Source: an uncultured Opitutia bacterium (lineage in GTDB: Bacteria; Verrucomicrobiota; Verrucomicrobiia; Opitutales; Opitutaceae). From it: a stretch of DNA of 62,854 nucleotides. Location: contig CAIOAO010000106.1 in the NCBI GenBank assembly GCA_903855985.1, positions 1 through 62,854 of the forward strand, given 5' to 3'. The translations under genes and the position numbers were made by a program. Below, in pieces: positions 1 through 62,854 of the stretch. Every line of letters starts with the position of its first letter. Within the stretch, counting starts at the first letter, position 1. The notes beneath the pieces are model-generated. The model made no database searches. It was not told the DNA's origin and saw only the letters and a program-made list of their open reading frames with translations.

Positions 1-28
1 CAAGCCCGCCGGTGGGCGGTTGATTTCC

Positions 29-55
29 AAGCCCGGGCGAGACGCCCGGGCTTTT
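29..55 (+). terminator. rho-independent terminator
   Basis: A perfect 11-bp GC-rich stem (arms AAGCCCGGGCG and CGCCCGGGCTT, loop AGA) runs directly into TTTT. It probably ends a plus-strand gene lying left of the window. The T-run is on the plus-strand side, so the orientation is clear. Confidence 0.85.
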
Positions 56-292
56 TCGTTTAATTTTTCCCGGCCCACCATGACGCATATTTTGTTTTGG
101 AAATTTCCGTTCAGGAAAAAAACGGCGGCGCAGAGGGAAAGGTTAGGAGCTGCGCGAGAATTGCCATCATCGGCGGTAATATCACGCCGCCACAACCGGT
201 GGTGGATTGACGGTGCCGGAACCGCAACGGATGGTGCACGCCTGCCCTCGGGCCCGGCGCCAGTCGCCCGGCCCAGTCCGGCCTATTTCTCC
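56..292 (+). other. leader region upstream of nrdJ
   Basis: About 240 bp lie between the terminator and the chosen nrdJ start. An open frame continues through them but the translated residues look like random GC-rich sequence. Around 195-245 there are short words (CGGTG, CCGCAACGG, CCTGCC) reminiscent of cobalamin riboswitches, and the downstream enzyme uses adenosylcobalamin. The full B12-box pattern is not visible, so no riboswitch is called. Confidence 0.3.
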
Positions 293-2815
293 ATGCCCAC
301 ACTCTCCCTCCCGGTTTCCTCCGCCCCTGAATCCGCCCGCGCCACCTCCGGCAAGGGCTCCCAGATCCTGAGCCGCGCCATTCCCGCCGACGGGCGGATG
401 GTGCTGAAGCGCGACGGGACGCGCGTGCGTTTCGACCTCAACAAAATCACCCGCGCCATCGCGCTGGCCGTGCACGAGGTGCGCACGGATAACGCCCCGA
501 ATCCGTACCGCGATGACGCCCTGGCGTGCTACGGCCTCGAGAGCGAACCCTACCGCGAGGTCTCCAGCATCGCGGCGGGCGTCGCGCAGATGCTCGAGCT
601 GCACTATCGCGACGGCCGGCATCCCACGATCGAGCAGGTGCAGGACGCCGTCGAGAAGGCCATTGCCGGCGCCGGGCGCTGGGAGGTCGCGCGCGCCTAC
701 ATGCTCTACCGGGCGCGGCGGGCGGAGCGGCGGCTCACGTCGTACGCGAACAGCGGCATGGCGGACTACATCGCGATGGCGAAATACGCCCGCTACCGGC
801 CCGAGCTGGGCCGGCGGGAGATCTTCACCGAGGGCGTCGACCGCGTGCGCGACATGCACCTCGGTTTTTTTGCCGCGAAGCTCGGGAGCCGGCTGCCGGC
901 GGAGCTGCCGGCCGACATCGCGGAGCTTGCGGGTGTCGAGGCGGGACTGCTCGCGCACACCTGGGGCGGCCAGACGCTGGAGGAGATCATCCGCGACGCC
1001 TTTGCCCAGGTGGCGGCGAAGAAGGTGCTGCCCAGCATGCGGTCCATGCAGTTCGGCGGCGAGGCGATCCTCCGCAACCACAGCCGCATGTTCAACTGCA
1101 GCTTCTCCAACGTCGACCGCCTGGAGTTCTTCCGCGAATATTTCTTCCTGCTGCTGAGCGGCTGCGGGGTCGGCTTCTCGGTGCAGAAGCACCACATCGC
1201 GCTGCTGCCGGCGCTGCCGGCGCGCGGCGCCGAGAACGACCTGCCGGTTGTCCACTACCGCATCTCCGACACGATCGAGGGCTGGGCCGATGCCCTGCAC
1301 GCGCTCGTCGGGTCGTTCTATGACGGCACCCTGATCGAGTATGACTACTCTGCGATCCGGCCGCGCGGGGCGCTGCTCAAGACGTCGGGCGGCAAGGCCC
1401 CCGGGCACCTGCCGCTGCGGAACACGCTGAACCGCGTCAGCGCGATCCTGACCAAGGCCGCCGGCCGCGCGCTCCGGCCGGTCGAGGTCTACGACATCAA
1501 CATGTATGTCGCGAAGGCCGTCCTCGCGGGCGGCATCCGCCGCTCGGCGACCATCTGCCTTTTCTCCCCGGACGACGAGGAGATGATGAACGCGAAGACG
1601 GGCAACTGGTTCGAGCAGAACCCGCAGCGGTCCGCTTCGAACAACTCGGCGGTCCTCTCGCGCAGCCAGGACCATGCCGGCCTCTTCCAGAAGCTGTTCA
1701 AGGCCCAGAAGGAATTCGGCGAACCGGGCTTTTATTTCTGCGACAACCCCGAGGCCGGCTGCAACCCCTGCGCCGAGATCAGCCTGCTGCCGGTGGTGGA
1801 CTGGGAGCTGTCGGCGTCCGAGCGGGACGAGCTGTTCCGCCGCGGCTACAAGGGCGACCTGCCCGGCACGACGCGCCTGTCGGGCTTCCAGCACTGCAAC
1901 CTGACGACGATCAATGGGCATGCCGCCATGACCGAGACGGCCTTCTACAAGGCCTGCCTCGCGGCCACCGCGATCGGCACGATGCAGGCCGCCTACACGG
2001 ACATGCCGTATCTCGGGCCCGTGACGCGGCTCATCAACGAGCACGACGCGCTGCTCGGGGTCTCCATCTGCGGCTTCATGGACAATCCCACGGTGCTCTT
2101 TGACCAGGAGATCCTGACCCAGGGCGCACGGCTGTGCCGGGCGGCCAACCGGCTCATCGCCGGGCTGATCGGGATCCGGCCGGCGGCGAAGCTGGCGACC
2201 TGCAAGCCCGAGGGCACGGCGTCGCTCATCCTCAACGCCGCCTCCGGCATCCACCCGCACCACGCCCGCCGTTATTTCCGGCGCGTGCAGGCCAACCGCA
2301 AGGAGCCGGTGTATGCCTTCTTCAAGGCGGCGAACCCGCAGATGACGGAGAGCTCGGTCTACAATCCCGACACCGATGACGTCATCACCTTCCCGGTGGA
2401 GGCGCCGAAGAAGGCGATTCTCCGGAAGGACCTCACGGCCATCCAGTTCCTGGAACTGGTGAAACTCGTGCAATCCTGCTGGGTGATCCCGGGCGGCGAC
2501 CCCGCCTCGCGGTCCCCGGACCTGCACCACAACGTTTCCAACACCTGCACGGTCAGCCCGGAGGAATGGGACGAGGTGGCGGCCTTCATCTGGTCGAACC
2601 GCCGGTTTTTCACGGGCATCTCGCTCTTCCAGGACGCCGGCGACAAAGCCTACGCCCAGGCCCCGCGCGAGGAGGTCACGACGGAGGCGGACGTGCACAA
2701 ATGGAATGCGCTGCGTCCCTACCGCGTGGACTACACCCTGATGCGGGAGGAGTCGGACGAGACCGAGCTCAAGCAGACCGTGGCCTGCGCCGGCGGCGCA
2801 TGCGAGCTGCCCTGA
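293..2815 (+). CDS. nrdJ: adenosylcobalamin-dependent (class II) ribonucleotide reductase
   Basis: It reduces ribonucleotides to deoxyribonucleotides using a coenzyme B12-derived radical, so it works with or without oxygen. From the ATG at 293 the protein is 840 aa. An N-terminal ATP-cone (about residues 36-145) suggests allosteric control by ATP/dATP. The catalytic barrel shows the first active-site cysteine in FNCSFSN (C269) and the NPCAEISL motif with C493 and E495. The redox-active pair at the C-terminus is C832 and C837 in VACAGGACELP. GGIRRSATI is typical of the RTPR-like branch. The frame stays open upstream to position 20, but that part lacks conserved sequence, and ATG 293 leaves a normal length. 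The ribosome site is weak. The gene stands alone, with no nrdAB in the window. Confidence 0.93.
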   Translation: MPTLSLPVSSAPESARATSGKGSQILSRAIPADGRMVLKRDGTRVRFDLNKITRAIALAVHEVRTDNAPNPYRDDALACYGLESEPYREVSSIAAGVAQMLELHYRDGRHPTIEQVQDAVEKAIAGAGRWEVARAYMLYRARRAERRLTSYANSGMADYIAMAKYARYRPELGRREIFTEGVDRVRDMHLGFFAAKLGSRLPAELPADIAELAGVEAGLLAHTWGGQTLEEIIRDAFAQVAAKKVLPSMRSMQFGGEAILRNHSRMFNCSFSNVDRLEFFREYFFLLLSGCGVGFSVQKHHIALLPALPARGAENDLPVVHYRISDTIEGWADALHALVGSFYDGTLIEYDYSAIRPRGALLKTSGGKAPGHLPLRNTLNRVSAILTKAAGRALRPVEVYDINMYVAKAVLAGGIRRSATICLFSPDDEEMMNAKTGNWFEQNPQRSASNNSAVLSRSQDHAGLFQKLFKAQKEFGEPGFYFCDNPEAGCNPCAEISLLPVVDWELSASERDELFRRGYKGDLPGTTRLSGFQHCNLTTINGHAAMTETAFYKACLAATAIGTMQAAYTDMPYLGPVTRLINEHDALLGVSICGFMDNPTVLFDQEILTQGARLCRAANRLIAGLIGIRPAAKLATCKPEGTASLILNAASGIHPHHARRYFRRVQANRKEPVYAFFKAANPQMTESSVYNPDTDDVITFPVEAPKKAILRKDLTAIQFLELVKLVQSCWVIPGGDPASRSPDLHHNVSNTCTVSPEEWDEVAAFIWSNRRFFTGISLFQDAGDKAYAQAPREEVTTEADVHKWNALRPYRVDYTLMREESDETELKQTVACAGGACELP

Positions 2816-2878
2816 GCCCGGGTGGCGGGCGGGCTTTGGGGTGGACGGACCGACGAAGGATCGGTCACGTTCACCCGC

Positions 2879-3889
2879 ATGCTGCTCACCTGCCAGGCTG
2901 GCTTTGAAACCCTGCTCGAGCGCGAGCTCGCCGCGACCGGCGGGCCCGCGGTGGAGACGGGTCCGGGCTGGGTGCGGACGGAAGGCGCGGAGTTTCGCGA
3001 GACGCTGGCCTTTCCCTGGCTGGAGCTGATGACCCCGGTCGAGCTCAAGGGCGAGGCGGTCAACGCGCTGGCGCAGCGCGTGGCGGAATATTTTTTTGAG
3101 AACCTGAAAGGCGAGCGCGTGGAAGCGGACTGGCCCTGCGTGTGGCAGGGACCGCAGGAGATCACCGGGCTGGGGCGCCGGATTTCGGCGGTGGAAAAGG
3201 CGTTCGGGGAGTTGCTCAAGAAGAAGCTCTCGCGCGTGGCCAAGCTGGCGAAACTGGATGTGCCGCGCGGCGCGGGACCGGCGCGGGGCCTTTTTGTCTA
3301 TTTCACGGATTTTGGGCGGATGTTCGTCGCCCGCGAGGCGTTCGTGCACGGCCAGCGCCGGATGGCGGATGACGACCTGGCGCCGTCCCGCAGCTACTTG
3401 AAGGTGGAGGAGGCGTACATCGTCCTCGGACGCGAACCGGCGGCAGGCGAGACGGTGTGCGACCTCGGCGCGGCGCCGGGGGGCTGGAGTTTCAGCGCGG
3501 CCCGGCATGGCGCGAAGGTGCTGGCGATCGACAACGGGCCGTTGAAGGGCGGCGCGTTCAACCACCCGCTGATCGAGCACCGGCTGGCGGATGCGTTCCG
3601 TTTCGCCCCGGCGGCGGTGGCGGGGGAACACTACGACTGGCTCTTCTGCGACATGCTGGAGGAACCGCACCATGTCATGCAGCAGATTGTCCACCCGTGG
3701 CTGTCGCAGGGCTGGTGCAGCCGCTTTGTCATCAACCTGAAGTTCGGCCGGGTGGATCCGATCGCGCTGCTGGGCGAATTGCGCGGACCGGAGTCGCCGT
3801 TCACGAAGTTCGCGCCGGGCTTCCGCATCCGGCACCTGTACCACGACCGCGAGGAGTTCACGGTGGTGGGCGAAGTGAAGGCGAAGTAG
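2879..3889 (+). CDS. rlmM: RlmM-like 23S rRNA 2'-O-ribose methyltransferase (FtsJ domain)
   Basis: This is a SAM-dependent methyltransferase of the RlmM/FtsJ type, 336 aa against about 366 aa in E. coli RlmM, which methylates 23S rRNA C2498. The SAM-binding motif DLGAAPGGWS is clear. A K-D-K-E catalytic tetrad can be assigned from RSYLKVEE, LFCDMLEEP, INLKFGR and REEFTVV. The N-terminal part would be the THUMP-like region. The frame is open back to a GTG at 2822, but ATG 2879 begins MLLTCQAGFE, which fits the family start. The stop codon TAG lies inside a short palindrome, and the same arrangement recurs twice elsewhere in the window. Exact rRNA target is inferred from the family. Confidence 0.85.
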   Translation: MLLTCQAGFETLLERELAATGGPAVETGPGWVRTEGAEFRETLAFPWLELMTPVELKGEAVNALAQRVAEYFFENLKGERVEADWPCVWQGPQEITGLGRRISAVEKAFGELLKKKLSRVAKLAKLDVPRGAGPARGLFVYFTDFGRMFVAREAFVHGQRRMADDDLAPSRSYLKVEEAYIVLGREPAAGETVCDLGAAPGGWSFSAARHGAKVLAIDNGPLKGGAFNHPLIEHRLADAFRFAPAAVAGEHYDWLFCDMLEEPHHVMQQIVHPWLSQGWCSRFVINLKFGRVDPIALLGELRGPESPFTKFAPGFRIRHLYHDREEFTVVGEVKAK

Positions 3890-3914
3890 GGCGGGTCGAA
3901 GACCCGCTCCACTT
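3884..3914. repeat. GTAGGGCGGGTC palindrome, copy 1
   Basis: Left arm GTAGGGCGGGTC (3886-3897), loop GAA, right arm GACCCGCTCCAC (3901-3912), with two imperfect positions. The left arm contains the TAG stop of the upstream methyltransferase gene. Related copies lie at 20316-20329 (half), 52459-52482 and 54456-54482. It could act as a terminator or be a REP-like mobile palindrome. Confidence 0.75.
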
Positions 3915-3964
3915 TCTGGCTAGTAATCGCGGCGCCAGAGGTGCTTCATGGTGGGGATTTTCCC

Positions 3965-4498
3965 ATGAAAACTGCATTCCTGAAGGTTCTCCTCGGTCTC
4001 TGCCTGCTGCCACTGGCGGCGCGGGCGAGTGACCAATCGCTGGTTGGCCGGTGGCGCCTCGACACCGCCCGCAGCACAGCGCTCGACGGCTGGTCCACGG
4101 CGGACGTCGTCATCTCGCTCGACGGCAGCAAGGTGACCCTCCGCTACGACATGACCTGGCACGCCACGAATGTCACCGCGAGCAACACGGTCGACACGGC
4201 CGCCGCCGCGGACGTCACGGGCTTCTTCCGCATCGACCAGCGCCACATGGCGGTTTACGCCCGGACGAAGGAGGCGGCACACGTGACGGCGGGCTGGCTG
4301 GATGGCGGCCGCACGCTGCGGATCGAGGCGCTGGTGCCGGTTGAGACCTCACAGGGCAACACGACGATGCGCCTTTACGACGAATACCGCCTGCTGGAAG
4401 GCGGGAAGGATCTCCTGCTGATCGAGCTGCACAGCACGCGCGAGCGTCCGCTCGTGTATCATTTCACCAAGGTGCCGGCGGAGGCGGCCAAGAAATAA
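3965..4498 (+). CDS. secreted protein of unknown function
   Basis: A 177-aa protein that I cannot assign to a family. It begins with a signal peptide (MKTAFLKVLLGLCLLPLAARA, cleavage near residue 22), so it is likely periplasmic. The mature part has alternating beta-prone segments (VGRWRLDTARS, VVISLDGSKVTLRYDMTW, YDEYRLLEGG), suggesting a small lipocalin-like beta-barrel or sandwich fold. It ends 4 bp before the next gene, which is also exported, so the two probably form an operon. The start is ATG 3965, preceded by a GGGG-rich stretch. Confidence 0.75.
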   Translation: MKTAFLKVLLGLCLLPLAARASDQSLVGRWRLDTARSTALDGWSTADVVISLDGSKVTLRYDMTWHATNVTASNTVDTAAAADVTGFFRIDQRHMAVYARTKEAAHVTAGWLDGGRTLRIEALVPVETSQGNTTMRLYDEYRLLEGGKDLLLIELHSTRERPLVYHFTKVPAEAAKK

Positions 4499-4502
4499 TC
4501 CC

Positions 4503-6131
4503 ATGAAACGCATCATTCTTTCCCTCGCCCTGATCCTTTCCCTCGCCGCCGGCCTGCGCGGCGCCGAGCCGACGTCGGCTTACTTCATGCGGTTCGATCT
4601 CGACTGGCGCGTCGCGGGCGGACTGCCCGAAAAGGCGATGCTGGTCAGCCTGCAGGGCCTCGCAAACCGCGGGACCGGCCAGCTCTACATCATCCACCCG
4701 CCGGGCTTCCAGTGGGAGATCACCGAGCCGCTGTTCGAGTTCTACCAGCGCAAGCACGGCGTAAAGTTCACCGAGCTGAAGACGGCGGACGCCGCGCTCA
4801 CGCAGTTTAAGGCCGTGCCGAAGGGCTATGTCGTCTGGGACAAGAAAGTCGGCCCGTCACTCAACGTCGCCTTCACCATCGCCGGCCTCGAGGACGCGGT
4901 GGTCGTCAGCGAGGAGCTGATCCCGCTCGTGCAGGCGCACGGGCTGAAGCCGATCGACGACCTGCGCGGGCGCTACACCGGGCAGACGGACGCACAGATT
5001 TACCAGGACGCGGTCAACCGCTATTGGGCGCGCTGCGACAAGGACGCCTACATGCTGATGGGCGGCCACCGCGGCGCCGTGATGATGCCGGGGATGGCGG
5101 ACTGGGGCGTGAAGCGGAAGATGTTCTTCCACGACCTTGCGGCCAACGCGGAGATCCCGGCCGAGCTCGCGCTTGAGCGGAAGCTGCTGTCGCAGCTGAA
5201 CCCCGGCGCCACGGCGTTCGGCTGGCACCCGTATGGCAAGGACACCGAGGAGCAGCACACGACGCTGCTCTCGACCTACGGCTACAAGATGGAAGGCCTG
5301 CACAACCTGCCCAACCTGAGCTTCAACTGCTGGTTCTCGTTCACGCCCGGGTTCAAGTTCGCCAATAACCACTCGGTGGCGAAGGACGCGAAGCTCGTGC
5401 CGCAGGAGAAGGTTTATCTCTCGTTCGTGCAGTCCGACGGCATTGGCATCGGCGTCTGGACGAAGCCCGGCCGCGGCAAGCTGCCCCTCGCGTGGGGCGC
5501 GATCATGGGCTGGGTGAATTTCTCGCCGGCCGCGCTGGAGTATTTCCACGAGAGCGCGACGCCGAAGGACTACTTCATCGGCGGCCTGTCGGGCCCGTCC
5601 TACATGTATCCCAACAGCATCCCCGAGGCGCGGTTTGCGCCCTTGATGAAGGAAGCGGCGGACCTGATGGCGAAGCTCGACGAGCGGGTGTTTGAGATCA
5701 TGGACAACACCGCCGCCGACGGAAACCTCGGCAACGCCGACCTCACCAAGGAGACGGTGGACCGCTACTACGCGAACTTCCCCGATGTGATCGGCTTCAT
5801 CAACGGCTACGGCCCGGCCCGCACGCGCGACCTGCGCGACACGCGTCCGCTGATCTCCTACGACTATTACATCGACCCCCGCCGTCCGCGCGAGGAGGTC
5901 AACGCGGACCTCAACGAGCTCATCGCGCTCAACCCGGTGCGGCCGTATTTCCTGCTGGTGCACGTGCGCGAGTCGAACGACGTGAACAGCCTCGTGAACG
6001 TCCTCACGCAACTCACCGGCCCGACCGAGGTCGTGCCGCTCGACGTCTTCATGAAGCTGGCCGCGAGCAAGCAGACCTACGTCACCCGCTACCAGCACCC
6101 GGACGACCCGAAGCATTTCAAGGGATTCTGA
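4503..6131 (+). CDS. GxGYxYP-like putative glycoside hydrolase, secreted
   Basis: A 542-aa exported protein with signal peptide (MKRIILSLALILSLAAGLRG). The sequence around GLSGPSYMYPNSIP resembles the signature of the GxGYxYP family of putative glycoside hydrolases, though the match is loose (S replaces G). The family is common in Verrucomicrobiota and Bacteroidota and its activity is not firmly known. Other visible blocks are LVSLQGLANRG near the start and NLSFNCWFSFTPGFKF in the middle. It probably acts on polysaccharide outside the cytoplasm and is likely co-transcribed with the small secreted protein just upstream. Family assignment rests on motif memory, not an alignment. Confidence 0.7.
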   Translation: MKRIILSLALILSLAAGLRGAEPTSAYFMRFDLDWRVAGGLPEKAMLVSLQGLANRGTGQLYIIHPPGFQWEITEPLFEFYQRKHGVKFTELKTADAALTQFKAVPKGYVVWDKKVGPSLNVAFTIAGLEDAVVVSEELIPLVQAHGLKPIDDLRGRYTGQTDAQIYQDAVNRYWARCDKDAYMLMGGHRGAVMMPGMADWGVKRKMFFHDLAANAEIPAELALERKLLSQLNPGATAFGWHPYGKDTEEQHTTLLSTYGYKMEGLHNLPNLSFNCWFSFTPGFKFANNHSVAKDAKLVPQEKVYLSFVQSDGIGIGVWTKPGRGKLPLAWGAIMGWVNFSPAALEYFHESATPKDYFIGGLSGPSYMYPNSIPEARFAPLMKEAADLMAKLDERVFEIMDNTAADGNLGNADLTKETVDRYYANFPDVIGFINGYGPARTRDLRDTRPLISYDYYIDPRRPREEVNADLNELIALNPVRPYFLLVHVRESNDVNSLVNVLTQLTGPTEVVPLDVFMKLAASKQTYVTRYQHPDDPKHFKGF

Positions 6132-6149
6132 GGCGGCGCAGGTTGGCGT

Positions 6150-6254
6150 TTCAGGTTGAGGGTTGAAAGCCGGAGCCCCGCCCCAATGGGTGGGGCTCCG
6201 GCGGGCGGGCGCTGCTCGTTCGTTCTTTCAACTTCGGACTTTCGACCTTCAACT
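6150..6254. repeat. inverted repeat with GTTGAAAG words around a GC hairpin
   Basis: The left side (6150-6169) reads TTCAGGTTGAGGGTTGAAAG. The right side (6225-6253) carries CTTTCAAC and CTTTCGACCTTCAAC, its inverted counterpart. Between them is a hairpin with 10-bp arms CCGGAGCCCC (6170-6179) and GGGGCTCCGG (6192-6201). It fills the gap before the SpoU-type gene and may double as a terminator for the upstream gene. Confidence 0.65.
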
Positions 6255-6260
6255 GCGGGC

Positions 6261-7256
6261 ATGCCTAACTTTTCCCAATCGGGTCCGCGCTCGACGCCGC
6301 GTCCCTCGGAGCCCCGGGGTGAATTCGTCGCCCCGTCCGGTCCCGTGCGCCTGCGGGGCACGGCGGGTGACCGGCGGGAGGAAGTGCGGCCCACCGGGGC
6401 TCTTCGCGCCACCCCGGCGCCGGTTCGTCCGGCGGGGGCGGAGGCCACGGCGCCCTCACCCGAGTTGAAGGGTTCGCGCAGCGGCCCGGCCCGGGACGAA
6501 CTGAAGATTTGCGGGCTGGCGGCGGTGCGGGCGCGTTTCGCCCGCGATCCGAATTCGATCATGCGGCTGTTCTTCGACCTGGAACGCAGCCGGCAGGTCG
6601 GGGTGATGTCGAAGGTGCTGGCGCAGGCGAAGAAGATCTACCGCTGCGTCGAGCCGGCCGAACTCGAGAAGATCGCCGGCTCAATCCATCACGGCGGCAT
6701 CGTGGCGGTGGTGGCCCCGGCGCCCTTGCGGGCGCCGACGGTGGACGACCTGCGCGCCTGGGCGCGGCGGGGCGAGTCGCTGCTGGTCCTCGACCGCATT
6801 GGCAACGCGCACACCCTCGGCGCGGTCGCGCGCACGGCGGCCTTCTTTGGCGTGCCGCGGCTGGTGATTCCCGACGATGCGGCCGCGGCGCGGCCGAACG
6901 ACGCGGCGCACCGGGTGGCCGAGGGCGGATTCGAACATCTTGAGGTGTGGCGCGTGCCCGGACTCGCGGCGTTCGCGCGCGAGCTGGTGGACGCGGGCTA
7001 CGATGTCGTCGGCGCGGCGACGCGCGGCGGCAAGCTGGGCGGCCCGAAAGGCGGCAAACCGGGCGAAGGCTCTCCCGCGGTGAGACCCAAGCCCATCGCG
7101 CTGGTGCTGGGCAACGAAGAGCAGGGCCTCGCGCCGGACGTGGCGGCGCACTGCACGCGGCTCGTGACGATTCCCGGCAGCGGGAAGGTCGAGTCACTCA
7201 ACGTCTCCGTCGCCGCCGCCGTCCTGATGTGGGAGCTGATCGGCCGCCGCGGCTAG
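6261..7256 (+). CDS. TrmH/SpoU-family RNA 2'-O-methyltransferase
   Basis: A 331-aa SPOUT methyltransferase that should methylate a ribose in rRNA or tRNA. The three family motifs are visible: DRIGNAHTLGAVARTAAFFGV, LVLGNEEQGLAPDV, and SLNVSVAAAVLMWEL. Ahead of the catalytic domain there is an L30e-like substrate-binding part (LAAVRARF...KILAQAKK region), and before that about 85 disordered residues rich in Pro, Arg and Gly. ATG 6261 (MPNFSQSG) was chosen over an upstream start that lies in the repeat. The gene overlaps the convergent methyltransferase gene by four bases through the palindrome CTAG, which gives TAG stops on both strands. Target nucleotide unknown. Confidence 0.85.
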   Translation: MPNFSQSGPRSTPRPSEPRGEFVAPSGPVRLRGTAGDRREEVRPTGALRATPAPVRPAGAEATAPSPELKGSRSGPARDELKICGLAAVRARFARDPNSIMRLFFDLERSRQVGVMSKVLAQAKKIYRCVEPAELEKIAGSIHHGGIVAVVAPAPLRAPTVDDLRAWARRGESLLVLDRIGNAHTLGAVARTAAFFGVPRLVIPDDAAAARPNDAAHRVAEGGFEHLEVWRVPGLAAFARELVDAGYDVVGAATRGGKLGGPKGGKPGEGSPAVRPKPIALVLGNEEQGLAPDVAAHCTRLVTIPGSGKVESLNVSVAAAVLMWELIGRRG

Positions 7257-8095
7257 CGCTTCCGGCCCAGCAGCCGCTGGAGCCAACCGGGCCCGCCCGG
7301 GCCGCCTCCCGCCCGCCGGGACTCCGGGGTGCCGAGGAGCGGCTCGAAGTAGCCCGCTTTCTTGTAGAGGATGACCACGTCCTGCATGCCCCAGCTTTCC
7401 TCGAGGTAGGCACGCATGATCATGTCGGGGTAGCGCTGGAGCACGCGTTGCAACCACTCGGGCGAGGTGACCGACACGCCGTAGCCGCCGTCCTTGCTCT
7501 CGAAATACGGCTGGTAGGCGAAGCCCTTGCGCGCGAAGCCTTCGAGCAGGGCGGCCTTGTCGATGTTTTCCGCAACGTGGCGGTGCCCGCGGGCCAGCAG
7601 GGTCGTGTAGTACCGGCCCTGCGTGGTGAAAATCAGCACGCCGCACTCCCGCGTCCAGCGGACGAAGCAATCAAGCGCGGCCAGCCATTCCGCCTCCGGC
7701 AGGTGGGTGAGCAGTGAGCCGACCCAGATCAGGTCGAACTGCGCGGTGAACGGCAGGGCCCGCAGGTCCGGCTGGGAATAGACGGGGGTCGCGCCGAATT
7801 CCGCGGCGCAAAAATCCACGGCGTCCCGGTCGAGGTCGCAGGCCGTGATCTTCGCGTAATCGTAGTGCGCCCGCAGCCAGCGCAGCACGCGGCCGTGGCC
7901 GCACGGCAGGTCGAGAATGTCGGGATAGTGCGGCTTGTCGCAGAGCTGGCCGGACAGCGTCACCAGCTCGAGCGCGCGCTGACCCAGGTCGAAGTATTGC
8001 TGCTCCAGGCCCGGGTCGAGCATGCCGTCGGCCGGTGACAGCACCCGCTTCGGGTAGACGCGACTCAGGTCGGGGAGAGGCTTCATGGAACGCAT
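7253..8095 (-). CDS. class I SAM-dependent methyltransferase
   Basis: A 280-aa protein with a Methyltransferase_25/11-like core: ILDLPCGHGRVLRWLRA (SAM-binding motif I), ITACDLDRDAVDF (motif II acidic residue) and FDLIWVGSLLTHLPEAEW (motif IV). Small molecule, lipid or glycan substrates are all possible. The C-terminal 30 residues are a low-complexity Gly/Pro/Arg tail. MKPL at 8086 is an alternative start. It lies head-to-tail with the small membrane protein upstream (47 bp gap), so the two may be co-transcribed. Confidence 0.8.
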   Translation of the reverse strand: MRSMKPLPDLSRVYPKRVLSPADGMLDPGLEQQYFDLGQRALELVTLSGQLCDKPHYPDILDLPCGHGRVLRWLRAHYDYAKITACDLDRDAVDFCAAEFGATPVYSQPDLRALPFTAQFDLIWVGSLLTHLPEAEWLAALDCFVRWTRECGVLIFTTQGRYYTTLLARGHRHVAENIDKAALLEGFARKGFAYQPYFESKDGGYGVSVTSPEWLQRVLQRYPDMIMRAYLEESWGMQDVVILYKKAGYFEPLLGTPESRRAGGGPGGPGWLQRLLGRKR

Positions 8096-8142
8096 TCAAA
8101 TGCCGCCGCGCCCGGTTCAGGCAAGGCGCAATCACGGGCGGC

Positions 8143-8592
8143 TCAGTAGTCGTCCATCACGAACCACATCACCCAGATCAGCCCGAGGCTGAAGAAAACC
8201 ATGGCGCTGAAACCAAAGACCACGGTGACGACGTTCCGGTGGAGCCCGCCCACCGCCCCGGCCGCCAGCAGGTTGCCGCCGATGAACAGCAGCCAGAAGT
8301 CGCGTTTGCGCCGGGAGGGCCGGCGGGGTGGGAGCACGACCGCGTGCTCGCCCTTGGCCTGGGCGCGCGCGAGGTTGGCGCGCAGGATGGCGTGGACCTC
8401 ATTCTCGGCCGGGGCCGCCGCCGGGGACGGGGGCGGGCCGGCCAGACGGTTGAGTTGACGCACATCGATGGGTCCGTCGGCCGGCGTTGCACCGGCCGGG
8501 CGGTTGGAGACCTCGAACTCCGTGGGCTTGAACTGAAACGTGCGGGGCGGGGGTTCCGGCTCCGGCGGCCCCAACGGATCCTCGTTCCTCAT
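8143..8592 (-). CDS. small membrane protein, unknown function
   Basis: A 149-aa protein not recognised as a known family. The first 95 residues are Pro/Ala/Glu-rich and probably disordered and cytoplasmic. They are followed by a basic stretch (RRPSRRKRD) and two predicted membrane helices (FWLLFIGGNLLAAGAVGG and VVTVVFGFSAMVFFSLGLIWVMWFV). It ends with the acidic VMDDY. The sharp basic-to-hydrophobic boundary supports an N-in topology. It may be transcribed with the methyltransferase gene downstream. Confidence 0.65.
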   Translation of the reverse strand: MRNEDPLGPPEPEPPPRTFQFKPTEFEVSNRPAGATPADGPIDVRQLNRLAGPPPSPAAAPAENEVHAILRANLARAQAKGEHAVVLPPRRPSRRKRDFWLLFIGGNLLAAGAVGGLHRNVVTVVFGFSAMVFFSLGLIWVMWFVMDDY

Positions 8593-8703
8593 GCGGGCAG
8601 CGAAGGGCCCCGCCTCCCTGCCGCCAAGGCAAAACGCCGCGCGATTCAGCGGAACTTAAATCCCGGGTTGGGTTCATTTCACCTCACCGCCCACGGCCGC
8701 TAG

Positions 8704-8793
8704 CTCAACGCCATCCAGCTAACCACCGCCGCGGGCGCCACGCCGGATTTCCTCGGCACCTCGTGGGGCGGGAGGGTTTACGGGGAGAAATAG
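8704..8793 (+). pseudogene. possible C-terminal gene remnant
   Basis: About 29 codons (LNAIQLTTAAGATPDFLGTSWGGRVYGEK, given in pieces: LNAIQLTTAAG, ATPDFLGTSWGG, RVYGEK) end in TAG and read like the tail of a secreted or lectin-like protein. An in-frame TAG sits directly in front (8701-8703), after residues HLTAHGR. No longer homologous frame is visible upstream. It is a weak call. Confidence 0.25.
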
Positions 8794-8805
8794 GACCCCG
8801 GAATG

Positions 8806-8892
8806 GTTAACCGCGAATTTACGCGAAGGGACGCGAAGCAATATGGTCCGGTGAATTGTATTTCGCGTTCCTTTGTGTCCATTTGCGGTTAG
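8806..8892. repeat. inverted repeat of ACGCGAA-type words
   Basis: Left arm 8806-8839 carries AACCGCGAA, ACGCGAAGG and ACGCGAAG in tandem. Right arm 8861-8892 carries the reverse complement with substitutions, ending TTGCGGTTAG. The spacer is about 20 bp. It lies just upstream of the aldehyde dehydrogenase start, so its right arm is part of that gene's leader. Similar elements occur at 46195, 47446 and 48312. Confidence 0.75.
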
Positions 8893-8905
8893 TTAGTCTC
8901 CTGTC

Positions 8906-10453
8906 ATGGCCACGAACGTCAAAAAAACCGCCGCGGAGATCTTTCCCCGGCTCGGGCTCAAGGTACACAACCGCGGCGTGTTTGCCGGCGAGTGGTTCGG
9001 GTCCGGCACGCCGATCGAGAAATATTCACCGATTGACGGCAGCGTCCTTGGCTACGTCTCCACGGCGACGCACGCCGACTACGACCGGGCGGCGGCGGCG
9101 GCGCAGCGGGCGTTCCTGGCGTGGCGCGACGTGCCGGCGCCGAAGCGCGGCGAGGTGGTGCGGCGGCTGGGGCTGGCGCTGCGCGCGCACCAGCGCGACC
9201 TTGGGCGGCTGGTGACGCTTGAGACGGGCAAGATCCTGGCGGAAGGCGTGGGCGAAGTGCAGGAGATGATCGACATCTGCGACCTGGCGACGGGGCTTTC
9301 GCGGCAGCTCTTTGGCCGGACGATCGCGACCGAGCGGCCCGGCCACCGGATGATGGAGCAATGGCACCCGCTCGGCGTCGTGGGCATCATCTCGGCGTTT
9401 AATTTCCCGGTGGCGGTCTGGGCGTGGAACAGCGCGCTGGCCACCGTCTGCGGCGACGCGACGCTCTGGAAGCCGTCGGAGAAAACCCCGCTGACCTCGG
9501 TCGCCTGCATCAAGATCGCCGAGGCGGTCTGCCAGGAGTGCGGCGTGGATCCGGCGATCTTTTCACTCGTGAATGGCGACGCGGCCAATGCCGGTGAGCT
9601 GCTGGCGGCGGACCCCCGGGTGCCGCTGGTCTCGGCGACGGGCTCGACCCGGATGGGCCGGCGGGTGGGCGAGGTGGTGGCGAAGCGGTTTGGCAAGTCA
9701 CTGCTCGAGCTCGGGGGCAACAACGCGATCATCGTGACGCATTCGGCCGACCTGAAGCTGGCGGTGCGGGCCATCCTGTTTGGCGCGGTAGGTACGGCGG
9801 GCCAGCGCTGCACGAGCACGCGGCGGGTTTTGGTCCACGAGTCGATGGTCTTGAAGCTGACCCAGGCGCTGCTCGACGGCTACAAGCAGGTGCGGATCGG
9901 CAGCCCGCTCGACCCGGATACGCTGATGGGGCCGCTGGTTGATTTTGCAGCGGTGGAAAACTTCACGAATGCCATCACCGCCGCGAAGAAGCATGGCGGG
10001 CGGGTGCTCACCGGCGGGAAGCGCCTGACCGGGGCCGGTTATGCCAGCGGGTTGTATGTGACGCCCTGCATCATCGAGGCGGAGAACCACTGGAGCATCG
10101 TGCAGCACGAGACCTTCGCGCCGATCCTGTACCTGATGACATACCGCACGCTGGACGAGGCGATCACCTTCCAGAACAGCGTGCCGCAGGGTCTGAGCTC
10201 GGCAATTTTCACGAACGATCTGCGCGAGGCCGAGGCGTTTCTGGCGGCGCGTGGCAGTGACTGCGGCATTGCGAATGTGAACCTCGGGACGAGCGGTGCG
10301 GAAATCGGCGGCGCGTTTGGCGGGGAGAAGGAGACGGGCGGCGGCCGCGAGAGCGGCAGTGATGCCTGGAAGGCCTACATGCGCCGGCAGACGGCGACGG
10401 TGAACTTCTCCAAGGACCTCCCGCTTGCGCAGGGCATCAAGTTCGGCGGCTGA
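8906..10453 (+). CDS. ALDH7-type aldehyde dehydrogenase (aminoadipate semialdehyde / piperideine-6-carboxylate dehydrogenase)
   Basis: A 515-aa NAD(P)-dependent aldehyde dehydrogenase. The length, the opening (AAEIFPRLGLKVHNRGVF) and the ending (VNFSKDLPLAQGIKFG) match the ALDH7A1/AmaB/Pcd branch, which oxidises L-2-aminoadipate 6-semialdehyde in lysine breakdown. Catalytic residues are clear: the general base glutamate in LELGGNN and the nucleophilic cysteine in GTAGQRCTSTRR. The cofactor and substrate regions IISAFNFPVAVW, KPSEKTPLTS and ATGSTRMG are intact. No other lysine-degradation gene is adjacent. A broader role in aldehyde detoxification is possible. Confidence 0.9.
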   Translation: MATNVKKTAAEIFPRLGLKVHNRGVFAGEWFGSGTPIEKYSPIDGSVLGYVSTATHADYDRAAAAAQRAFLAWRDVPAPKRGEVVRRLGLALRAHQRDLGRLVTLETGKILAEGVGEVQEMIDICDLATGLSRQLFGRTIATERPGHRMMEQWHPLGVVGIISAFNFPVAVWAWNSALATVCGDATLWKPSEKTPLTSVACIKIAEAVCQECGVDPAIFSLVNGDAANAGELLAADPRVPLVSATGSTRMGRRVGEVVAKRFGKSLLELGGNNAIIVTHSADLKLAVRAILFGAVGTAGQRCTSTRRVLVHESMVLKLTQALLDGYKQVRIGSPLDPDTLMGPLVDFAAVENFTNAITAAKKHGGRVLTGGKRLTGAGYASGLYVTPCIIEAENHWSIVQHETFAPILYLMTYRTLDEAITFQNSVPQGLSSAIFTNDLREAEAFLAARGSDCGIANVNLGTSGAEIGGAFGGEKETGGGRESGSDAWKAYMRRQTATVNFSKDLPLAQGIKFGG

Positions 10454-10530
10454 GGGCCGGACCAGGCGGCCGCGTGGCGAAAAAAATCGCCTCCGCCCCG
10501 GGTCTTGTTCCAGCCTTTGCGCCCATTCCC

Positions 10531-11004
10531 ATGAAAATCCGCCTTCTGCTGCTTTCGCTCGGCTTCGCCCTGACTGTCTCCTCCAGCCTGCGGGCCGAGG
10601 ATCCCAAACCGGCTCCGGGGGCCAAGGCGGAGAAGCCGGAGACGGAGCTGGAAAAGACGATGAGCAAGATGAACAAGGCGTGGCGCCCCGTCCGCAAGGC
10701 AGCCAAGGAAGGCAAACTGACCCCGGCGGATGCCGCGTTGGTGGCCACCGTCCGCCAGGGAGCCGAGGAAGCGTCCAAGCTCACCCCCGCGCTCGAGGCG
10801 GAGAAGCCCGCGGCGGAGCAGGCGAAGTTCCAGGCCGACTACCAGGCCCAGCTCAAGAAGCTCATCGCGACCCTGACCAAGCTGGAGGCTGCGCTGACCG
10901 CGAATGACATTCCCGCCGCGACCAAGCTCGTGGGCGACGCCGGCGCCGTGATCAAGGGCGGCCACAAGGAATTCAAGAAGCCCGACGAAAACGAGCACCA
11001 TTGA
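10531..11004 (+). CDS. cytochrome b562-like periplasmic protein
   Basis: A 157-aa exported protein with signal peptide (MKIRLLLLSLGFALTVSSSLRA). The mature part is an all-helical, Lys/Ala-rich sequence of the length and pattern of cytochrome b562. A Met near the start of helix 1 (LEKTMSKMNKAW) and a His near the end of the last helix (IKGGHKEFKKP) sit where b562 has its two heme ligands. There is no CxxCH, so heme would be bound non-covalently. Start is ATG 10531, not the upstream GTG that would add a non-signal extension. It follows the dehydrogenase by 77 bp. A heme-free four-helix bundle is the alternative. Confidence 0.6.
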   Translation: MKIRLLLLSLGFALTVSSSLRAEDPKPAPGAKAEKPETELEKTMSKMNKAWRPVRKAAKEGKLTPADAALVATVRQGAEEASKLTPALEAEKPAAEQAKFQADYQAQLKKLIATLTKLEAALTANDIPAATKLVGDAGAVIKGGHKEFKKPDENEHH

Positions 11005-11030
11005 GCGGTCACGGTCGGCACAGAGTGTTC

Positions 11031-11116
11031 GGTGTTACGGTTTAGGTGTTAGCTAACAGCCGGCGTTCGCCTGCTCCATCGGCACGCGTAACACTTAACA
11101 CGTAAAACCTGACACC
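11031..11116. repeat. inverted repeat of GTGTTA-type words
   Basis: Left part (11031-11057) reads GGTGTTACGG, TTTAGGTGTTAG. Right part (11085-11116) has ACGCGTAACACTTAACACG and AAAACCTGACACC, the inverse with changes. It fills the gap between the convergent b562-like and cysE genes, so a terminator role is possible. Confidence 0.6.
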
Positions 11117-11138
11117 GCGGCGCGATGGATCGCGCCGC

Positions 11139-12068
11139 TCAGATATCCCAGTTGGCCATGTCGTCGGTCCCGAGGTCGGGGGAACCGGCCCGGGTGCGGC
11201 GAGGGCGGACGACGAGCTGGTCGCTCTTGAAATAGACGGCCGAGCCCGCGGGCACGGACTTCATGATCCAGACGTTGGAGCCGATGACGGAGTTCGCGCC
11301 GACCTGCGTGTCACCCCCGAGGATGGAGGCGTGGGCGTAGATGGTGACGCGGTCCCCGATGTCGGGATGGCGCTTCGTGCCCTTCACCGGATGGCCGGTG
11401 TCGTCGGTCTCGAAGGATTTCGCACCCAAGGTGACACCCTGGTAGAGTTTCACGTGGTTGCCGATGCGGGTGGTCTCGCCGATGACGACGCCGGTGCCAT
11501 GGTCGATGAAGAAGTGCGTGCCGATGGTGGCGCCCGGGTGGATATCCGTGCCGGTGCGCTCGTGGCCGAATTCCGTGAGCATGCGGGGCAGCAGCGGGAT
11601 GCCCAGCCGGAACAGGACATTGGCGAAGCGCTGGACCGAAATGGAAAGCACGCAGGGATAGGCGAGGATGATTTCCTCGACGTTGCGGGCCGCAGGGTCG
11701 CCGCGGAAGGCAGCCGTGACGTCGGTCTGGATGATCTCGCGCAAGGCGGGAAGCTGGCCGAGGGCGTCGGCGGTGAGGGTCTGGGCGCGGGACACCGGAT
11801 CGGGATCCTGGGCGAAGCGGAGACTCTTCTCGATTTCCGCGGTGAGCCGGCGCTCGAGCCCGGCCAGCAGGGCGTCCACATGCGCCGGCACGTCCTTCTT
11901 GGTCAGCGCGGTCGCCTCAAAGAAACCCGGAAACATCAGGTGCATGTAGTCCGAGGCCAGTTGCTGCACCGAGTCCTGGGCGGGAAGATTGACCCCGTCG
12001 AGGTGGTTGATGCCCCCGTGCTTCTGGTAGGAGTCCAGCAGGGCCTGCTTGATGGGGGTCAGGTTCAT
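11139..12068 (-). CDS. cysE: serine O-acetyltransferase
   Basis: It acetylates L-serine with acetyl-CoA, giving the carbon skeleton for cysteine. The 309-aa protein is of the longer EpsC type. A helical N-terminal domain (about 1-190) is followed by a left-handed beta-helix of hexapeptide repeats (GTDIHPGATIGTHFFIDHG, VVIGETTRIGNHVKLYQGVTLG). The acetyl-CoA and serine site residues lie in FFIDHGTGVVIGE. RHPDIGDRVTIYAHASILGG continues the helix. It sits beside an Rrf2 regulator and close to the sulfate reduction operon, which supports the cysteine role. Confidence 0.93.
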   Translation of the reverse strand: MNLTPIKQALLDSYQKHGGINHLDGVNLPAQDSVQQLASDYMHLMFPGFFEATALTKKDVPAHVDALLAGLERRLTAEIEKSLRFAQDPDPVSRAQTLTADALGQLPALREIIQTDVTAAFRGDPAARNVEEIILAYPCVLSISVQRFANVLFRLGIPLLPRMLTEFGHERTGTDIHPGATIGTHFFIDHGTGVVIGETTRIGNHVKLYQGVTLGAKSFETDDTGHPVKGTKRHPDIGDRVTIYAHASILGGDTQVGANSVIGSNVWIMKSVPAGSAVYFKSDQLVVRPRRTRAGSPDLGTDDMANWDI

Positions 12069-12128
12069 GGCGGAGAAGGGGAGTGAAACAGACTTTGTCC
12101 GGGAGTAAGCGGGAGTTATTCAGGAATG

Positions 12129-12160
12129 GGACATGGAGGCCGCATGGGGCCTCTATGTCC
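12129..12160. terminator. hairpin downstream of the Rrf2 gene
   Basis: Arms GGACATGGAGGCC and GGCCTCTATGTCC form 13 pairs with one G-T, loop GCATGG. It lies 8 bp beyond the stop of the minus-strand Rrf2 gene and before cysE. No T-run follows, so it may be a processing or pause hairpin, or a REP-like element. Confidence 0.5.
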
Positions 12161-12167
12161 GGCCAGC

Positions 12168-12581
12168 TCAGATGTGATACATCGCTGTTCCGGCCTTGGT
12201 CACGAAGGTATCGAGGGTGATGACGCGGGCCTGCTGGTCGAGGCCGGTGCGCAGTTCGGTCCAGATTTCTTTCATGCGGCGGCCGGTCCGGCCCTGAAAA
12301 TTGCCGCTGAACTCGATCAGCTCGCCGTCGATGACCTGCATGATGTCATAGAGCGAGACCTGCTCGGGCGGGCGCGCGAGCGCGTAGCCGCCCTGGATGC
12401 CGCGCTTGCTGACGATCAGGCCGCCATTGCGCAATTCACCCAGGATCTGCGCGAGAAAACTGGCGGGTACCGCCTCCACGCGCGCGAGTTGCTCGATTTG
12501 GGCCAGTTCGCCCGATCCGTGCAGCCGGGCCATCTCGGCCAGCACACGGCAGGCATAATCCACTTTGACGGAAATCTTCAC
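12168..12581 (-). CDS. Rrf2-family transcriptional regulator (CymR-like)
   Basis: A 137-aa Rrf2 protein with the N-terminal winged helix starting KISVKVDYACRVLAEMARL. The recognition region is VPASFLAQILGELRNGGLIVSKRGIQGGYALAR. It lacks the three cysteines that bind an Fe-S cluster in IscR/NsrR, so it resembles CymR, the cysteine-metabolism repressor that pairs with CysK. Its position beside cysE and the sulfate reduction genes supports that. The start is the GTG at 12581. The frame is open much further upstream without conserved sequence. The DNA just upstream (12583-12596) reads GAAGTACTAAAGTA and could be an autoregulatory site. Confidence 0.85.
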   Translation of the reverse strand: MKISVKVDYACRVLAEMARLHGSGELAQIEQLARVEAVPASFLAQILGELRNGGLIVSKRGIQGGYALARPPEQVSLYDIMQVIDGELIEFSGNFQGRTGRRMKEIWTELRTGLDQQARVITLDTFVTKAGTAMYHI

Positions 12582-12777
12582 CGAAGTACTAAAGTAGCCT
12601 CCGGCGCCATCGGGGCAATCCCTTTTCTGTTCCACGGCGGAGTCGGGGCGTAAGCAGGTCCATCGGCCAATGGTGCGGCGGTTAATATCCCCGCGCGCCG
12701 GTGAGATTGGCGTTGGCCGTGCGGCCTTCCGGCGTCTGGCTTTTCCCCGGCGCAGACTGCACGCCAGAAAGCACCCC

Positions 12778-13839
12778 ATGATGACTTCGCGCGAACGCAT
12801 CCTGACGGCCGCCCGCCGCGGGAAACCGGATCGGATTCCACTCGATATCTGGATGACGTCGGAGGTGAACGAGCGACTTCTCGCGCATTTCGGGGTCGCG
12901 ACCGAGCGCGAGCTCTGGGCCAAGCTGCACCTCGACAAGATCGTGAGCGTGTCCCCGCGCTATGTCGGTCCGCCGCACCGCGAGCTGGGCGGGGGACACT
13001 ACCAGGTGCCGCCCTGGTGGAATACGGTGCGCGAGATTGATTACGGCACCGGCCGCTACAGCGAGACCGTGGCGTGGGCGTTGAAGGACGCGACGACGCT
13101 GGCGGAGTTGGAGGCGTTCCAGTGGCCGAGCGCCGACTGGTATGACTTCTCCACCATCGAGGCGCAGTGCGACGCGTGGCCCGAGCACGCGATCGAGGGG
13201 TGCTATGTGGCGCCGTTTTACTGGCACAACCACATCCGCGGGCTGGAACAGAGCTGCGTGGACCTGATCGCGGAGCCGGAGCTGACGGCGTACATGCTCG
13301 AGCGCATCAGCGGGTTTTGCTGGGACTATGCGAACCGGTTTTTCGAGGCGGGCCGGGGCAAGATCCACCTGACGCAGGTGACCGATGACTATGGCTCGCA
13401 GCACGACCTGATGATCAGCACGGAGTGCTACCGGCAGTGGTTCAAGCCGCTGCAGAAGAAGTTCACGGACCTCGCGCACTCGGCGGGCGCGCTGGTGATG
13501 CACCATGACGATGGCGCGATCCGGCGGATCATCCCGGACTTCGTCGAGCTCGGCGTGGACATCCTCAATCCCATCCAGCACGTGTGCCCCGGGATGGAGA
13601 TGGCCGGGCTCAAGCGCGACTTCGGCGGCAGCCTCGCCTTCCATGGCGGAGTGGACAACCAGGACGTGCTGCCGCACGGCAGCGTGGCGGACGTGCAGCG
13701 CGAAGTGCGCGACTGCATGGCCCAGCTGGGGACGGGCGGCGGCTACATCCTGGCACCCTGCCACAACATCCAGCCGGTCACGCCGACGGAAAACATCATC
13801 GCGATGTACGAGACCGCCTGGGCCGAGGGCTGGTATTGA
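12778..13839 (+). CDS. uroporphyrinogen decarboxylase-family protein (URO-D/MtaA fold)
   Basis: A 353-aa protein starting MMTSRERILTAARRGKPDRIPLD, the typical opening of URO-D-like proteins outside heme biosynthesis. Other blocks are GALVMHHDDGAIRRIIPDFVELGVDILNPIQ and LAFHGGVDNQDVLPHGSVADVQ, followed by GGGYILAPCHNIQPVTPTENI. Such proteins include methylcobamide methyltransferases, but most in Verrucomicrobiota are uncharacterised. A true HemE role is unlikely because the family's substrate motifs differ. A second member lies at 27260-28300. It sits between cysE/Rrf2 and cysN, on the other strand, with no obvious link to sulfur. Confidence 0.8.
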   Translation: MMTSRERILTAARRGKPDRIPLDIWMTSEVNERLLAHFGVATERELWAKLHLDKIVSVSPRYVGPPHRELGGGHYQVPPWWNTVREIDYGTGRYSETVAWALKDATTLAELEAFQWPSADWYDFSTIEAQCDAWPEHAIEGCYVAPFYWHNHIRGLEQSCVDLIAEPELTAYMLERISGFCWDYANRFFEAGRGKIHLTQVTDDYGSQHDLMISTECYRQWFKPLQKKFTDLAHSAGALVMHHDDGAIRRIIPDFVELGVDILNPIQHVCPGMEMAGLKRDFGGSLAFHGGVDNQDVLPHGSVADVQREVRDCMAQLGTGGGYILAPCHNIQPVTPTENIIAMYETAWAEGWY

Positions 13840-13857
13840 TCCGCGGGGCGCGGCGGA

Positions 13858-15183
13858 TCAGATCACGAAATCCGTGGCGTCCGGCCGCACGACCTCGCGC
13901 GGCGGGAGCAGCATGCCGGCGGCGACGGTGGCGTGGGTGCCCTGCTCGATCAGGATGAACGAGCCGGTCAGGCGGTTGGTTTCGTAGCCGTCGAAAAAGA
14001 TCGGGCTGGCGGTGCGAAGGCGGATCTCGCCGATGTCATTCAGCGCCAGCTCCGCCGGCGCGGGCAGCGTCTCGAATGTGCTGATGTCGAGGCGGTGATT
14101 GAGGGCGGTGACGGCGACCTGGACGGTGTGGGTGGTGTGCTTCAGCCAGTATTTTTTCCCGGCGACTAGGGGGCGCTGGTGCATCCAGCAGACATTGGCG
14201 ATCAACTCGCTGCTGGAACCGGGCAGGTGGTTCTGGCCGATGATCATGTTGCCGCGGCTGACATCGATGTCGTCGTCGAGGAGCAGCGTGATGGACTGGG
14301 GGCAGAAGGCCTCGGCGACGGGCCCGTCGTAGGTCCAGATTTCCTTCACCGTGGTGACCTGGCCGCCCGGCAGGACCATGACCTTCTGGCCGGGGCGCAC
14401 GATGCCGCCGGCGATCTGGCCGCTGAAGCCGCGGAAATCATGGAGGCGCGGATCGGTGGGGTTGTTCGGGCGGTTGACCCACTGCACTGGCAGGCGAAGG
14501 CCGTTGAGGTTCCAGTCGCTGCCGATGTGCACGGTCTCGAGGTGGTGGAGCAGGGTCGGGCCGGGGTACCACGGCGTGTGGACCGAGGCATCCACGACGT
14601 TGTCGCCGTTCAGCGCGCTGATGGGGATGAACTTGACGTCCTTGATGTCGAGGCGCGGCAGGAATTTCTCGAACTCGGCGCGGATCTCGTTGAAGCGCGC
14701 CTCGCTCCAGCCGACGAGGTCCATCTTGTTGACGGCGACGACGAGGTGGGGGATGCGCAGCAGGGAGGCGAGGTAGGTGTGGCGGCGGCTCTGCTCGATC
14801 ACGCCCAGGCGCGCGTCCACCAGCACGATGGAGAGGTTCGCGGCGGAGGCGCCGGTGACCATGTTGCGCGTGTACTGGATGTGGCCGGGGGTGTCGGCGA
14901 TGATGAACTTGCGGCGCGGCGTGGCGAAGTAGCGGTAGGCGACGTCAATGGTGATGCCCTGCTCGCGCTCGGCGCGGAGCCCGTCGGTGAGGTTGGCCAG
15001 GTTGACCTGGCCGCCGCCGGTGATGTCGGCGGAGCGCTCGAGCGCCTCGAGCTGGTCCTCCATCAGGGACTTCGAGTCGTAGAGCAGGCGGCCGATGAGC
15101 GTGGACTTGCCATCATCCACGCTGCCGCAGGTGTTGAAGCGGAGGATTTCGGTCGGGCGGGGCGTGGAAACGGTCTTGGTCAT
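13858..15183 (-). CDS. cysN: sulfate adenylyltransferase subunit 1 (GTPase)
   Basis: The regulatory GTPase of ATP sulfurylase, which drives sulfate plus ATP to adenylylsulfate (APS) by GTP hydrolysis. The 441-aa protein has an EF-Tu-like G domain: GSVDDGKST (residues 20-28), DTPGH and NKMD. Beta-barrel domains follow. It stops after the barrels, so there is no fused APS kinase (CysC) domain. It is the last gene of the operon cysI-cysH-cysD-cysN, 16 bp after cysD. Confidence 0.95.
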   Translation of the reverse strand: MTKTVSTPRPTEILRFNTCGSVDDGKSTLIGRLLYDSKSLMEDQLEALERSADITGGGQVNLANLTDGLRAEREQGITIDVAYRYFATPRRKFIIADTPGHIQYTRNMVTGASAANLSIVLVDARLGVIEQSRRHTYLASLLRIPHLVVAVNKMDLVGWSEARFNEIRAEFEKFLPRLDIKDVKFIPISALNGDNVVDASVHTPWYPGPTLLHHLETVHIGSDWNLNGLRLPVQWVNRPNNPTDPRLHDFRGFSGQIAGGIVRPGQKVMVLPGGQVTTVKEIWTYDGPVAEAFCPQSITLLLDDDIDVSRGNMIIGQNHLPGSSSELIANVCWMHQRPLVAGKKYWLKHTTHTVQVAVTALNHRLDISTFETLPAPAELALNDIGEIRLRTASPIFFDGYETNRLTGSFILIEQGTHATVAAGMLLPPREVVRPDATDFVI

Positions 15184-15199
15184 GAACGGGCACGAAAGT

Positions 15200-16102
15200 T
15201 TAGAAGTAACCCGCCTTCTTGCGGTCCTCCATGGCGGCCTCGGAGGACTTGTCGTCGGCGCGGGAGCCGCGCTCGGTCACGCGTGCGGCGGCAATCTCGA
15301 CGATGATGTCGTCCACGCTGTCGGCGGGAGACTCGACCAGGCCGGTGCTGATGATATCGCCGATGGTGCGCACGCGCACGACGAGCTCGCGGACGTCCTC
15401 ATTGGGCTTGGGCGGGACGATGTCGTTGACCGGGAGCCACTGGCCGCCGCGGCGGACGCAGGTGCGGCGGTGGCTGAAATAGATGCTCGGGACCGCGAGC
15501 TGCTCGCGGCGGATGTATTCCCACACGTCCTGTTCGGTCCAGTTGCTGAGCGGGAACACCCGCATGTTTTCACCCGGGTTGAGGCGGCCGTTGTAGAGGT
15601 TCCAGATCTCGGGCCGCTGGTTTTTCGGGTCCCACTGGCCGAAGCTGTCGCGGAAGCTGAAGAAGCGCTCCTTGGCGCGGGCCTTTTCCTCGTCGCGCCG
15701 CGCGCCGCCGATGCAGCAGTCGAAGCGGAATTCCTCGATGGCGGCGAGCAGCGTGGGGATTTGCAGGCGGTTGCGGCTGACTTCGCCGGGGGCGGGGGTG
15801 GCGAAGCCCGCGGCGATGGCGTCCTCGACGCGGCGGATGATGAGCTTGGCGCCGAGTTCCTTGGCGCGCGCGTCGCGGAAGGTGTTCAGCTCGGGAAAAT
15901 GGTGGCCGGTGTCGACGTTCAGCAGCGGCAGCGGCAGGTCGGACGGCCGGAAGGCCTTTTCTGCGAGGCGCAGGAGGCAGATGGAGTCCTTGCCGCCGGA
16001 GAAGAGCAGGGCGGGGCGCTCAAACTCGCCCGCGACCTCGCGCATGACGTGAATGGCCTCGGTCTCCAGGTATTGCAGGTGGTCGAGATGGTAGTCGGAC
16101 AC
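15200..16102 (-). CDS. cysD: sulfate adenylyltransferase subunit 2
   Basis: The catalytic subunit of ATP sulfurylase, 300 aa, partner of CysN. It opens with HLDHLQYLETEAIHVMREVAGE and has the PP-loop motif LLFSGGKDS. Further family blocks are CCIGGARRDEEKARAKERFFSFRD and PLSNWTEQDVWEYI. It ends with the usual RKKAGYF. The start is GTG 16102 (VSDYHLDHLQ); upstream in-frame sequence overlaps nothing conserved. It is preceded by a 73-bp gap from cysH that holds no clear promoter. Confidence 0.95.
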   Translation of the reverse strand: MSDYHLDHLQYLETEAIHVMREVAGEFERPALLFSGGKDSICLLRLAEKAFRPSDLPLPLLNVDTGHHFPELNTFRDARAKELGAKLIIRRVEDAIAAGFATPAPGEVSRNRLQIPTLLAAIEEFRFDCCIGGARRDEEKARAKERFFSFRDSFGQWDPKNQRPEIWNLYNGRLNPGENMRVFPLSNWTEQDVWEYIRREQLAVPSIYFSHRRTCVRRGGQWLPVNDIVPPKPNEDVRELVVRVRTIGDIISTGLVESPADSVDDIIVEIAAARVTERGSRADDKSSEAAMEDRKKAGYF

Positions 16103-16175
16103 GGGTTGGGAAATGCGGCAGGTGAGGGGCGAAGGACGGAAGCCGTCCCCGACCTTCGGAATTAAGAAACTAAAT

Positions 16176-16841
16176 TTAGCGGGCGATGGCAACAGCCTGG
16201 CCGCCCCAGGCGGCGTGCAGCCCGCACTCGCGCTTTTCGTCCGCCTTGGCCGGATCGAAATAATCCCACTCATTCGGCAGCTGGTGCCGGTCAAGGTACG
16301 CCTCGAGGTCGGCGTCGGAAGAATAGAAGAGTGGGCTGACCTTGAGCGCGCCGAAGTTCGCGTCGAGGGAGACGATGTCGAGGCCGGCGCGGTTCGGGTT
16401 TTGCACCTGGCGCAGGGCGGTGAGCCAGACCGTGGGGGCGAGCTCGCGCATGCCGCGCTGGAACGGCTCGAGTTTCATCTGCGTACTGAAACGCTTCAGC
16501 CCCTCCTCGTCGGTGAGCTCCGGCAGCGGGCCGTAAATCGCGTCGCGGTGGGCGGGCGTGAGGCGCGGCAGGTAGGGCTTGAGGTTCAGCTTCAGCTGCG
16601 TCCGCAGCACCTCGGCGTGGTGATAGGTGGCCGGGCGGTTATAACCGTGGTCCACCCACAGCACGGGAATGTCGGGCTGGGCCTGAACGGCGAGATGCAG
16701 AATGGCGGCCTCGTAGGGTCGGAAGTTGGTCGAGACGAGGGCGCGGCCCTGGCTCTGGGCAATGGCCCAGCGGACGATGGTGAGCGGCGACTGTGAGCGC
16801 AGCTCGGTGTTCCAGCGGGAAATTTCTGCGGAGGACGGCAT
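16176..16841 (-). CDS. cysH: PAPS/APS reductase (CysH family)
   Basis: It reduces activated sulfate to sulfite. The 221-aa protein starts at ATG 16841 and has PP-loop family sequence (VSTNFRPYEAAILHLAV, LWVDHGYN). The catalytic cysteine is in KRECGLH near the C-terminus. The extra cysteine pairs that hold the 4Fe-4S cluster in APS reductases are absent: the usual positions read LKRFSTQMKLEPF. It therefore looks like the PAPS-specific, thioredoxin-dependent type. Oddly, it carries a short extra tail (AAWGGQAVAIAR), and no APS kinase gene is in the window. Confidence 0.88.
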   Translation of the reverse strand: MPSSAEISRWNTELRSQSPLTIVRWAIAQSQGRALVSTNFRPYEAAILHLAVQAQPDIPVLWVDHGYNRPATYHHAEVLRTQLKLNLKPYLPRLTPAHRDAIYGPLPELTDEEGLKRFSTQMKLEPFQRGMRELAPTVWLTALRQVQNPNRAGLDIVSLDANFGALKVSPLFYSSDADLEAYLDRHQLPNEWDYFDPAKADEKRECGLHAAWGGQAVAIAR

Positions 16842-16878
16842 GGACGGAAAGGCGGAAGGCGAAGTTCGGGAAAAGGAA

Positions 16879-18600
16879 TCAGGCGGGAGTTTCAGTGCTG
16901 GCGGTGGCCGGAGCGGCCGCGGCGGCGGCGGTGACCTCAGGCCAGAGGACGCGGGCGGAAAAATCGCCAAGGCGCTCGGCGGGCTGACGCTCGGTTTTCC
17001 AGCGGGTCAGGATGGGGCGCAGCTCGGCCTCGAGCTCGGTTTCCTTGATGACCTCCTTGAAGACGCGGTTGAGCCGGGTGCCGGCGGCATTGCCGCCGAG
17101 CCAGAGCTGGTAGCGCCCGGGGGCCTTCCCCACGAATGCGATCTCGGCCATGTACGGCCGGGCGCAGCCGTTGGGGCAGCCGGTGGAGCGGATGATGATT
17201 TCCTCGCCGCCGAGCCCAAGCTCGCCGCCGAGTTTCTCGATGCGGTCAATGAGGCCGGGCAACATGCGCTCGGACTCCGCGAGGGCGAGGCCGCAGGTGG
17301 GCAGGGCGGGGCAGGCCATCGCGGCGGCGTGCAGGATGGAAGCCTGCTGGTCGACTTTCACTCCGTGGCTCGCGAGCAGGGCGGTGACCGCGGCGCGCCC
17401 GGCGGGCGGGACGTTGGCGAGGATGATGTTCTGGTTGGCGGAGAGACGGAACTCGATCTGCGGAAATTTTTCCGCGGCCTGGCGCAGCGCGGTTTTCAGC
17501 GTGTGGCCGGGCACGTCCTTGATGCGGCCGGTCTCGACAAACAGCGTGAGGAAGAGGGTGCCGTCCACGGCCCGGTGCCAGCCATAGAGATCGCCCGTGG
17601 TGGTGAACTCGAACCGGCGGACGCCGGAGAGGACCGGCCCGGCGCGGCGGACGATCTCGTCGTAGAGCCAGGCGGTGCCGCGCTCCTCGACGACGTACTT
17701 GAGGCGGGCGTGCTTGCGGTTGGTGCGGTCGCCGAAGTCGCGGTGGATGGTGAGCACGGCCTTCGCGACCTCAACCAGGTGCGCGGGGGTGAAGAAACCG
17801 ATCACGTCGGCGAGCCGGGGGAAAGTCTGCACGTTGCCATGGCTGCGGCCCATGCCGCCGCCGACCGCGAGATTGTAGCCCACGACACGGTCATTCTCCA
17901 CCACGGCGATGAAACCGAGGTCGTTCGTGTAGACGTCCATGTCGTTCACCGGCGGAATGACGAACGAGACCTTGAATTTGCGCGGCAGGTAGGTCGGGCC
18001 GTAGAGCGGGTCGACGAACTCCTTATTGGCGGGTTCGGCGAGATTGAGCTGCACGTGGTCGATCCAGATCGAGTGATAGGCGGGGGTCTTCGGCGCGAGG
18101 GCCTCGACGACGCGCAGGCTGTCGGCGAAGACCTGTTCCCGGGCCTTGGTGTAGGCCGGGGTGGGCGAGGCGGTGATGTTGCGGTTCACGTCGCCGCAGG
18201 CGGCGAGGGTCGACAGGAGCGACTCGTTGATTTTTTTGACGAGGGTGCCGAGGCCGGACTTGAGGACGCCGTGGAACTGCAGGCTTTGGCGCGTGGTGAT
18301 GCGCAAGGTGTTGTTGCCGAAGTTCGTCGCGAGGTCATCGAAGGTGATCCATTGCGCCGGGGTCATGACTCCGCCCGGGATGCGGCCGCGGATCATCATC
18401 ATGTACTTTTTTCCGGTCTTGCGGAGGTCGCGGTCGTCCTGCTGGTAAATGCCGTGGAACTTGAGGAATTGCTCGTCGTCCTCGTGAAAACGGTCGGTCG
18501 TCGGGTCCAGCAGGGTCGGGGCAATACCGCCGCCGAGGGTCGGATCGCCCTGCTTGAGCAGCTCGTTCTTGGTGAGGGTCGGGGTGGCGGCTTCGGACAT
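16879..18600 (-). CDS. cysI: assimilatory sulfite reductase hemoprotein
   Basis: It reduces sulfite to sulfide by six electrons using siroheme and a 4Fe-4S cluster. The 573-aa protein has the two cluster/siroheme cysteine motifs ACPALPTCGLALAESER and STGCPNGCARPY. Siroheme-pocket arginines lie in LRITTRQSLQFHGV and the GGGMGRSHG segment. It ends with a short Ala-rich tail. It is first in the minus-strand operon, followed 37 bp later by cysH. No flavoprotein subunit (CysJ) is near, so electrons may come from ferredoxin or a distant CysJ. The divergent gene pair beyond it makes siroheme. Confidence 0.95.
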   Translation of the reverse strand: MSEAATPTLTKNELLKQGDPTLGGGIAPTLLDPTTDRFHEDDEQFLKFHGIYQQDDRDLRKTGKKYMMMIRGRIPGGVMTPAQWITFDDLATNFGNNTLRITTRQSLQFHGVLKSGLGTLVKKINESLLSTLAACGDVNRNITASPTPAYTKAREQVFADSLRVVEALAPKTPAYHSIWIDHVQLNLAEPANKEFVDPLYGPTYLPRKFKVSFVIPPVNDMDVYTNDLGFIAVVENDRVVGYNLAVGGGMGRSHGNVQTFPRLADVIGFFTPAHLVEVAKAVLTIHRDFGDRTNRKHARLKYVVEERGTAWLYDEIVRRAGPVLSGVRRFEFTTTGDLYGWHRAVDGTLFLTLFVETGRIKDVPGHTLKTALRQAAEKFPQIEFRLSANQNIILANVPPAGRAAVTALLASHGVKVDQQASILHAAAMACPALPTCGLALAESERMLPGLIDRIEKLGGELGLGGEEIIIRSTGCPNGCARPYMAEIAFVGKAPGRYQLWLGGNAAGTRLNRVFKEVIKETELEAELRPILTRWKTERQPAERLGDFSARVLWPEVTAAAAAAPATASTETPA

Positions 18601-18650
18601 GGGAAAGTTTATAGTTGATTAACTAAGTTAAGAACTCAAGTAATGATTCT
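18601..18650. promoter_or_regulatory. divergent control region cysI / SUMT with palindrome
   Basis: Only 50 bp separate the start codons of cysI and the SUMT gene. The stretch is strikingly AT-rich and contains the 13-bp palindrome TTAACTAAGTTAA (18619-18631), flanked by AGTTGATT and AAGAACTCAAG. It must carry both promoters and is a plausible operator for the nearby Rrf2/CymR-like regulator. The binding is inferred. Confidence 0.6.
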
Positions 18651-19460
18651 ATGCCGAGTAAAGACCTAATCACAGCCTATGACGAAGGTGCCGCGAGAGG
18701 GCGCGTCACGCTGGTCGGAGCGGGCCCAGGTGCGGTGGATTTGATCACCGTGCGCGGGCAGAAGGTGCTTTCTGCGGCAGATGTGGTTGTCTATGATGAT
18801 TTAGCAAATGCCGACTTGCTCGAGGTCTGCCCGGCGGCGATCGAGCGGATCTACGTGGGCAAGCGGGCGGGTCGCCATGGGGCGACGCAGGCAGAAATCG
18901 GGGCGATTTTGGTCCGCGAAGCGTCGAAAAACCTGCATGTGGTCCGGTTGAAAGGCGGGGATCCGCTGGTTTTTGGTCGCGGGGGCGAGGAAGAACAGGT
19001 CCTGGCGGATGCGGGTATAGCTTTTGAGATTGTTCCGGGTGTGACGGCGGCAGTGGCGGCGGGGGCGGTGACGGGAATCCCGTTGACGCATCGCCGGCAT
19101 GCCTCGGCGGTCGTGTTTGTGACCGGCCACGAGTGCAGCGGAAAACCCGGTGATGCCCTGGTGGACTGGCCCGCGCTGGCGCGGACCCGGGCGACGTTGT
19201 GCATTTACATGGGGGTGCGCCGGCTGGGTGAAATCGCGGCGGAATTAGTGGCGGGCGGATTGCCCGGGTCCACGCCCGTGGCGGTGGTGGCCAATGCAAC
19301 GATGCCGAACCAGTCGGTGCACATCGGTGAGTTGGAGTCGGCGGAAACACTCACGGCGGCGCTGCAAGGCCAGCCGGCCCTGATCATCGTCGGCGAAGTG
19401 GTCCGGCTTGCGGAAATCCTCGCGCAGGCCCGCTCGGCCTTGGTGGAATTGCCGGCATGA
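18651..19460 (+). CDS. cobA: uroporphyrinogen-III C-methyltransferase (SUMT)
   Basis: It methylates uroporphyrinogen III twice with SAM to give precorrin-2, the branch point to siroheme and cobalamin. The 269-aa protein shows the tetrapyrrole methylase motifs VTLVGAGPGAVDLIT, VVRLKGGDPLVFGRGGEE and VPGVTAAVAAGAVTGIPLTHR. It is a stand-alone SUMT, without the dehydrogenase/chelatase domain of CysG. The next gene overlaps it by 4 bases and is a CbiX-like chelatase, so together they cover methylation and metal insertion. Precorrin-2 dehydrogenase is not seen here. Placement opposite cysI points to siroheme supply. Confidence 0.94.
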   Translation: MPSKDLITAYDEGAARGRVTLVGAGPGAVDLITVRGQKVLSAADVVVYDDLANADLLEVCPAAIERIYVGKRAGRHGATQAEIGAILVREASKNLHVVRLKGGDPLVFGRGGEEEQVLADAGIAFEIVPGVTAAVAAGAVTGIPLTHRRHASAVVFVTGHECSGKPGDALVDWPALARTRATLCIYMGVRRLGEIAAELVAGGLPGSTPVAVVANATMPNQSVHIGELESAETLTAALQGQPALIIVGEVVRLAEILAQARSALVELPA

Positions 19461-20320
19461 GCAAAGCAACCGCGCGCCACAAAATGCCGCGTGAGCCAGA
19501 GTCTCCCTGCGTGCTGCTGGTGGACAACGGTTCGCTGCAACCGGCCGCGACCCGGCAGCTGCGCAAGATTGCGGCGGCACTGGGACGGCGCTGGGGCAAG
19601 AAAGTGACGCCGGTCTCGCTGCTGCACTCGGACCAGGTGCCGGCGAAAAAACTGGGCGGGCGGAAGGCGGAAATCCTGCGGGACGCGGTGGGGCAGCGCC
19701 TGCACCAGGGCGGGCGGGAGTTTGTGATCGTGCCGCTGTTTTTCGGCCGCAGCCGCGCGCTGACGCAGTTCATTCCCGAACTGATCACCCAATGGCGGAT
19801 ACAGGCGCCGAAGCTGAAGGTGCGTCTTGCCGCGCCACTGGCCATGGGCGGCGATGACCGCCTGGCGCGGATCCTGGAGACCCAGGTGCGGGCGAAACTC
19901 ACGCCGGGATTCTTGCGCGGCCAGCGTGCGCGGGTGGCGCTCGTGGACCACGGCAGCCCGGTGAAAACCGTGACGCAGGTCCGGAACCGGCTCGCGACCC
20001 AGCTGCGCCGCCGGCTCGGGCTGTCGGTGGCCGCCGTGGCGCCGTGCAGCATGGAGCGGCGTCCGGGGGCGGAATACGATTTTAACGAACCCCTGCTGGA
20101 AACCCTGTTGGCGACACCGCCGTGGAACACCGGTCCGGTCATCGTCGCGCAGCTTTTCCTGCTGCCGGGCCGGCACGCGGGCCCGGGGGGCGACATCGAG
20201 CGGATTTGCCGGCAGGCCCGGAAAAAAGCCCCGGGACTGCGCACGGTCCGGACCAAGCTGGTGGGGGAGGACCCCGCGCTGGAGGCGATTTTAACGGCGA
20301 GATTTCTCGCGACGAAGTAG
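19457..20320 (+). CDS. CbiX/SirB-like sirohydrochlorin chelatase, two-domain
   Basis: A 287-aa protein with two CbiX-type halves that should insert Fe (siroheme) or Co into sirohydrochlorin. In the N-terminal half the usual HGS active-site segment reads LVDNGSLQP (N24 instead of His) and the second His region reads LFFGRSRALTQ. In the C-terminal half both are present: ALVDHGSPVKT (H165) and LLPGRHAGPGGDI (H240). This suggests catalysis in the C-terminal half only. Translation is coupled to the SUMT gene by an ATGA overlap. Its TAG stop is the start of a GTAGGGCGG half-palindrome. Confidence 0.82.
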   Translation: MSKATARHKMPREPESPCVLLVDNGSLQPAATRQLRKIAAALGRRWGKKVTPVSLLHSDQVPAKKLGGRKAEILRDAVGQRLHQGGREFVIVPLFFGRSRALTQFIPELITQWRIQAPKLKVRLAAPLAMGGDDRLARILETQVRAKLTPGFLRGQRARVALVDHGSPVKTVTQVRNRLATQLRRRLGLSVAAVAPCSMERRPGAEYDFNEPLLETLLATPPWNTGPVIVAQLFLLPGRHAGPGGDIERICRQARKKAPGLRTVRTKLVGEDPALEAILTARFLATK

Positions 20321-20329
20321 GGCGGATCG
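20316..20329. repeat. GTAGGGCGGGTC palindrome, half copy
   Basis: The sequence AAGTAGGGCGGATC spans the stop codon of the CbiX-like gene and matches the left arm of the palindrome family at 3886 and 54456 with one change. No right arm follows. TTTTTAG comes next. Confidence 0.5.
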
Positions 20330-20348
20330 TTTTTAGTCGGCGGTGCCG

Positions 20349-22016
20349 ATGACCCCCGAGCAACTGGACGCCGAATTTCCGCTGGGCCCCGACTCGTTTC
20401 CGCAGCCCGGCGTGCCGGCGGGCCGACTGGAAAAATTCACCTGGTCCACGAGCCGGGTTTTTCCCGGCACAGTGCGCGATTGCTGGATCTACGTGCCGGC
20501 GCAGTACGACGCGGCGAAGCCGGCGTGTGTGCTGGTGGTGCAAGATGGCGAGGCGCACTGGCAGCCGGAGCGGCGGTGGCGAATCCCGACGATCCTCGAC
20601 AACCTCATCCACCAGCAGGCGATCCCGGTGACGATCGGGATCTTCATCAATCCCGGAGTCATTCCGGCGTCGGTCGCCGGCGCCGCCGCCCACATCAACC
20701 GCAGCTTTGAATACGACAGCCTGGGCGACCGGTACGCGCGCTTCCTGACGGAGGAGATTTTGCCGGAGGTCGGCCGCCGCTACCCGCTGGCACCGGATGG
20801 CAACAGCCGGGCAATCATGGGCGGGAGCAGTGGCGCAAAGTGCGCATTCAATGTTGCGTGGGAGCGGCCCGACGCGTTTGCGCGCGTGCTGAGCATCGTC
20901 GGGTCCTACACGCCGATGCGCGGGGCGGACACGCTGGCGCCGCTGATCCGGATCACCGAGCCGAAGCCGTTGCGGGTGTTCCTGGAAAGCGGCGCGCGGG
21001 ACTTCAAAATCTTCTGCGGTGACTGGTGGTCGGCCAACCAGGCGATGCTCGCGGCACTGGAATATGCGGGCTACGAGGTGAAGCACGCGTGGGCGAAGCA
21101 CGCCGGCCATGATGATTATCATGGCTCGATGATTTTCCCGGATGCACTGCGCTGGCTCTGGCGGGATTATCCGAAGCCGATCCAGGCCGGGGTGAATTCC
21201 CAGCAGGCGCTGGCACGGCTGACGGTGCCGGGTCAGCATTGGGAACTGGTGGCGGGCGAATACATGTCGGCGACGGCGCTGACGGCGGGTCCGGCGGGGG
21301 ACGTGTTCGTTTTCAGCGCTTACGAAAAATCTGTCTACCGGGTGGCGGACGACGGCGCGGCGGTGAAGTATGCGGAGGGATTCGACACGGTGCAGAGCCT
21401 CAGCTGCGGTGCCGGCGGGAAACTGTATGCCTGCCAGCCGGCGGCCCGGAATGTCCTGGCCTGCGACCAGAGCGGCCGGACCGAAACATGGCTGGCGGAC
21501 ATTGCTGCGCACAGCGTGGCGTTTGCGGCCAACGGCAGCGCGTACGTGACCGACCCGGTTAACCGCTGTGTCTGGCTGGTCACCACCACCGGTGAACGCC
21601 GGGTGGTGGCGAAGGATTTTGGCCAGCCGGCGGGCGTGGCGCTGTGGTCCGACGGGTCGCAGTTGATTGTAACCGACGAGCTCGGTTGGGTCGCGCACCT
21701 GTTCTCGATCTTGCCGGATGGCGGACTGGCGCATGGCGCGCCGTATTTTCCACTGCACCGGCCCGGCGACGAGACCACCGGCCCGACGGCCGGCGGGCTC
21801 GCGGTCAGCCGGCACGGCTGGGTCATCTTTGCGACGGAACTCGGGCTCAAAGTTTCCGACCGCAACGGCTTGATCGCCGGCATCCTCTACCCGAAGCGCG
21901 GCAAACGCGTGGACGGCGTGGCGCTGGGCGGCCCGGGACAGGACTGGCTCTATGCCACGGACGATCGCTGCGTGTACCGCCGCAAGATCAACAATCCGGA
22001 GAGCCTGTGGTGCTGA
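20349..22016 (+). CDS. esterase fused to SMP-30/gluconolactonase-like propeller
   Basis: A 555-aa two-domain protein. Residues about 20-285 form an alpha/beta-hydrolase of the enterochelin-esterase/esterase D type, with the nucleophile motif MGGSSGAKCAF, an acid region and a late His in HAGHDDYHG. Residues about 300-555 look like an SMP-30/gluconolactonase or NHL beta-propeller (LTAGPAGDVFVFSAYEKSVYRV, SVAFAANGSAYVTDPVNRCVWLV, GVALWSDGSQLIVTDE). It has no signal peptide. It begins 28 bp after the chelatase gene and may be in the same transcript, although sulfur metabolism gives no obvious role. A GTG six bases upstream is an alternative start. Its substrate is unknown. Confidence 0.8.
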   Translation: MTPEQLDAEFPLGPDSFPQPGVPAGRLEKFTWSTSRVFPGTVRDCWIYVPAQYDAAKPACVLVVQDGEAHWQPERRWRIPTILDNLIHQQAIPVTIGIFINPGVIPASVAGAAAHINRSFEYDSLGDRYARFLTEEILPEVGRRYPLAPDGNSRAIMGGSSGAKCAFNVAWERPDAFARVLSIVGSYTPMRGADTLAPLIRITEPKPLRVFLESGARDFKIFCGDWWSANQAMLAALEYAGYEVKHAWAKHAGHDDYHGSMIFPDALRWLWRDYPKPIQAGVNSQQALARLTVPGQHWELVAGEYMSATALTAGPAGDVFVFSAYEKSVYRVADDGAAVKYAEGFDTVQSLSCGAGGKLYACQPAARNVLACDQSGRTETWLADIAAHSVAFAANGSAYVTDPVNRCVWLVTTTGERRVVAKDFGQPAGVALWSDGSQLIVTDELGWVAHLFSILPDGGLAHGAPYFPLHRPGDETTGPTAGGLAVSRHGWVIFATELGLKVSDRNGLIAGILYPKRGKRVDGVALGGPGQDWLYATDDRCVYRRKINNPESLWC

Positions 22017-22022
22017 CCTGGA

Positions 22023-22973
22023 TCAGCAGATCCGCTGCCTGGGCTTGAGATAACCGTCGTCCCACGCGCTCATTTTGAGGGGGAACTTGCGCCAGTAATA
22101 TTTCAGGTCATCCGACTGCCAGTTGGCGTAGATTTCGTCCCACTTCAGCGTGCAGTGCGGGTTGAGCGAACTGTTGTCCACGACCTCGTCCATCGGCTGG
22201 TAGCGCACGTCCATGGAGAGGCGGACCTGATTCTTGAACTGGCAGCGCGCGGCCTTGTGGACCGTGTGGGCGGGGAAGGTGAGCACGTCGCCGGCCTCAT
22301 ACTCCGTCTCCAGCCACTCGGTCTCGGTCGGGCAGAGCGGCACGGCGAAGCCGCCGGCGCCGCGGGCGGGCTGGACCGGGAGGTAGCCCTGCGTGTGCGA
22401 GGCGCGCAGCAGCATCAGGCCGCCGAGCGGTTTCGGGCAGTCGCCGACGGGAAACCAGCAGGTCCAGGTCTGTGAGGTGCCCTGGATGTAGGGAAAATCC
22501 TGGTGCGGCGGTGTCGGCACCATGCAGGTGTGCGGCGTGACCAGCCGCGCGATGTGGCGGGGATGGACGAGCACCTCGCGGCCGAAGAGCTTCTGGTAAA
22601 TCTCCAGCAGGCGCGGGTGGTGCGGCAGGCGGTGGAAACGCTCGAGCTTCTGCACGTCGTGGTAGGCGTCGGCGGTGACGCCCACGTCCGTGCGGTGCAT
22701 TTCCTCCTCGGTGAGCCGGTTGATCGCGTCGTAGTCAATCAGGCCGCCGAGGGCATCCTGCCCGGGCTGGCGCCAGCCGTGCTTCTCGATGATCGCGAGC
22801 ATCTCCGCGCGCATGGCGAGCACCTCGTCCTTGGGCAGCCGCTGCTTGAAAAACAGGTAGCCATCCTCCGCCGCGCGCGCCTGCAGGGCGGCGGGATCGG
22901 CGAGCAGCGGCGTCGAGTCGACGAACTGGCTCTTGCTGATGGATTTCGGGGCGGTGGCGGGGGCGGAGGACAT
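22023..22973 (-). CDS. phytanoyl-CoA dioxygenase (PhyH) family protein
   Basis: A 316-aa Fe(II)/2-oxoglutarate oxygenase fold protein. The iron-binding HxD is in PPHQDFPYIQG and the distal His in LTFPAHTVHKAARC, followed by an Arg (QVRLSMDVRY) that would bind 2-oxoglutarate. EDGYLFFKQRLPKDEVLAMR is the usual N-terminal block. The family hydroxylates diverse small molecules and secondary metabolites, so substrate is open. It is convergent with the esterase-propeller gene, six bases apart. A 17-bp palindrome shared with one other locus lies about 95 bp upstream of the start. Confidence 0.85.
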   Translation of the reverse strand: MSSAPATAPKSISKSQFVDSTPLLADPAALQARAAEDGYLFFKQRLPKDEVLAMRAEMLAIIEKHGWRQPGQDALGGLIDYDAINRLTEEEMHRTDVGVTADAYHDVQKLERFHRLPHHPRLLEIYQKLFGREVLVHPRHIARLVTPHTCMVPTPPHQDFPYIQGTSQTWTCWFPVGDCPKPLGGLMLLRASHTQGYLPVQPARGAGGFAVPLCPTETEWLETEYEAGDVLTFPAHTVHKAARCQFKNQVRLSMDVRYQPMDEVVDNSSLNPHCTLKWDEIYANWQSDDLKYYWRKFPLKMSAWDDGYLKPRQRIC

Positions 22974-23064
22974 GGGAGAGCGGCCGAAACGTGCGCGATG
23001 CGGCCGGTTTTGTCCAGCCGCGGGGTCAAGGCGCTACCCCGGAGATCCCCCGGTCCAAAGCGGA

Positions 23065-23085
23065 GTGTAACCCAATAGGTTACAC
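23065..23085. promoter_or_regulatory. palindrome GTAACC-CAATA-GGTTAC, copy 1
   Basis: Eight-base arms GTGTAACC and GGTTACAC flank CAATA. The core GTAACCCAATAGGTTAC recurs exactly at 49195-49211, in a comparable position between divergent genes. It could be an operator or a small dispersed palindrome. Confidence 0.6.
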
Positions 23086-23203
23086 TGGACTTGGGCGAGC
23101 GGCGGAGGTGCGGGGATGGAGGAAGGTGCCCGAACCAAAGCCAGCCGGACTGACAGGGAAATTTTTCATGTGCAGAGTCCGGTCTCCGGCCTACGTTGGC
23201 GCC

Positions 23204-24025
23204 ATGGCCCCGCCGAATCCGGATGACGAAGAGATTCTGGAAATCATCGACCAGCGCCGCCCGCCGGCGAGCCCGGTGAAGTACATCGCGCTTAGCGTGG
23301 TCGCGATTGTCTTCCTCGTGACCGGCTACCTGTTCATCCGGCATTTCACGCCGGGGGAAATCATGAACGCCGCGACCTCACCGCTGGAGAAAAGCGCGGC
23401 GCTGACCGGGCGCTTCCTGGAGCACGTGGGGAATTTCCTGACGACCAGCCACGTCAGCACCTCCAGCGAGCTGGAGGTCGGCCGCGTGACGGCGATGGAC
23501 AAGCTCGGGCCGCTGATCGTGGCGAAGCAGGACCTGAACCTGAAGTTCACCAACGTGGACGAACACATCTTTGGCACCAGCACGGCGGAAGTGTCGGCCG
23601 TCGGCCGGGCCTTCTACTATGTGCCGCTGCTGGGCCCGCAGGGCACATGGAAGCTCGAGGCGGTGGAGAAAAACGGCCTGCGCGTCTGCGTGGTGCATGC
23701 CCCGCCCTTGCGCGTCCTCACCCCGGTCAATGTGGACACCCGCAGCCTGCAGATCCGGACCGACACGGGTGCGCTCCGCACGAACCGGCAGGAAATGACG
23801 GAGGCGGCCCTCGCCGACCTCACGCCCCGGCTGAACCACGAGGCGCTGGTCCACGAAATTTCCGTGCGCGGGGCGGCCCGCAAGACGATCGCGGCGTTCG
23901 TCAAAACCTGGCTCCAGGCGGACGGCAGCTGGGCCCCGGGCCGCCTCAATGCGATCCAGGTGCTTTTCCCGGGTGAAGACCCGGCCGACATGGACTTCGC
24001 GATTCCGGAATTCAACCACCGCTGA
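23204..24025 (+). CDS. membrane-anchored protein of unknown function
   Basis: A 273-aa protein with a short acidic cytoplasmic N-terminus, one membrane helix (YIALSVVAIVFLVTGYLFIRHF, about residues 29-50) and a large extracytoplasmic domain. The domain has beta-rich segments (ELEVGRVTAMDKLGPLIVAKQDLNLKF, TSTAEVSAVGRAFYYVPLLG) and a helical C-terminus. It is reminiscent of DUF4230-like proteins, but I am not confident. ATG 23204 is chosen because the upstream frame is unconserved and crosses the palindrome. The next gene overlaps its stop (TGATG), so the pair is probably coupled. Confidence 0.65.
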   Translation: MAPPNPDDEEILEIIDQRRPPASPVKYIALSVVAIVFLVTGYLFIRHFTPGEIMNAATSPLEKSAALTGRFLEHVGNFLTTSHVSTSSELEVGRVTAMDKLGPLIVAKQDLNLKFTNVDEHIFGTSTAEVSAVGRAFYYVPLLGPQGTWKLEAVEKNGLRVCVVHAPPLRVLTPVNVDTRSLQIRTDTGALRTNRQEMTEAALADLTPRLNHEALVHEISVRGAARKTIAAFVKTWLQADGSWAPGRLNAIQVLFPGEDPADMDFAIPEFNHR

Positions 24026-24366
24026 TGAAACGGACGATCATCATCCGGGACGCCGACGCATCCGCACCCTCCGCCGCCCCCGCGGTCCCGGGCGGGCCTC
24101 AGACGCGATCCCACAAAGCCCGCGCCGTGCTCACGGTGCTGTGTGCCCTGATCGCGGACGGGCTGCAGTGGGTCCTGCCGTTTCTCTGGCCCGTGTGGGA
24201 TGGCGCGATGGTCATCGCGATCCTTGTGCTTTGGGGCCGGCGCTGGGAAATCCTGCTCGCCGTCATTCCCGAGCTCATTCCCGGGGTGGAGCTGGCGCCG
24301 ACGTGGACGATCTTCGCCGGCTACCTCGTGCTGGGTCGCCGGAGCGGGAAGCCGTCGGCAAAATAA
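24025..24366 (+). CDS. small membrane protein, unknown function
   Basis: A 113-aa protein with an N-terminal polar stretch of about 30 residues. It has two or three hydrophobic segments (AVLTVLCALIADGLQWVLPFL, WDGAMVIAILVLWG, ILLAVIPELIPGVELAPTWTIFAGYLVLG). No family is recognised with confidence. It starts inside the stop codon of the preceding membrane protein, so they are likely produced together. Confidence 0.6.
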   Translation: MKRTIIIRDADASAPSAAPAVPGGPQTRSHKARAVLTVLCALIADGLQWVLPFLWPVWDGAMVIAILVLWGRRWEILLAVIPELIPGVELAPTWTIFAGYLVLGRRSGKPSAK

Positions 24367-24502
24367 GGCATTTATTTCCAGGATATTGCCCGGCTTTGAC
24401 GACAAAGGTTAGGGGCTGACCCCATCGTTGGTAATTTTGGGCATAATTCCACCGGGCTCCGCATTGACCGGGGCTGGGGTAGCCGGCTCACTCGGCGGCA
24501 CT

Positions 24503-25246
24503 ATGGAATGGCTTTCTGATCCCCAGATCTGGATTTCGCTGCTCACGCTGACCGCGCTCGAGATCGTCCTCGGCATCGACAACGTCATCTTCATCGCGAT
24601 TCTGGCAGGCAAATTGCCCCGCGCGCAGCAGGCCAAGGCGAGGCAACTCGGCCTGTCCCTGGCGCTGATTACGCGCATTGCGCTGCTCTGCAGTATTTCC
24701 TGGCTGATGGGACTCACGAAGGTGCTCTTCACCCTGCCGGTGCTGGACGCTGGGATTACGGGCAAGAGCCTCATCCTGCTGGTGGGCGGACTTTTCCTCA
24801 TCGGCAAGAGCGTGGTGGAGATCCACGAAAAGCTGGAGGGGGCCGACGGCCAGGGCACCGCTGGCCGCAAGCCGGCCTCATTCCACGCCGCCATAGTGCA
24901 GATCCTGATCCTCGACATCGTGTTCTCACTGGACTCGGTCATCACCGCGGTGGGGATGGCGAATCACCTGTGGGTCATGATTGTGGCGGTGGTCCTCGCG
25001 CTCGGCGTGATGCTGATGTTTGCGGAGAAGATCGGGGACTTCGTCAACCGCCACCCGACACTGAAGATGCTCGCGCTGAGTTTCCTGATCCTCATCGGCG
25101 TGACGCTGGTGGGCGAAGCACTCGGCCAGCACATCCCGAAAGGCTACATCTACTTCTCCATGGCCTTTGCCTGTCTGGTCGAAATGTTGAATCTCCGCCT
25201 GCGGGCGAAGAGCCAGCCGGTCGAGCTCCACCAACCCTATCGGTAG
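24503..25246 (+). CDS. TerC-family integral membrane protein
   Basis: A 247-aa polytopic protein of the TerC/Alx/YkoY type, linked in other bacteria to manganese export and metal homeostasis at the membrane. The two paired motifs are clear: LEIVLGIDNVIFIAILAGKLP in the first half and LDIVFSLDSVITAVGMA in the second, each placing acidic and Asn/Ser residues in a helix. About seven membrane helices are visible. ATG 24503 (MEWLSDPQIWI) fits the family start. The 136 bp upstream contain a small hairpin GGGGCTGACCCC region, but not the GGGGAGTA core of the yybP-ykoY riboswitch. Confidence 0.88.
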   Translation: MEWLSDPQIWISLLTLTALEIVLGIDNVIFIAILAGKLPRAQQAKARQLGLSLALITRIALLCSISWLMGLTKVLFTLPVLDAGITGKSLILLVGGLFLIGKSVVEIHEKLEGADGQGTAGRKPASFHAAIVQILILDIVFSLDSVITAVGMANHLWVMIVAVVLALGVMLMFAEKIGDFVNRHPTLKMLALSFLILIGVTLVGEALGQHIPKGYIYFSMAFACLVEMLNLRLRAKSQPVELHQPYR

Positions 25247-25262
25247 TTTGCCCGGCATGCCG

Positions 25263-25315
25263 GTGGCGCGCTCGCGCGCCACTTGCGGGAAAACCGAAAC
25301 GGCACCGTTTCCGGT
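25263..25315. terminator. paired hairpins between convergent genes
   Basis: First hairpin arms GTGGCGCG (25263-25270) and CGCGCCAC (25275-25282). Second hairpin arms ACCGAAACGG (25293-25302) and CCGTTTCCGGT (25305-25315) with one bulge. On the minus strand the second is followed by TTTTCCC, so it is a reasonable terminator for the DUF885 gene. The first may serve terC. Confidence 0.5.
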
Positions 25316-25320
25316 AAATC

Positions 25321-27123
25321 CTACCGCCCGCCGGCGGCGATCCAGTGGTCCACTTCCGCCGCCAGGACATCGAGCGGCATGGAGCCGCCGCGGAGGACGA
25401 GGTTGTGGAATTCCTTGATCGAAAACTTGGGACCGAGGGCGGCCTTCGCCTTTTCGCGCAGCTCGAGGATGCGCAGCTGGCCGATCATGTAGGAGCACGC
25501 CTGGCCGGGCCAGACGATGTAGCGCTCGGTCTCGGCGGACGTGAAGCCGTAGTCGATGACCTGCTGGCGCGTCCATTTCAGGTTGTGCAGGCCGGTGTCG
25601 GCAACGAGCCGGCGGGCGCGGAAGAGCTGCAGGTTCAGGTAGCCGAGTTTCCCGGGCAGGTCGCCGTCGTACCAGCCGTTCTCCGCGGCGAGCAGCTCGG
25701 CGTAAAGCGCCCAGCCCTCGGTGTAAGCGGAGTTGAAGCCGAACACGCCGAGCTTCCGGTAGCGCGGCAGCTCGGTGGATTCCTGCTGGTAGGCGATCTG
25801 GAAGTGGTGGCCGGGGATGGCTTCGTGATAAGCCGTGGATTTCAGGTTGATGCCGAGCCAGCTCGTGCGCGGGCTGAAATCGGGGAGAGGCAGCCAGTAA
25901 ATGCCGGGCTTGGTGCCATCGGGCGCGGGCGGGGAATAGTGGGCGGCGGCGCTTTTTTCGGAAAACGCCGGCTCGCGCATCACGGTGACGGGAGCCTTGG
26001 GCCGCAGGTCGAACACGTCGGCGGACCGGCGCGCGGCGTCCTGCACGATGGCATTCACCTTCGCGATCACCGCGACGCGCGGGTCGGGCTCGGCGGGCGG
26101 ATTGAGCGTGGCGTTCAGCTTTTCGATGCGCGCCTGGATGGTGCCGTCCTTGTAACCGAGCTGCTGGAGAATCGCGGCCATTTCCGTCTCAAGGTGCGCG
26201 ACCTCGCGCAGGCCAATGGCGTGGATCTCGGCGGGGGTCAGCCGGGTGGTGGTGAGTGAAGCCAGGTTGTTCGCGTAATAGGCTGCGCCCTGCGGCAGGC
26301 GCCACACGCCGGCGTCATCGGTCGCATGGGCCAGCTGTTCGGCGAGCAATGCGCGCACTCGCGTGTAGGCGGGAAGGATGCGTTCACGGACTTCCTGCTC
26401 GGCGGTGGCGACGGATTTCGCGTGCGACTCGGCCGACACGGCCGTGCCGAGGGCGACGAGGCGTTTGTCGAGGGAGGAGACCAGGACGTTGTCCGCGGGT
26501 TTCACCGCGGTGAAGCCGTCGAGCTGCTCGATCACGCGCTGCAGGACGAAGCGCGGCGGAAGGATGCCGGCGGCCGCTGCAGTCTTCGCCTCGGCGATGC
26601 CCTCGTCAATGCGCGGCGCCACGAGCGCGAGGCGGGCGAGGTAGTTTTCCACGTCGCGCGGGTTGCGGATCGGGTGGGTGGTGGTGAGGAAGTTGACCAG
26701 GCCGAGGTGCAGGCCGCCGAACTGCTCGAAGACGAACCGGTGGTCGGCGAACTCCGCGCCCGCGACGGCGTCCTGGAGCGTCCACTTGATCACGGCCGCG
26801 GATGTCCGCTGCGCGGGCGTGAGCGAGGCCTCGGGAAAGGCCGCGAGGGCGGCCAGGCCCTGGCGCGCGAGGGCGGCGCGCTCCTGGGCGGCCTTGACGC
26901 CAAAGGTCTGGCCGAACGCGCCACCGAGCGTGAGCTGGCGGTCGAGGGCATCCTGCTCGGCGCCGGTGAAGTACTGGGCGCGGGTGGCGAACTGGGGGTT
27001 CTGCTTCACCCACTGATCGGAGAACTCATCGGCCCACTGGTCGAAGGCCGGCGCGGCGGCACAGAGCGGGGCGGCGAGGAGGGAGAGCAACACGGTACCA
27101 AGCACGAGAAGGCGGGTTTTCAT
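25321..27123 (-). CDS. DUF885 family putative metallopeptidase, secreted
   Basis: A 600-aa exported protein with signal peptide (MKTRLLVLGTVLLSLLAAPLCAAA). The C-terminal half carries YHEAIPGHHFQIAYQ, the zinc-binding-like signature of DUF885, and downstream YTEGWALYAELLA with the Glu expected as a further ligand. The N-terminal half is helical. DUF885 proteins resemble M32/M3-like gluzincins and are thought to be peptidases, but their substrates are not established. It is one of three exported peptidase-like proteins in this window, with PepF and an M28 enzyme. Confidence 0.85.
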   Translation of the reverse strand: MKTRLLVLGTVLLSLLAAPLCAAAPAFDQWADEFSDQWVKQNPQFATRAQYFTGAEQDALDRQLTLGGAFGQTFGVKAAQERAALARQGLAALAAFPEASLTPAQRTSAAVIKWTLQDAVAGAEFADHRFVFEQFGGLHLGLVNFLTTTHPIRNPRDVENYLARLALVAPRIDEGIAEAKTAAAAGILPPRFVLQRVIEQLDGFTAVKPADNVLVSSLDKRLVALGTAVSAESHAKSVATAEQEVRERILPAYTRVRALLAEQLAHATDDAGVWRLPQGAAYYANNLASLTTTRLTPAEIHAIGLREVAHLETEMAAILQQLGYKDGTIQARIEKLNATLNPPAEPDPRVAVIAKVNAIVQDAARRSADVFDLRPKAPVTVMREPAFSEKSAAAHYSPPAPDGTKPGIYWLPLPDFSPRTSWLGINLKSTAYHEAIPGHHFQIAYQQESTELPRYRKLGVFGFNSAYTEGWALYAELLAAENGWYDGDLPGKLGYLNLQLFRARRLVADTGLHNLKWTRQQVIDYGFTSAETERYIVWPGQACSYMIGQLRILELREKAKAALGPKFSIKEFHNLVLRGGSMPLDVLAAEVDHWIAAGGR

Positions 27124-27259
27124 GGAATAAATGAGTCGCAGGGTTGGACAGGAAACGACGGCGCGCAGCGCGAAGGAGGACGGGCTGGGACTCAGTCAGC
27201 TGGGTGGCCCATTGGCAACGCGGCGTTTTCAGGTGGCCGAAGATTCGGCCGGGGCGGAA

Positions 27260-28300
27260 TCACCGCCGGTTTTCGTCATACATCGCGAGGATGTTATCGA
27301 GTGTGATGTCCTCAATGAATTCCTGGCTGCCGCAGAGGATGTAGCCCCCGGTCGCCCGGGTGAGGTCGAGATACGCCCGGACTTCCGCCCGCACGTCCGC
27401 CGTGGAGCCGAAGGGCAGGGTGCGCTGCGTGTCCACGCCGCCGTGAAAGGTCACGGCGGGTCCGAAATCCCGGACCAGTCCGGCCAGGTCCATGCCGGTC
27501 GCGGCGACCTGGATCGGATCGAGAATATCCACGCCGTCGGCAATCAGGCTGGGGATGATGTCCCGGATGGCGCCGCAGGAGTGGTTCATGACCTTGCAGC
27601 CGTGGTCGTGGGACGCGTCAAAATAGCGCTTCAGCGGCTGCCGGAAAAAATCGTTCCACATCGCGGGGGAGATGAACATCCCGCGCTGGGTGCCGAAGTC
27701 GTTGCCGAAGTAGGCGATGTCCAGCAGGCCGTCCGCCGCCTGGAAAAACCGCCGCGTGGCTGCGACCTCGTAATCGACGACATGGTCGATGATGGCGCGG
27801 ATGACTTCCGGCTTGGTGTGCATCCACATCATGAACTCCTCCTGGCCGACCAGCCAGCCCACCTCGTGGAAGAACGGGCTCCACGGGGCGCCGAAGGTGG
27901 CGTATTTCCCATGATGCTTCCGGCACTGCTCTCGTACTCCGGAGTAGTCGAGTTGTGCGGCGTCCGGCCAGGCGTGGGCGTGGATCTCGTCCACCGTGGT
28001 GTCCTCGTGGAAGGGCGAAATGAAATCAGGCCGTCCGTCGCCGGAAGCGACCTTACGGTGCCGGGCTCCCCACATCGTCTGCACGTAGCCCTCGGTATCC
28101 GGGGCGGTTTCAGGCTGGTGGTAATTGAACCCGATCCGCCGCATGTCCACGCCCAGCGCGACCAGCAGTTCCTCGGCATCGGCCACGCCCAGTTTGCGAA
28201 TCAGCGCCTCAGTCACGGCCGGGATGGCGCCGTAATCGGCCGGGGTCCGGTCGGTCGGCTGATGCGCAATGGCTTGGAGGACACGCTCGCGGGAGGTCAT
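27260..28300 (-). CDS. uroporphyrinogen decarboxylase-family protein (URO-D/MtaA fold)
   Basis: A 346-aa paralogue of the protein at 12778-13839, opening MTSRERVLQAIAHQPTDRTPADYG. The common blocks are HGCKVMNHSCGAIRDIIPSLIADGVDILDPIQ, VTFHGGVDTQRTLPFGSTADVRAEV and GGYILCGSQEFIEDITLDNILAMYDE. A Cys and His occur in NHSCGA, where methylcobamide methyltransferase relatives bind zinc, so a methyl-transfer or ether-cleaving role is conceivable. It sits beside an AraC regulator and a sugar-oxidoreductase operon, as such genes often do in Opitutaceae, which suggests a role in degrading a methylated or modified sugar. Confidence 0.82.
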   Translation of the reverse strand: MTSRERVLQAIAHQPTDRTPADYGAIPAVTEALIRKLGVADAEELLVALGVDMRRIGFNYHQPETAPDTEGYVQTMWGARHRKVASGDGRPDFISPFHEDTTVDEIHAHAWPDAAQLDYSGVREQCRKHHGKYATFGAPWSPFFHEVGWLVGQEEFMMWMHTKPEVIRAIIDHVVDYEVAATRRFFQAADGLLDIAYFGNDFGTQRGMFISPAMWNDFFRQPLKRYFDASHDHGCKVMNHSCGAIRDIIPSLIADGVDILDPIQVAATGMDLAGLVRDFGPAVTFHGGVDTQRTLPFGSTADVRAEVRAYLDLTRATGGYILCGSQEFIEDITLDNILAMYDENRR

Positions 28301-28392
28301 CGGCTGGTTTCCTTGCCCCCGGGATGAGCCGGACCGGGCAGAGCTGCAAGGGAGTTAATCCGGCATGGTCCCAGGCGGAATTGGGCTGGGTG

Positions 28393-29190
28393 TCATGACT
28401 TGATGCCCTCAGCCGTGCGTCGGAGGTCACCGGCTTCGTCGCGGTCGCGCGGGGAGCGCGTGCGCAGTTCGCGCGGCGAGAGGTGGAAATGGCGCCGAAA
28501 CAATTTCGACAACTGGTATTCGTCGTTCAAGCCCACGGCGGGCGCGATCGCCTTCACCGGCAGGCCTGACGCCAGCATCATCGCCCGCGCGCGGTTCACC
28601 CGCATCAATTGCAGTTCCTGCATCGGTGTGCGCCCTCCGAGCCGCTTGAATTTCCGGAGGAAGGCAAATTTGCTCATGCGCACCCGCCGGGCCAGGTCGT
28701 CCAGGTAGATGGCGCGCGCCAGATTCTGCTCCAAGTACAGCCGCACCTCCTCCAGCCATGGGTCGCGGGGCGAGTGGCCCAGCCGCCGCACCTCGCCGAG
28801 CACCGCCGCGAGCAGCGGGTGGTGGCGGTCGGCCGCGATACCAGAGCGTTGGTCGCGCAGCAGCCACCCCGCCATCTGCCGGACGCGCGCATCGGCATCG
28901 CGCGTGCGCAGGGCAACATTTGCCACGAGCGGCGCGTCCGCCTTGAAGGCGATAAAAACCGTGTTCACGGGATCGGCCGGATCCGAGGTCTCCTCGTGCG
29001 CGACGCCGGCGCGGTAGAAAAGCAGATCGCCCGCCTCTCCCCGCACGGTTCCACCGGGGGTTTTCAAGGTCATCCGTCCGCTCAGCACCACGATGAGTTC
29101 GTGGATGCGGTGGCTGTGGCTCGGCATGTGCCAGTCGCGTTGCGGCTGCACCTCTCCGACGCTCAAAAATTCGTAGGCCGAGGCTTTCAT
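28393..29190 (-). CDS. AraC-family transcriptional regulator
   Basis: A 265-aa regulator with an N-terminal cupin sensor domain (WHMPSHSHRIHELIVVLSGRMTL) and two C-terminal helix-turn-helix motifs (AIYLDDLARRVRMSKFAFLRKFKRLGG and VKAIAPAVGLNDEYQLSKLFRRHF). It is divergent from the Gfo/Idh operon with 74 bp between the start codons and is upstream of the URO-D-like gene, so it is likely to activate both in response to a sugar. ATG 29190 gives MKASAYEFLSVGEV, the usual opening. The ligand is unknown. Confidence 0.88.
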   Translation of the reverse strand: MKASAYEFLSVGEVQPQRDWHMPSHSHRIHELIVVLSGRMTLKTPGGTVRGEAGDLLFYRAGVAHEETSDPADPVNTVFIAFKADAPLVANVALRTRDADARVRQMAGWLLRDQRSGIAADRHHPLLAAVLGEVRRLGHSPRDPWLEEVRLYLEQNLARAIYLDDLARRVRMSKFAFLRKFKRLGGRTPMQELQLMRVNRARAMMLASGLPVKAIAPAVGLNDEYQLSKLFRRHFHLSPRELRTRSPRDRDEAGDLRRTAEGIKS

Positions 29191-29264
29191 GAGCAATATC
29201 CGACAAGTCTTGGCAACGCCCGCCATTCACGCCAGCCCCGAATGCTGCTAGCCTGTGGGTTCTT

Positions 29265-30326
29265 ATGTCCCAAAAGAAAATTCGCCTCGCCTTCGCCGGG
29301 GTCGGCGGGATGGGCCAGACCGCCCATCTCCGCAACTACGCTACCCTGCAGGACGACTGTGAAGTCGTCGCTCTCGCCGAAATGCGCCCCCTGCAGGCGC
29401 AGGCGGTCGCCAAGAAATTCAACATCCCGAAGGTCTACAGCACCATCGCGGAGATGCTGAAGACCGAAAAAGTCGATGCCATCGTGGCGTCGCAGCCCTT
29501 CACCCGGCACGGCATCCTGGTCCCCGAGATTGCGCGCGCAGGCGTCCCGATCTTCACCGAGAAACCCATCGCGGCGTCGGTCGCGGTGGGCGAGCGCATT
29601 GTCGAGTCGGTCGCCAAGAGCGGCACCTGGCACATGGTCGGTTACCACAAACGCAGCGACCCGGCGACGGAGTACGCCAAGCGGACCATCCGCGAGTTCA
29701 AGGCTTCCGGTGAACTGGGGAAGATGACCTATGTGCGCGTCTCTATGCCGCCGGGCGATTGGATCGCCTCGGGCTGGACCGAGACGATTCACAGCGTAGA
29801 TCCGATCCCGGCGCTCGAACTCGATCCCCCGCCGGCCGACATGGACGCGGTGACGGTCAAGGAGTACGAGGCCTTCGTGAACTACTACATCCACCAGGTG
29901 AACCTCCTGCGCTTCCTCGTGGGCGAGCCTTACAAGGTTTCCTACGCCGATCCGGCCAAGGTTCTCCTCGTGGCGCACAGCGCAAGCGGCGTGCCCTGCA
30001 CCATCGAGATGGCGGCTTACCAGACGACGATCGATTGGCAGGAGACCGCGCTCGTCGGCTTCGAGCGCGGCTACGTGAAGCTCTCGCTGCCCGCCCCCCT
30101 CGCATACAACCGCGCGGGCACCGTCGAGATTCTCAAGGACCCGGGTAAGGGCGCCGTCCCCGTCACGCTGCACCCGCAGATGCCGTGGATGCACGCCATG
30201 CGCAACCAGGCGCTCAACTTCATCAAGGCGGTCCGCGGTGAAGCGCCCGCCCCGTGCCTCGCTCCCGAGGCGCTCGAAGACATCAAGATCGCCCGCGAAT
30301 ACATCCGCCAACTCAAAGGAGTCTGA
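29265..30326 (+). CDS. Gfo/Idh/MocA-family oxidoreductase
   Basis: A 353-aa NAD(P)-dependent sugar oxidoreductase. The Rossmann motif AFAGVGGMGQTAHLRNY is at the N-terminus. The catalytic EKP motif is FTEKPIAASV. The HQVNLLRFLVGEP segment supplies the conserved His of the C-terminal domain. Members oxidise or reduce sugars, inositols and their derivatives, often with an epimerase partner. Here it is first of three genes, two bases ahead of an FG-GAP protein and followed by a DTE-like epimerase, pointing to sequential oxidation and isomerisation of a carbohydrate. Confidence 0.9.
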   Translation: MSQKKIRLAFAGVGGMGQTAHLRNYATLQDDCEVVALAEMRPLQAQAVAKKFNIPKVYSTIAEMLKTEKVDAIVASQPFTRHGILVPEIARAGVPIFTEKPIAASVAVGERIVESVAKSGTWHMVGYHKRSDPATEYAKRTIREFKASGELGKMTYVRVSMPPGDWIASGWTETIHSVDPIPALELDPPPADMDAVTVKEYEAFVNYYIHQVNLLRFLVGEPYKVSYADPAKVLLVAHSASGVPCTIEMAAYQTTIDWQETALVGFERGYVKLSLPAPLAYNRAGTVEILKDPGKGAVPVTLHPQMPWMHAMRNQALNFIKAVRGEAPAPCLAPEALEDIKIAREYIRQLKGV

Positions 30327-30328
30327 CC

Positions 30329-31432
30329 ATGGCCCTCTCATTTCAAAAACGCGTCCTCTCGGCCGAACGTTACGAGTCGGCCGGCATCTTTGATGTCAAC
30401 GGCGACGGCATTCCCGACATCGTCAGCGGCAACTTCTGGTATCAGGGCCCGGACTTCAAACAGCAGCACAAGATCGGCGGCGTCACCGCGCACGACGAAT
30501 ATTACGACGATTTTTCCACCATCGCCATGGACATCAATGGCGACGGGCGGCTCGACTACATCACGGGTGGCTGGTGGGGGCAGACGCTCCGCTGGCGGGA
30601 AAACACCGGCGACTACACAAAGGACTGGCCCGAGCACATCATCGCGCAGACTGGCTCGATCGAGTCGACCCGCGCGTGGGATGTCGACGGCGACGGCGAG
30701 CTGGAAATCGTGCCCAACACTCCCGGCGCCCCGCTGGTGGTTTACAAGCTCATCCGCGACGCGCAGGGCAAGGGCACCGGCAAGTTCGCCGCGCACAAGC
30801 TCAAGCTGTCGGGCCGCGAGAACAAGGATCAGGGCCACGGTCTCGGCTTCGGCGATCTCACCGGCAACGGCCGCGGCGACTTCATTCTCCGCGACGGCTG
30901 GCTCGAAGCTCCCGCCGATCCTTACAACGGTGAGTGGATCTGGCACCCCGACTTCGACCTCGGCCGCGCGCCCAGCGTGCCGATCCTCGTCGTCGACCTC
31001 AACGGCGACGGTAAGAATGAGCTGATCCTCGGCGAGGGTCACGGTTACGGTCTCAGTTGGTGGGACTACCGGCGCGATGGCGCCGGCCAGCGCACGTGGA
31101 CGCGCCACGAGATCGATCCGCTCAGCAGTCAGTATCACGACCTCCAGTGGGTGGATATCGACGGCGACGGCAAAAACGAACTCATCACCGGCAAGCGCTT
31201 CCGCGCCCATCCGCAGGGTGATGGCGGCGACAAGGATCCCTACGGCTGGTATGTCTTCAAGTGGACCGGCGAGTCCTTCGCGAAACACGTCATCGACTTC
31301 GGTCCCCTCGGCACCGGCAAGGGCCTCGGGATTCATTTTGCCGTCGCCGACTTGGATGGTGACGGGCGGCTCGATGTCGTGGCGCCGGGCAAGGACGGAC
31401 TCGCCGTCTACTTCAACCAAGGCAACGCATGA
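30329..31432 (+). CDS. FG-GAP/VCBS repeat protein, seven-bladed propeller, no signal peptide
   Basis: A 367-aa protein made of seven FG-GAP-like blades. Calcium-binding loops of the DxNGDGxxD type lie at residues 22-30, 68-76, 118-126, 176-184 (DLTGNGRGD), 223-231, 276-284 and 341-349, spaced about 45-65 residues apart. This fits an integrin-like or VCBS beta-propeller. Most such proteins are exported, but this one begins MALSFQKRVLSAERYES with no signal sequence and is coupled to two cytoplasmic enzymes (2-bp gap before, 4-bp overlap after). It may be a cytoplasmic lyase or sugar-binding propeller. Its function is unknown. Confidence 0.85.
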   Translation: MALSFQKRVLSAERYESAGIFDVNGDGIPDIVSGNFWYQGPDFKQQHKIGGVTAHDEYYDDFSTIAMDINGDGRLDYITGGWWGQTLRWRENTGDYTKDWPEHIIAQTGSIESTRAWDVDGDGELEIVPNTPGAPLVVYKLIRDAQGKGTGKFAAHKLKLSGRENKDQGHGLGFGDLTGNGRGDFILRDGWLEAPADPYNGEWIWHPDFDLGRAPSVPILVVDLNGDGKNELILGEGHGYGLSWWDYRRDGAGQRTWTRHEIDPLSSQYHDLQWVDIDGDGKNELITGKRFRAHPQGDGGDKDPYGWYVFKWTGESFAKHVIDFGPLGTGKGLGIHFAVADLDGDGRLDVVAPGKDGLAVYFNQGNA

Positions 31433-32268
31433 AAATCGGGATGAATCTCCTGCTCTGGACCGCGAAGGTTTCCGAATCCCACGACCCCCTCCTCGCCGCG
31501 CTGAAGCAGACCGGCTACGATGGCGTCGAGATTCCCGTGTTTGAAGGCACGTCGGCGGAATACCAGGCGCTCGGGGGAAAGCTGCGCAACCTCGGCCTTG
31601 GCGCCACCGCCGTGACTGTGATGGCGCCGGAGGCCAGCCCGATCAGCCCCGACGCGAAAATCCGGCAGGCCGCCGTCGACCGCCTCAAGTGGGTGCTTGA
31701 CCGCTGCGCCGAATTTCACGCCGAGGTGCTCTGCGGCCCGCTGCATTCGCCGCTCGGCGTTTTCAGTGGCCTGGCGCCCACGCGTGACGAGCGCCTGCGC
31801 GGCATCGAGACCTTCCATCAGGTCGCCGACCACGCCGCCGCCGTGAAAGTGACGCTCGCCGTCGAATACCTGAACCGCTTTGAAAGCTACTTCCTCACCA
31901 CGGCCGCCGACACCGCAAAATGGGTCGGCGAAATCAATCATCCCGCCTGCGGCATGATGTGGGACACGTTCCACGCGCACATCGAGGAGAAGGACTCGCC
32001 CGCCGCGCTGGAGGCGGTGCGCCAACACCTCGTGCACGTGCACCTGAGCGAAAACGACCGCGGCACGCCGGGCACGGGCCAGGTGAACTGGGCCGAGACT
32101 TTCGCGACGCTGAAAAAAATCCGCTACGACCGCTGGCTTGTCATCGAAGCTTTTGGCCGGGCCCTGCCCGACCTCGCCGCCGCCACCCGCGTCTGGCGCG
32201 ACCTCTTTGCCGATCCCAAGGACGTCTACACCGACGGCCTGGCCTTTATCCGCCGTAGTCTCCGCTGA
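31429..32268 (+). CDS. sugar epimerase/isomerase, D-tagatose 3-epimerase-like TIM barrel
   Basis: A 279-aa xylose-isomerase-like barrel. The metal ligands expected for the ketose 3-epimerase group are all present: E146 (VEYLNRFE), D179 (MMWDTFH), H205 (HVHLSEND) and E240 (VIEAFG). They have the same spacing as E152, D185, H211 and E246 in the Pseudomonas D-tagatose 3-epimerase. Substrate could be a 3-keto sugar made by the oxidoreductase two genes upstream. The start overlaps the stop of the propeller gene (ATGA). A strong terminator follows. Confidence 0.88.
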   Translation: MKIGMNLLLWTAKVSESHDPLLAALKQTGYDGVEIPVFEGTSAEYQALGGKLRNLGLGATAVTVMAPEASPISPDAKIRQAAVDRLKWVLDRCAEFHAEVLCGPLHSPLGVFSGLAPTRDERLRGIETFHQVADHAAAVKVTLAVEYLNRFESYFLTTAADTAKWVGEINHPACGMMWDTFHAHIEEKDSPAALEAVRQHLVHVHLSENDRGTPGTGQVNWAETFATLKKIRYDRWLVIEAFGRALPDLAAATRVWRDLFADPKDVYTDGLAFIRRSLR

Positions 32269-32271
32269 AAG

Positions 32272-32302
32272 CCGGCGCCGGTTTCGCCGGCGCCGGTCCA
32301 TT
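32272..32302 (+). terminator. rho-independent terminator
   Basis: Arms CCGGCGCCGG (32272-32281 and 32287-32296), loop TTTCG, tail TCCATTTTTT. It ends the oxidoreductase-propeller-epimerase operon. Confidence 0.85.
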
Positions 32303-32682
32303 TTTTCGGGCCGCCAACGTTGCGGGTAATATTAAACCCGGCGATGCGCCCTGAGGCGCTGCGGACATGCATGCAGTGGCCGGACCCGAACGTTAATTTG
32401 GTGTCTCGCCGACCCGCATTCGATGCGACTGGAAGATGAATTTCGAGCCGGTGCTGAGCCGGCCGGGCGTTACGCAAATTAAGGGGCGAGGCACCTCGCG
32501 GTCGGCGTTGAGGCAAGGGCGGGTGCTTCGACGGGTGCTGCGCCAGGTCCGGATCGACAACCTGGGGCCGCGACCCATGCTGGTGCTCTGATCCAAAGCA
32601 AGAGGGGCCGCGGGCTGCGCTCGGGGGCCGGAAACGGCCCAAGCAGCCTTCATCCTCGAGGCTGGATCTCTTTCCCTAGCCT
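32303..32682. other. long intergenic region before the xylanase
   Basis: About 380 bp without a convincing gene. A 51-codon frame (32435-32591) and a longer minus-strand frame are open, but neither reads like a known protein. Some AT-richer words (GGGTAATATTAAACCC at about 32325-32340) could be an operator for the downstream gene. No tRNA or repeat is recognised. Confidence 0.4.
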
Positions 32683-33750
32683 ATGCGCATCGCATCCCTT
32701 GTCCTCTTTGGCAGTATTTCCGTGATGTTTGGGGCGCCACCGGCCGGGCCGGCCCTCCGCCCGCTGGCCACTGCGGCCGGGCTCAACTTCGGAGTCGCCA
32801 CGAATGCGGATGTCGTCCGCACCGATGCCGCTTACCGTGAAACTTTGCTCGTCTACGCCAACACCATCGTGGCGGAAAATGACCTGAAGTTTGGGCCGCT
32901 CTCCCCCCGGCTCGGGCATTACGATTTCCGCCGAGCGGACGCGCTAATGGCTTTTGCCGCCGATCACGGGCTGAAGGTTCGCGGCCACGTGTTGGTTTGG
33001 CATCACCAATTGCCTGACTGGCTCAAGGCCGCCGACTACACGCCTGAACAGGCGAGGGAACTGATGCGAACCCACATCTTCACGGTGATGGGCCGCTATC
33101 GGGGACAGATTTTTCAATGGGATGTCGTCAACGAAGCCATCACCAACGCCCCGAGGACACCGCTGCGCCAATCATTCTGGCTCGATACCATCGGCCCCGA
33201 ATACATCGCGCTCGCTTTTCGCTACGCCCATGAAGCGGACCCGAACGCGAAGCTGTTCTACAATGATTATGGGGCGGAGGAGCTCAATCGGAAGTCAGAC
33301 GCAGTCTATAAGCTCGTGCGCGACCTAAAACAGCAGGGCGTGCCGATCAACGGCGTGGGCCTGCAATGCCATTTTGATGTTGCGGCCCCTCCGAATCTCG
33401 AGGCCGTGGCCGCCAACCTGCAACGACTGGCCGATCTCGGACTTGAACTGGCCATAACGGAGTTTGACGCCCGGCTGCACTTGCCCGCCAGCGCTGCTGA
33501 CCTGGAAAAACAGGCGGCGCTTGAGCATGACTTGCTGGCACTGGTTTTGCGACAGCCCGCGTGCAGGACATTTATGATCTGGGGGCTCACCGATGCCCGC
33601 TCATGGGTTCCGGGTTTCTATCGCGGCTACGGAGACGCCTTGCCGTTCGATGCGATGCTTGCGCCCAAGCCTGCGCTTTACGGGCTGCAATGGGCTCTGC
33701 GCCAGGCCCCACCAGTCTCCGGGAGCGGGAGTGCTCGGCCCATGCGATGA
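32683..33750 (+). CDS. GH10 endo-1,4-beta-xylanase, probably secreted
   Basis: A 355-aa glycoside hydrolase family 10 enzyme that cleaves internal xylan linkages by a retaining mechanism. The acid/base Glu is E151 in QWDVVNEAI and the nucleophile is E260 in AITEFDARL. The subsite residues in AENDLKFGPLSP and RGHVLVWHHQLPDWL are intact. A weak signal peptide is visible (MRIASLVLFGSISVMFGAPP). There is no carbohydrate-binding module. Base composition looks lower in GC than its neighbours. It is flanked by an empty region on one side and an IS-end-like sequence on the other, so lateral acquisition is plausible. Confidence 0.93.
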   Translation: MRIASLVLFGSISVMFGAPPAGPALRPLATAAGLNFGVATNADVVRTDAAYRETLLVYANTIVAENDLKFGPLSPRLGHYDFRRADALMAFAADHGLKVRGHVLVWHHQLPDWLKAADYTPEQARELMRTHIFTVMGRYRGQIFQWDVVNEAITNAPRTPLRQSFWLDTIGPEYIALAFRYAHEADPNAKLFYNDYGAEELNRKSDAVYKLVRDLKQQGVPINGVGLQCHFDVAAPPNLEAVAANLQRLADLGLELAITEFDARLHLPASAADLEKQAALEHDLLALVLRQPACRTFMIWGLTDARSWVPGFYRGYGDALPFDAMLAPKPALYGLQWALRQAPPVSGSGSARPMR

Positions 33751-33843
33751 GGCGATGACGGGGATGCGGACGGGGGCAGTTTTAGGCCGCTCAGGTGGCT
33801 TCGTTTCCACCGGTGCAGGATCCTTAAATAGGCGACAAAGGAA

Positions 33844-33875
33844 AGCCCGCCGGGCCTGGTGGCGCGCGGCGGGCT
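33844..33875 (-). terminator. terminator-like hairpin downstream of rng
   Basis: Arms AGCCCGCCG (33844-33852) and CGGCGGGCT (33867-33875) with a 14-nt loop. On the minus strand it is followed by TTTCCTTTG, and it lies about 85 bp past the stop of the RNase E/G gene. Confidence 0.5.
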
Positions 33876-33904
33876 GAAGGGGATCACCGTGATACGGCAT
33901 CCAT

Positions 33905-33956
33905 GTCAGTGTCACGGAATTCGTGTCACCAACACGGATTTAATGTCACCATACAA
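33905..33956. repeat. possible solo insertion-sequence end
   Basis: The words TGTCAGTGTCACGGAATT, CGTGTCACCAACACGG and TTTAATGTCACC form repeated, partly palindromic TGTCAC motifs like the multiple terminal repeats of IS21-type elements. No transposase is present. It sits between the xylanase and RNase E/G genes and is probably a remnant. Confidence 0.35.
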
Positions 33957-33960
33957 TAAC

Positions 33961-35709
<1,749 letters not shown>

Positions 35710-35805
35710 GGCGGGTGGTGTGGTTTGGTTTCACGGGGCCCCGGGGTGCGGCAGTCGCGGCGCAGGAAATTCCGGCAGAGCGGTCGGTAGCGCGAAGAAG
35801 CGATT

Positions 35806-37035
35806 TCATGCGAAATCCTTCCTGAAGCGATAGACGCTCTGGACCAGTCCTTGCAGCAAGCAGCAACTAAGCACGAAGGAGCCACCGTAGCTGATAAAGG
35901 GAAGCGGTATGCCCGTGATGGGCACGAGCCCGATGGTCATGGCGATGTTCCAAAACACATGCACCGCAAACAGCACCGTGACGCCGATGGCGAGCAGGGT
36001 GCCGAAGCGGTCGCGGGCGAGGCCCGCGATGCGTATGCCGTTGAACAACACCAGACCAAACAGGCCGAGAACCGTGAGGCTTCCCAGAAATCCTTTTTCC
36101 TCGGCGATGACCGAGAAGATAAAATCGTTGTGCGCGACCGAGCGGGGCAGGTAGCCGAGCTGGGCCTGCGTGCCCTCGGTCCAGCCCTTGCCGGTGAGGC
36201 CGCCGGAGCCGACCGAGATGAGCGATTGCCGCTGGTTCCAGCCCACCCCCATCGGGTCGATCTTGTCGGGCCAGATGAGCGAGATGATGCGGTTGCGCTG
36301 GTAGTCGTGCAGGGGGATCCACGACTGCGCCTCGTAGTTTCCCTTATCGTTCATGTACGAGTAGTTATGCGACTCCATGAAGCTCCGGTAGCTCCAGGTA
36401 TCCACGGCCACGACGCCCACGATGAGCAGAAAAGCGCCCAAAGCCGCCGCGAAAAATCGCGTGGAGAGCTTCGAGACATAGAGCATGGAAAAGACCATCG
36501 GGGGGAACACGATCGCCGACTTCAAGTCGGGCTGTAAAAAGATCAAGAGGACGGGTGCACCCACCGCAAGGGCCAATTTCCCCAGCACCCCGAGGGACTG
36601 CTGGACGGTGCCGATCTCGGACCGGACCAGCAGGCTGGCGGTCATCAGCAGGACGGCGATCTTGGCGGTCTCGGACGGCTGGTAGGAGAAGAAGCCGAGG
36701 TTGATCCAGCGCTGGGAGCCATAGACCGTGGTGCCGATGCCCGGCAGCAGCACGAGGATGAGCGTGATGATGCACAGCGCGTAAAACCAGTGCGAGACGC
36801 TCAGCCAGAAACGGTAGTCCACGAGCGAGACCCCGACGTAGATCGCCGCCCCGGCGGCCAGCCAGACGATCTGGGTCATCCAGTTGTTGCCGTGCGCCGT
36901 CAGCTGCGCGCTGTAGATGAAGGCCACGCTGAACAGGCTCAGCCCGGCGATCGCCAGCGGCGTCACCGCATCCCACCGCCCGCGCGTCGTCGTCTTGAAG
37001 ACGCTGATGTAATCGGTGGGCGAGGGGAGGTTCAC
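35806..37035 (-). CDS. rodA: rod shape-determining glycosyltransferase RodA (SEDS family)
   Basis: A 409-aa polytopic SEDS protein that polymerises peptidoglycan for cell elongation together with a class B PBP. About ten membrane helices are visible. Signature segments are YGSQRWINLGFFSYQPSETAKI, LQPDLKSAIVF, SGGLTGKGWTEGTQAQLGYLPRSVAHNDFIFSVIAEEKGFLG (given as the family block with the catalytic Asp) and PLPFISYGGSF near the end. Its start overlaps the stop of the O-antigen ligase gene by 4 bases, which places a cell-wall elongation enzyme inside a glycan-export operon. Confidence 0.93.
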   Translation of the reverse strand: MNLPSPTDYISVFKTTTRGRWDAVTPLAIAGLSLFSVAFIYSAQLTAHGNNWMTQIVWLAAGAAIYVGVSLVDYRFWLSVSHWFYALCIITLILVLLPGIGTTVYGSQRWINLGFFSYQPSETAKIAVLLMTASLLVRSEIGTVQQSLGVLGKLALAVGAPVLLIFLQPDLKSAIVFPPMVFSMLYVSKLSTRFFAAALGAFLLIVGVVAVDTWSYRSFMESHNYSYMNDKGNYEAQSWIPLHDYQRNRIISLIWPDKIDPMGVGWNQRQSLISVGSGGLTGKGWTEGTQAQLGYLPRSVAHNDFIFSVIAEEKGFLGSLTVLGLFGLVLFNGIRIAGLARDRFGTLLAIGVTVLFAVHVFWNIAMTIGLVPITGIPLPFISYGGSFVLSCCLLQGLVQSVYRFRKDFA

Positions 37036-38519
37036 GAGGAGGCGGCGACTTCATCCGCGGGAAGCTCCGGCTGCAAGTCCGCAACGGGGATGGATTCGTC
37101 CGCCTTCAGCTCCGCCAGGTTGCGGTTGGCCAGGCCGAGCACGGTCCAGAACACCACCGCGCCCATCGGGCCCTCGAGCACGACGCCGACGCACGCGCTG
37201 AACCAGAGCACCCACGCGATGCAGACCAAGCCGAGGGCGTCGAGGTCGCCCGTCTGGAAACAGCGCCGGGTCAGGACCCCCATCCCGGCGGCCACCGCCA
37301 GCCACAGTGCGAGGCCCAGCGCGCCCATCCGGCCGAAGACGGACACCAGCATGCTGTGCGGGCTGCGGGTGGTGAAATCCTCGGCGCCGAGCAGCTCGTA
37401 TTCGACGAGGAAGCGGGCGGCCAGGTCGTAGCCGAAGCCGAGGCCGAAGACGGGGTTTTGCGCGGCCGTATCCTGGATGACGGTATTCCACCAGGTCAGC
37501 CGGAAGCGGTTGTTCTGGCCGGGATTGCCGCTCTCCTCGTTCACATAGGTGCCCGTGCCGCGCAGGTCGAAGATCGAGAGGGCGTGCTCGTAGGCCGAGT
37601 AAACCGCCGTCTGCTGGAGGTTCCGGTTGCTCAGGGCGGAAACGAAAATCACCGCGCTCACCGCGGCGCCGACGATGAGCGTCTGCGCCACGGCGATGCG
37701 CCAGCGCCGGGTGGCCAGCCACATCAGGGTCACCAGCACCAGCGCAACCATTGCGGCGCGGGACGAGGCCGTGGTGCCCAGCATGAGCAGGCTGGCGGCC
37801 GCGGGCACGAGCCAGAGCTTCACGTGGTTTTTTTCATAGCGCGTCCAGAGCCAGAAGAACCCGGCGGCGAGGTAGGCCGCGAGCAGGTCGCTCTTGTGAA
37901 AGATGAAGGGGATGCCGCGGAACGTGAAATGCGAAAAAAAGAACCCGGGGGCGAGCTGCTCGATCGCGGCGACCACGGGGAGCACGACGAAGGTCACGGT
38001 CAGGGTCGAGCGCAGCAGCCGGACCGAGGTCGCATGGCCGGCGCAGGCCTGGGCCAGGAAGAAAAACACCGCGTAGTACACCATCGCGAAATCGCGGAGC
38101 GCGTAAAACCCGTGGGCGGCGAAGTCCAGCGGCAGCCGGGCGGCGCCGAGGAGGATCCACGCGAGCAGGGCGTAGTTGAGGCCGTCGCGGAACACCGCCT
38201 GTGCCTGGCCGAAGGCCATGCGCGCGGCCATGGCGGGCACCGCGACGAGGAGGACGGCCTCGGCGGGCAGCAGCGGCACATCGGTGGACAGGCTGAACTG
38301 CGCAAAGCCCCGGTTGCCCACGATGTACCCGAAGACCGCCCACGCCACCAGCCAGGCCTCGGGCAGGGCGCCGCGGACCCATTCCATGGTCGCCCAGAGG
38401 AGCACGCCCACCACCAGCAGGCTGAACAGCAGGTGTTCATCGGCGATGCCGAAGCCCATGATGATCGCGGCCAGCGCCCCCACGGCGGCCACCAGCACGG
38501 TACGATGGGAGGGGTTCAT
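37032..38519 (-). CDS. O-antigen ligase family membrane protein (Wzy_C domain)
   Basis: A 495-aa membrane protein with about twelve helices and a Wzy_C/WaaL-type core. The large periplasmic loop contains RFRLTWWNTVIQDTAAQNPVFGLGFGYDL, and the conserved His is in TRSPHSMLVSVFGRMG. Such proteins ligate or polymerise O-antigen or exopolysaccharide, or glycosylate proteins. ATG 38519 (MNPSHRTVLVAAVG) is 5 bp from the interrupted GT9 gene upstream and 4-bp overlapping with rodA downstream. Confidence 0.85.
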   Translation of the reverse strand: MNPSHRTVLVAAVGALAAIIMGFGIADEHLLFSLLVVGVLLWATMEWVRGALPEAWLVAWAVFGYIVGNRGFAQFSLSTDVPLLPAEAVLLVAVPAMAARMAFGQAQAVFRDGLNYALLAWILLGAARLPLDFAAHGFYALRDFAMVYYAVFFFLAQACAGHATSVRLLRSTLTVTFVVLPVVAAIEQLAPGFFFSHFTFRGIPFIFHKSDLLAAYLAAGFFWLWTRYEKNHVKLWLVPAAASLLMLGTTASSRAAMVALVLVTLMWLATRRWRIAVAQTLIVGAAVSAVIFVSALSNRNLQQTAVYSAYEHALSIFDLRGTGTYVNEESGNPGQNNRFRLTWWNTVIQDTAAQNPVFGLGFGYDLAARFLVEYELLGAEDFTTRSPHSMLVSVFGRMGALGLALWLAVAAGMGVLTRRCFQTGDLDALGLVCIAWVLWFSACVGVVLEGPMGAVVFWTVLGLANRNLAELKADESIPVADLQPELPADEVAASS

Positions 38520-38523
38520 GGGC

Positions 38524-39552
38524 TCAGGGGTTTGCCACGGGACGCGCGAGCGCCGCCCGGCAGGCGGCCTCGACGGCGGCGACCGGCCAGCGCTGCATGC
38601 AGGCCAGCGGTTCCGCGGCATTGAGGCAACGTCCGGGTGAAAAGGGTCCCTGCTCGCACGGCAGGCAGGCGAGGCCCGGGGTGCGCAGGATTTGAAACCG
38701 CGGCGCGTGCCAGGCCGGATCCCAGGCGTAAGCCGACGGCCCGCTGATCACCACGCCCGGCGTGCCGAGGGCGGAGGCGAGATGCATCGGTCCCGAGTTG
38801 TTGCCGACGAACAGCCGGGCGCCGGCAATTTCCCGGACCAACTCGGCGAGCGTCCGCGTCTCATGCCGGGCAATCCCGCCCGCCAGGGCGGCGCCGCAGG
38901 TCTCGGGCGTATCAATCCAGGTCACTTCAAACTGCTGCGCCAACCGGTCCGCCAGCCCGACAAAGCGCTCCAGCGGCCAGCGGGTGTGGGCCTACTTGGA
39001 ACCGGCATGGATCACGATCCGGCTGGGAGCCGGCCGCAGGCCGTCGGCCAGATGGTCGAGATTGGGTGCGGGAGGTTCGGCGGGCCAGCGGTTGGCCGGG
39101 TCGAGCCGGGCCACGAGCGCGCGCGCGGTTTCCCAGTTCCATTGCGCCATGCTCCAGCCCGGCGCGAGCGCCACTTCCGCCGTGAGGGTGTCGCGCAGGC
39201 GGATTTTCAGGCCGGCGGCGCCGACGCGGGCCGGTGCGCCGGTGAATTTCGCCAGCCAGTGGGCCACGCTGCCCTGGTCGTAACTCACCAGCGCGGCATC
39301 GAAGCGCCGTACCTTGAGCCGGACGGCCCATGACGCCAGTTCCCATGGCCGCTGCCACGCGGTGTTGAACCGGTCCGGTCTGGTCAGCAGCAGGTCGTCC
39401 TCCACCACGTCCGCCTGGTACAGCGCCGCGACCTGCGGCGCGGTGACGACCGTTAGGCGCCAGTGCGGGTACAACCGGCGCAGCGTCTGCACCACCGGCA
39501 GGAAGACCACGTTGTCACCGAGGTGGTTGACCTTGAGAATCAGCAGATGCAT
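38524..39552 (-). pseudogene. GT9 heptosyltransferase-like glycosyltransferase interrupted by in-frame TAG
   Basis: A glycosyltransferase family 9 gene that would give 342 residues if read through. It opens MHLLILKVNHLGDNVVFLPVV and has the late block FVGNNSGPMHLASALGTPGVVISGPS. After 186 codons a TAG (38992-38994) falls in the donor-site motif: HAGSK-stop-AHTRWPLERF. Many homologues have a Trp here (TGG), and Gln (CAG) is another one-step source. Frame and conservation continue unbroken on both sides, so this is one point change. It may be a recent nonsense mutation, a sequence error or a suppressed codon. The spacing to neighbours (8 bp and 4 bp) is intact, so the operon was recently functional. 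Confidence 0.85.
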
Positions 39553-39560
39553 CGCGGGCG

Positions 39561-40265
39561 TCAGAGCTTGGTGACCACGGCCTGCGTGAACCACAGGGGC
39601 ACCACCGTCTCCGGCTTATCGAGGAAGAACTCGTCGAACGCGCGTTTCACGCCCGGCACGGTCGTGTCACCGTAATCGTGCGTGACGATCAACCCCCCGC
39701 GCACCATCCGCGGGTAGAACCACGCGAGGGCGTCGTGCGTCGAGGCCAGCAGGTCCACGTCGAGGTGGACGAACTTGAACCGCAGGCTGGCCTCGCGCTC
39801 GAGGATCGCGCCCGAGGCGGGAAAAAATCCCGGGTGCAGGTACACGGCGGGATAGGCCGCGAGATAGGCCCGGACGTGTTCGACGCTCGTGTCACCCGAC
39901 TCGCCTTCCCGGAACGCGCCGTCGGTCGCGGGGTTGACGGCGGGCATGCCGGTGAAGGTGTCGAAGAGGTGCAGGTCGGCGGAACCTTTGGCCGCGGCGA
40001 TGAACTTGGCACTGCCGCCGCGATACACGCCGACCTCGGCGAGGGCGCCGGGCAGGCGGGCCACGCTTTGCGTGAGGATCCAGAGGTTGTAGCGTTCCTC
40101 CAGCACCTGCAGGCCCTCGCCCTCGCGGAGGCTCTGGGCGTGCAGCGCGAGGAAGTCGCGGTCCGAGCACAGCCGGTGTTTGCCGATCTTTTTCCAGCGG
40201 AACCAGACCTGCGGGTGACGCTCCAGCAGCCACGCGATGAAATGATGCCGGGCCCGGTTGAACAT
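39561..40265 (-). CDS. TylF/MycF-type O-methyltransferase
   Basis: A 234-aa SAM-dependent methyltransferase. The SAM-binding block is GALAEVGVYRGGSAKFIAAA, followed by LHLFDTFTGMP and the metal/catalytic Asp region FVHLDVDLLASTHDALAWFYPRM and HDYGDTTVPGVKRAFDEF. TylF and MycF methylate hydroxyls of sugars on macrolides. In a glycan cluster the likely role is O-methylation of a polysaccharide sugar. ATG 40265 (MFNRARHHF) lies 2 bp past the flippase stop. Confidence 0.86.
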   Translation of the reverse strand: MFNRARHHFIAWLLERHPQVWFRWKKIGKHRLCSDRDFLALHAQSLREGEGLQVLEERYNLWILTQSVARLPGALAEVGVYRGGSAKFIAAAKGSADLHLFDTFTGMPAVNPATDGAFREGESGDTSVEHVRAYLAAYPAVYLHPGFFPASGAILEREASLRFKFVHLDVDLLASTHDALAWFYPRMVRGGLIVTHDYGDTTVPGVKRAFDEFFLDKPETVVPLWFTQAVVTKL

Positions 40266-40267
40266 GT

Positions 40268-41641
40268 TCAGAGGATGACCGCCGCCGCGCCGGGCGTCGA
40301 ATTCTTCCGCGCCAGGTCCCGCGCCGCGACCACACTGGCGCGAACGAACAACGGCAGCGCGCCAAGGGTGGCGCCGGTCGCGAGCGCCGCGATGACGCCG
40401 GTGCCGCCATAATAGCTTCCGAGCCCACCCACCGCCGCGAGGGTGCAGACGTGGGCCGCCGCGACCGGCAGCGCCACCCGTTCCAGCCGGCCGAGTCCCA
40501 GCAGAAAATAACTCAGCGTCTGGCCGAACATGGCGGCGCTGATCCAGGTTGCGACCAGCCACGCGCCGGCGGCTCCGGGCACGGCCGCGCCGGCGCCGAG
40601 CCAAAGATGGATGATCGGTGCCAGGCCGGCGGCCACGAGGGCCAGTCCGGCGCAGAGCGCGGCGGTGAAAACCAAGGCCAGCCGCAACGAGTGCCGGACC
40701 CATGGAATCTCACCGCGCCCGGCGGCCTCGGCCCACGCCGGCCACAGCGGGGCCAGAGCGATGGCGTGCGCCTGCTGGACGGTGCCGAAGAGCCGTTGCA
40801 GCACGGAGAACGCCGCGCTGGCGTCATAGCCGCCGAACCGCGCGACCGCGGCGGGCGCAGCGGCGGTCAGCAGGGCGCCGGCGAGGTTGGGCGCCGCGAA
40901 TTTTTTGCCCGCATGCCAGATTTGCGCGACGGTGGCGGAGTCTGCTTGGGAGGAGCCGGACCAGCCGAGCCGGCGGGTGACATGCCACGCGGTCAGCGCG
41001 CCGGGCAGCAACTGACCGAGGCAAAGCAATGCCACCACGGGCACGAGGCCGGTGCTGCCGGTGCCGGCAAAAAGCCAGAGGGCGAGCAGCGTCGCGACAT
41101 TGGCGGCGGCGGTCCAACCGGCCGCGATCCAGCCGAGTTGCAGGGCCGCGGCGAGGCGCGGACCGGCGGACAGCGGCACGCCGGCCGTGGCGGCAACGGC
41201 GATGAGCAGCCAGGAGAGTTGCGACTGATCGCCGGGCGCGCCGGACGGGACCGCGAGCAGGCGACTGCCGAGCCACCAGGCCGCGGGGGCGGCGAGGACG
41301 AACCAGGCCAGGCCGAGACCGAGCAGGAGGCGTAAGCCGCTGGCGTAGGTTCGCCGCAGGCCGGCGTCGTCACCGCGCGCCCAGGCCTCGGAGAGTTTCT
41401 GCTGCAGGGCCATGGCCACGCCGAGATCGCCGAACTGGGAAAGGCCCACGAGGGCCACGAGCGCCATGACCCAACCGAATGTCCCGGTGCCCAGGAGACG
41501 CAGCAGCAGGGGAATCAGCGCGAGCTGGCAGAGTCCCGACACCACCCGGGCGGCCACCAGGGCCCCGGCGTTTTGCCCGACCCGCCACCAGCGGCGCCGG
41601 CCGGCGTGGGGGGAGTCAGCGGAAGGGGCGGGAGGACTCAT
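40268..41641 (-). CDS. polysaccharide flippase (Wzx/MATE-like)
   Basis: A 457-aa membrane protein with about twelve hydrophobic helices of the polysaccharide-transport (MVF/Wzx) superfamily. The N-terminal helix pair (ARVVSGLCQLALIPLLLRLLGTGTFGWVMA, LSQFGDLGVAMALQQKLSEA) is typical. It would flip lipid-linked oligosaccharide across the inner membrane. It heads the minus-strand operon and is divergent from the GT4 gene, with 99 bp between them for both promoters. Confidence 0.82.
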   Translation of the reverse strand: MSPPAPSADSPHAGRRRWWRVGQNAGALVAARVVSGLCQLALIPLLLRLLGTGTFGWVMALVALVGLSQFGDLGVAMALQQKLSEAWARGDDAGLRRTYASGLRLLLGLGLAWFVLAAPAAWWLGSRLLAVPSGAPGDQSQLSWLLIAVAATAGVPLSAGPRLAAALQLGWIAAGWTAAANVATLLALWLFAGTGSTGLVPVVALLCLGQLLPGALTAWHVTRRLGWSGSSQADSATVAQIWHAGKKFAAPNLAGALLTAAAPAAVARFGGYDASAAFSVLQRLFGTVQQAHAIALAPLWPAWAEAAGRGEIPWVRHSLRLALVFTAALCAGLALVAAGLAPIIHLWLGAGAAVPGAAGAWLVATWISAAMFGQTLSYFLLGLGRLERVALPVAAAHVCTLAAVGGLGSYYGGTGVIAALATGATLGALPLFVRASVVAARDLARKNSTPGAAAVIL

Positions 41642-41740
41642 GAACAGCGACGAGAGATGCCGGGCACGCCGGGAAACTCAAGACTGCGGGGCGGGGGATT
41701 TTCGTCTGGCGCGGCGGGGCGCGTCCGCAACACTGGCCGA

Positions 41741-42841
41741 GTGGCCCCGAAGCTCGCCTTCAGTCTGCTCTGCGAAAATCCGCGCCGGCGCACGGGGCTG
41801 ACCACGTTCTTCCACGGATTCATCGCGGAGGCGCTGTGGCAGTTTCCTGACGTGCGCTGGCTGCTGTTCGCCGGGCCGGAGCAATCCTGGGAAATCAACG
41901 ACCCGCGCGTGGAGGTGGTGCGGGATTTTCCCGCCAACGACCGCCGCGTGGCGCGGCTGTGGGCGGATCATTTTCGCGTCGCGCCCGAGGCGAAGCGACG
42001 CGGGGCGGCGGCACTGCTGACCGTGGGATTTGTGCCGCTGCGAACGGCGGGCCTGCCGGTGGTGATGCAGGTGTTTTCGCTGCATCATTTGCGGGCGGGC
42101 GGCGGGATCGGCGCGCTGTACCGCCGGGTAGCGGTCGCGCGGGGGCTGAAAAAAGCGGCGCTCGTGATCGCCAACTCGGGGTGGACGGCGGCGCACCTCG
42201 AACGACGCGAGCAGGTGGTGGTGAGTCCGGAGGGATTGGACCACAGCGGGTTTCGTCCCGAAGGTCCGGCGGGGGGTGACGGTCTGCCGCCCCGGTACCT
42301 GCTGTGGACGGCAAATTTTTATCCGTACAAGCGCGCGGAGCTGGCGCTCGCGGCGTATGAGCGGCTCGCGCCGGAGCTGCGGGCGCAATTTCCGCTCGTG
42401 CTCGCCGGCGGCGACTGGAACGGCGGCCGCGCGCGGGCGGAGGCGCGGGCGCGGGAGCTGGGCGTGGCGGAGCAGGTGAAGTTTCTCGGCTGGATCGCGG
42501 ATGCGGCGCTGCCGGCGCTGTACCGTGGAGCGCGCGCCCTGGTGCTGCCGACGGCGGAGGAGACCTTTGGCAAGAGCGTGACGGAGGCGATGGCCTGTGG
42601 GTGTCCGTGCGTGCTGCAGGAGCTGCCCGTGTTGCGCGAAGTCGCGAAGAGTGCGGCGTTGTTCGTGGAGTTCACCGATTCGGCGGCGGCGGGCGAGGCG
42701 CTGCGGCGGATCTGCACGGACGAGGCGTTGGCGGCGGAGTTGCGCGTGGCGGGGTTGAAGCGAGCGGCGGAATTCAGCTACGCGCGGCTCGCACGGGAGC
42801 GCGTGACGGCGATGCTGGAAGCGGTGAAGGCGACGGCATGA
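41741..42841 (+). CDS. GT4-family glycosyltransferase
   Basis: A 366-aa GT-B fold glycosyltransferase. The C-terminal nucleotide-sugar half is clear: [65 protein letters not shown], with the E-x7-E type motif (ETFGKSVTE). The start is taken as GTG 41741 ([14 protein letters not shown]). Upstream in-frame sequence is unconserved. It begins an operon with exosortase and EpsI (4-bp overlaps throughout), so its sugar transfer is likely part of exopolysaccharide synthesis. Confidence 0.87.
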
Positions 42842-43779
42842 ATCCGCCCGCGAAAAACCGTTTGAGTCGCTGGTGGCCGGCGCTGCTTTGCGCGGCGGCA
42901 GGCGCGGCGGTGTTTCAGTTTTTCGGCAATGCGTCGTTGGGGTACATCAAGTCGGCGTCGTTGTTCTGGTGGTGGGGTTACCAGTGGGTGAACCCGGAAT
43001 CCGAGACCGAGCATGGGCTGATGATTCTGGGGCTGTCGGCTTGGCTGCTCTGGAGAAATCTCCGGAAAGATAAGTCCTATGAGTCCTATGAGACCCATGG
43101 GACCTATGATCGGACATGGCCGGCACTGGCGGCCATGGTCGCGGGCCTCGCGCTGCATGCCGTGGGCTTCGCGGCGCAGCAGGCGCGGGTGTCGGTGGTG
43201 GCGCTGCTGTTGTTCTCCTGGGGCGTGCTGCGACTCGGGGGCGGGCGGCGGTGGGGCGCGGCGGCGATGTTTCCGCTGGGATTTTTGGTGCTGGCGATTC
43301 CGTTCAACGCCCTCGATTCCGCGGGTTTCTGGCTGCGGCTGTGGGTGATCAAGGCGAGCGCCGGGCTCGCGCATGCGGCGGGGATCGGGGTGTTTCAGAA
43401 CGGGACGCAACTGCTGGCGCCGGACGGACGCTACAGCTACGACGTCGCGGCGGCGTGCTCGGGGGTGCGCTCCCTGATGGCGCTGCTCGCGCTGTCCCTG
43501 CTGCTGGGCTATCTCAATTTCCGCTCGTGGGGGCGGCGCGGCGTGCTGGTGCTGCTCTGTTTTCCGCTGATTTACCTGGGCAACGTCGCGCGGATTTCGG
43601 CGATCGTGTTCGCCGGCCAGTGGGGCGGGCAAGGCTGGGGCGAACGGGTGCACGAAGTCATGGGCTTCGGGGTGTTTGTGATCGTGCTTGGCGGGGAGAT
43701 GATCGCGGCGTGGCTGATCGCGCGGTGGTGGCCGGAGCCGCGCGACGCGGAGAAGGGAGAAGGAAGAAGGAAGAAGTGA
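42838..43779 (+). CDS. exosortase
   Basis: A 313-aa membrane protease-transpeptidase thought to process PEP-CTERM proteins and link them to the cell surface. The catalytic triad is visible: C207 in [11 protein letters not shown]252 in [11 protein letters not shown]272 in VHEVMGF. About eight membrane helices are present. Residues 79-91 ([12 protein letters not shown]) are encoded by four tandem 9-bp units, an unusual insertion in the loop between helices 2 and 3. It is coupled to the GT4 gene (ATGA) and to the EpsI gene (GTGA). No PEP-CTERM substrate is in the window. Confidence 0.9.
43074..43109 (+). repeat. four tandem 9-bp units inside the exosortase gene
   Basis: The units are GTCCTATGA, GTCCTATGA, GACCCATGG, GACCTATGA. 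They stay in frame and encode a Ser/Thr-Tyr-Glu/Gly repeat. A related array lies at 55142-55177 outside genes. Confidence 0.8.
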
Positions 43780-44510
43780 AGGCACGGAACGAGTGGTGGG
43801 TGGCAGGCGTCGTGGGGGTGGCCGCGTTGGGGGCGTTGCTCTTTCTCGCCCACCTGGCGGCGTTGCCGCCGCGGGGGCAGGTGGGGGTGCGGCTGGCGGC
43901 GGATGGGCTGAATCCGGTCGAACTGCCGGTGTTTCTCGGCACGGAGTGGATCGGACGGCGCACGGAGGTCACGGCGGCGGAGCGGGCGATTCTGCCGCCG
44001 GACACGGGTTACTCGCGCAAGGATTACGTGGCGGTGTCGAATTCGGCACAGCGGGTGTTTTTTTCCATCGTGCTGAGCGGACGCGACCGCTCCTCCATCC
44101 ACCGGCCCGAGCTGTGCGTGGTCGGGCAGGGTTGGACGATCCAAGCGGTGACGGAGCATCGGTTCTCCACGCCCGGGCGGGTGCCGGGGGGATTTCCGGC
44201 AACGGTCCTGCACGTGCAGCGCGAGGTCCAGACGCCGCGCGGGGTCGTGGTCGTGCCGCAGCTCATCGTTTACTGGTTTGTCGGCGGCGACACGATTGAG
44301 CGCACGTACTGGCGCCGGCTGGCGCGGGATGCGTGGAACCGCGTCTTTCATGCGCGCGCCGACCGCTGGGCGTATGTGCTGATGCAGACGGACGCCCGGG
44401 ACGGTGAGTCGGCGGCGCTGGCGCGGATGCAGACGGTGCTCGACCAAACCCGGCCGGCCTTTGAGCAGCCGGCCGGAAGTGCCGGGGAACAGGGACCAAG
44501 TACCAAGTAG
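43776..44510 (+). CDS. EpsI-family protein, exosortase-associated
   Basis: A 244-aa protein with one N-terminal membrane helix ([24 protein letters not shown]) and a periplasmic EpsI domain. The family blocks are [23 protein letters not shown] and [28 protein letters not shown]. EpsI domains occur next to exosortases, either fused or separate, and take part in exopolysaccharide export. The start is the GTG overlapping the exosortase stop. The last residues (GPSTK) and the TAG stop come from a 7-bp periodic repeat, so the C-terminus may have been remodelled by the repeat. Confidence 0.86.
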
Positions 44511-44575
44511 CAAGTATCAAGTAACAAGGGACTTCCGATTGAAGTGGCCAAGTTCTGGTACTTGCCACTTGTGGC
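44495..44575. repeat. 7-bp periodic repeat with inverted partner
   Basis: Five 7-bp units (ACCAAGT, ACCAAGT, AGCAAGT, ATCAAGT, AACAAGG) run from 44495 to 44529. The inverse (GGTACTTGCCACTTGTGG) lies at 44558-44575. The left array includes the end and stop codon of the EpsI gene, and the right arm is in the leader of RNase Y. Confidence 0.8.
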
Positions 44576-44607
44576 CTGGAACCTCCTTCACCTACCGTGC
44601 GCGTCCC

Positions 44608-46188
44608 TTGATTTCCGCCTTCGCAGCCCAGATTACGGCCCTGACCGCAGAACCCGACCGCACGGACTGGTCGTTTCCCGTCGCCCTGCTGGTCGGCGGC
44701 GGCATCGGTTTTTTGGTGGTATGGTCGCTGACCCGCCACACGCGCCGGGTGGCGCACGAGCAGGCCGCGGAACTGACCGAGGTCGCGCGCCGCGAGGCGG
44801 CGGTGGCGGCCGAGGAAATGAAGCAGAAGGCCGAGGCGGACATCCAGGCCAAGCGCGCCGAGGCGAACCGCGAGTTCGACCGCCATGAAATCGAGGCGGA
44901 CGTGCGACTGCGCGAGATCCGCGCCCACGAGGAATCGCTCGCGCTGCTCGACTACCAATTTGAACAGAAGCAGGAGCGCCTGAACCGCGAGAACGCCGCC
45001 GTGCGGCAGGCGCGCGATGCGATCCGGGCGCTGTCCAAGAGCGTGCGCAAGCGGCTCGAGGGTGTTTCCCAGATGGACGCCGAGGAGATCCGCCGCGCGC
45101 TGCGCGAGGAAGTGCAGCTCGAGTGCCAGGACGAGCTGCGGACCCTCCGCCGCGACATGATGGAGAAGTCGGAGCAGGAGCTGCAGACCGACGCGCGCCG
45201 CATCCTCGTCGCCACGATGCAACGGCTCTCGAGCAAGGCGGAGAACGACATGACCTCCACGCAGGTCGCGCTGCCGGGCGAGGACATGAAGGGCCGCATC
45301 ATCGGCCGCGAGGGCCGCAACATCAAAGCCTTCGAGTCCGCCACCGGCGTCACCATCCTCATTGATGAATCGCCCGGCATGGTGCTGCTGTCGTCCTTCG
45401 ACCCCGTGCGCCGCGAGGTGGCGCGCGTGGCGCTCGAGGCGCTGGTGAAGGACGGCCGCATCCACCCGGCGAGCATTGAGGAATTTGTGAAGCGCGCGCA
45501 GGACGAGATGGACCTCACGGTCACGCAGGCGGGCAACGACGCCGTCGCGAAGCTGAACATCAACGGCCTGCACCCCGAGATCATCAAGCTGCTCGGCGGC
45601 CTGAAATTCCGTTTTTCCTACAACCAGAACGTGCTGGACCACTCGGTCGAGACGGCGTTTCTCGCGTCGATGCTGGCGAGCGAGGTCGGGCTGGACCCGA
45701 ACGTGGCGAAGCGCGCGGGCCTGCTGCACGACATCGGCAAGGCGGCCAACGCCGAGCTGGAGGGCAGCCACGCGCACATCGGCGCCGAGTTCATCAAGCG
45801 CTACGGCGAGACGCCGATCGTCGTGAACGCGGTGGCCGCGCACCACGAGGAAGTGAAGCCCGAGACGGTTTACGCCGGTCTCGTGATCCTCGCCGACACC
45901 ATTTCCGCCGTGCGCCCCGGTGCGCGCGCCGAGTCGTCCGCGGTCTACGCGCAGCGGCTGGAGCGCCTGGAAAAACTGGCACTCGGACTCGAGGGCGTGC
46001 AGCAGGCATTCGCCATCCAGGCCGGCCGCGAGATCCGCGTGGTGGTGGCGCCGCAGACCGTGACCGACGACGGTGCGCGCGAGCTGGCAAAGCAGTTGCG
46101 CGCGAAGATCGAGGCGGAACTGCAGTACCCGAGCTCGATCAAGATCACGGTGATCCGGGAGCAGAGGTTTACCGAGACCGCGACGTAA
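44608..46188 (+). CDS. rny: ribonuclease Y
   Basis: A 526-aa membrane-anchored endoribonuclease that starts mRNA decay. Order of parts: an N-terminal membrane helix (FPVALLVGGGIGFLVVWSL), a long coiled coil (about 45-200, HEQAAELTEVARREAAVAAEEMK onward), a KH domain with GRIIGREGRNIKAFE, and an HD domain with LLHDIGKAANAE and NAVAAHHEEVKPET. The start is uncertain. TTG 44608 gives MISAFAAQITAL and a family-like length, but has no strong ribosome site, and the upstream frame runs through the repeat. Together with RNase E/G in the window, two mRNA-decay initiators are present. Confidence 0.92.
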   Translation: MISAFAAQITALTAEPDRTDWSFPVALLVGGGIGFLVVWSLTRHTRRVAHEQAAELTEVARREAAVAAEEMKQKAEADIQAKRAEANREFDRHEIEADVRLREIRAHEESLALLDYQFEQKQERLNRENAAVRQARDAIRALSKSVRKRLEGVSQMDAEEIRRALREEVQLECQDELRTLRRDMMEKSEQELQTDARRILVATMQRLSSKAENDMTSTQVALPGEDMKGRIIGREGRNIKAFESATGVTILIDESPGMVLLSSFDPVRREVARVALEALVKDGRIHPASIEEFVKRAQDEMDLTVTQAGNDAVAKLNINGLHPEIIKLLGGLKFRFSYNQNVLDHSVETAFLASMLASEVGLDPNVAKRAGLLHDIGKAANAELEGSHAHIGAEFIKRYGETPIVVNAVAAHHEEVKPETVYAGLVILADTISAVRPGARAESSAVYAQRLERLEKLALGLEGVQQAFAIQAGREIRVVVAPQTVTDDGARELAKQLRAKIEAELQYPSSIKITVIREQRFTETAT

Positions 46189-46194
46189 AGGTTT

Positions 46195-46298
46195 CCCGCG
46201 AAACACACGAAATACCCGAAACATAGGGTCGGAGGCTTGGGTTGATCCGGTCTTCCGGGTTTTAAGTTTTCTTTCGGGTGTTTCGTGTGTTTCGTGGG
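46195..46298. repeat. inverted repeat of CACGAAA-type words
   Basis: Left arm 46195-46223 has CCCGCGAAACACACGAAA and TACCCGAAACA. Right arm 46271-46298 has CTTTCGGGTGTTTCGTGTG and TTTCGTGGG. The right arm ends 6 bp before queF and its GTGGGGG end provides the purine stretch used as ribosome-binding site. Confidence 0.8.
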
Positions 46299-46304
46299 GG
46301 TCAA

Positions 46305-46664
46305 ATGGCTGACCCGAAACTCCTCGAGACCTTCCCGAATCCCTCGCCGGCGCGCGACTACCTGATCGAGCACACGCACCACGAGTTCACCTCGCTGTGC
46401 CCGATGACGGGGCACCCGGACTTCGCGGACATCACCGTCAGCTACGTGGCGGACAAAAAGTGCGTCGAGCTGAAGTCGCTGAAGCTGTATTTCCACGCCT
46501 TCCGCAACGAGGGCATCTTCTTCGAGGCTGCGACCAACAAGATCTGCGACGACCTCGGACGCGCCCTCCAGCCGCGTCAGCTGACGATCGTCGCCAACTG
46601 GAAAGCCCGCGGCGGATTCACTTCACGCATCACGGCGAGCTGGACTGCCAAGAAGAAGCGCTAA
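46305..46664 (+). CDS. queF: NADPH-dependent 7-cyano-7-deazaguanine reductase
   Basis: It reduces preQ0 to preQ1 in queuosine synthesis for tRNA. The 119-aa protein is the short unimodular QueF type. The catalytic Cys and Asp are in TSLCPMTGHPDFADI. The NADPH-binding segment is VELKSLKLYFHAFRNEGIFFEAATNKI. ATG 46305 follows GGGGGTCAA, a purine stretch that comes from the repeat arm. Its stop overlaps that of the convergent phosphatase gene by three bases. No other queuosine gene is near. Confidence 0.94.
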   Translation: MADPKLLETFPNPSPARDYLIEHTHHEFTSLCPMTGHPDFADITVSYVADKKCVELKSLKLYFHAFRNEGIFFEAATNKICDDLGRALQPRQLTIVANWKARGGFTSRITASWTAKKKR

Positions 46665-47434
46665 GCCGATGACGGATTCAGTGCCGTGATCACCGCCGCG
46701 TGCAACGCAGGCGTGGCGGCGACGGTGGATTCGGCGGGGTAGGCGGCGCCGCCTTTCCAATCGGTGATGATGCCGCCGGCGCCGCGGATCACGGGGACGA
46801 GGGCGGCGATGTCCCAGGGGTTCATGATCGGGTCGCACATCACGTCGGCGAGGCCGGCGGCGACGAGGAGGTAGCCGTAGCAGTCGCCCCAGGTGCGCAC
46901 GAGCTTGGCGCGCTGGCGGAGGGCGTTGAACGCTTCGCCGTTTTGATACTTTGACGGATTGAAGGGGTCGCTGGTGAGGAACGTGGCATCCTCGATGCGG
47001 GTGGTGGAGCGGACGCGGACCGGACGGCCGTTGAGCGTGGTCGTGGTGCCGTCGCCAATCATGAGCTGCTGCAGGATGGGCTGGTGAATGGCGCCGAGCA
47101 CGGGTTGGCCGCGGTGGAGGAGGGCGATGAGCGTGCCCCAGAGCGGGACGCCGGTGATGAAGGATTTGGTGCCGTCGATCGGATCGAGCACCCAGACAAA
47201 CTCAGCGTCGGGCCGGTCGCTGCCCATTTCCTCACCGATGATGCCGTGGGTGGGGAACTTGGTCTTGATCAGCTTGCGCATCAGCTCCTCGGCACCGCGG
47301 TCGGCGAGGGTGACGGGGGTGGCGTCGCTCTTGGTCTCCACGACGAGGTCGGCGCTGCCGAAGTACGGGCGGATGAAGTCGCCGCTTTGGGTGGCGAGCT
47401 CGGTGATAAAGGAGCGGTACGGGGTCAGATCCAC
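46661..47434 (-). CDS. inositol monophosphatase-family phosphatase (HisN-like)
   Basis: A 257-aa Mg-dependent phosphatase. Metal-binding motifs are GIIGEEMGSDRPDAEFVWVLDPIDGTKSFITGVPLWGTLI (in parts: GEE, DPIDGTKSF) and MNPWDIAALVPVIRGAGGII. Members hydrolyse inositol phosphate, histidinol phosphate or PAP. The sequence near VLDPIDGTKSFITGVPLWGTL is close to the histidinol-phosphatase HisN group. The start is GTG 47434 (VDLTPYRSF). The frame also extends nine codons upstream into a repeat arm. Confidence 0.86.
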   Translation of the reverse strand: MDLTPYRSFITELATQSGDFIRPYFGSADLVVETKSDATPVTLADRGAEELMRKLIKTKFPTHGIIGEEMGSDRPDAEFVWVLDPIDGTKSFITGVPLWGTLIALLHRGQPVLGAIHQPILQQLMIGDGTTTTLNGRPVRVRSTTRIEDATFLTSDPFNPSKYQNGEAFNALRQRAKLVRTWGDCYGYLLVAAGLADVMCDPIMNPWDIAALVPVIRGAGGIITDWKGGAAYPAESTVAATPALHAAVITALNPSSA

Positions 47435-47445
47435 GGCATGGTTGA

Positions 47446-47480
47446 AACCACGAAACACCCGAAAGACACGAAAAATACCC
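47446..47480. repeat. single arm of the CACGAAA repeat family
   Basis: AACCACGAAACACCCGAAAG and ACACGAAAAATACCCGGG match the arms at 46195 and 46271. No inverted partner is evident within 150 bp. It lies in the leader of the phosphatase gene. Confidence 0.6.
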
Positions 47481-47632
47481 GGGCAGGGAAAATCCGGACA
47501 TTTTACAGGAGGAAAGAGAGAAAACGGAGATACGGAAAAGAAGGGGAACCGGAGCGGGGATTCGCGGCCTTATCACGGGAAAATCTCCTCGCGCCACCTT
47601 CAACCCTTCCCGCACCATTGACCGAGTCATTC

Positions 47633-48298
47633 ATGTCCTGGACGCAGCAGCCGATCTTCTTCGTGGATTTCGAGGGTAGCCGGACCTCCGGCATCCTCGA
47701 ATTTGGCGTGGCGGAGGTGGTCGGCGGAAAAGTGACGGCGACCCGTACGCGGCTTTGCCGGGCGATGGGGTCGATCCGGCCGGAGGATGTGGCGGTGCAT
47801 GGGCTGGAGGCGGCGGCGCTGGCGGGGGAGCCGCCGTTTGCGGATGAGTGGGAATACTTTGCGGGGCTGCGGGAGCGCGGACCGCTGGCAGCGCATTATG
47901 CGGGCGTGGAGAACGGGCTGCTGAAGTCGGTCTGGCCGTATCCGCGCAACTCGCCGGACTTTGCGCGCCCGGGCGAGAGCGTGATTGAGTGGGGGCCGTG
48001 GGTGGATTCGGCGCGGCTGTACGCGCAGTTTTATCCGCAGTTTGATTCGGGGCGGCTCGAGACGCTGGTGGCCGCGAGCGGCCTACAGGCCGAACTCGAT
48101 GCGCTGGCAAAGGAACACTGTCCGCCGGAGCGCCGGCGGTATCACGCGGCGCTCTACGATGCTTTGGCCGGCGCACTGCTGCTCGCCTCGCTCGCGCGCG
48201 AGCCGCGGCTGGCGGAGCTGTCGGTGATGCAACTGCTGGCGTTCAGCACGCTCGACGCGGACAAGCGCGACGCGCTGCAGCAGCGGAAATTGTTCTGA
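47633..48298 (+). CDS. DnaQ-like 3'-5' exonuclease
   Basis: A 221-aa DEDDh exonuclease. The first motif is FFVDFEGSRTSGILEFGV with Asp and Glu, and the last is RRRYHAALYDALAGALLLASL with the HxxxxD pair. It is a small stand-alone member like the epsilon proofreading subunit or an RNase T/exonuclease X relative. ATG 47633 (MSWTQQPIFFV) is the obvious start. The gene is isolated, with repeat elements on both sides. Confidence 0.82.
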   Translation: MSWTQQPIFFVDFEGSRTSGILEFGVAEVVGGKVTATRTRLCRAMGSIRPEDVAVHGLEAAALAGEPPFADEWEYFAGLRERGPLAAHYAGVENGLLKSVWPYPRNSPDFARPGESVIEWGPWVDSARLYAQFYPQFDSGRLETLVAASGLQAELDALAKEHCPPERRRYHAALYDALAGALLLASLAREPRLAELSVMQLLAFSTLDADKRDALQQRKLF

Positions 48299-48311
48299 TC
48301 CAAGGCAGTTT

Positions 48312-48382
48312 ATCGCGAAAGGGCGAAAATACCGGGAATCGGAAATATGCTTCGCGCTTCAGCCCTTTCGCGTTTCCGCGAT
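48312..48382. repeat. inverted repeat of CGCGAAA words
   Basis: Left arm 48312-48330 ATCGCGAAAGGGCGAAAAT, right arm 48362-48382 GCCCTTTCGCGTTTCCGCGAT. It lies between the convergent exonuclease and WecG genes, where a bidirectional terminator would be expected. Confidence 0.7.
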
Positions 48383-49135
48383 CTAGATCGGATATTTTTT
48401 GAGGCCTGTCTTTTGGGCTAGAATCCGCAGCACAAAGAGCGGGTTGGTTTTTAGGTACCGCGGTCCCAATCTTCGCGGTTCGGTGGCGAGGCGGAAAAGC
48501 CATTCGAGTCCGCTGCGCTGCATCCAGCGCGGGGCCTGGGCTACGCGCCCGGAGTGAAAATCGAAGGCGGCGCCCACGCCGATCAGCAGGCCCGTTTCAA
48601 GCACCCGCGCGTTTTCGGCCATGAAGCGCTCCTGTTTCGGCGTGCCCAGGCCGACCCAGATGATGTCCGGGCGCGTCCGGGTGATGTCGGCGTGCAGGGC
48701 AGTGGTTTCTTCGGCGCTGAGCGGACCGTAGGGTGGGGTGAACGTGCCCACGACCTCGAGTCCGGGAAAACGCGTGGAGAGTTTCTCCCGCAACAGTTCC
48801 GCCACGCCGGGGCCACCGCCGTAGAAATAATGCCGCAGGCCAGCGGCCCGGCCGGCATCGCAGACGTCCAGCATGAGGTCGGGACCGTAGACGCGTTCAA
48901 CGCCCGGCGGGCCCAGCCAGACAATGGGCATGCCGTCGGGGGTGGTGAGGTAGGACTCGTTGAGGATCTTCCGGAAGGCCGGGTCGCGTTGGGCCTCGTC
49001 CACGGCGTGGACCGGTGTGACGCACACATAACCCAGCTGCCGGGCGCCGCGGGCGGCGAGCACGAGGTCGCGGGCCTGCGCCAGGGTGAGGGCGGACACG
49101 CCGACGCCGAGGACGTTGTAACGGGGAACCGACAT
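48383..49135 (-). CDS. WecG/TagA/CpsF-family glycosyltransferase
   Basis: A 250-aa GT26 glycosyltransferase that adds a sugar (ManNAcA or ManNAc in known cases) to lipid-linked GlcNAc. Conserved blocks are YVCVTPVHAVDEAQRDP, TPDGMPIVWLGPPGVERVYGPDLM, and RPDIIWVGLGTPKQERFMAENA followed by GVGAAFDFHSGRVAQAPRWMQRSGLEWLFRL. ATG 49135 (MSVPRYNVLGVGVS) fits the family. It belongs functionally with the glycan genes at 37-44 kb. Confidence 0.92.
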   Translation of the reverse strand: MSVPRYNVLGVGVSALTLAQARDLVLAARGARQLGYVCVTPVHAVDEAQRDPAFRKILNESYLTTPDGMPIVWLGPPGVERVYGPDLMLDVCDAGRAAGLRHYFYGGGPGVAELLREKLSTRFPGLEVVGTFTPPYGPLSAEETTALHADITRTRPDIIWVGLGTPKQERFMAENARVLETGLLIGVGAAFDFHSGRVAQAPRWMQRSGLEWLFRLATEPRRLGPRYLKTNPLFVLRILAQKTGLKKYPI

Positions 49136-49194
49136 TGCAGTGGACAATAACGGGGGCGGGGAGGAGCCCAAGGAGGAAACTGCCTCGGACCAAA

Positions 49195-49211
49195 GTAACC
49201 TATTGGGTTAC
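49195..49211. promoter_or_regulatory. palindrome GTAACC-CAATA-GGTTAC, copy 2
   Basis: On the minus strand this reads GTAACCCAATAGGTTAC, identical to the core at 23067. Flanking bases after the core are also alike (TTTGGTCC against ACTGGACT). It lies 60 bp upstream of the WecG-type start and 137 bp upstream of the Uup start. Confidence 0.6.
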
Positions 49212-49347
49212 ATGGGCTCGGGACTTCGGAATTCCGGTTTCTACCAGGCGTTTGGGGGCGCCCGAGGGATGATCCCGGGGTCGGGCCGAGCGATGGCTTA
49301 CTTGTCTTGCGCTGGCGTGTGGTGGGGCTCCAAGCTGGCCGGTTCCT

Positions 49348-51147
49348 ATGGCTATTGTCAGTTTACTCGATGTCAGCCTGAGCTTCGGCGGTCCGCCGCT
49401 GCTCGACCGCGTCAATCTCCAGATTGACCGCGGCGAGCGCGTCTGCCTGGTCGGGCGCAATGGCGCGGGCAAGTCCACGCTGATGAAGCTCATCGCGGGC
49501 GAGATCAAACCCGACGACGGCCAGGTGTTCCGGCAGGCGGGGGCGGTCTTTTCGACCCTCCGGCAGGAAGTGCCGGCCGGGCTCGCGGGCACGGTGCGCA
49601 GTGTCGTCGAGGGCGAGGGTGGCAGCTACGAGGAGCACAACGACTGGGAGCGCCATGACCGCGCGGAGCGGCTGCTGGAGCAGATGGGCCTGCCGGCGGA
49701 CAGCGAATTTGCGTCACTCTCGGCCGGGCAAAAACGCCGCGTGCTGCTGGCGCGCGGGCTCGTCGAGGCACCGCAGCTGCTGCTGCTCGACGAACCGACC
49801 AATCACCTGGATTTGGAGTCCATTCAGTGGCTCGAGGAATTCCTGCTCGAATGGGGCGGGGCGCTGCTGTTTGTGACGCACGACCGGGCGTTTTTGCGCA
49901 AGATCGCCACGCGCATCGTGGAAGTGGACCGCGGCAAGCTCATCGGCTGGGCGTGCGACTACGACACGTTCCTCGTGCGCAAGGAGGCGGTGCTGGAGGC
50001 TGAGGAGGTCGAGCGCGCGCAGTTCGACAAGAAACTCGCCCAGGAGGAGGTCTGGATCCGCCGCGGCGTGAAGGCGCAGCGCTCGCGGGCGAACAACCGC
50101 ATTCATGCCTTGGAAAAGATGCGGCTGGAACGCGCCGCCCGGCGCGACAAGACGGGCACGTCGAAGCTGACGGCGCAGGAGGCGGACCGCAGCGGCTTCA
50201 AGGTCATCGCCTGCGAAGACGCCGGTTTCAAATACGCCGACCGCTGGATCATCCGCGATTTGACGACCCGCATCGAGCGCGGCGACAAGATCGGCATCGT
50301 CGGCCCCAACGGCGCGGGCAAGACCACGCTGCTCCGGCTGCTGCTGGGCCAGCTCACGCCCACGGTGGGCAAGGTGGAGCAGGGCACCCGGCTGGAAGTC
50401 GTGTATTTTGACCAGTTGCGTGCGCAGCTCGACGAGACGATGCGCGTGCAGGACGCGGTGGCCGACGGCAACGCGACGGTGACGATCAACGGCAAGACGC
50501 GCCACGTGATCTCGTACCTCGAGGATTTTCTCTTTGAACCCGGCCGGGCGCGCACGCCGATCAAGGCGCTGTCCGGTGGCGAGCGGAACCGGCTGCTGCT
50601 GGCGCGCCTGTTCACGAAGCCCTGCAACGTGCTCGTACTGGACGAACCGACCAACGACCTCGATGCGGAGACGCTGGAGCTGCTGGAGGACCTGCTCGTG
50701 GAGTTCGGCGGCACGCTGCTGCTGGTGAGCCACGACCGGGCGTTCCTGAACGAAGTCTGCACCAGCCTGCTCGTGTTCGAAGGCGAGGGAAAGATCACGG
50801 AGTACGTCGGCGGCTACGACGACTGGCAGAAGGAAAAGGCCCAGAAGGCGGCGGCCGCGGCGGTTGCCGCGGAGCAGGCGAAGCGGGCGGCCAAGGATGC
50901 GGCGGCTGCGCCGGCGCCCGGGAAGAAAGCCCGCAAACTTTCCAACAAGGAGCGGGCCGAGCAGGAGGCGCTGCCGAAGACGATCGAGCAGCTCGAGGCG
51001 GAGCAGACCGAGCTGACGGCCAAGCTGGCCGATCCCGCGTTTTTCAAGAAGCCCGCCGCCGAGGTGAAGCAGGCGACGACGCGGCTGCACGACATCGAGG
51101 CCGACCTGGCCGCGGCCTATGCGCGCTGGGCGGAGTTGGAAGGGTAA
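49348..51147 (+). CDS. uup: ABC-F ATPase, Uup type
   Basis: A 599-aa cytosolic protein with two ABC domains and no membrane part. ABC-F proteins act on the ribosome. Domain 1 has GRNGAGKST and LLLDEPTNHLDLESI. Domain 2 has GPNGAGKTT and LVLDEPTNDLDAETL. The linker between them is basic (RRGVKAQRSRANNRIHALEKM). The C-terminal 110 residues form an Ala/Lys/Glu-rich coiled coil (EQLEAEQTELTAKLADPAFF), the Uup/EttA-type tail. It is likely single-copy and monocistronic, since the next gene is convergent. Confidence 0.92.
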   Translation: MAIVSLLDVSLSFGGPPLLDRVNLQIDRGERVCLVGRNGAGKSTLMKLIAGEIKPDDGQVFRQAGAVFSTLRQEVPAGLAGTVRSVVEGEGGSYEEHNDWERHDRAERLLEQMGLPADSEFASLSAGQKRRVLLARGLVEAPQLLLLDEPTNHLDLESIQWLEEFLLEWGGALLFVTHDRAFLRKIATRIVEVDRGKLIGWACDYDTFLVRKEAVLEAEEVERAQFDKKLAQEEVWIRRGVKAQRSRANNRIHALEKMRLERAARRDKTGTSKLTAQEADRSGFKVIACEDAGFKYADRWIIRDLTTRIERGDKIGIVGPNGAGKTTLLRLLLGQLTPTVGKVEQGTRLEVVYFDQLRAQLDETMRVQDAVADGNATVTINGKTRHVISYLEDFLFEPGRARTPIKALSGGERNRLLLARLFTKPCNVLVLDEPTNDLDAETLELLEDLLVEFGGTLLLVSHDRAFLNEVCTSLLVFEGEGKITEYVGGYDDWQKEKAQKAAAAAVAAEQAKRAAKDAAAAPAPGKKARKLSNKERAEQEALPKTIEQLEAEQTELTAKLADPAFFKKPAAEVKQATTRLHDIEADLAAAYARWAELEG

Positions 51148-51161
51148 GCGGCCCAGCGGAG

Positions 51162-51824
51162 TCAGCCGCCCGAGTTTTCAACCGGACCGAACAGGTCGCG
51201 GCGCATCTTTTCCAATTCCTCAATGCGGGGATCGATCCGCTTTTTCCCGGCGTCGCGAGCGTCGCGCCAGACCAACCACAGGCCACCCACCACGATGGCG
51301 ACCGTGAGGTAGATGAAAATGGCGGAGCGTGGCGTGGTAAGGAGGGCGATGGCCAATTCCGACGGCAGCCTGATGCCCAGATGGCGGAACACGCTGACGT
51401 AGATGAGTGCCAGCGCGGCGAGATACGGGAGAAAATACCAGAGGCCAATATGCCCCAGAAGCCGGCGTTGGTGATGCAACTCTGAGATCTCGGCCTCGAG
51501 CTTGGAGATCAGCGCGGCCTCAGGCCCGAGCCGTTGGCGGCGGCGCCGCAGAAAATCGCGCACGAAAACCAGTGAGACCCCCAAAATCAGGAGAGCGCCC
51601 AGGGCGACAGGCCAGCCGGCCCGCCCCATCCACCAGGCATAGCCCAGCAAGCCGAGGGAGGTCAGCACCCCGAGCAGGCCTTCGGTGATATCCCGCACGA
51701 GGAGCGCAGCCCGGAATTTCCGGCGCTTGACGTCAAAGGTGGCGCGGACGTGCGCGACGTCGGCGGCCGCGCCGGTAGGAAGTTCCTGACGTTTCCAAAC
51801 GGCTTCGTAATCACTCCAGTTCAT
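51162..51824 (-). CDS. four-helix membrane protein coupled to an ECF sigma factor; candidate anti-sigma
   Basis: A 220-aa protein of no recognised family. The N-terminal 40 residues are polar (MNWSDYEAVWKRQELPTGAA), followed by two close helices (about 45-90), a basic loop with a coiled stretch (GPEAALISKLEAEISELHHQ), and two more helices (about 127-188). The C-terminus is charged. Its start overlaps the end of the sigma factor gene by 14 bp, the usual arrangement for a sigma/anti-sigma pair. No zinc-binding HxxxCxxC anti-sigma motif is present. Confidence 0.65.
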   Translation of the reverse strand: MNWSDYEAVWKRQELPTGAAADVAHVRATFDVKRRKFRAALLVRDITEGLLGVLTSLGLLGYAWWMGRAGWPVALGALLILGVSLVFVRDFLRRRRQRLGPEAALISKLEAEISELHHQRRLLGHIGLWYFLPYLAALALIYVSVFRHLGIRLPSELAIALLTTPRSAIFIYLTVAIVVGGLWLVWRDARDAGKKRIDPRIEELEKMRRDLFGPVENSGG

Positions 51825-52350
51825 TGGTCACTCCTTTCATGAGTTCGGCCAGGCGTTTGCGCGCCCGGGTTAACGCCACGCCGACGTGGTTTTCGGTCAG
51901 CCCGGTGATCTCGGCAATCTCGCGGTAGGCCAGGCCGTCGAGCATCAGCAACACCAGGGCGCGGTCAAAGGCGGGCATGGCCTGGAGCGCCTCATAGAGT
52001 CGTTCGAGCACTTCCCGGTCACCGGTGCTCTCGGCCGGCGAAGGAGCCGGCGCGGCGAATTCCGCGGTCTCATGGCCGGGCTCGATCCGGTTTTCCCGCC
52101 GAGTCGTGCTGCGGCGCCAGGTCAGCGCCGTGTTCAGGCACACCCGGTAAATCCACGTGGAGGCTTTCGCCTGACCGGTGTACGAGGGCAGGGATTTCCA
52201 GAGTTGCAGCAGAAGCTCCTGCTCCAGGTCGGCCGCATCCGTCGCATTGGGTGCGTAGGCGCGCGTCACCTTGACGACAATCCCGCGATGTTCCTGCAGC
52301 CAGGAGGCAAACAAGGCTTCGTGGGCGGGAGTGCGACTCATCACCTCCAT
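51811..52350 (-). CDS. ECF-type RNA polymerase sigma factor
   Basis: A 179-aa sigma-70 family protein with only regions 2 and 4. Region 2 is around DAADLEQELLLQLWKSLPSYTGQAKASTWIYRVCLNTALTWRR. Region 4 is the helix-turn-helix LDGLAYREIAEITGLTENHVGVALTRARKRL. A short Pro/Glu-rich linker lies between them. It should direct polymerase to a small regulon, probably including its own operon. A start at MSRTPAHEAL (52341) is possible. It is followed, with a 14-bp overlap, by a membrane protein that is a candidate anti-sigma. Confidence 0.9.
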   Translation of the reverse strand: MEVMSRTPAHEALFASWLQEHRGIVVKVTRAYAPNATDAADLEQELLLQLWKSLPSYTGQAKASTWIYRVCLNTALTWRRSTTRRENRIEPGHETAEFAAPAPSPAESTGDREVLERLYEALQAMPAFDRALVLLMLDGLAYREIAEITGLTENHVGVALTRARKRLAELMKGVTNELE

Positions 52351-52398
52351 TAGTCGCCGCTCTGCACCAAACCTTACAGGTTTTTATTCCATCCGGAT

Positions 52399-52437
52399 GG
52401 ATTGCCGCGTCAGCCCGGTGGGCCTCCTCGCAATGAC
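52399..52437. repeat. ATTGCCGCGTC...CTCGCAATGACA palindromic element
   Basis: The two ends GGATTGCCGCGTC and CTCGCAATGACA resemble the widely dispersed intergenic element whose spurious translation reads CHCEERSDAAI. Here the minus strand reads CHCEEAHRADAAI. It lies between the sigma factor and pepF. Confidence 0.6.
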
Positions 52438-52458
52438 AGTCCTGCATCACCAAAACCG

Positions 52459-52520
52459 AGGCGGGTCGGAGACCCGCCCTACGTTCTGCGGCTCGTCGCA
52501 ACGGGCTGGACGGAGCCCGT
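52459..52520. repeat. GTAGGGCGGGTC palindrome, copy 2, with a second hairpin
   Basis: GGCGGGTC, GGA, GACCCGCCCTAC (52460-52482) belongs to the same family as the copies at 3886 and 54456. It is followed by arms ACGGGCT (52501-52507) and AGCCCGT (52514-52520). Confidence 0.7.
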
Positions 52521-52565
52521 CCCGCCGGGCAAGTTCGGGGGATGACCCCTCATGGAATCCGACTG

Positions 52566-54446
52566 ATGTACCGTAGCCTCGCCGCCCTGCTGGCGCTGGT
52601 TCCCGCGGCCAGTGGCCTGGCCAAACCGGAGACGCACATTCGCGCGGAAATTCCCGCGCAGTATCGTTGGGATTTTACCGCGATCTACCCCAACTGGGCG
52701 GCGTGGGAGGCCGGCATGGCCGACATGCAGGTGAAGATGGATGCGTTTGCCGCGCTGAAGGGCACGCTGAAGAACGGCGCGCCGGCGGTGCTGAAGGCCT
52801 ACCAGGCCTTCGATGAAATCGGCATGATGCAGTACAAGGTCTATCGCTATCCGTCGCTGCAGCGCGACACCGATACGCGGGACCAGGAAGTGGCGGGGAA
52901 ATTCCAGCGTGTCGGCGCGATCTTCGCGAAGTTCGGCACGGCCACCGCATGGTTCACGCCCGAGCTGCTGAGCATCCCGCAGGCGACCATGGAGCAGTGG
53001 ATCGCGGCGACACCGGCGCTCGCGCCGTACCGCTACACCATCCTGGACAACTACCGCCAGCAGACCCACGTGCTGGATGAGAAGGGCGAACGGCTGCTCT
53101 CCTTCGCCTCGCGCTTCAACCAGACGCCGACGGCGACGTTCCAGGAACTGAGCACGTCGGACATCAAGTTCCCGAAGGTCACGCTGTCCGACGGCAAGGA
53201 GCTCACCCTGTCGCCGGGCAACTACCAGCTGGTGCTGGCGACGAACTACCACCAGGCCGACCGGGCCAAGGCCTTCGAGGCCTACCTCAAGACCTACGCG
53301 GCGACGGAGCACACCTACGCGGCAATCTACAACGGGGTGATGGAGCGGGGCTGGTTCACGGCCCAGGCGCGGAATTACCCAACCACCCTCGATGCGGCCC
53401 TTGACGGGGACAACATCCCTCCGGCGGTCGTGTCCACGCTGCTCGACGCGGTGCGCGCGGGCACGGGTCCGCTGCAGCGCTACCTGAAGCTGCGCAAGAA
53501 GCTGCTGGGACTCGAGACCTACCACCTGTACGACGGGCAGATCCCGATCTTCAAGAACGAGAAGGTCTATCCCTACGAGACCTCGAAGGACCTCGTGATC
53601 TCGTCCGTCGCGCCCCTCGGCGAGGACTACGTGGCAAAATACCGGAAGTTCGTCTCCGGCGGGCGGATTGACGTCTACGAGAACGACGGCAAGCGCAGCG
53701 GCGCGTATTGCGCGGGCGTTTACGGCGTCGGCCCCTACCTGCTGCTGAACTACAACGACACCCTCGACGCGGTCTTCACGTTTGCCCACGAGGCCGGCCA
53801 CGGGATGCACACCGTGCTGTCCTATGAGACCCAGCCGTTCGTGACGTCGGGCTACACGATTTTCGTGGCCGAAGTGGCCTCGACGACCAACGAGCGGTTC
53901 CTGCTGAACAAGCTGCTGGCGACCACCACGGACCCGAAGGAGCGCTTCCTGCTCCTGCAGCACGCGGTCGATTCCATCGTCGGCACCTTTTACACGCAGG
54001 TGCTGTTTGCCGACTATGAGCTGCAGGCCCACCGGCTGGTCGAGCAGGGCCGGCCCGTGACGTCGGCGGCCCTGAACGCCATCTACCTGAAACTGCTGAA
54101 GGATTACTATGGCGACGCGGTCACGATCGACGATGCCTACAAGTACACCTGGACGCGCATCCCGCACTTCTACAACTCGCCCTACTACGTCTACCAGTAT
54201 GCGACCTGCTTTGCCTCATCGGCCAAGCTGTTCAAGGACATGACGACGGGCGAGCCGGCGGCGCGCAAAACCGCGACAGAACGCTACCTCACGCTGCTGC
54301 GCAGCGGCGGCAAAGACTACCCGATGGTGCAGCTCCAAAAAGCGGGCGTCGACCTGACCCAGCGCGCCACGGTGCAGGCCGTGGTGGACCAGATGGACGA
54401 GCTCGTGTCCCAGATGGAGGCCGAGGCCGCCAAGATCACGAAGTAA
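52566..54446 (+). CDS. pepF: oligoendopeptidase F, M3 family, with signal peptide
   Basis: A 626-aa gluzincin that cleaves oligopeptides. The zinc motif is FAHEAGHGMH (HEAGH at residues 408-412) and the third ligand Glu is in VAEVASTTNERFL. The N-terminal helical lid domain is present (LQRDTDTRDQEVAGKFQRVG). Unusually for PepF, a signal peptide is visible (MYRSLAALLALVPAASGLA), so it probably works in the periplasm or outside. ATG 52566 is used. An upstream start at 52542 would hide the signal sequence. Confidence 0.9.
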   Translation: MYRSLAALLALVPAASGLAKPETHIRAEIPAQYRWDFTAIYPNWAAWEAGMADMQVKMDAFAALKGTLKNGAPAVLKAYQAFDEIGMMQYKVYRYPSLQRDTDTRDQEVAGKFQRVGAIFAKFGTATAWFTPELLSIPQATMEQWIAATPALAPYRYTILDNYRQQTHVLDEKGERLLSFASRFNQTPTATFQELSTSDIKFPKVTLSDGKELTLSPGNYQLVLATNYHQADRAKAFEAYLKTYAATEHTYAAIYNGVMERGWFTAQARNYPTTLDAALDGDNIPPAVVSTLLDAVRAGTGPLQRYLKLRKKLLGLETYHLYDGQIPIFKNEKVYPYETSKDLVISSVAPLGEDYVAKYRKFVSGGRIDVYENDGKRSGAYCAGVYGVGPYLLLNYNDTLDAVFTFAHEAGHGMHTVLSYETQPFVTSGYTIFVAEVASTTNERFLLNKLLATTTDPKERFLLLQHAVDSIVGTFYTQVLFADYELQAHRLVEQGRPVTSAALNAIYLKLLKDYYGDAVTIDDAYKYTWTRIPHFYNSPYYVYQYATCFASSAKLFKDMTTGEPAARKTATERYLTLLRSGGKDYPMVQLQKAGVDLTQRATVQAVVDQMDELVSQMEAEAAKITK

Positions 54447-54455
54447 GGCAGCGAC

Positions 54456-54482
54456 GTAGGGCGGGTCTTTGACCCGCCCTAC
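54456..54482. repeat. GTAGGGCGGGTC palindrome, copy 3 (perfect)
   Basis: Perfect 12-bp arms GTAGGGCGGGTC and GACCCGCCCTAC with loop TTT, between the convergent pepF and HAD genes. The right arm supplies the TAG stop of the minus-strand HAD gene (54479-54481). It can also serve as a bidirectional terminator. Confidence 0.85.
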
Positions 54483-55126
54483 TTTCCGAACTTCGCGATC
54501 AACACGTCGAGTTTCACCTCGGCGAGCGACGCCACCTTCAGGTCCACATGCTTGAAGTCGTGGTGGGCAGTGGACGGGTTGGGCGCGGCGACGGCCCAGA
54601 GGTTGGCGCGCTTGGCGGCGAGGCTGCCGGTGTGGGAGTCCTCGAAGGCGATCGCCTCGTGTCCACGCAGGCCGAAGCGGTTTAGGACAAGCTTGTAGAG
54701 GTCGGGCGCGGGCTTCGGCAGCGGGACGTCTTCGCGGCAGGCGAGGAATTCGAAGCGGTCGAGCAGGTCGATCCGGGCCAGGTGGCGCTCGCAATGGGCG
54801 TGGCCGGAGTTGGAGGCGAGACCGACGCGCAGCGAGTGGGACCGGGCGGCGTCGAGCAGGGCGACGACTCCGGGGAGGACCGGCAGCTGCAGGTCGCGCT
54901 CGCGGTTGAAGGCCCGGCGCTCGAGCTCGAGCGCGGCGCGGTCGGCGCGTTTTTCGAAGGCATGCCACGGGTCGAAGGCGTAGTCGGCGTGCCCGACCGA
55001 GCGCAGGAAGTGCCCGTAGTCAAAGGCCACGCCGTGGGCGGCATGGACATCCGCGTAGGCGCTGATGAGGGCCGACTCGGTGTCGAGGATCAGGCCGTCG
55101 AAATCGAAGATGAGAGCCTTGATCAT
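54479..55126 (-). CDS. HAD-superfamily phosphatase, beta-phosphoglucomutase-like
   Basis: A 215-aa HAD hydrolase. Motif I is FDFDGLILDTESA with the nucleophile and acid/base Asp, motif II is LASNSG, and motif III/IV is KPAPDLYKLVL with AFEDSHTGSLAAKRA. The helical cap between motifs I and II is of the beta-PGM/phosphatase type. Substrate is probably a sugar phosphate. The last codon and stop (AAG TAG) coincide with a palindromic repeat. It is downstream of the M28 peptidase gene on the same strand, separated by another repeat. Confidence 0.87.
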   Translation of the reverse strand: MIKALIFDFDGLILDTESALISAYADVHAAHGVAFDYGHFLRSVGHADYAFDPWHAFEKRADRAALELERRAFNRERDLQLPVLPGVVALLDAARSHSLRVGLASNSGHAHCERHLARIDLLDRFEFLACREDVPLPKPAPDLYKLVLNRFGLRGHEAIAFEDSHTGSLAAKRANLWAVAAPNPSTAHHDFKHVDLKVASLAEVKLDVLIAKFGK

Positions 55127-55141
55127 GGCTGGAAGAGATAG

Positions 55142-55177
55142 GGCCGATGGGTCCTATGCGACCTATATGACCTATGG
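55142..55177. repeat. 9-bp tandem units upstream of the HAD gene
   Basis: Units GGCCGATGG, GTCCTATGC, GACCTATAT, GACCTATGG are related to the in-gene array at 43074-43109. They occupy most of the 57-bp gap between the M28 peptidase and HAD genes. Confidence 0.7.
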
Positions 55178-55183
55178 CAGGGG

Positions 55184-56593
55184 CTACAGTCCCTGCTGAT
55201 CCACCAGCCAGATGAGCGAGGCGATCGCGGCGGCGCCGAGGTGGAGCTCGCGGGGGTTCACCTTGTCGATGCAGTCACTGACCGCGTGGTGGTAGTCGAA
55301 GTAGCGCTGCGAGTCGGGGGTGAGTCCGGCGACGGTGGTGCCCAGGAGCATCAACGCGCCGACATCGGCGCCGCCGGAGCCCTTGGTGAAGGCCCACACG
55401 CCCCACGGCTCAAAGAGTGGGCGCCAGCGGGCGGCGCGCTCGTGGATGTTGCCCTGGGTGCTGCCGAGGTTGAAGCCGGTGGGGGCGAAACCGCCGTTGT
55501 CGGTCTCGACGGCGAAGACGTGGCGTTCCGCGGCGGTCCGGACGGCGGAGGTGTAGGCGGCGGCGCCGCGGGTGCCGTTTTCCTCGTTGGTGAAGAGCAC
55601 GCAGCGGAGGGTGTGGCGGGGCTTGAGGCCCAAAACGCGGAAGAGGCGCATCACCTCGAACGACTGGACGATACCCGTGCCGTCGTCGTGCGCGCCGGGG
55701 GCGAGGTCCCAGCTGTCGAGATGGCCGCCGACGAGGATGATCTCGTCAGGAAACTCCGAGCCGCGAATCTCGCCGATGACATTATGCGACAGCGCCTCGG
55801 GCAGCGTGCGCGCGTGGATCGCGATGCGGACTTGCGTGGCGGGATTGGCGGCGAGCGCGGTGGAGAGCCGGTCGGCGGCGATCGTGCTGAGCGCGGCGGC
55901 GGGGATGGCCGGGACGTCCGAAGGAAACGACGAGTTGCCGGTGTGCGGCAGGTCGTCGAGGGCGAGCGTGAGCGAGCGGGTCAGCGCGCCGGCCGCGCCG
56001 TATTTCGCCGCGACCCCCGGGCCTTGGTTGCGCTGGTCGCCGGCGCCACCGTAGGCCTGCATGGTGCGGAACAGCGTCGGGTCCATCGGGCGGTTGAAGA
56101 AGATGATTTTCCCGGCGACGCGCTCGCGCCCGAGCTTTTCCACCTCGGCGAGGCTGTGGACCTCGATGACGCCGGCGGTGAGGCCGCCGGCGGGCGTGGC
56201 GGCGGAATTGCCCAGGGCGGCGGCGGCAAGGGGCGACGGCCCCTGGGCGCCGAGCAACTGCACGGATTCCGGCGCCCCGCGCTCCCAATGCGGCACCATG
56301 ACGTCCTGCAGGCGAACATGCGTGAGGCCCATGCCGCTCAGCACCTGGGCGCCCCACTCGACGGCGCCCGCGAGGGATTTCGAGCCGGCGAGCCGCCCGG
56401 GATAAAGCGTCGTCAGCTCACGCAGCTGGTCATGAGCCTGCCCATGGGCCAGCGCCTCGGCGAAAATCCGGTTCACGGTCTCGGCCGCGAGTTCGGCCGG
56501 GGGCGGGGAGGGCTGGGCAGTGGCCGCGGGTTCCGTCGCCCGGACGAGGGTGGCAAGAATGAGGCCGGAGGCGAAAAACAATGTCGGACGCAT
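55184..56593 (-). CDS. M28-family metallopeptidase, secreted
   Basis: A 469-aa exported zinc aminopeptidase-like protein with signal peptide (MRPTLFFASGLILATLVRA). A PA-type insert (about 140-260, VIEVHSLAEVEKLGRERVAGKIIFFNRPMD) precedes the catalytic domain. Zinc ligands are seen in VGGHLDSWDLAPGAHDDGTG and FTNEENGTRG, then VETDNGG and the late His in FDYHHAVSD. This order is standard for M28. It probably trims peptides outside the cytoplasm. Confidence 0.92.
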   Translation of the reverse strand: MRPTLFFASGLILATLVRATEPAATAQPSPPPAELAAETVNRIFAEALAHGQAHDQLRELTTLYPGRLAGSKSLAGAVEWGAQVLSGMGLTHVRLQDVMVPHWERGAPESVQLLGAQGPSPLAAAALGNSAATPAGGLTAGVIEVHSLAEVEKLGRERVAGKIIFFNRPMDPTLFRTMQAYGGAGDQRNQGPGVAAKYGAAGALTRSLTLALDDLPHTGNSSFPSDVPAIPAAALSTIAADRLSTALAANPATQVRIAIHARTLPEALSHNVIGEIRGSEFPDEIILVGGHLDSWDLAPGAHDDGTGIVQSFEVMRLFRVLGLKPRHTLRCVLFTNEENGTRGAAAYTSAVRTAAERHVFAVETDNGGFAPTGFNLGSTQGNIHERAARWRPLFEPWGVWAFTKGSGGADVGALMLLGTTVAGLTPDSQRYFDYHHAVSDCIDKVNPRELHLGAAAIASLIWLVDQQGL

Positions 56594-56687
56594 GGCTCAG
56601 GGTCTTCCCGGGCGGGAAATGAGACAAGATGGAATCCCGTCATGTCCGGCCACCTTGCGGCCAGGGGGAATTATGCCACCGTGAGGC

Positions 56688-57440
56688 GTGTCCACGCCCA
56701 CACCCGCCCAACGCCTCGCGGAACGGGACCGCCCGATGGGGCGGCCGGTGATGCGGCAGCAGTGGGCCCACCTGCTCTTCCTGCACTGGGCATGGGACGC
56801 CGCGGCGGTGCAGGACACGCTGCCGGCGGGGCTCACGGTCGACACGTTTGAGGGCCGGGCGTGGATCGGGCTGGTGCCGTTTTTCATGCGCCGCGTGCGG
56901 CCGGCGGGGTTTCCGGCGGTGCCGGGCGTGTCCAATTTCCTCGAGCTGAACGTGCGCACGTATGTCCACGATGCAGCGGGGCGGCCGGGCGTCTGGTTTT
57001 ATTCGCTCGATTGCAACCAGTGGCTGGCGGTGAAGTTGGCGCGGGGCCTGTTTCATCTGCCCTACGAGCATGCGGTCATGAGCGCGGGCCTCAGTGCGGC
57101 GACCGGCGAAGTGGATTATGTCGCGTGCCGGTGTGGTCAGGCGGAGGACAGCCGGTTTCTCTACCGGCCGGCGGGACCGGGGCGGGCGGCGGAGCCGGGC
57201 TCGCTGGAATTTTTCCTGGTCGAGCGGTACACGCTGTTTGCCCATGCGGCCCGGCGGCAGCGCCTTTATGCCGGGCGGGTGGCGCATATTCCCTACGCGG
57301 TGGCCGGAGCGGAGGTGCCGGTGTGGGATGACGGGATGATGCGGCTCGCGGGCTTCGACCCGGCGGGCCGGCCGCCGGATCACCGCTGTACGGCGGCGGC
57401 GGTGGACGTGGAGGTTTTTCCGCTGCGGCGGCTGGGATAA
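56688..57440 (+). CDS. DUF2071 (YqjF-like) protein
   Basis: A 250-aa protein of the DUF2071/YqjF family, acetoacetate decarboxylase-like in fold. Typical blocks are QQWAHLLFLHWAWDAAAVQDTLPAGLTVDTFEGRAWIGLVPFFMRRVRP (given in part) and NFLELNVRTYV, VWFYSLDCNQWLAV, FFLVERYTLF. Biochemical role is unknown. The start is GTG 56688 after GTGAGG. It is divergent from the M28 peptidase gene. Confidence 0.87.
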   Translation: MSTPTPAQRLAERDRPMGRPVMRQQWAHLLFLHWAWDAAAVQDTLPAGLTVDTFEGRAWIGLVPFFMRRVRPAGFPAVPGVSNFLELNVRTYVHDAAGRPGVWFYSLDCNQWLAVKLARGLFHLPYEHAVMSAGLSAATGEVDYVACRCGQAEDSRFLYRPAGPGRAAEPGSLEFFLVERYTLFAHAARRQRLYAGRVAHIPYAVAGAEVPVWDDGMMRLAGFDPAGRPPDHRCTAAAVDVEVFPLRRLG

Positions 57441-57445
57441 TTGGA

Positions 57446-57498
57446 GCTGCGGTGCCCCCACCGCGGACGGACATGGGACGCGGTGAGGGCACCGCAGC
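57446..57498. terminator. long palindrome between convergent genes
   Basis: Arms of 20 bp (57446-57465 and 57479-57498) begin GCTGCGGTGCCC and end GGGCACCGCAGC, with one mismatch. The 13-nt loop is GACGGACATGGGA. It can terminate both the DUF2071 and corA transcripts, or be a REP-like element. No T-run is present. Confidence 0.65.
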
Positions 57499-57511
57499 CC
57501 CAGGCGATGCC

Positions 57512-58486
57512 TCAGAACCACTTCTTCTTCTTCAGGTAGATCACCATCAGGGCGGTGCTCACGAGGGTGAGGCAGCCGGCCCACAGGTAGCCGTGCGGCG
57601 AGCGGAGCTCGGGCATGTGGTCGAAATTCATGCCGTACCAGCCGCCGACCATCACCATGGGCAGCGTGACGGCGGTGAGGGCGGTCAGGAACTTGATGCC
57701 CTCGTTGGCTTCGAAGGCGGCCTTGTTGAGGAAAATGTCGAAGGCCATCATCAGTCGTTCGTGGTGGCTGGCGCCGATGGCGTCGAGCCGCGCGAGGTTG
57801 TCGCGGAGATCGCGGAAGTACGGCAGCATCGTCGTCCGGATGAGTTTGTTTTCCCCCCGAGCCAGCCGCTCGATCACCTCGCGCTGCGGACCCGCGATGG
57901 CGCGGAGTTGGGAGAAATCGCCCCGGACCTTGAGGATCTCGGACATGAAGGCCTTGGACGAGGAGTCCTTCGTCAGGACGCTTTCCTCGATTTCCTCCAG
58001 CTCCCGCACGAGTTCGACCATCACGGGTTGGTAGTTGTCCACCAGCAGGTCGAGCACGGTGTGCGCGAGGCGGTCCGGCCCGCGGGCGAGAAAGCCGGCG
58101 CCCTTGGTCACGCGGTCAATGGCCCCCTGCACGGACTTCAGCGGCGTGCGATGGTAGGTGACGAGGTAATCCTTGCCGAGAAACAGGTCGAGTTCGGTCG
58201 TGGCGAACTTGTCGGAGCGGTTGAAATCCACGGCGTGCATGACGAGGAAGAGGTACTCCTCGTAGTCCTCGATCTTGGGCAGTGAGCTCGGGGTGACGCA
58301 GTCCTCGATGGTCAGCGGGTGAAACTCGAAGACGCCCGAGAGGATCGTCTTGATCTCCTCGTCGGTGGGGTTGTCCAGGTCGATCCACAGGATGAGCCCC
58401 TTGTCGGCGCGCACGATCCGCAGGGCCTAGATGGCGAGATCCTGGCTGGCGAGCTTGCCCTCGCTGAAGACAAAGGAACGGATCAT
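57512..58486 (-). pseudogene. corA: CorA magnesium/cobalt transporter with in-frame TAG at codon 20
   Basis: A CorA-family channel gene of 324 sense codons. The C-terminus has two membrane helices with the GMN selectivity motif (GGWYGMNFDHMPEL), and the body is normal. ATG 58486 overlaps the stop of the PTS gene (ATGA), and the first residues MIRSFVFSEGKLASQDLAI fit the family. The next codon is TAG (58427-58429), after which ALRIVRADKGLILWIDLDN continues in frame. A Gln or Glu codon is the likely original (CAG or GAG). Translation from a downstream GTG/ATG could yield a shorter protein. A mutation, sequence error or suppression are all possible. Confidence 0.85.
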
Positions 58487-59022
58487 GGGCGGGTGGGCGC
58501 GGCGGGCCCGTTCGACGGATTCGGCACGCTCACCGCTGACGGACTCAGGGCAGGCGCGGCGAGCTTTTCCTTGGCGGCGCGGATCACGCCGATGAATTCC
58601 TCCGGCGTGGCCGCGGCGAGCAGGGCCTCGCGCGTGGCGGCCTCGCGCAGCAGCTTGCAGAGGGCGCTGACGACGGCGAGGTAGTCGCCGGGCTTGGACT
58701 TGGGCGTGCCGAGCACGAAGAACAACCGGACGGGTTCGCCCCCCTGGTCCATGGCGATACCGGCGTCGCTGCGACCGACGGCGAGGACGATCTCCTTGAC
58801 GTGCTCGGTGCGGGCGTGGGGCAGGGCGACGCCGTTGCCGAGGCCGGTGGTGTCGAGCCGGTCGCGGGCGAGCAGCTCGTCATAGAACCCCGCGTAATTG
58901 ACGACCTGCGGATGGCCGTCGAGCAGCTTGCCGATCTCATTGAGCACGGCGGTGCGCTTTGTGCTCTGCAGGTGCAGCACAATGCGCGCGGGATCGAGGA
59001 GAGGGGTGATTTTTCCGGCCAT
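58483..59022 (-). CDS. PTS IIA domain protein, PtsN/fructose type
   Basis: A 179-aa EIIA(Fru/Ntr)-like phosphocarrier. The phosphorylated His is H69 in NGVALPHARTEHV. The family blocks ELLARDRLDTTGLGNG and VRLFFVLGTPKSKPGDYLAVVSALCKLL are present. The last 30 residues are a Pro/Ser tail. With no PTS permease nearby, a regulatory PtsN-type role is more likely than sugar uptake. Its stop overlaps the start of corA, so ion transport may be co-expressed with it, as PtsN links to potassium and magnesium control in other bacteria. Confidence 0.87.
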   Translation of the reverse strand: MAGKITPLLDPARIVLHLQSTKRTAVLNEIGKLLDGHPQVVNYAGFYDELLARDRLDTTGLGNGVALPHARTEHVKEIVLAVGRSDAGIAMDQGGEPVRLFFVLGTPKSKPGDYLAVVSALCKLLREAATREALLAAATPEEFIGVIRAAKEKLAAPALSPSAVSVPNPSNGPAAPTRP

Positions 59023-59087
59023 GGTCAGTGATGGGCAGCCGCGGCCAAGTCAGCCCCCCGCGCGGAGCTTGGCAAGGGTGGAAAGAA

Positions 59088-59115
59088 AAAGGCCGCCGGC
59101 GAACCGGCGGCCTTT
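59088..59115 (-). terminator. rho-independent terminator of gyrA
   Basis: Arms AAAGGCCGCCGG (59088-59099) and CCGGCGGCCTTT (59104-59115), loop CGAA. On the minus strand a TTTTTCTTTCC tail follows. It lies 22 bp past the gyrA stop. Confidence 0.88.
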
Positions 59116-59137
59116 GGGCCGGGGAGGGGGCGGAGGA

Positions 59138-61630
<2,493 letters not shown>

Positions 61631-61683
61631 GGGTCAGGAATTCGGAAAGCGAAAGGCGGAGTGGATTGGCCGGGAAGCGGGGC

Positions 61684-62854
<1,171 letters not shown>

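Follow-up and report, generated by a model that had tools for sequence, protein, structure and literature searches.

The window analyzed herein, the entire 62,854-nucleotide contig C106 of a 2.94-Mb genome assembly (110 contigs) of an uncultured Opitutaceae bacterium, carries at positions 54456-54482 an exact 27-bp palindrome at the junction of two convergent genes, and the stop codon of one of these genes lies inside it. The question raised by this locus is what kind of element the palindrome represents, and whether the stop codons supplied by its copies to unrelated genes are a function of the element or a by-product. It is very likely that the palindrome belongs to an Opitutaceae GTAG REP that is copied by a RAYT as an inverted doublet (REPIN) in relatives and persists as a remnant here, that the copy at 54456 is a collapsed doublet, and that the TAG stops arise as by-products.

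A repeat family with a GTAG tag

Among the palindrome copies listed in the preliminary description, those at 54456-54482 and 3886-3912 were recovered as an exact palindrome and as one with two mismatches, respectively, with no match in 100 shuffles, and both were predicted to form strong hairpins (-25.2 kcal/mol, fold z -6.2, and -22.5 kcal/mol, fold z -3.4). The copy given as 52460-52482 proved to combine an exact core with a single tag, to begin at 52456 (Table 1), and to form no strong hairpin (z -1.1). The proposed half copy at 20316-20329 was reduced to a 12-mer match with one mismatch at 20317-20328, a kind of match that averaged 0.35 per window in 20 simulated windows and that occurred a second time in the present window, at 18001, within a gene on the other strand. 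Since this half-site formed no hairpin (fold z +0.9) and was nearly unchanged in two close relatives, its membership in the family is unproven. On the other side of the 54456 palindrome, the M3 peptidase gene stops at a TAA 9 bp ahead of it, and a TAG-ended ORF on the minus strand (52479-54167), antisense to the peptidase gene, was not called as a gene.

Table 1. Repeat copies in the window and the genes adjoining them.
Feature	Position	Strand	Remarks
FtsJ-like RNA methyltransferase gene	2879..3889	+	Pfam FtsJ 4.2e-8, gene call; possible ORF start 2822
GTAG REP	3886..3912	+	Single exact tag (GTAG 3886-3889), degenerate on the right; methyltransferase stop at TAG 3887-3889
Half-site GTAGGGCGGATC	20317..20328	+	End of CbiX-like gene 19511-20320; REP membership unproven
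Second palindromic repeat, TGTCATTGCGAGG...GGCAATCCATC type	52397..52439	-	Adjoins the 52456 REP
GTAG REP	52456..52482	-	Tag on minus strand (CTAC 52479-52482); exact core 52460-52478; genes on both sides divergent
M3 peptidase gene (oligopeptidase F type)	52566..54446	+	Pfam Peptidase_M3 3.7e-65, gene call; possible ORF start 52542
Perfect palindrome, interpreted as a collapsed doublet of REPs	54456..54482		Between convergent genes; minus-strand TAG 54479-54481 is the HAD stop
HAD phosphatase gene, end inside REP	54479..55126	-	Pfam HAD_2 3.1e-25

Genome-wide, 15 copies with up to three mismatches were detected against none in the control, and exact half-sites numbered 18 against one, all 18 falling in the 22 elements described next. 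When exact half-sites were combined with core matches of no more than one mismatch, 23 places were obtained, 22 of which were analyzed at 19 fetched loci; the one left out (C32:12295) is an untagged core match with one mismatch, overlapping a called gene at its start. A lax core pattern allowing two mismatches was dropped as noisy (33 matches versus 26 in the control). The 22 elements bore 21 exact tags, three elements being double-tagged and four untagged. According to gene calls made with a simple codon-usage caller, 11 elements lay between convergent, eight between codirectional and one between divergent genes, the gene junctions of the window itself comprising 11, 34 and 10 of these types, respectively. 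Two of the 22 elements lay within called genes, compared with 13/100 in G054, a genome of the same family, and 11/92 in five other genomes.

In the relatives (those with names, found via the methyltransferase, being MAGs from the Opitutaceae or from related Opitutia, Verrucomicrobiota), the unit was one-sided, consisting of GTAG followed by GGCGGGTC-N3-GACCCGCC with the opposite end untagged. The base at -1 of GTAG was A in 72/100 tags of G054 and 76/93 tags of the five genomes, and the base preceding that A was A as well in 54/100 and 62/93, respectively; the unit may be written as (A)AGTAG plus the hairpin. G054 contained 137 tagged matches (both strands counted). The 100 of its elements selected for analysis each had an exact tag; none was double-tagged, and 74 formed 37 pairs, all with GTAG outward and 32 with core starts 40-49 bp apart. 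Stretches of the five other genomes gave GTAG outward in 30/30 pairs and one double-tagged element in 92. Inverted doublets (REPINs) with outward tags thus amounted to 67/67 in the stretches of six relatives and to 3/3 in the present genome, while the relative G087 held many copies tagged on both sides. Tagged matches with at most one mismatch were present in 50 of the 252 family genomes. The earlier claim of a multicopy repeat of REP type was supported.

These sequence features place the 27-bp palindrome among the GTAG-tagged REPs, a class already known. In the available text of the 2013 survey of this class (PMC3733652), such REPs have a short stem, mostly of 6-9 bp, with GTAG on one side of it, and the present family resembles them in its doublets and in its sites, which lie mostly between convergent and codirectional genes. 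The exact present sequence may or may not be among the 24 families of that survey. As far as the excerpted papers extend, a Haemophilus parasuis REP, GTAGGGTGGGTCTTGACCCACC (Nunvar et al., 2010; PMC2817692), is laid out in nearly identical fashion, and the REPINs of Bertels and Rainey (2011; PMC3116915) are inverted doublets like those found here.

RAYT genes of the relatives and the perfect palindrome

The search for a RAYT gene proposed in the preliminary description had a divided outcome, in that related RAYTs flanked by the REP were found in relatives (L294, L311 and L312), whereas none matching was found in this genome. The sole Y1_Tnp match here was a 328-aa protein (L034 877-1863), similar long forms of which occur in several relatives; with no GTAG hairpin beside it or beside 13 such long forms in relatives, this protein was ruled out as the enzyme of the REP.

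In the relative G028, a 199-aa RAYT (L294) sits between two REPs of the present GTAG family. Its score of 31 bits with PF01797 (cut-off 23) assigned it to the Y1/HuH transposase family, and six members of its clade scored 69.7-80.6 bits with NCBIfam REP_Tyr_transpos, the cut-off of 80 being reached by two of the six; PDB sequences gave no match to L294. At E 1e-20, 70 of the 252 family genomes matched this RAYT, and the present genome did not. Thirty RAYT loci were fetched, and the 15 at least 55% identical to L294 were taken as the RAYT clade. The present hairpin stood on both sides of L294 (= L310, G028), L311 and L312 (on one side with two mismatches), and sister hairpins with GTC-N3-GAC flanked seven clade RAYTs (L313, L316, L317, L319, L320, L323 and L324). 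A different GTAG hairpin accompanied L315, a variant hairpin was present on one side of L318, and related imperfect hairpins, missed by the scans and read by eye, were present at L314 (G151, same genus), while no hairpin was found at L321 and L322. Judged from these 15 loci, the RAYT clade and the hairpin do not pair one to one. At the 15 more distant RAYT loci (L325-L339), the present hairpin was seen nowhere, L338 and L339 having other GTAG hairpins. Other GTAG hairpins were also observed near further Y1_Tnp genes of Opitutaceae, often on both sides (L165, L170, L173, L175, L179, L292, L293, L297-L300, L302, L306, L308 and L309), suggesting that several different RAYT-REP systems exist in this family.

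The REP was present in 10 of the 15 genomes with the RAYT clade (E 1e-57 or better) versus 40 of the 237 others (Fisher 6e-5), and at least five REP matches were present in 7/15 versus 23/237 (Fisher 6e-4). In these relatives, the small Y1/HuH-type RAYT would copy the REPIN, which would be the mobile form. The RAYTs of the REP/RAYT pairs of Nunvar et al. (PMC2817692), described from another phylum, are in the excerpted text flanked by their own REPs as in the Opitutaceae relatives; unlike those pairs, the present genome is without a matching RAYT. The RAYT clade was missing from the assembly in 40 of the 50 REP-bearing genomes, this one included, and a matching RAYT was not found in G054 with its 137 tagged matches, although contig edges may conceal RAYTs. 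Four relatives (G028, G151, G188 and G245) have msrB (SelR domain), the RAYT and a Gfo/Idh oxidoreductase in one order, whereas this genome (contig C31) and G150 keep msrB, one REP and the oxidoreductase, with a GIY-YIG gene instead of the RAYT; the tag of that REP is replaced by GCAG here and reads GTAG in G150. The simplest reading of this neighborhood would be that the RAYT was lost in the present genome, and the small REP population left behind would probably be immobile.

The perfect palindrome at 54456, in turn, is most simply explained as a collapsed doublet. At the HAD/M3 peptidase junction of G085, two REPs (C39:4418 and 4593) face each other with tags outward and a spacer between them, and two REPs also lie beside the HAD gene of G150, where the contig runs on into another gene. 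The palindrome of the window corresponds to the outer halves of both REPs of these genomes fused into one. A palindrome here versus two REPs plus spacer was likewise found at C110:4764 (against L348, G150) and C43:17197 (against L353, G085), so that collapse was seen at three of the nine own loci with a counterpart among the fetched G085 and G150 loci; the other six were without such change, one of them being a doublet kept in both genomes (L009/L341). A deletion between two inverted copies would remove the spacer of a doublet and leave one symmetrical palindrome tagged on both sides, and the 54456 copy would be one such spacer-less doublet, the direction from dimer to palindrome being favored by parsimony on three genomes. 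Deletions of such kind were anticipated by Bertels and Rainey in the excerpted part of their paper (PMC3116915); compared with the REPINs presented there, one and the same site occurs here as a doublet and as a palindrome in sister genomes. Comparisons of sister genomes that reveal a collapsed doublet or a missing RAYT were not encountered in the available text of PMC3733652.

Stop codons and hairpins at gene ends

The preliminary description held that unrelated genes end in AAG TAG GGC GG with the TAG belonging to the repeat, and this ending was indeed found in all three genes named (FtsJ-like methyltransferase, CbiX and HAD). As the tag contains TAG, a copy lying in frame at the 3' end of a gene would provide a stop codon, usually after AAG (Lys), and the AAG TAG ending recurs in unrelated genes because most tags follow an A or AA. 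The REP TAG served as the stop of a called gene at 4/21 tags here, 12/100 in G054 and 8/93 in the five genomes (20/193 in the six relatives pooled). For non-REP GTAGs, the corresponding counts were 29/1080 and 14/808 (Fisher 7e-5 and 9e-4 against G054 and the five genomes, respectively), a raw comparison tilted toward REPs because the non-REP GTAGs were taken from all positions, also within genes. The frequent supply of TAG stops by the termini of GTAG REPs has already been published (PMC3733652, section 15), and the central idea of the preliminary description is thus in print.

An excess of this kind might mean that the element targets stop codons, or that it is kept as a stop and terminator in one, which we regard as improbable. 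Its settings, mostly convergent or codirectional, are in line with such targeting, as is the observation that, of 40 genes reaching into the REP on its tag side, 20 stop at TAG. The others ended at the loop TGA (nine) or at +35 (two) or read through the repeat (nine), and the frames of the 40 genes from six genomes, 20:9:11, deviated little from evenness (p 0.08); a 12:8:1 bias obtained initially (p 0.012) had been produced by a 60-bp cut-off. Genes whose ends lie close to REPs did not have an elevated TAG share either (18/47 versus 38/133 for more distant ends, p 0.27). A frame or target preference of the REP was not convincingly observed, and a strong preference for stop codons was not supported. 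The scarcity of T-rich tails, described below, and the nine read-through genes likewise argue against a combined stop and terminator. Stop supply would instead result incidentally from insertion at places where a changed protein tail is tolerated. The called genes that read through the REP do so in a stop-free frame (e.g., L215 and L237), and the REP may accordingly encode protein.

The comparison with orthologues suggested in the preliminary description was made for two genes. Among 80 methyltransferase loci (one contig-truncated), the present hairpin was not seen within 70 bases after the stop, and the orthologue tails showed no conservation and were short, each of the three stops being used. 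In L073, a degenerate GTAG hairpin comes after the TAG, and L087, the nearest orthologue, matches the window to 3879, resumes at 3909 and ends at TGA. For the HAD gene, TAG was used at 8 of the 11 loci of the genus, five of the eight being without the present REP and three with it (own genome, G085 and G150); the other ends were one GTAG with another hairpin, three TAG without a recognised REP, three TAA and one running on to a distant TAG. Since TAG occurs at this gene with and without the REP, the REP did not demonstrably bring the HAD stop, which is part of the repeat, yet may predate it. Hairpins of other kinds were also noted at these gene ends: the methyltransferase orthologue L074, without a REP, has there a small hairpin with a T-run (CGGGAATTTCCCGTTTTT) like an ordinary terminator, and the HAD stop of L256 (G124) is a GTAG followed by a different hairpin, GGCGCGTTATCCTTAACGCGCC, so that sister species have unrelated hairpins at the end of this one gene.

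It is very doubtful that plain transcription terminators have converged on one sequence, even though two of the three window copies form strong hairpins and convergent gene pairs are preferred. A T-rich tail was present in only 5/44 strand views here and 8/200 in G054, and no terminator-like site was detected at 54300-54700; as a rule, the REPs have no terminator tail, and the built-in terminator suggested earlier was not supported. Identical arms, the tag and the doublets indicate copying instead. Paired DNA uptake words double as terminators in Neisseria and Haemophilus, and a role of this kind, with which palindromic pairs at gene 3' ends would agree, is of negligible probability here, given that all 18 exact half-sites fall in the listed elements with no dispersed exact single copies, and that RAYT flanking fits REPs. 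An effect of the REPs on mRNA or translation is conceivable by analogy, the available text of the RepRanger paper (PMC12306157) citing work in which REPs less than 16 nt from the stop lower translation.

A GIY-YIG gene among second repeats

The GIY-YIG gene (96 aa, PF01541) that occupies the place of the RAYT between msrB and the Gfo/Idh oxidoreductase lies among three copies of TGTCATTGCGAGG...GGCAATCC (L361 3587-4060, G000:C31), a second repeat that recurs at 52397-52439 of the window and in the HAD-site spacers of G085 and G150. Read by eye, the own copies have the form TGTC-AT...AT-CCA, which the strict CGTC-type hairpin scan missed. With TGTC, a stem starting with AT and a CCA tail, they may be related to the CGTC-tagged REPs (including dRS3 and RPE-4/6), which are marked by a CGTC tag, an AT stem foot and a CCA tail. 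The available text of PMC3733652 states that CGTC REPs 'apparently lack a dedicated transposase'; unlike in that account, a GIY-YIG gene sits here among repeats that look like these.

At E 0.01, 40 homologues of this gene were found in plasmid records, and 21 of these records, chosen for different genera, were examined together with two viral contigs, the only two loci found in a viral-contig scan. The counted set of 21 consists of the examined homologues with at least 40% identity, the own gene and that of G150. The strict CGTC-type hairpin pattern missed the Opitutaceae, Bacteroidota, cyanobacterial and sphingomonad types and was replaced by a motif-free flank test, namely a word of at least 13 bp common to the 260 bp before and the 260 bp after the gene. 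Repeats common to both flanks were detected for 18/21 homologues versus 0/51 control genes (maximum shared word 12; Fisher 3e-14, with related records counted separately and the control genes coming from two records only), or for 15/18 when three pairs sharing their context (Shinella, Sphingobium and own/G150) are allowed for. The misses were Photobacterium, with a GTCAT hairpin on one side only; R. tumorigenes, with a one-sided CTCATTCCTGTG...CACAGGAATCCAG copy seen by eye; and Spirosoma, with a shared word of 11 and, by eye, GTCATCC palindromes on both sides. Among four distant homologues (32-38%), that of Methylobacterium passed the test, and those of Sphingomonas paeninsulae, Cetobacterium and Radiobacillus failed. 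The shared repeats were mostly of the CGTC/GTCAT type, though not all CGTCAT, with CTCAT forms in Sinorhizobium C101 and one viral contig, CGTCGCC in Novosphingobium, and GTCACC in Sphingobium and the other viral contig. Of the first nine records examined, seven had GTCAT hairpins with an end near TCC within 250 bp of the gene on both sides and two had them on a single side, compared with 0 and 1 in two control stretches of 49 kb. Overall, the homologous small GIY-YIG genes (L424-L432 and L435-L444) were observed mostly between palindromic repeats, many of them GTCAT/GTCAC-tagged, in Alphaproteobacteria, Neisseria, Aeromonas, Planktothrix, Spirosoma and others; in Azospirillum, such a gene lies between sufB and sufC.

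A literature search of open PMC papers showed, among the papers listed, no report of a link between GIY-YIG genes and palindromic repeats, and the available part of PMC1564403 makes no mention of one. With chances that we consider about even, GIY-YIG nucleases of ~95 aa could be the missing dedicated enzyme of the CGTC/GTCAT-tagged palindromic repeats, which would comprise the rhizobial repeats, Neisseria dRS3 and, in other phyla, repeats of the GTCATTCTGAG or GTCATTGCGAG type; this partnership of nuclease and repeat would parallel RAYT and REP on an unrelated fold. In the present lineage, such a unit would now stand at the site of the RAYT-REP unit of relatives, its repeats forming spacers between GTAG REPs. 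What moves the CGTC repeats was left open in the available text of the 2013 survey (PMC3733652), and the GIY-YIG association makes this question testable.

The findings on the GTAG REP confirm a published REP effect in a little-studied family and add two natural experiments, namely a site occurring as a doublet versus a collapsed palindrome, and a RAYT neighborhood with versus without the RAYT. The GIY-YIG lead is more novel than the REP finding itself, and matters more than the effect confirmed herein.
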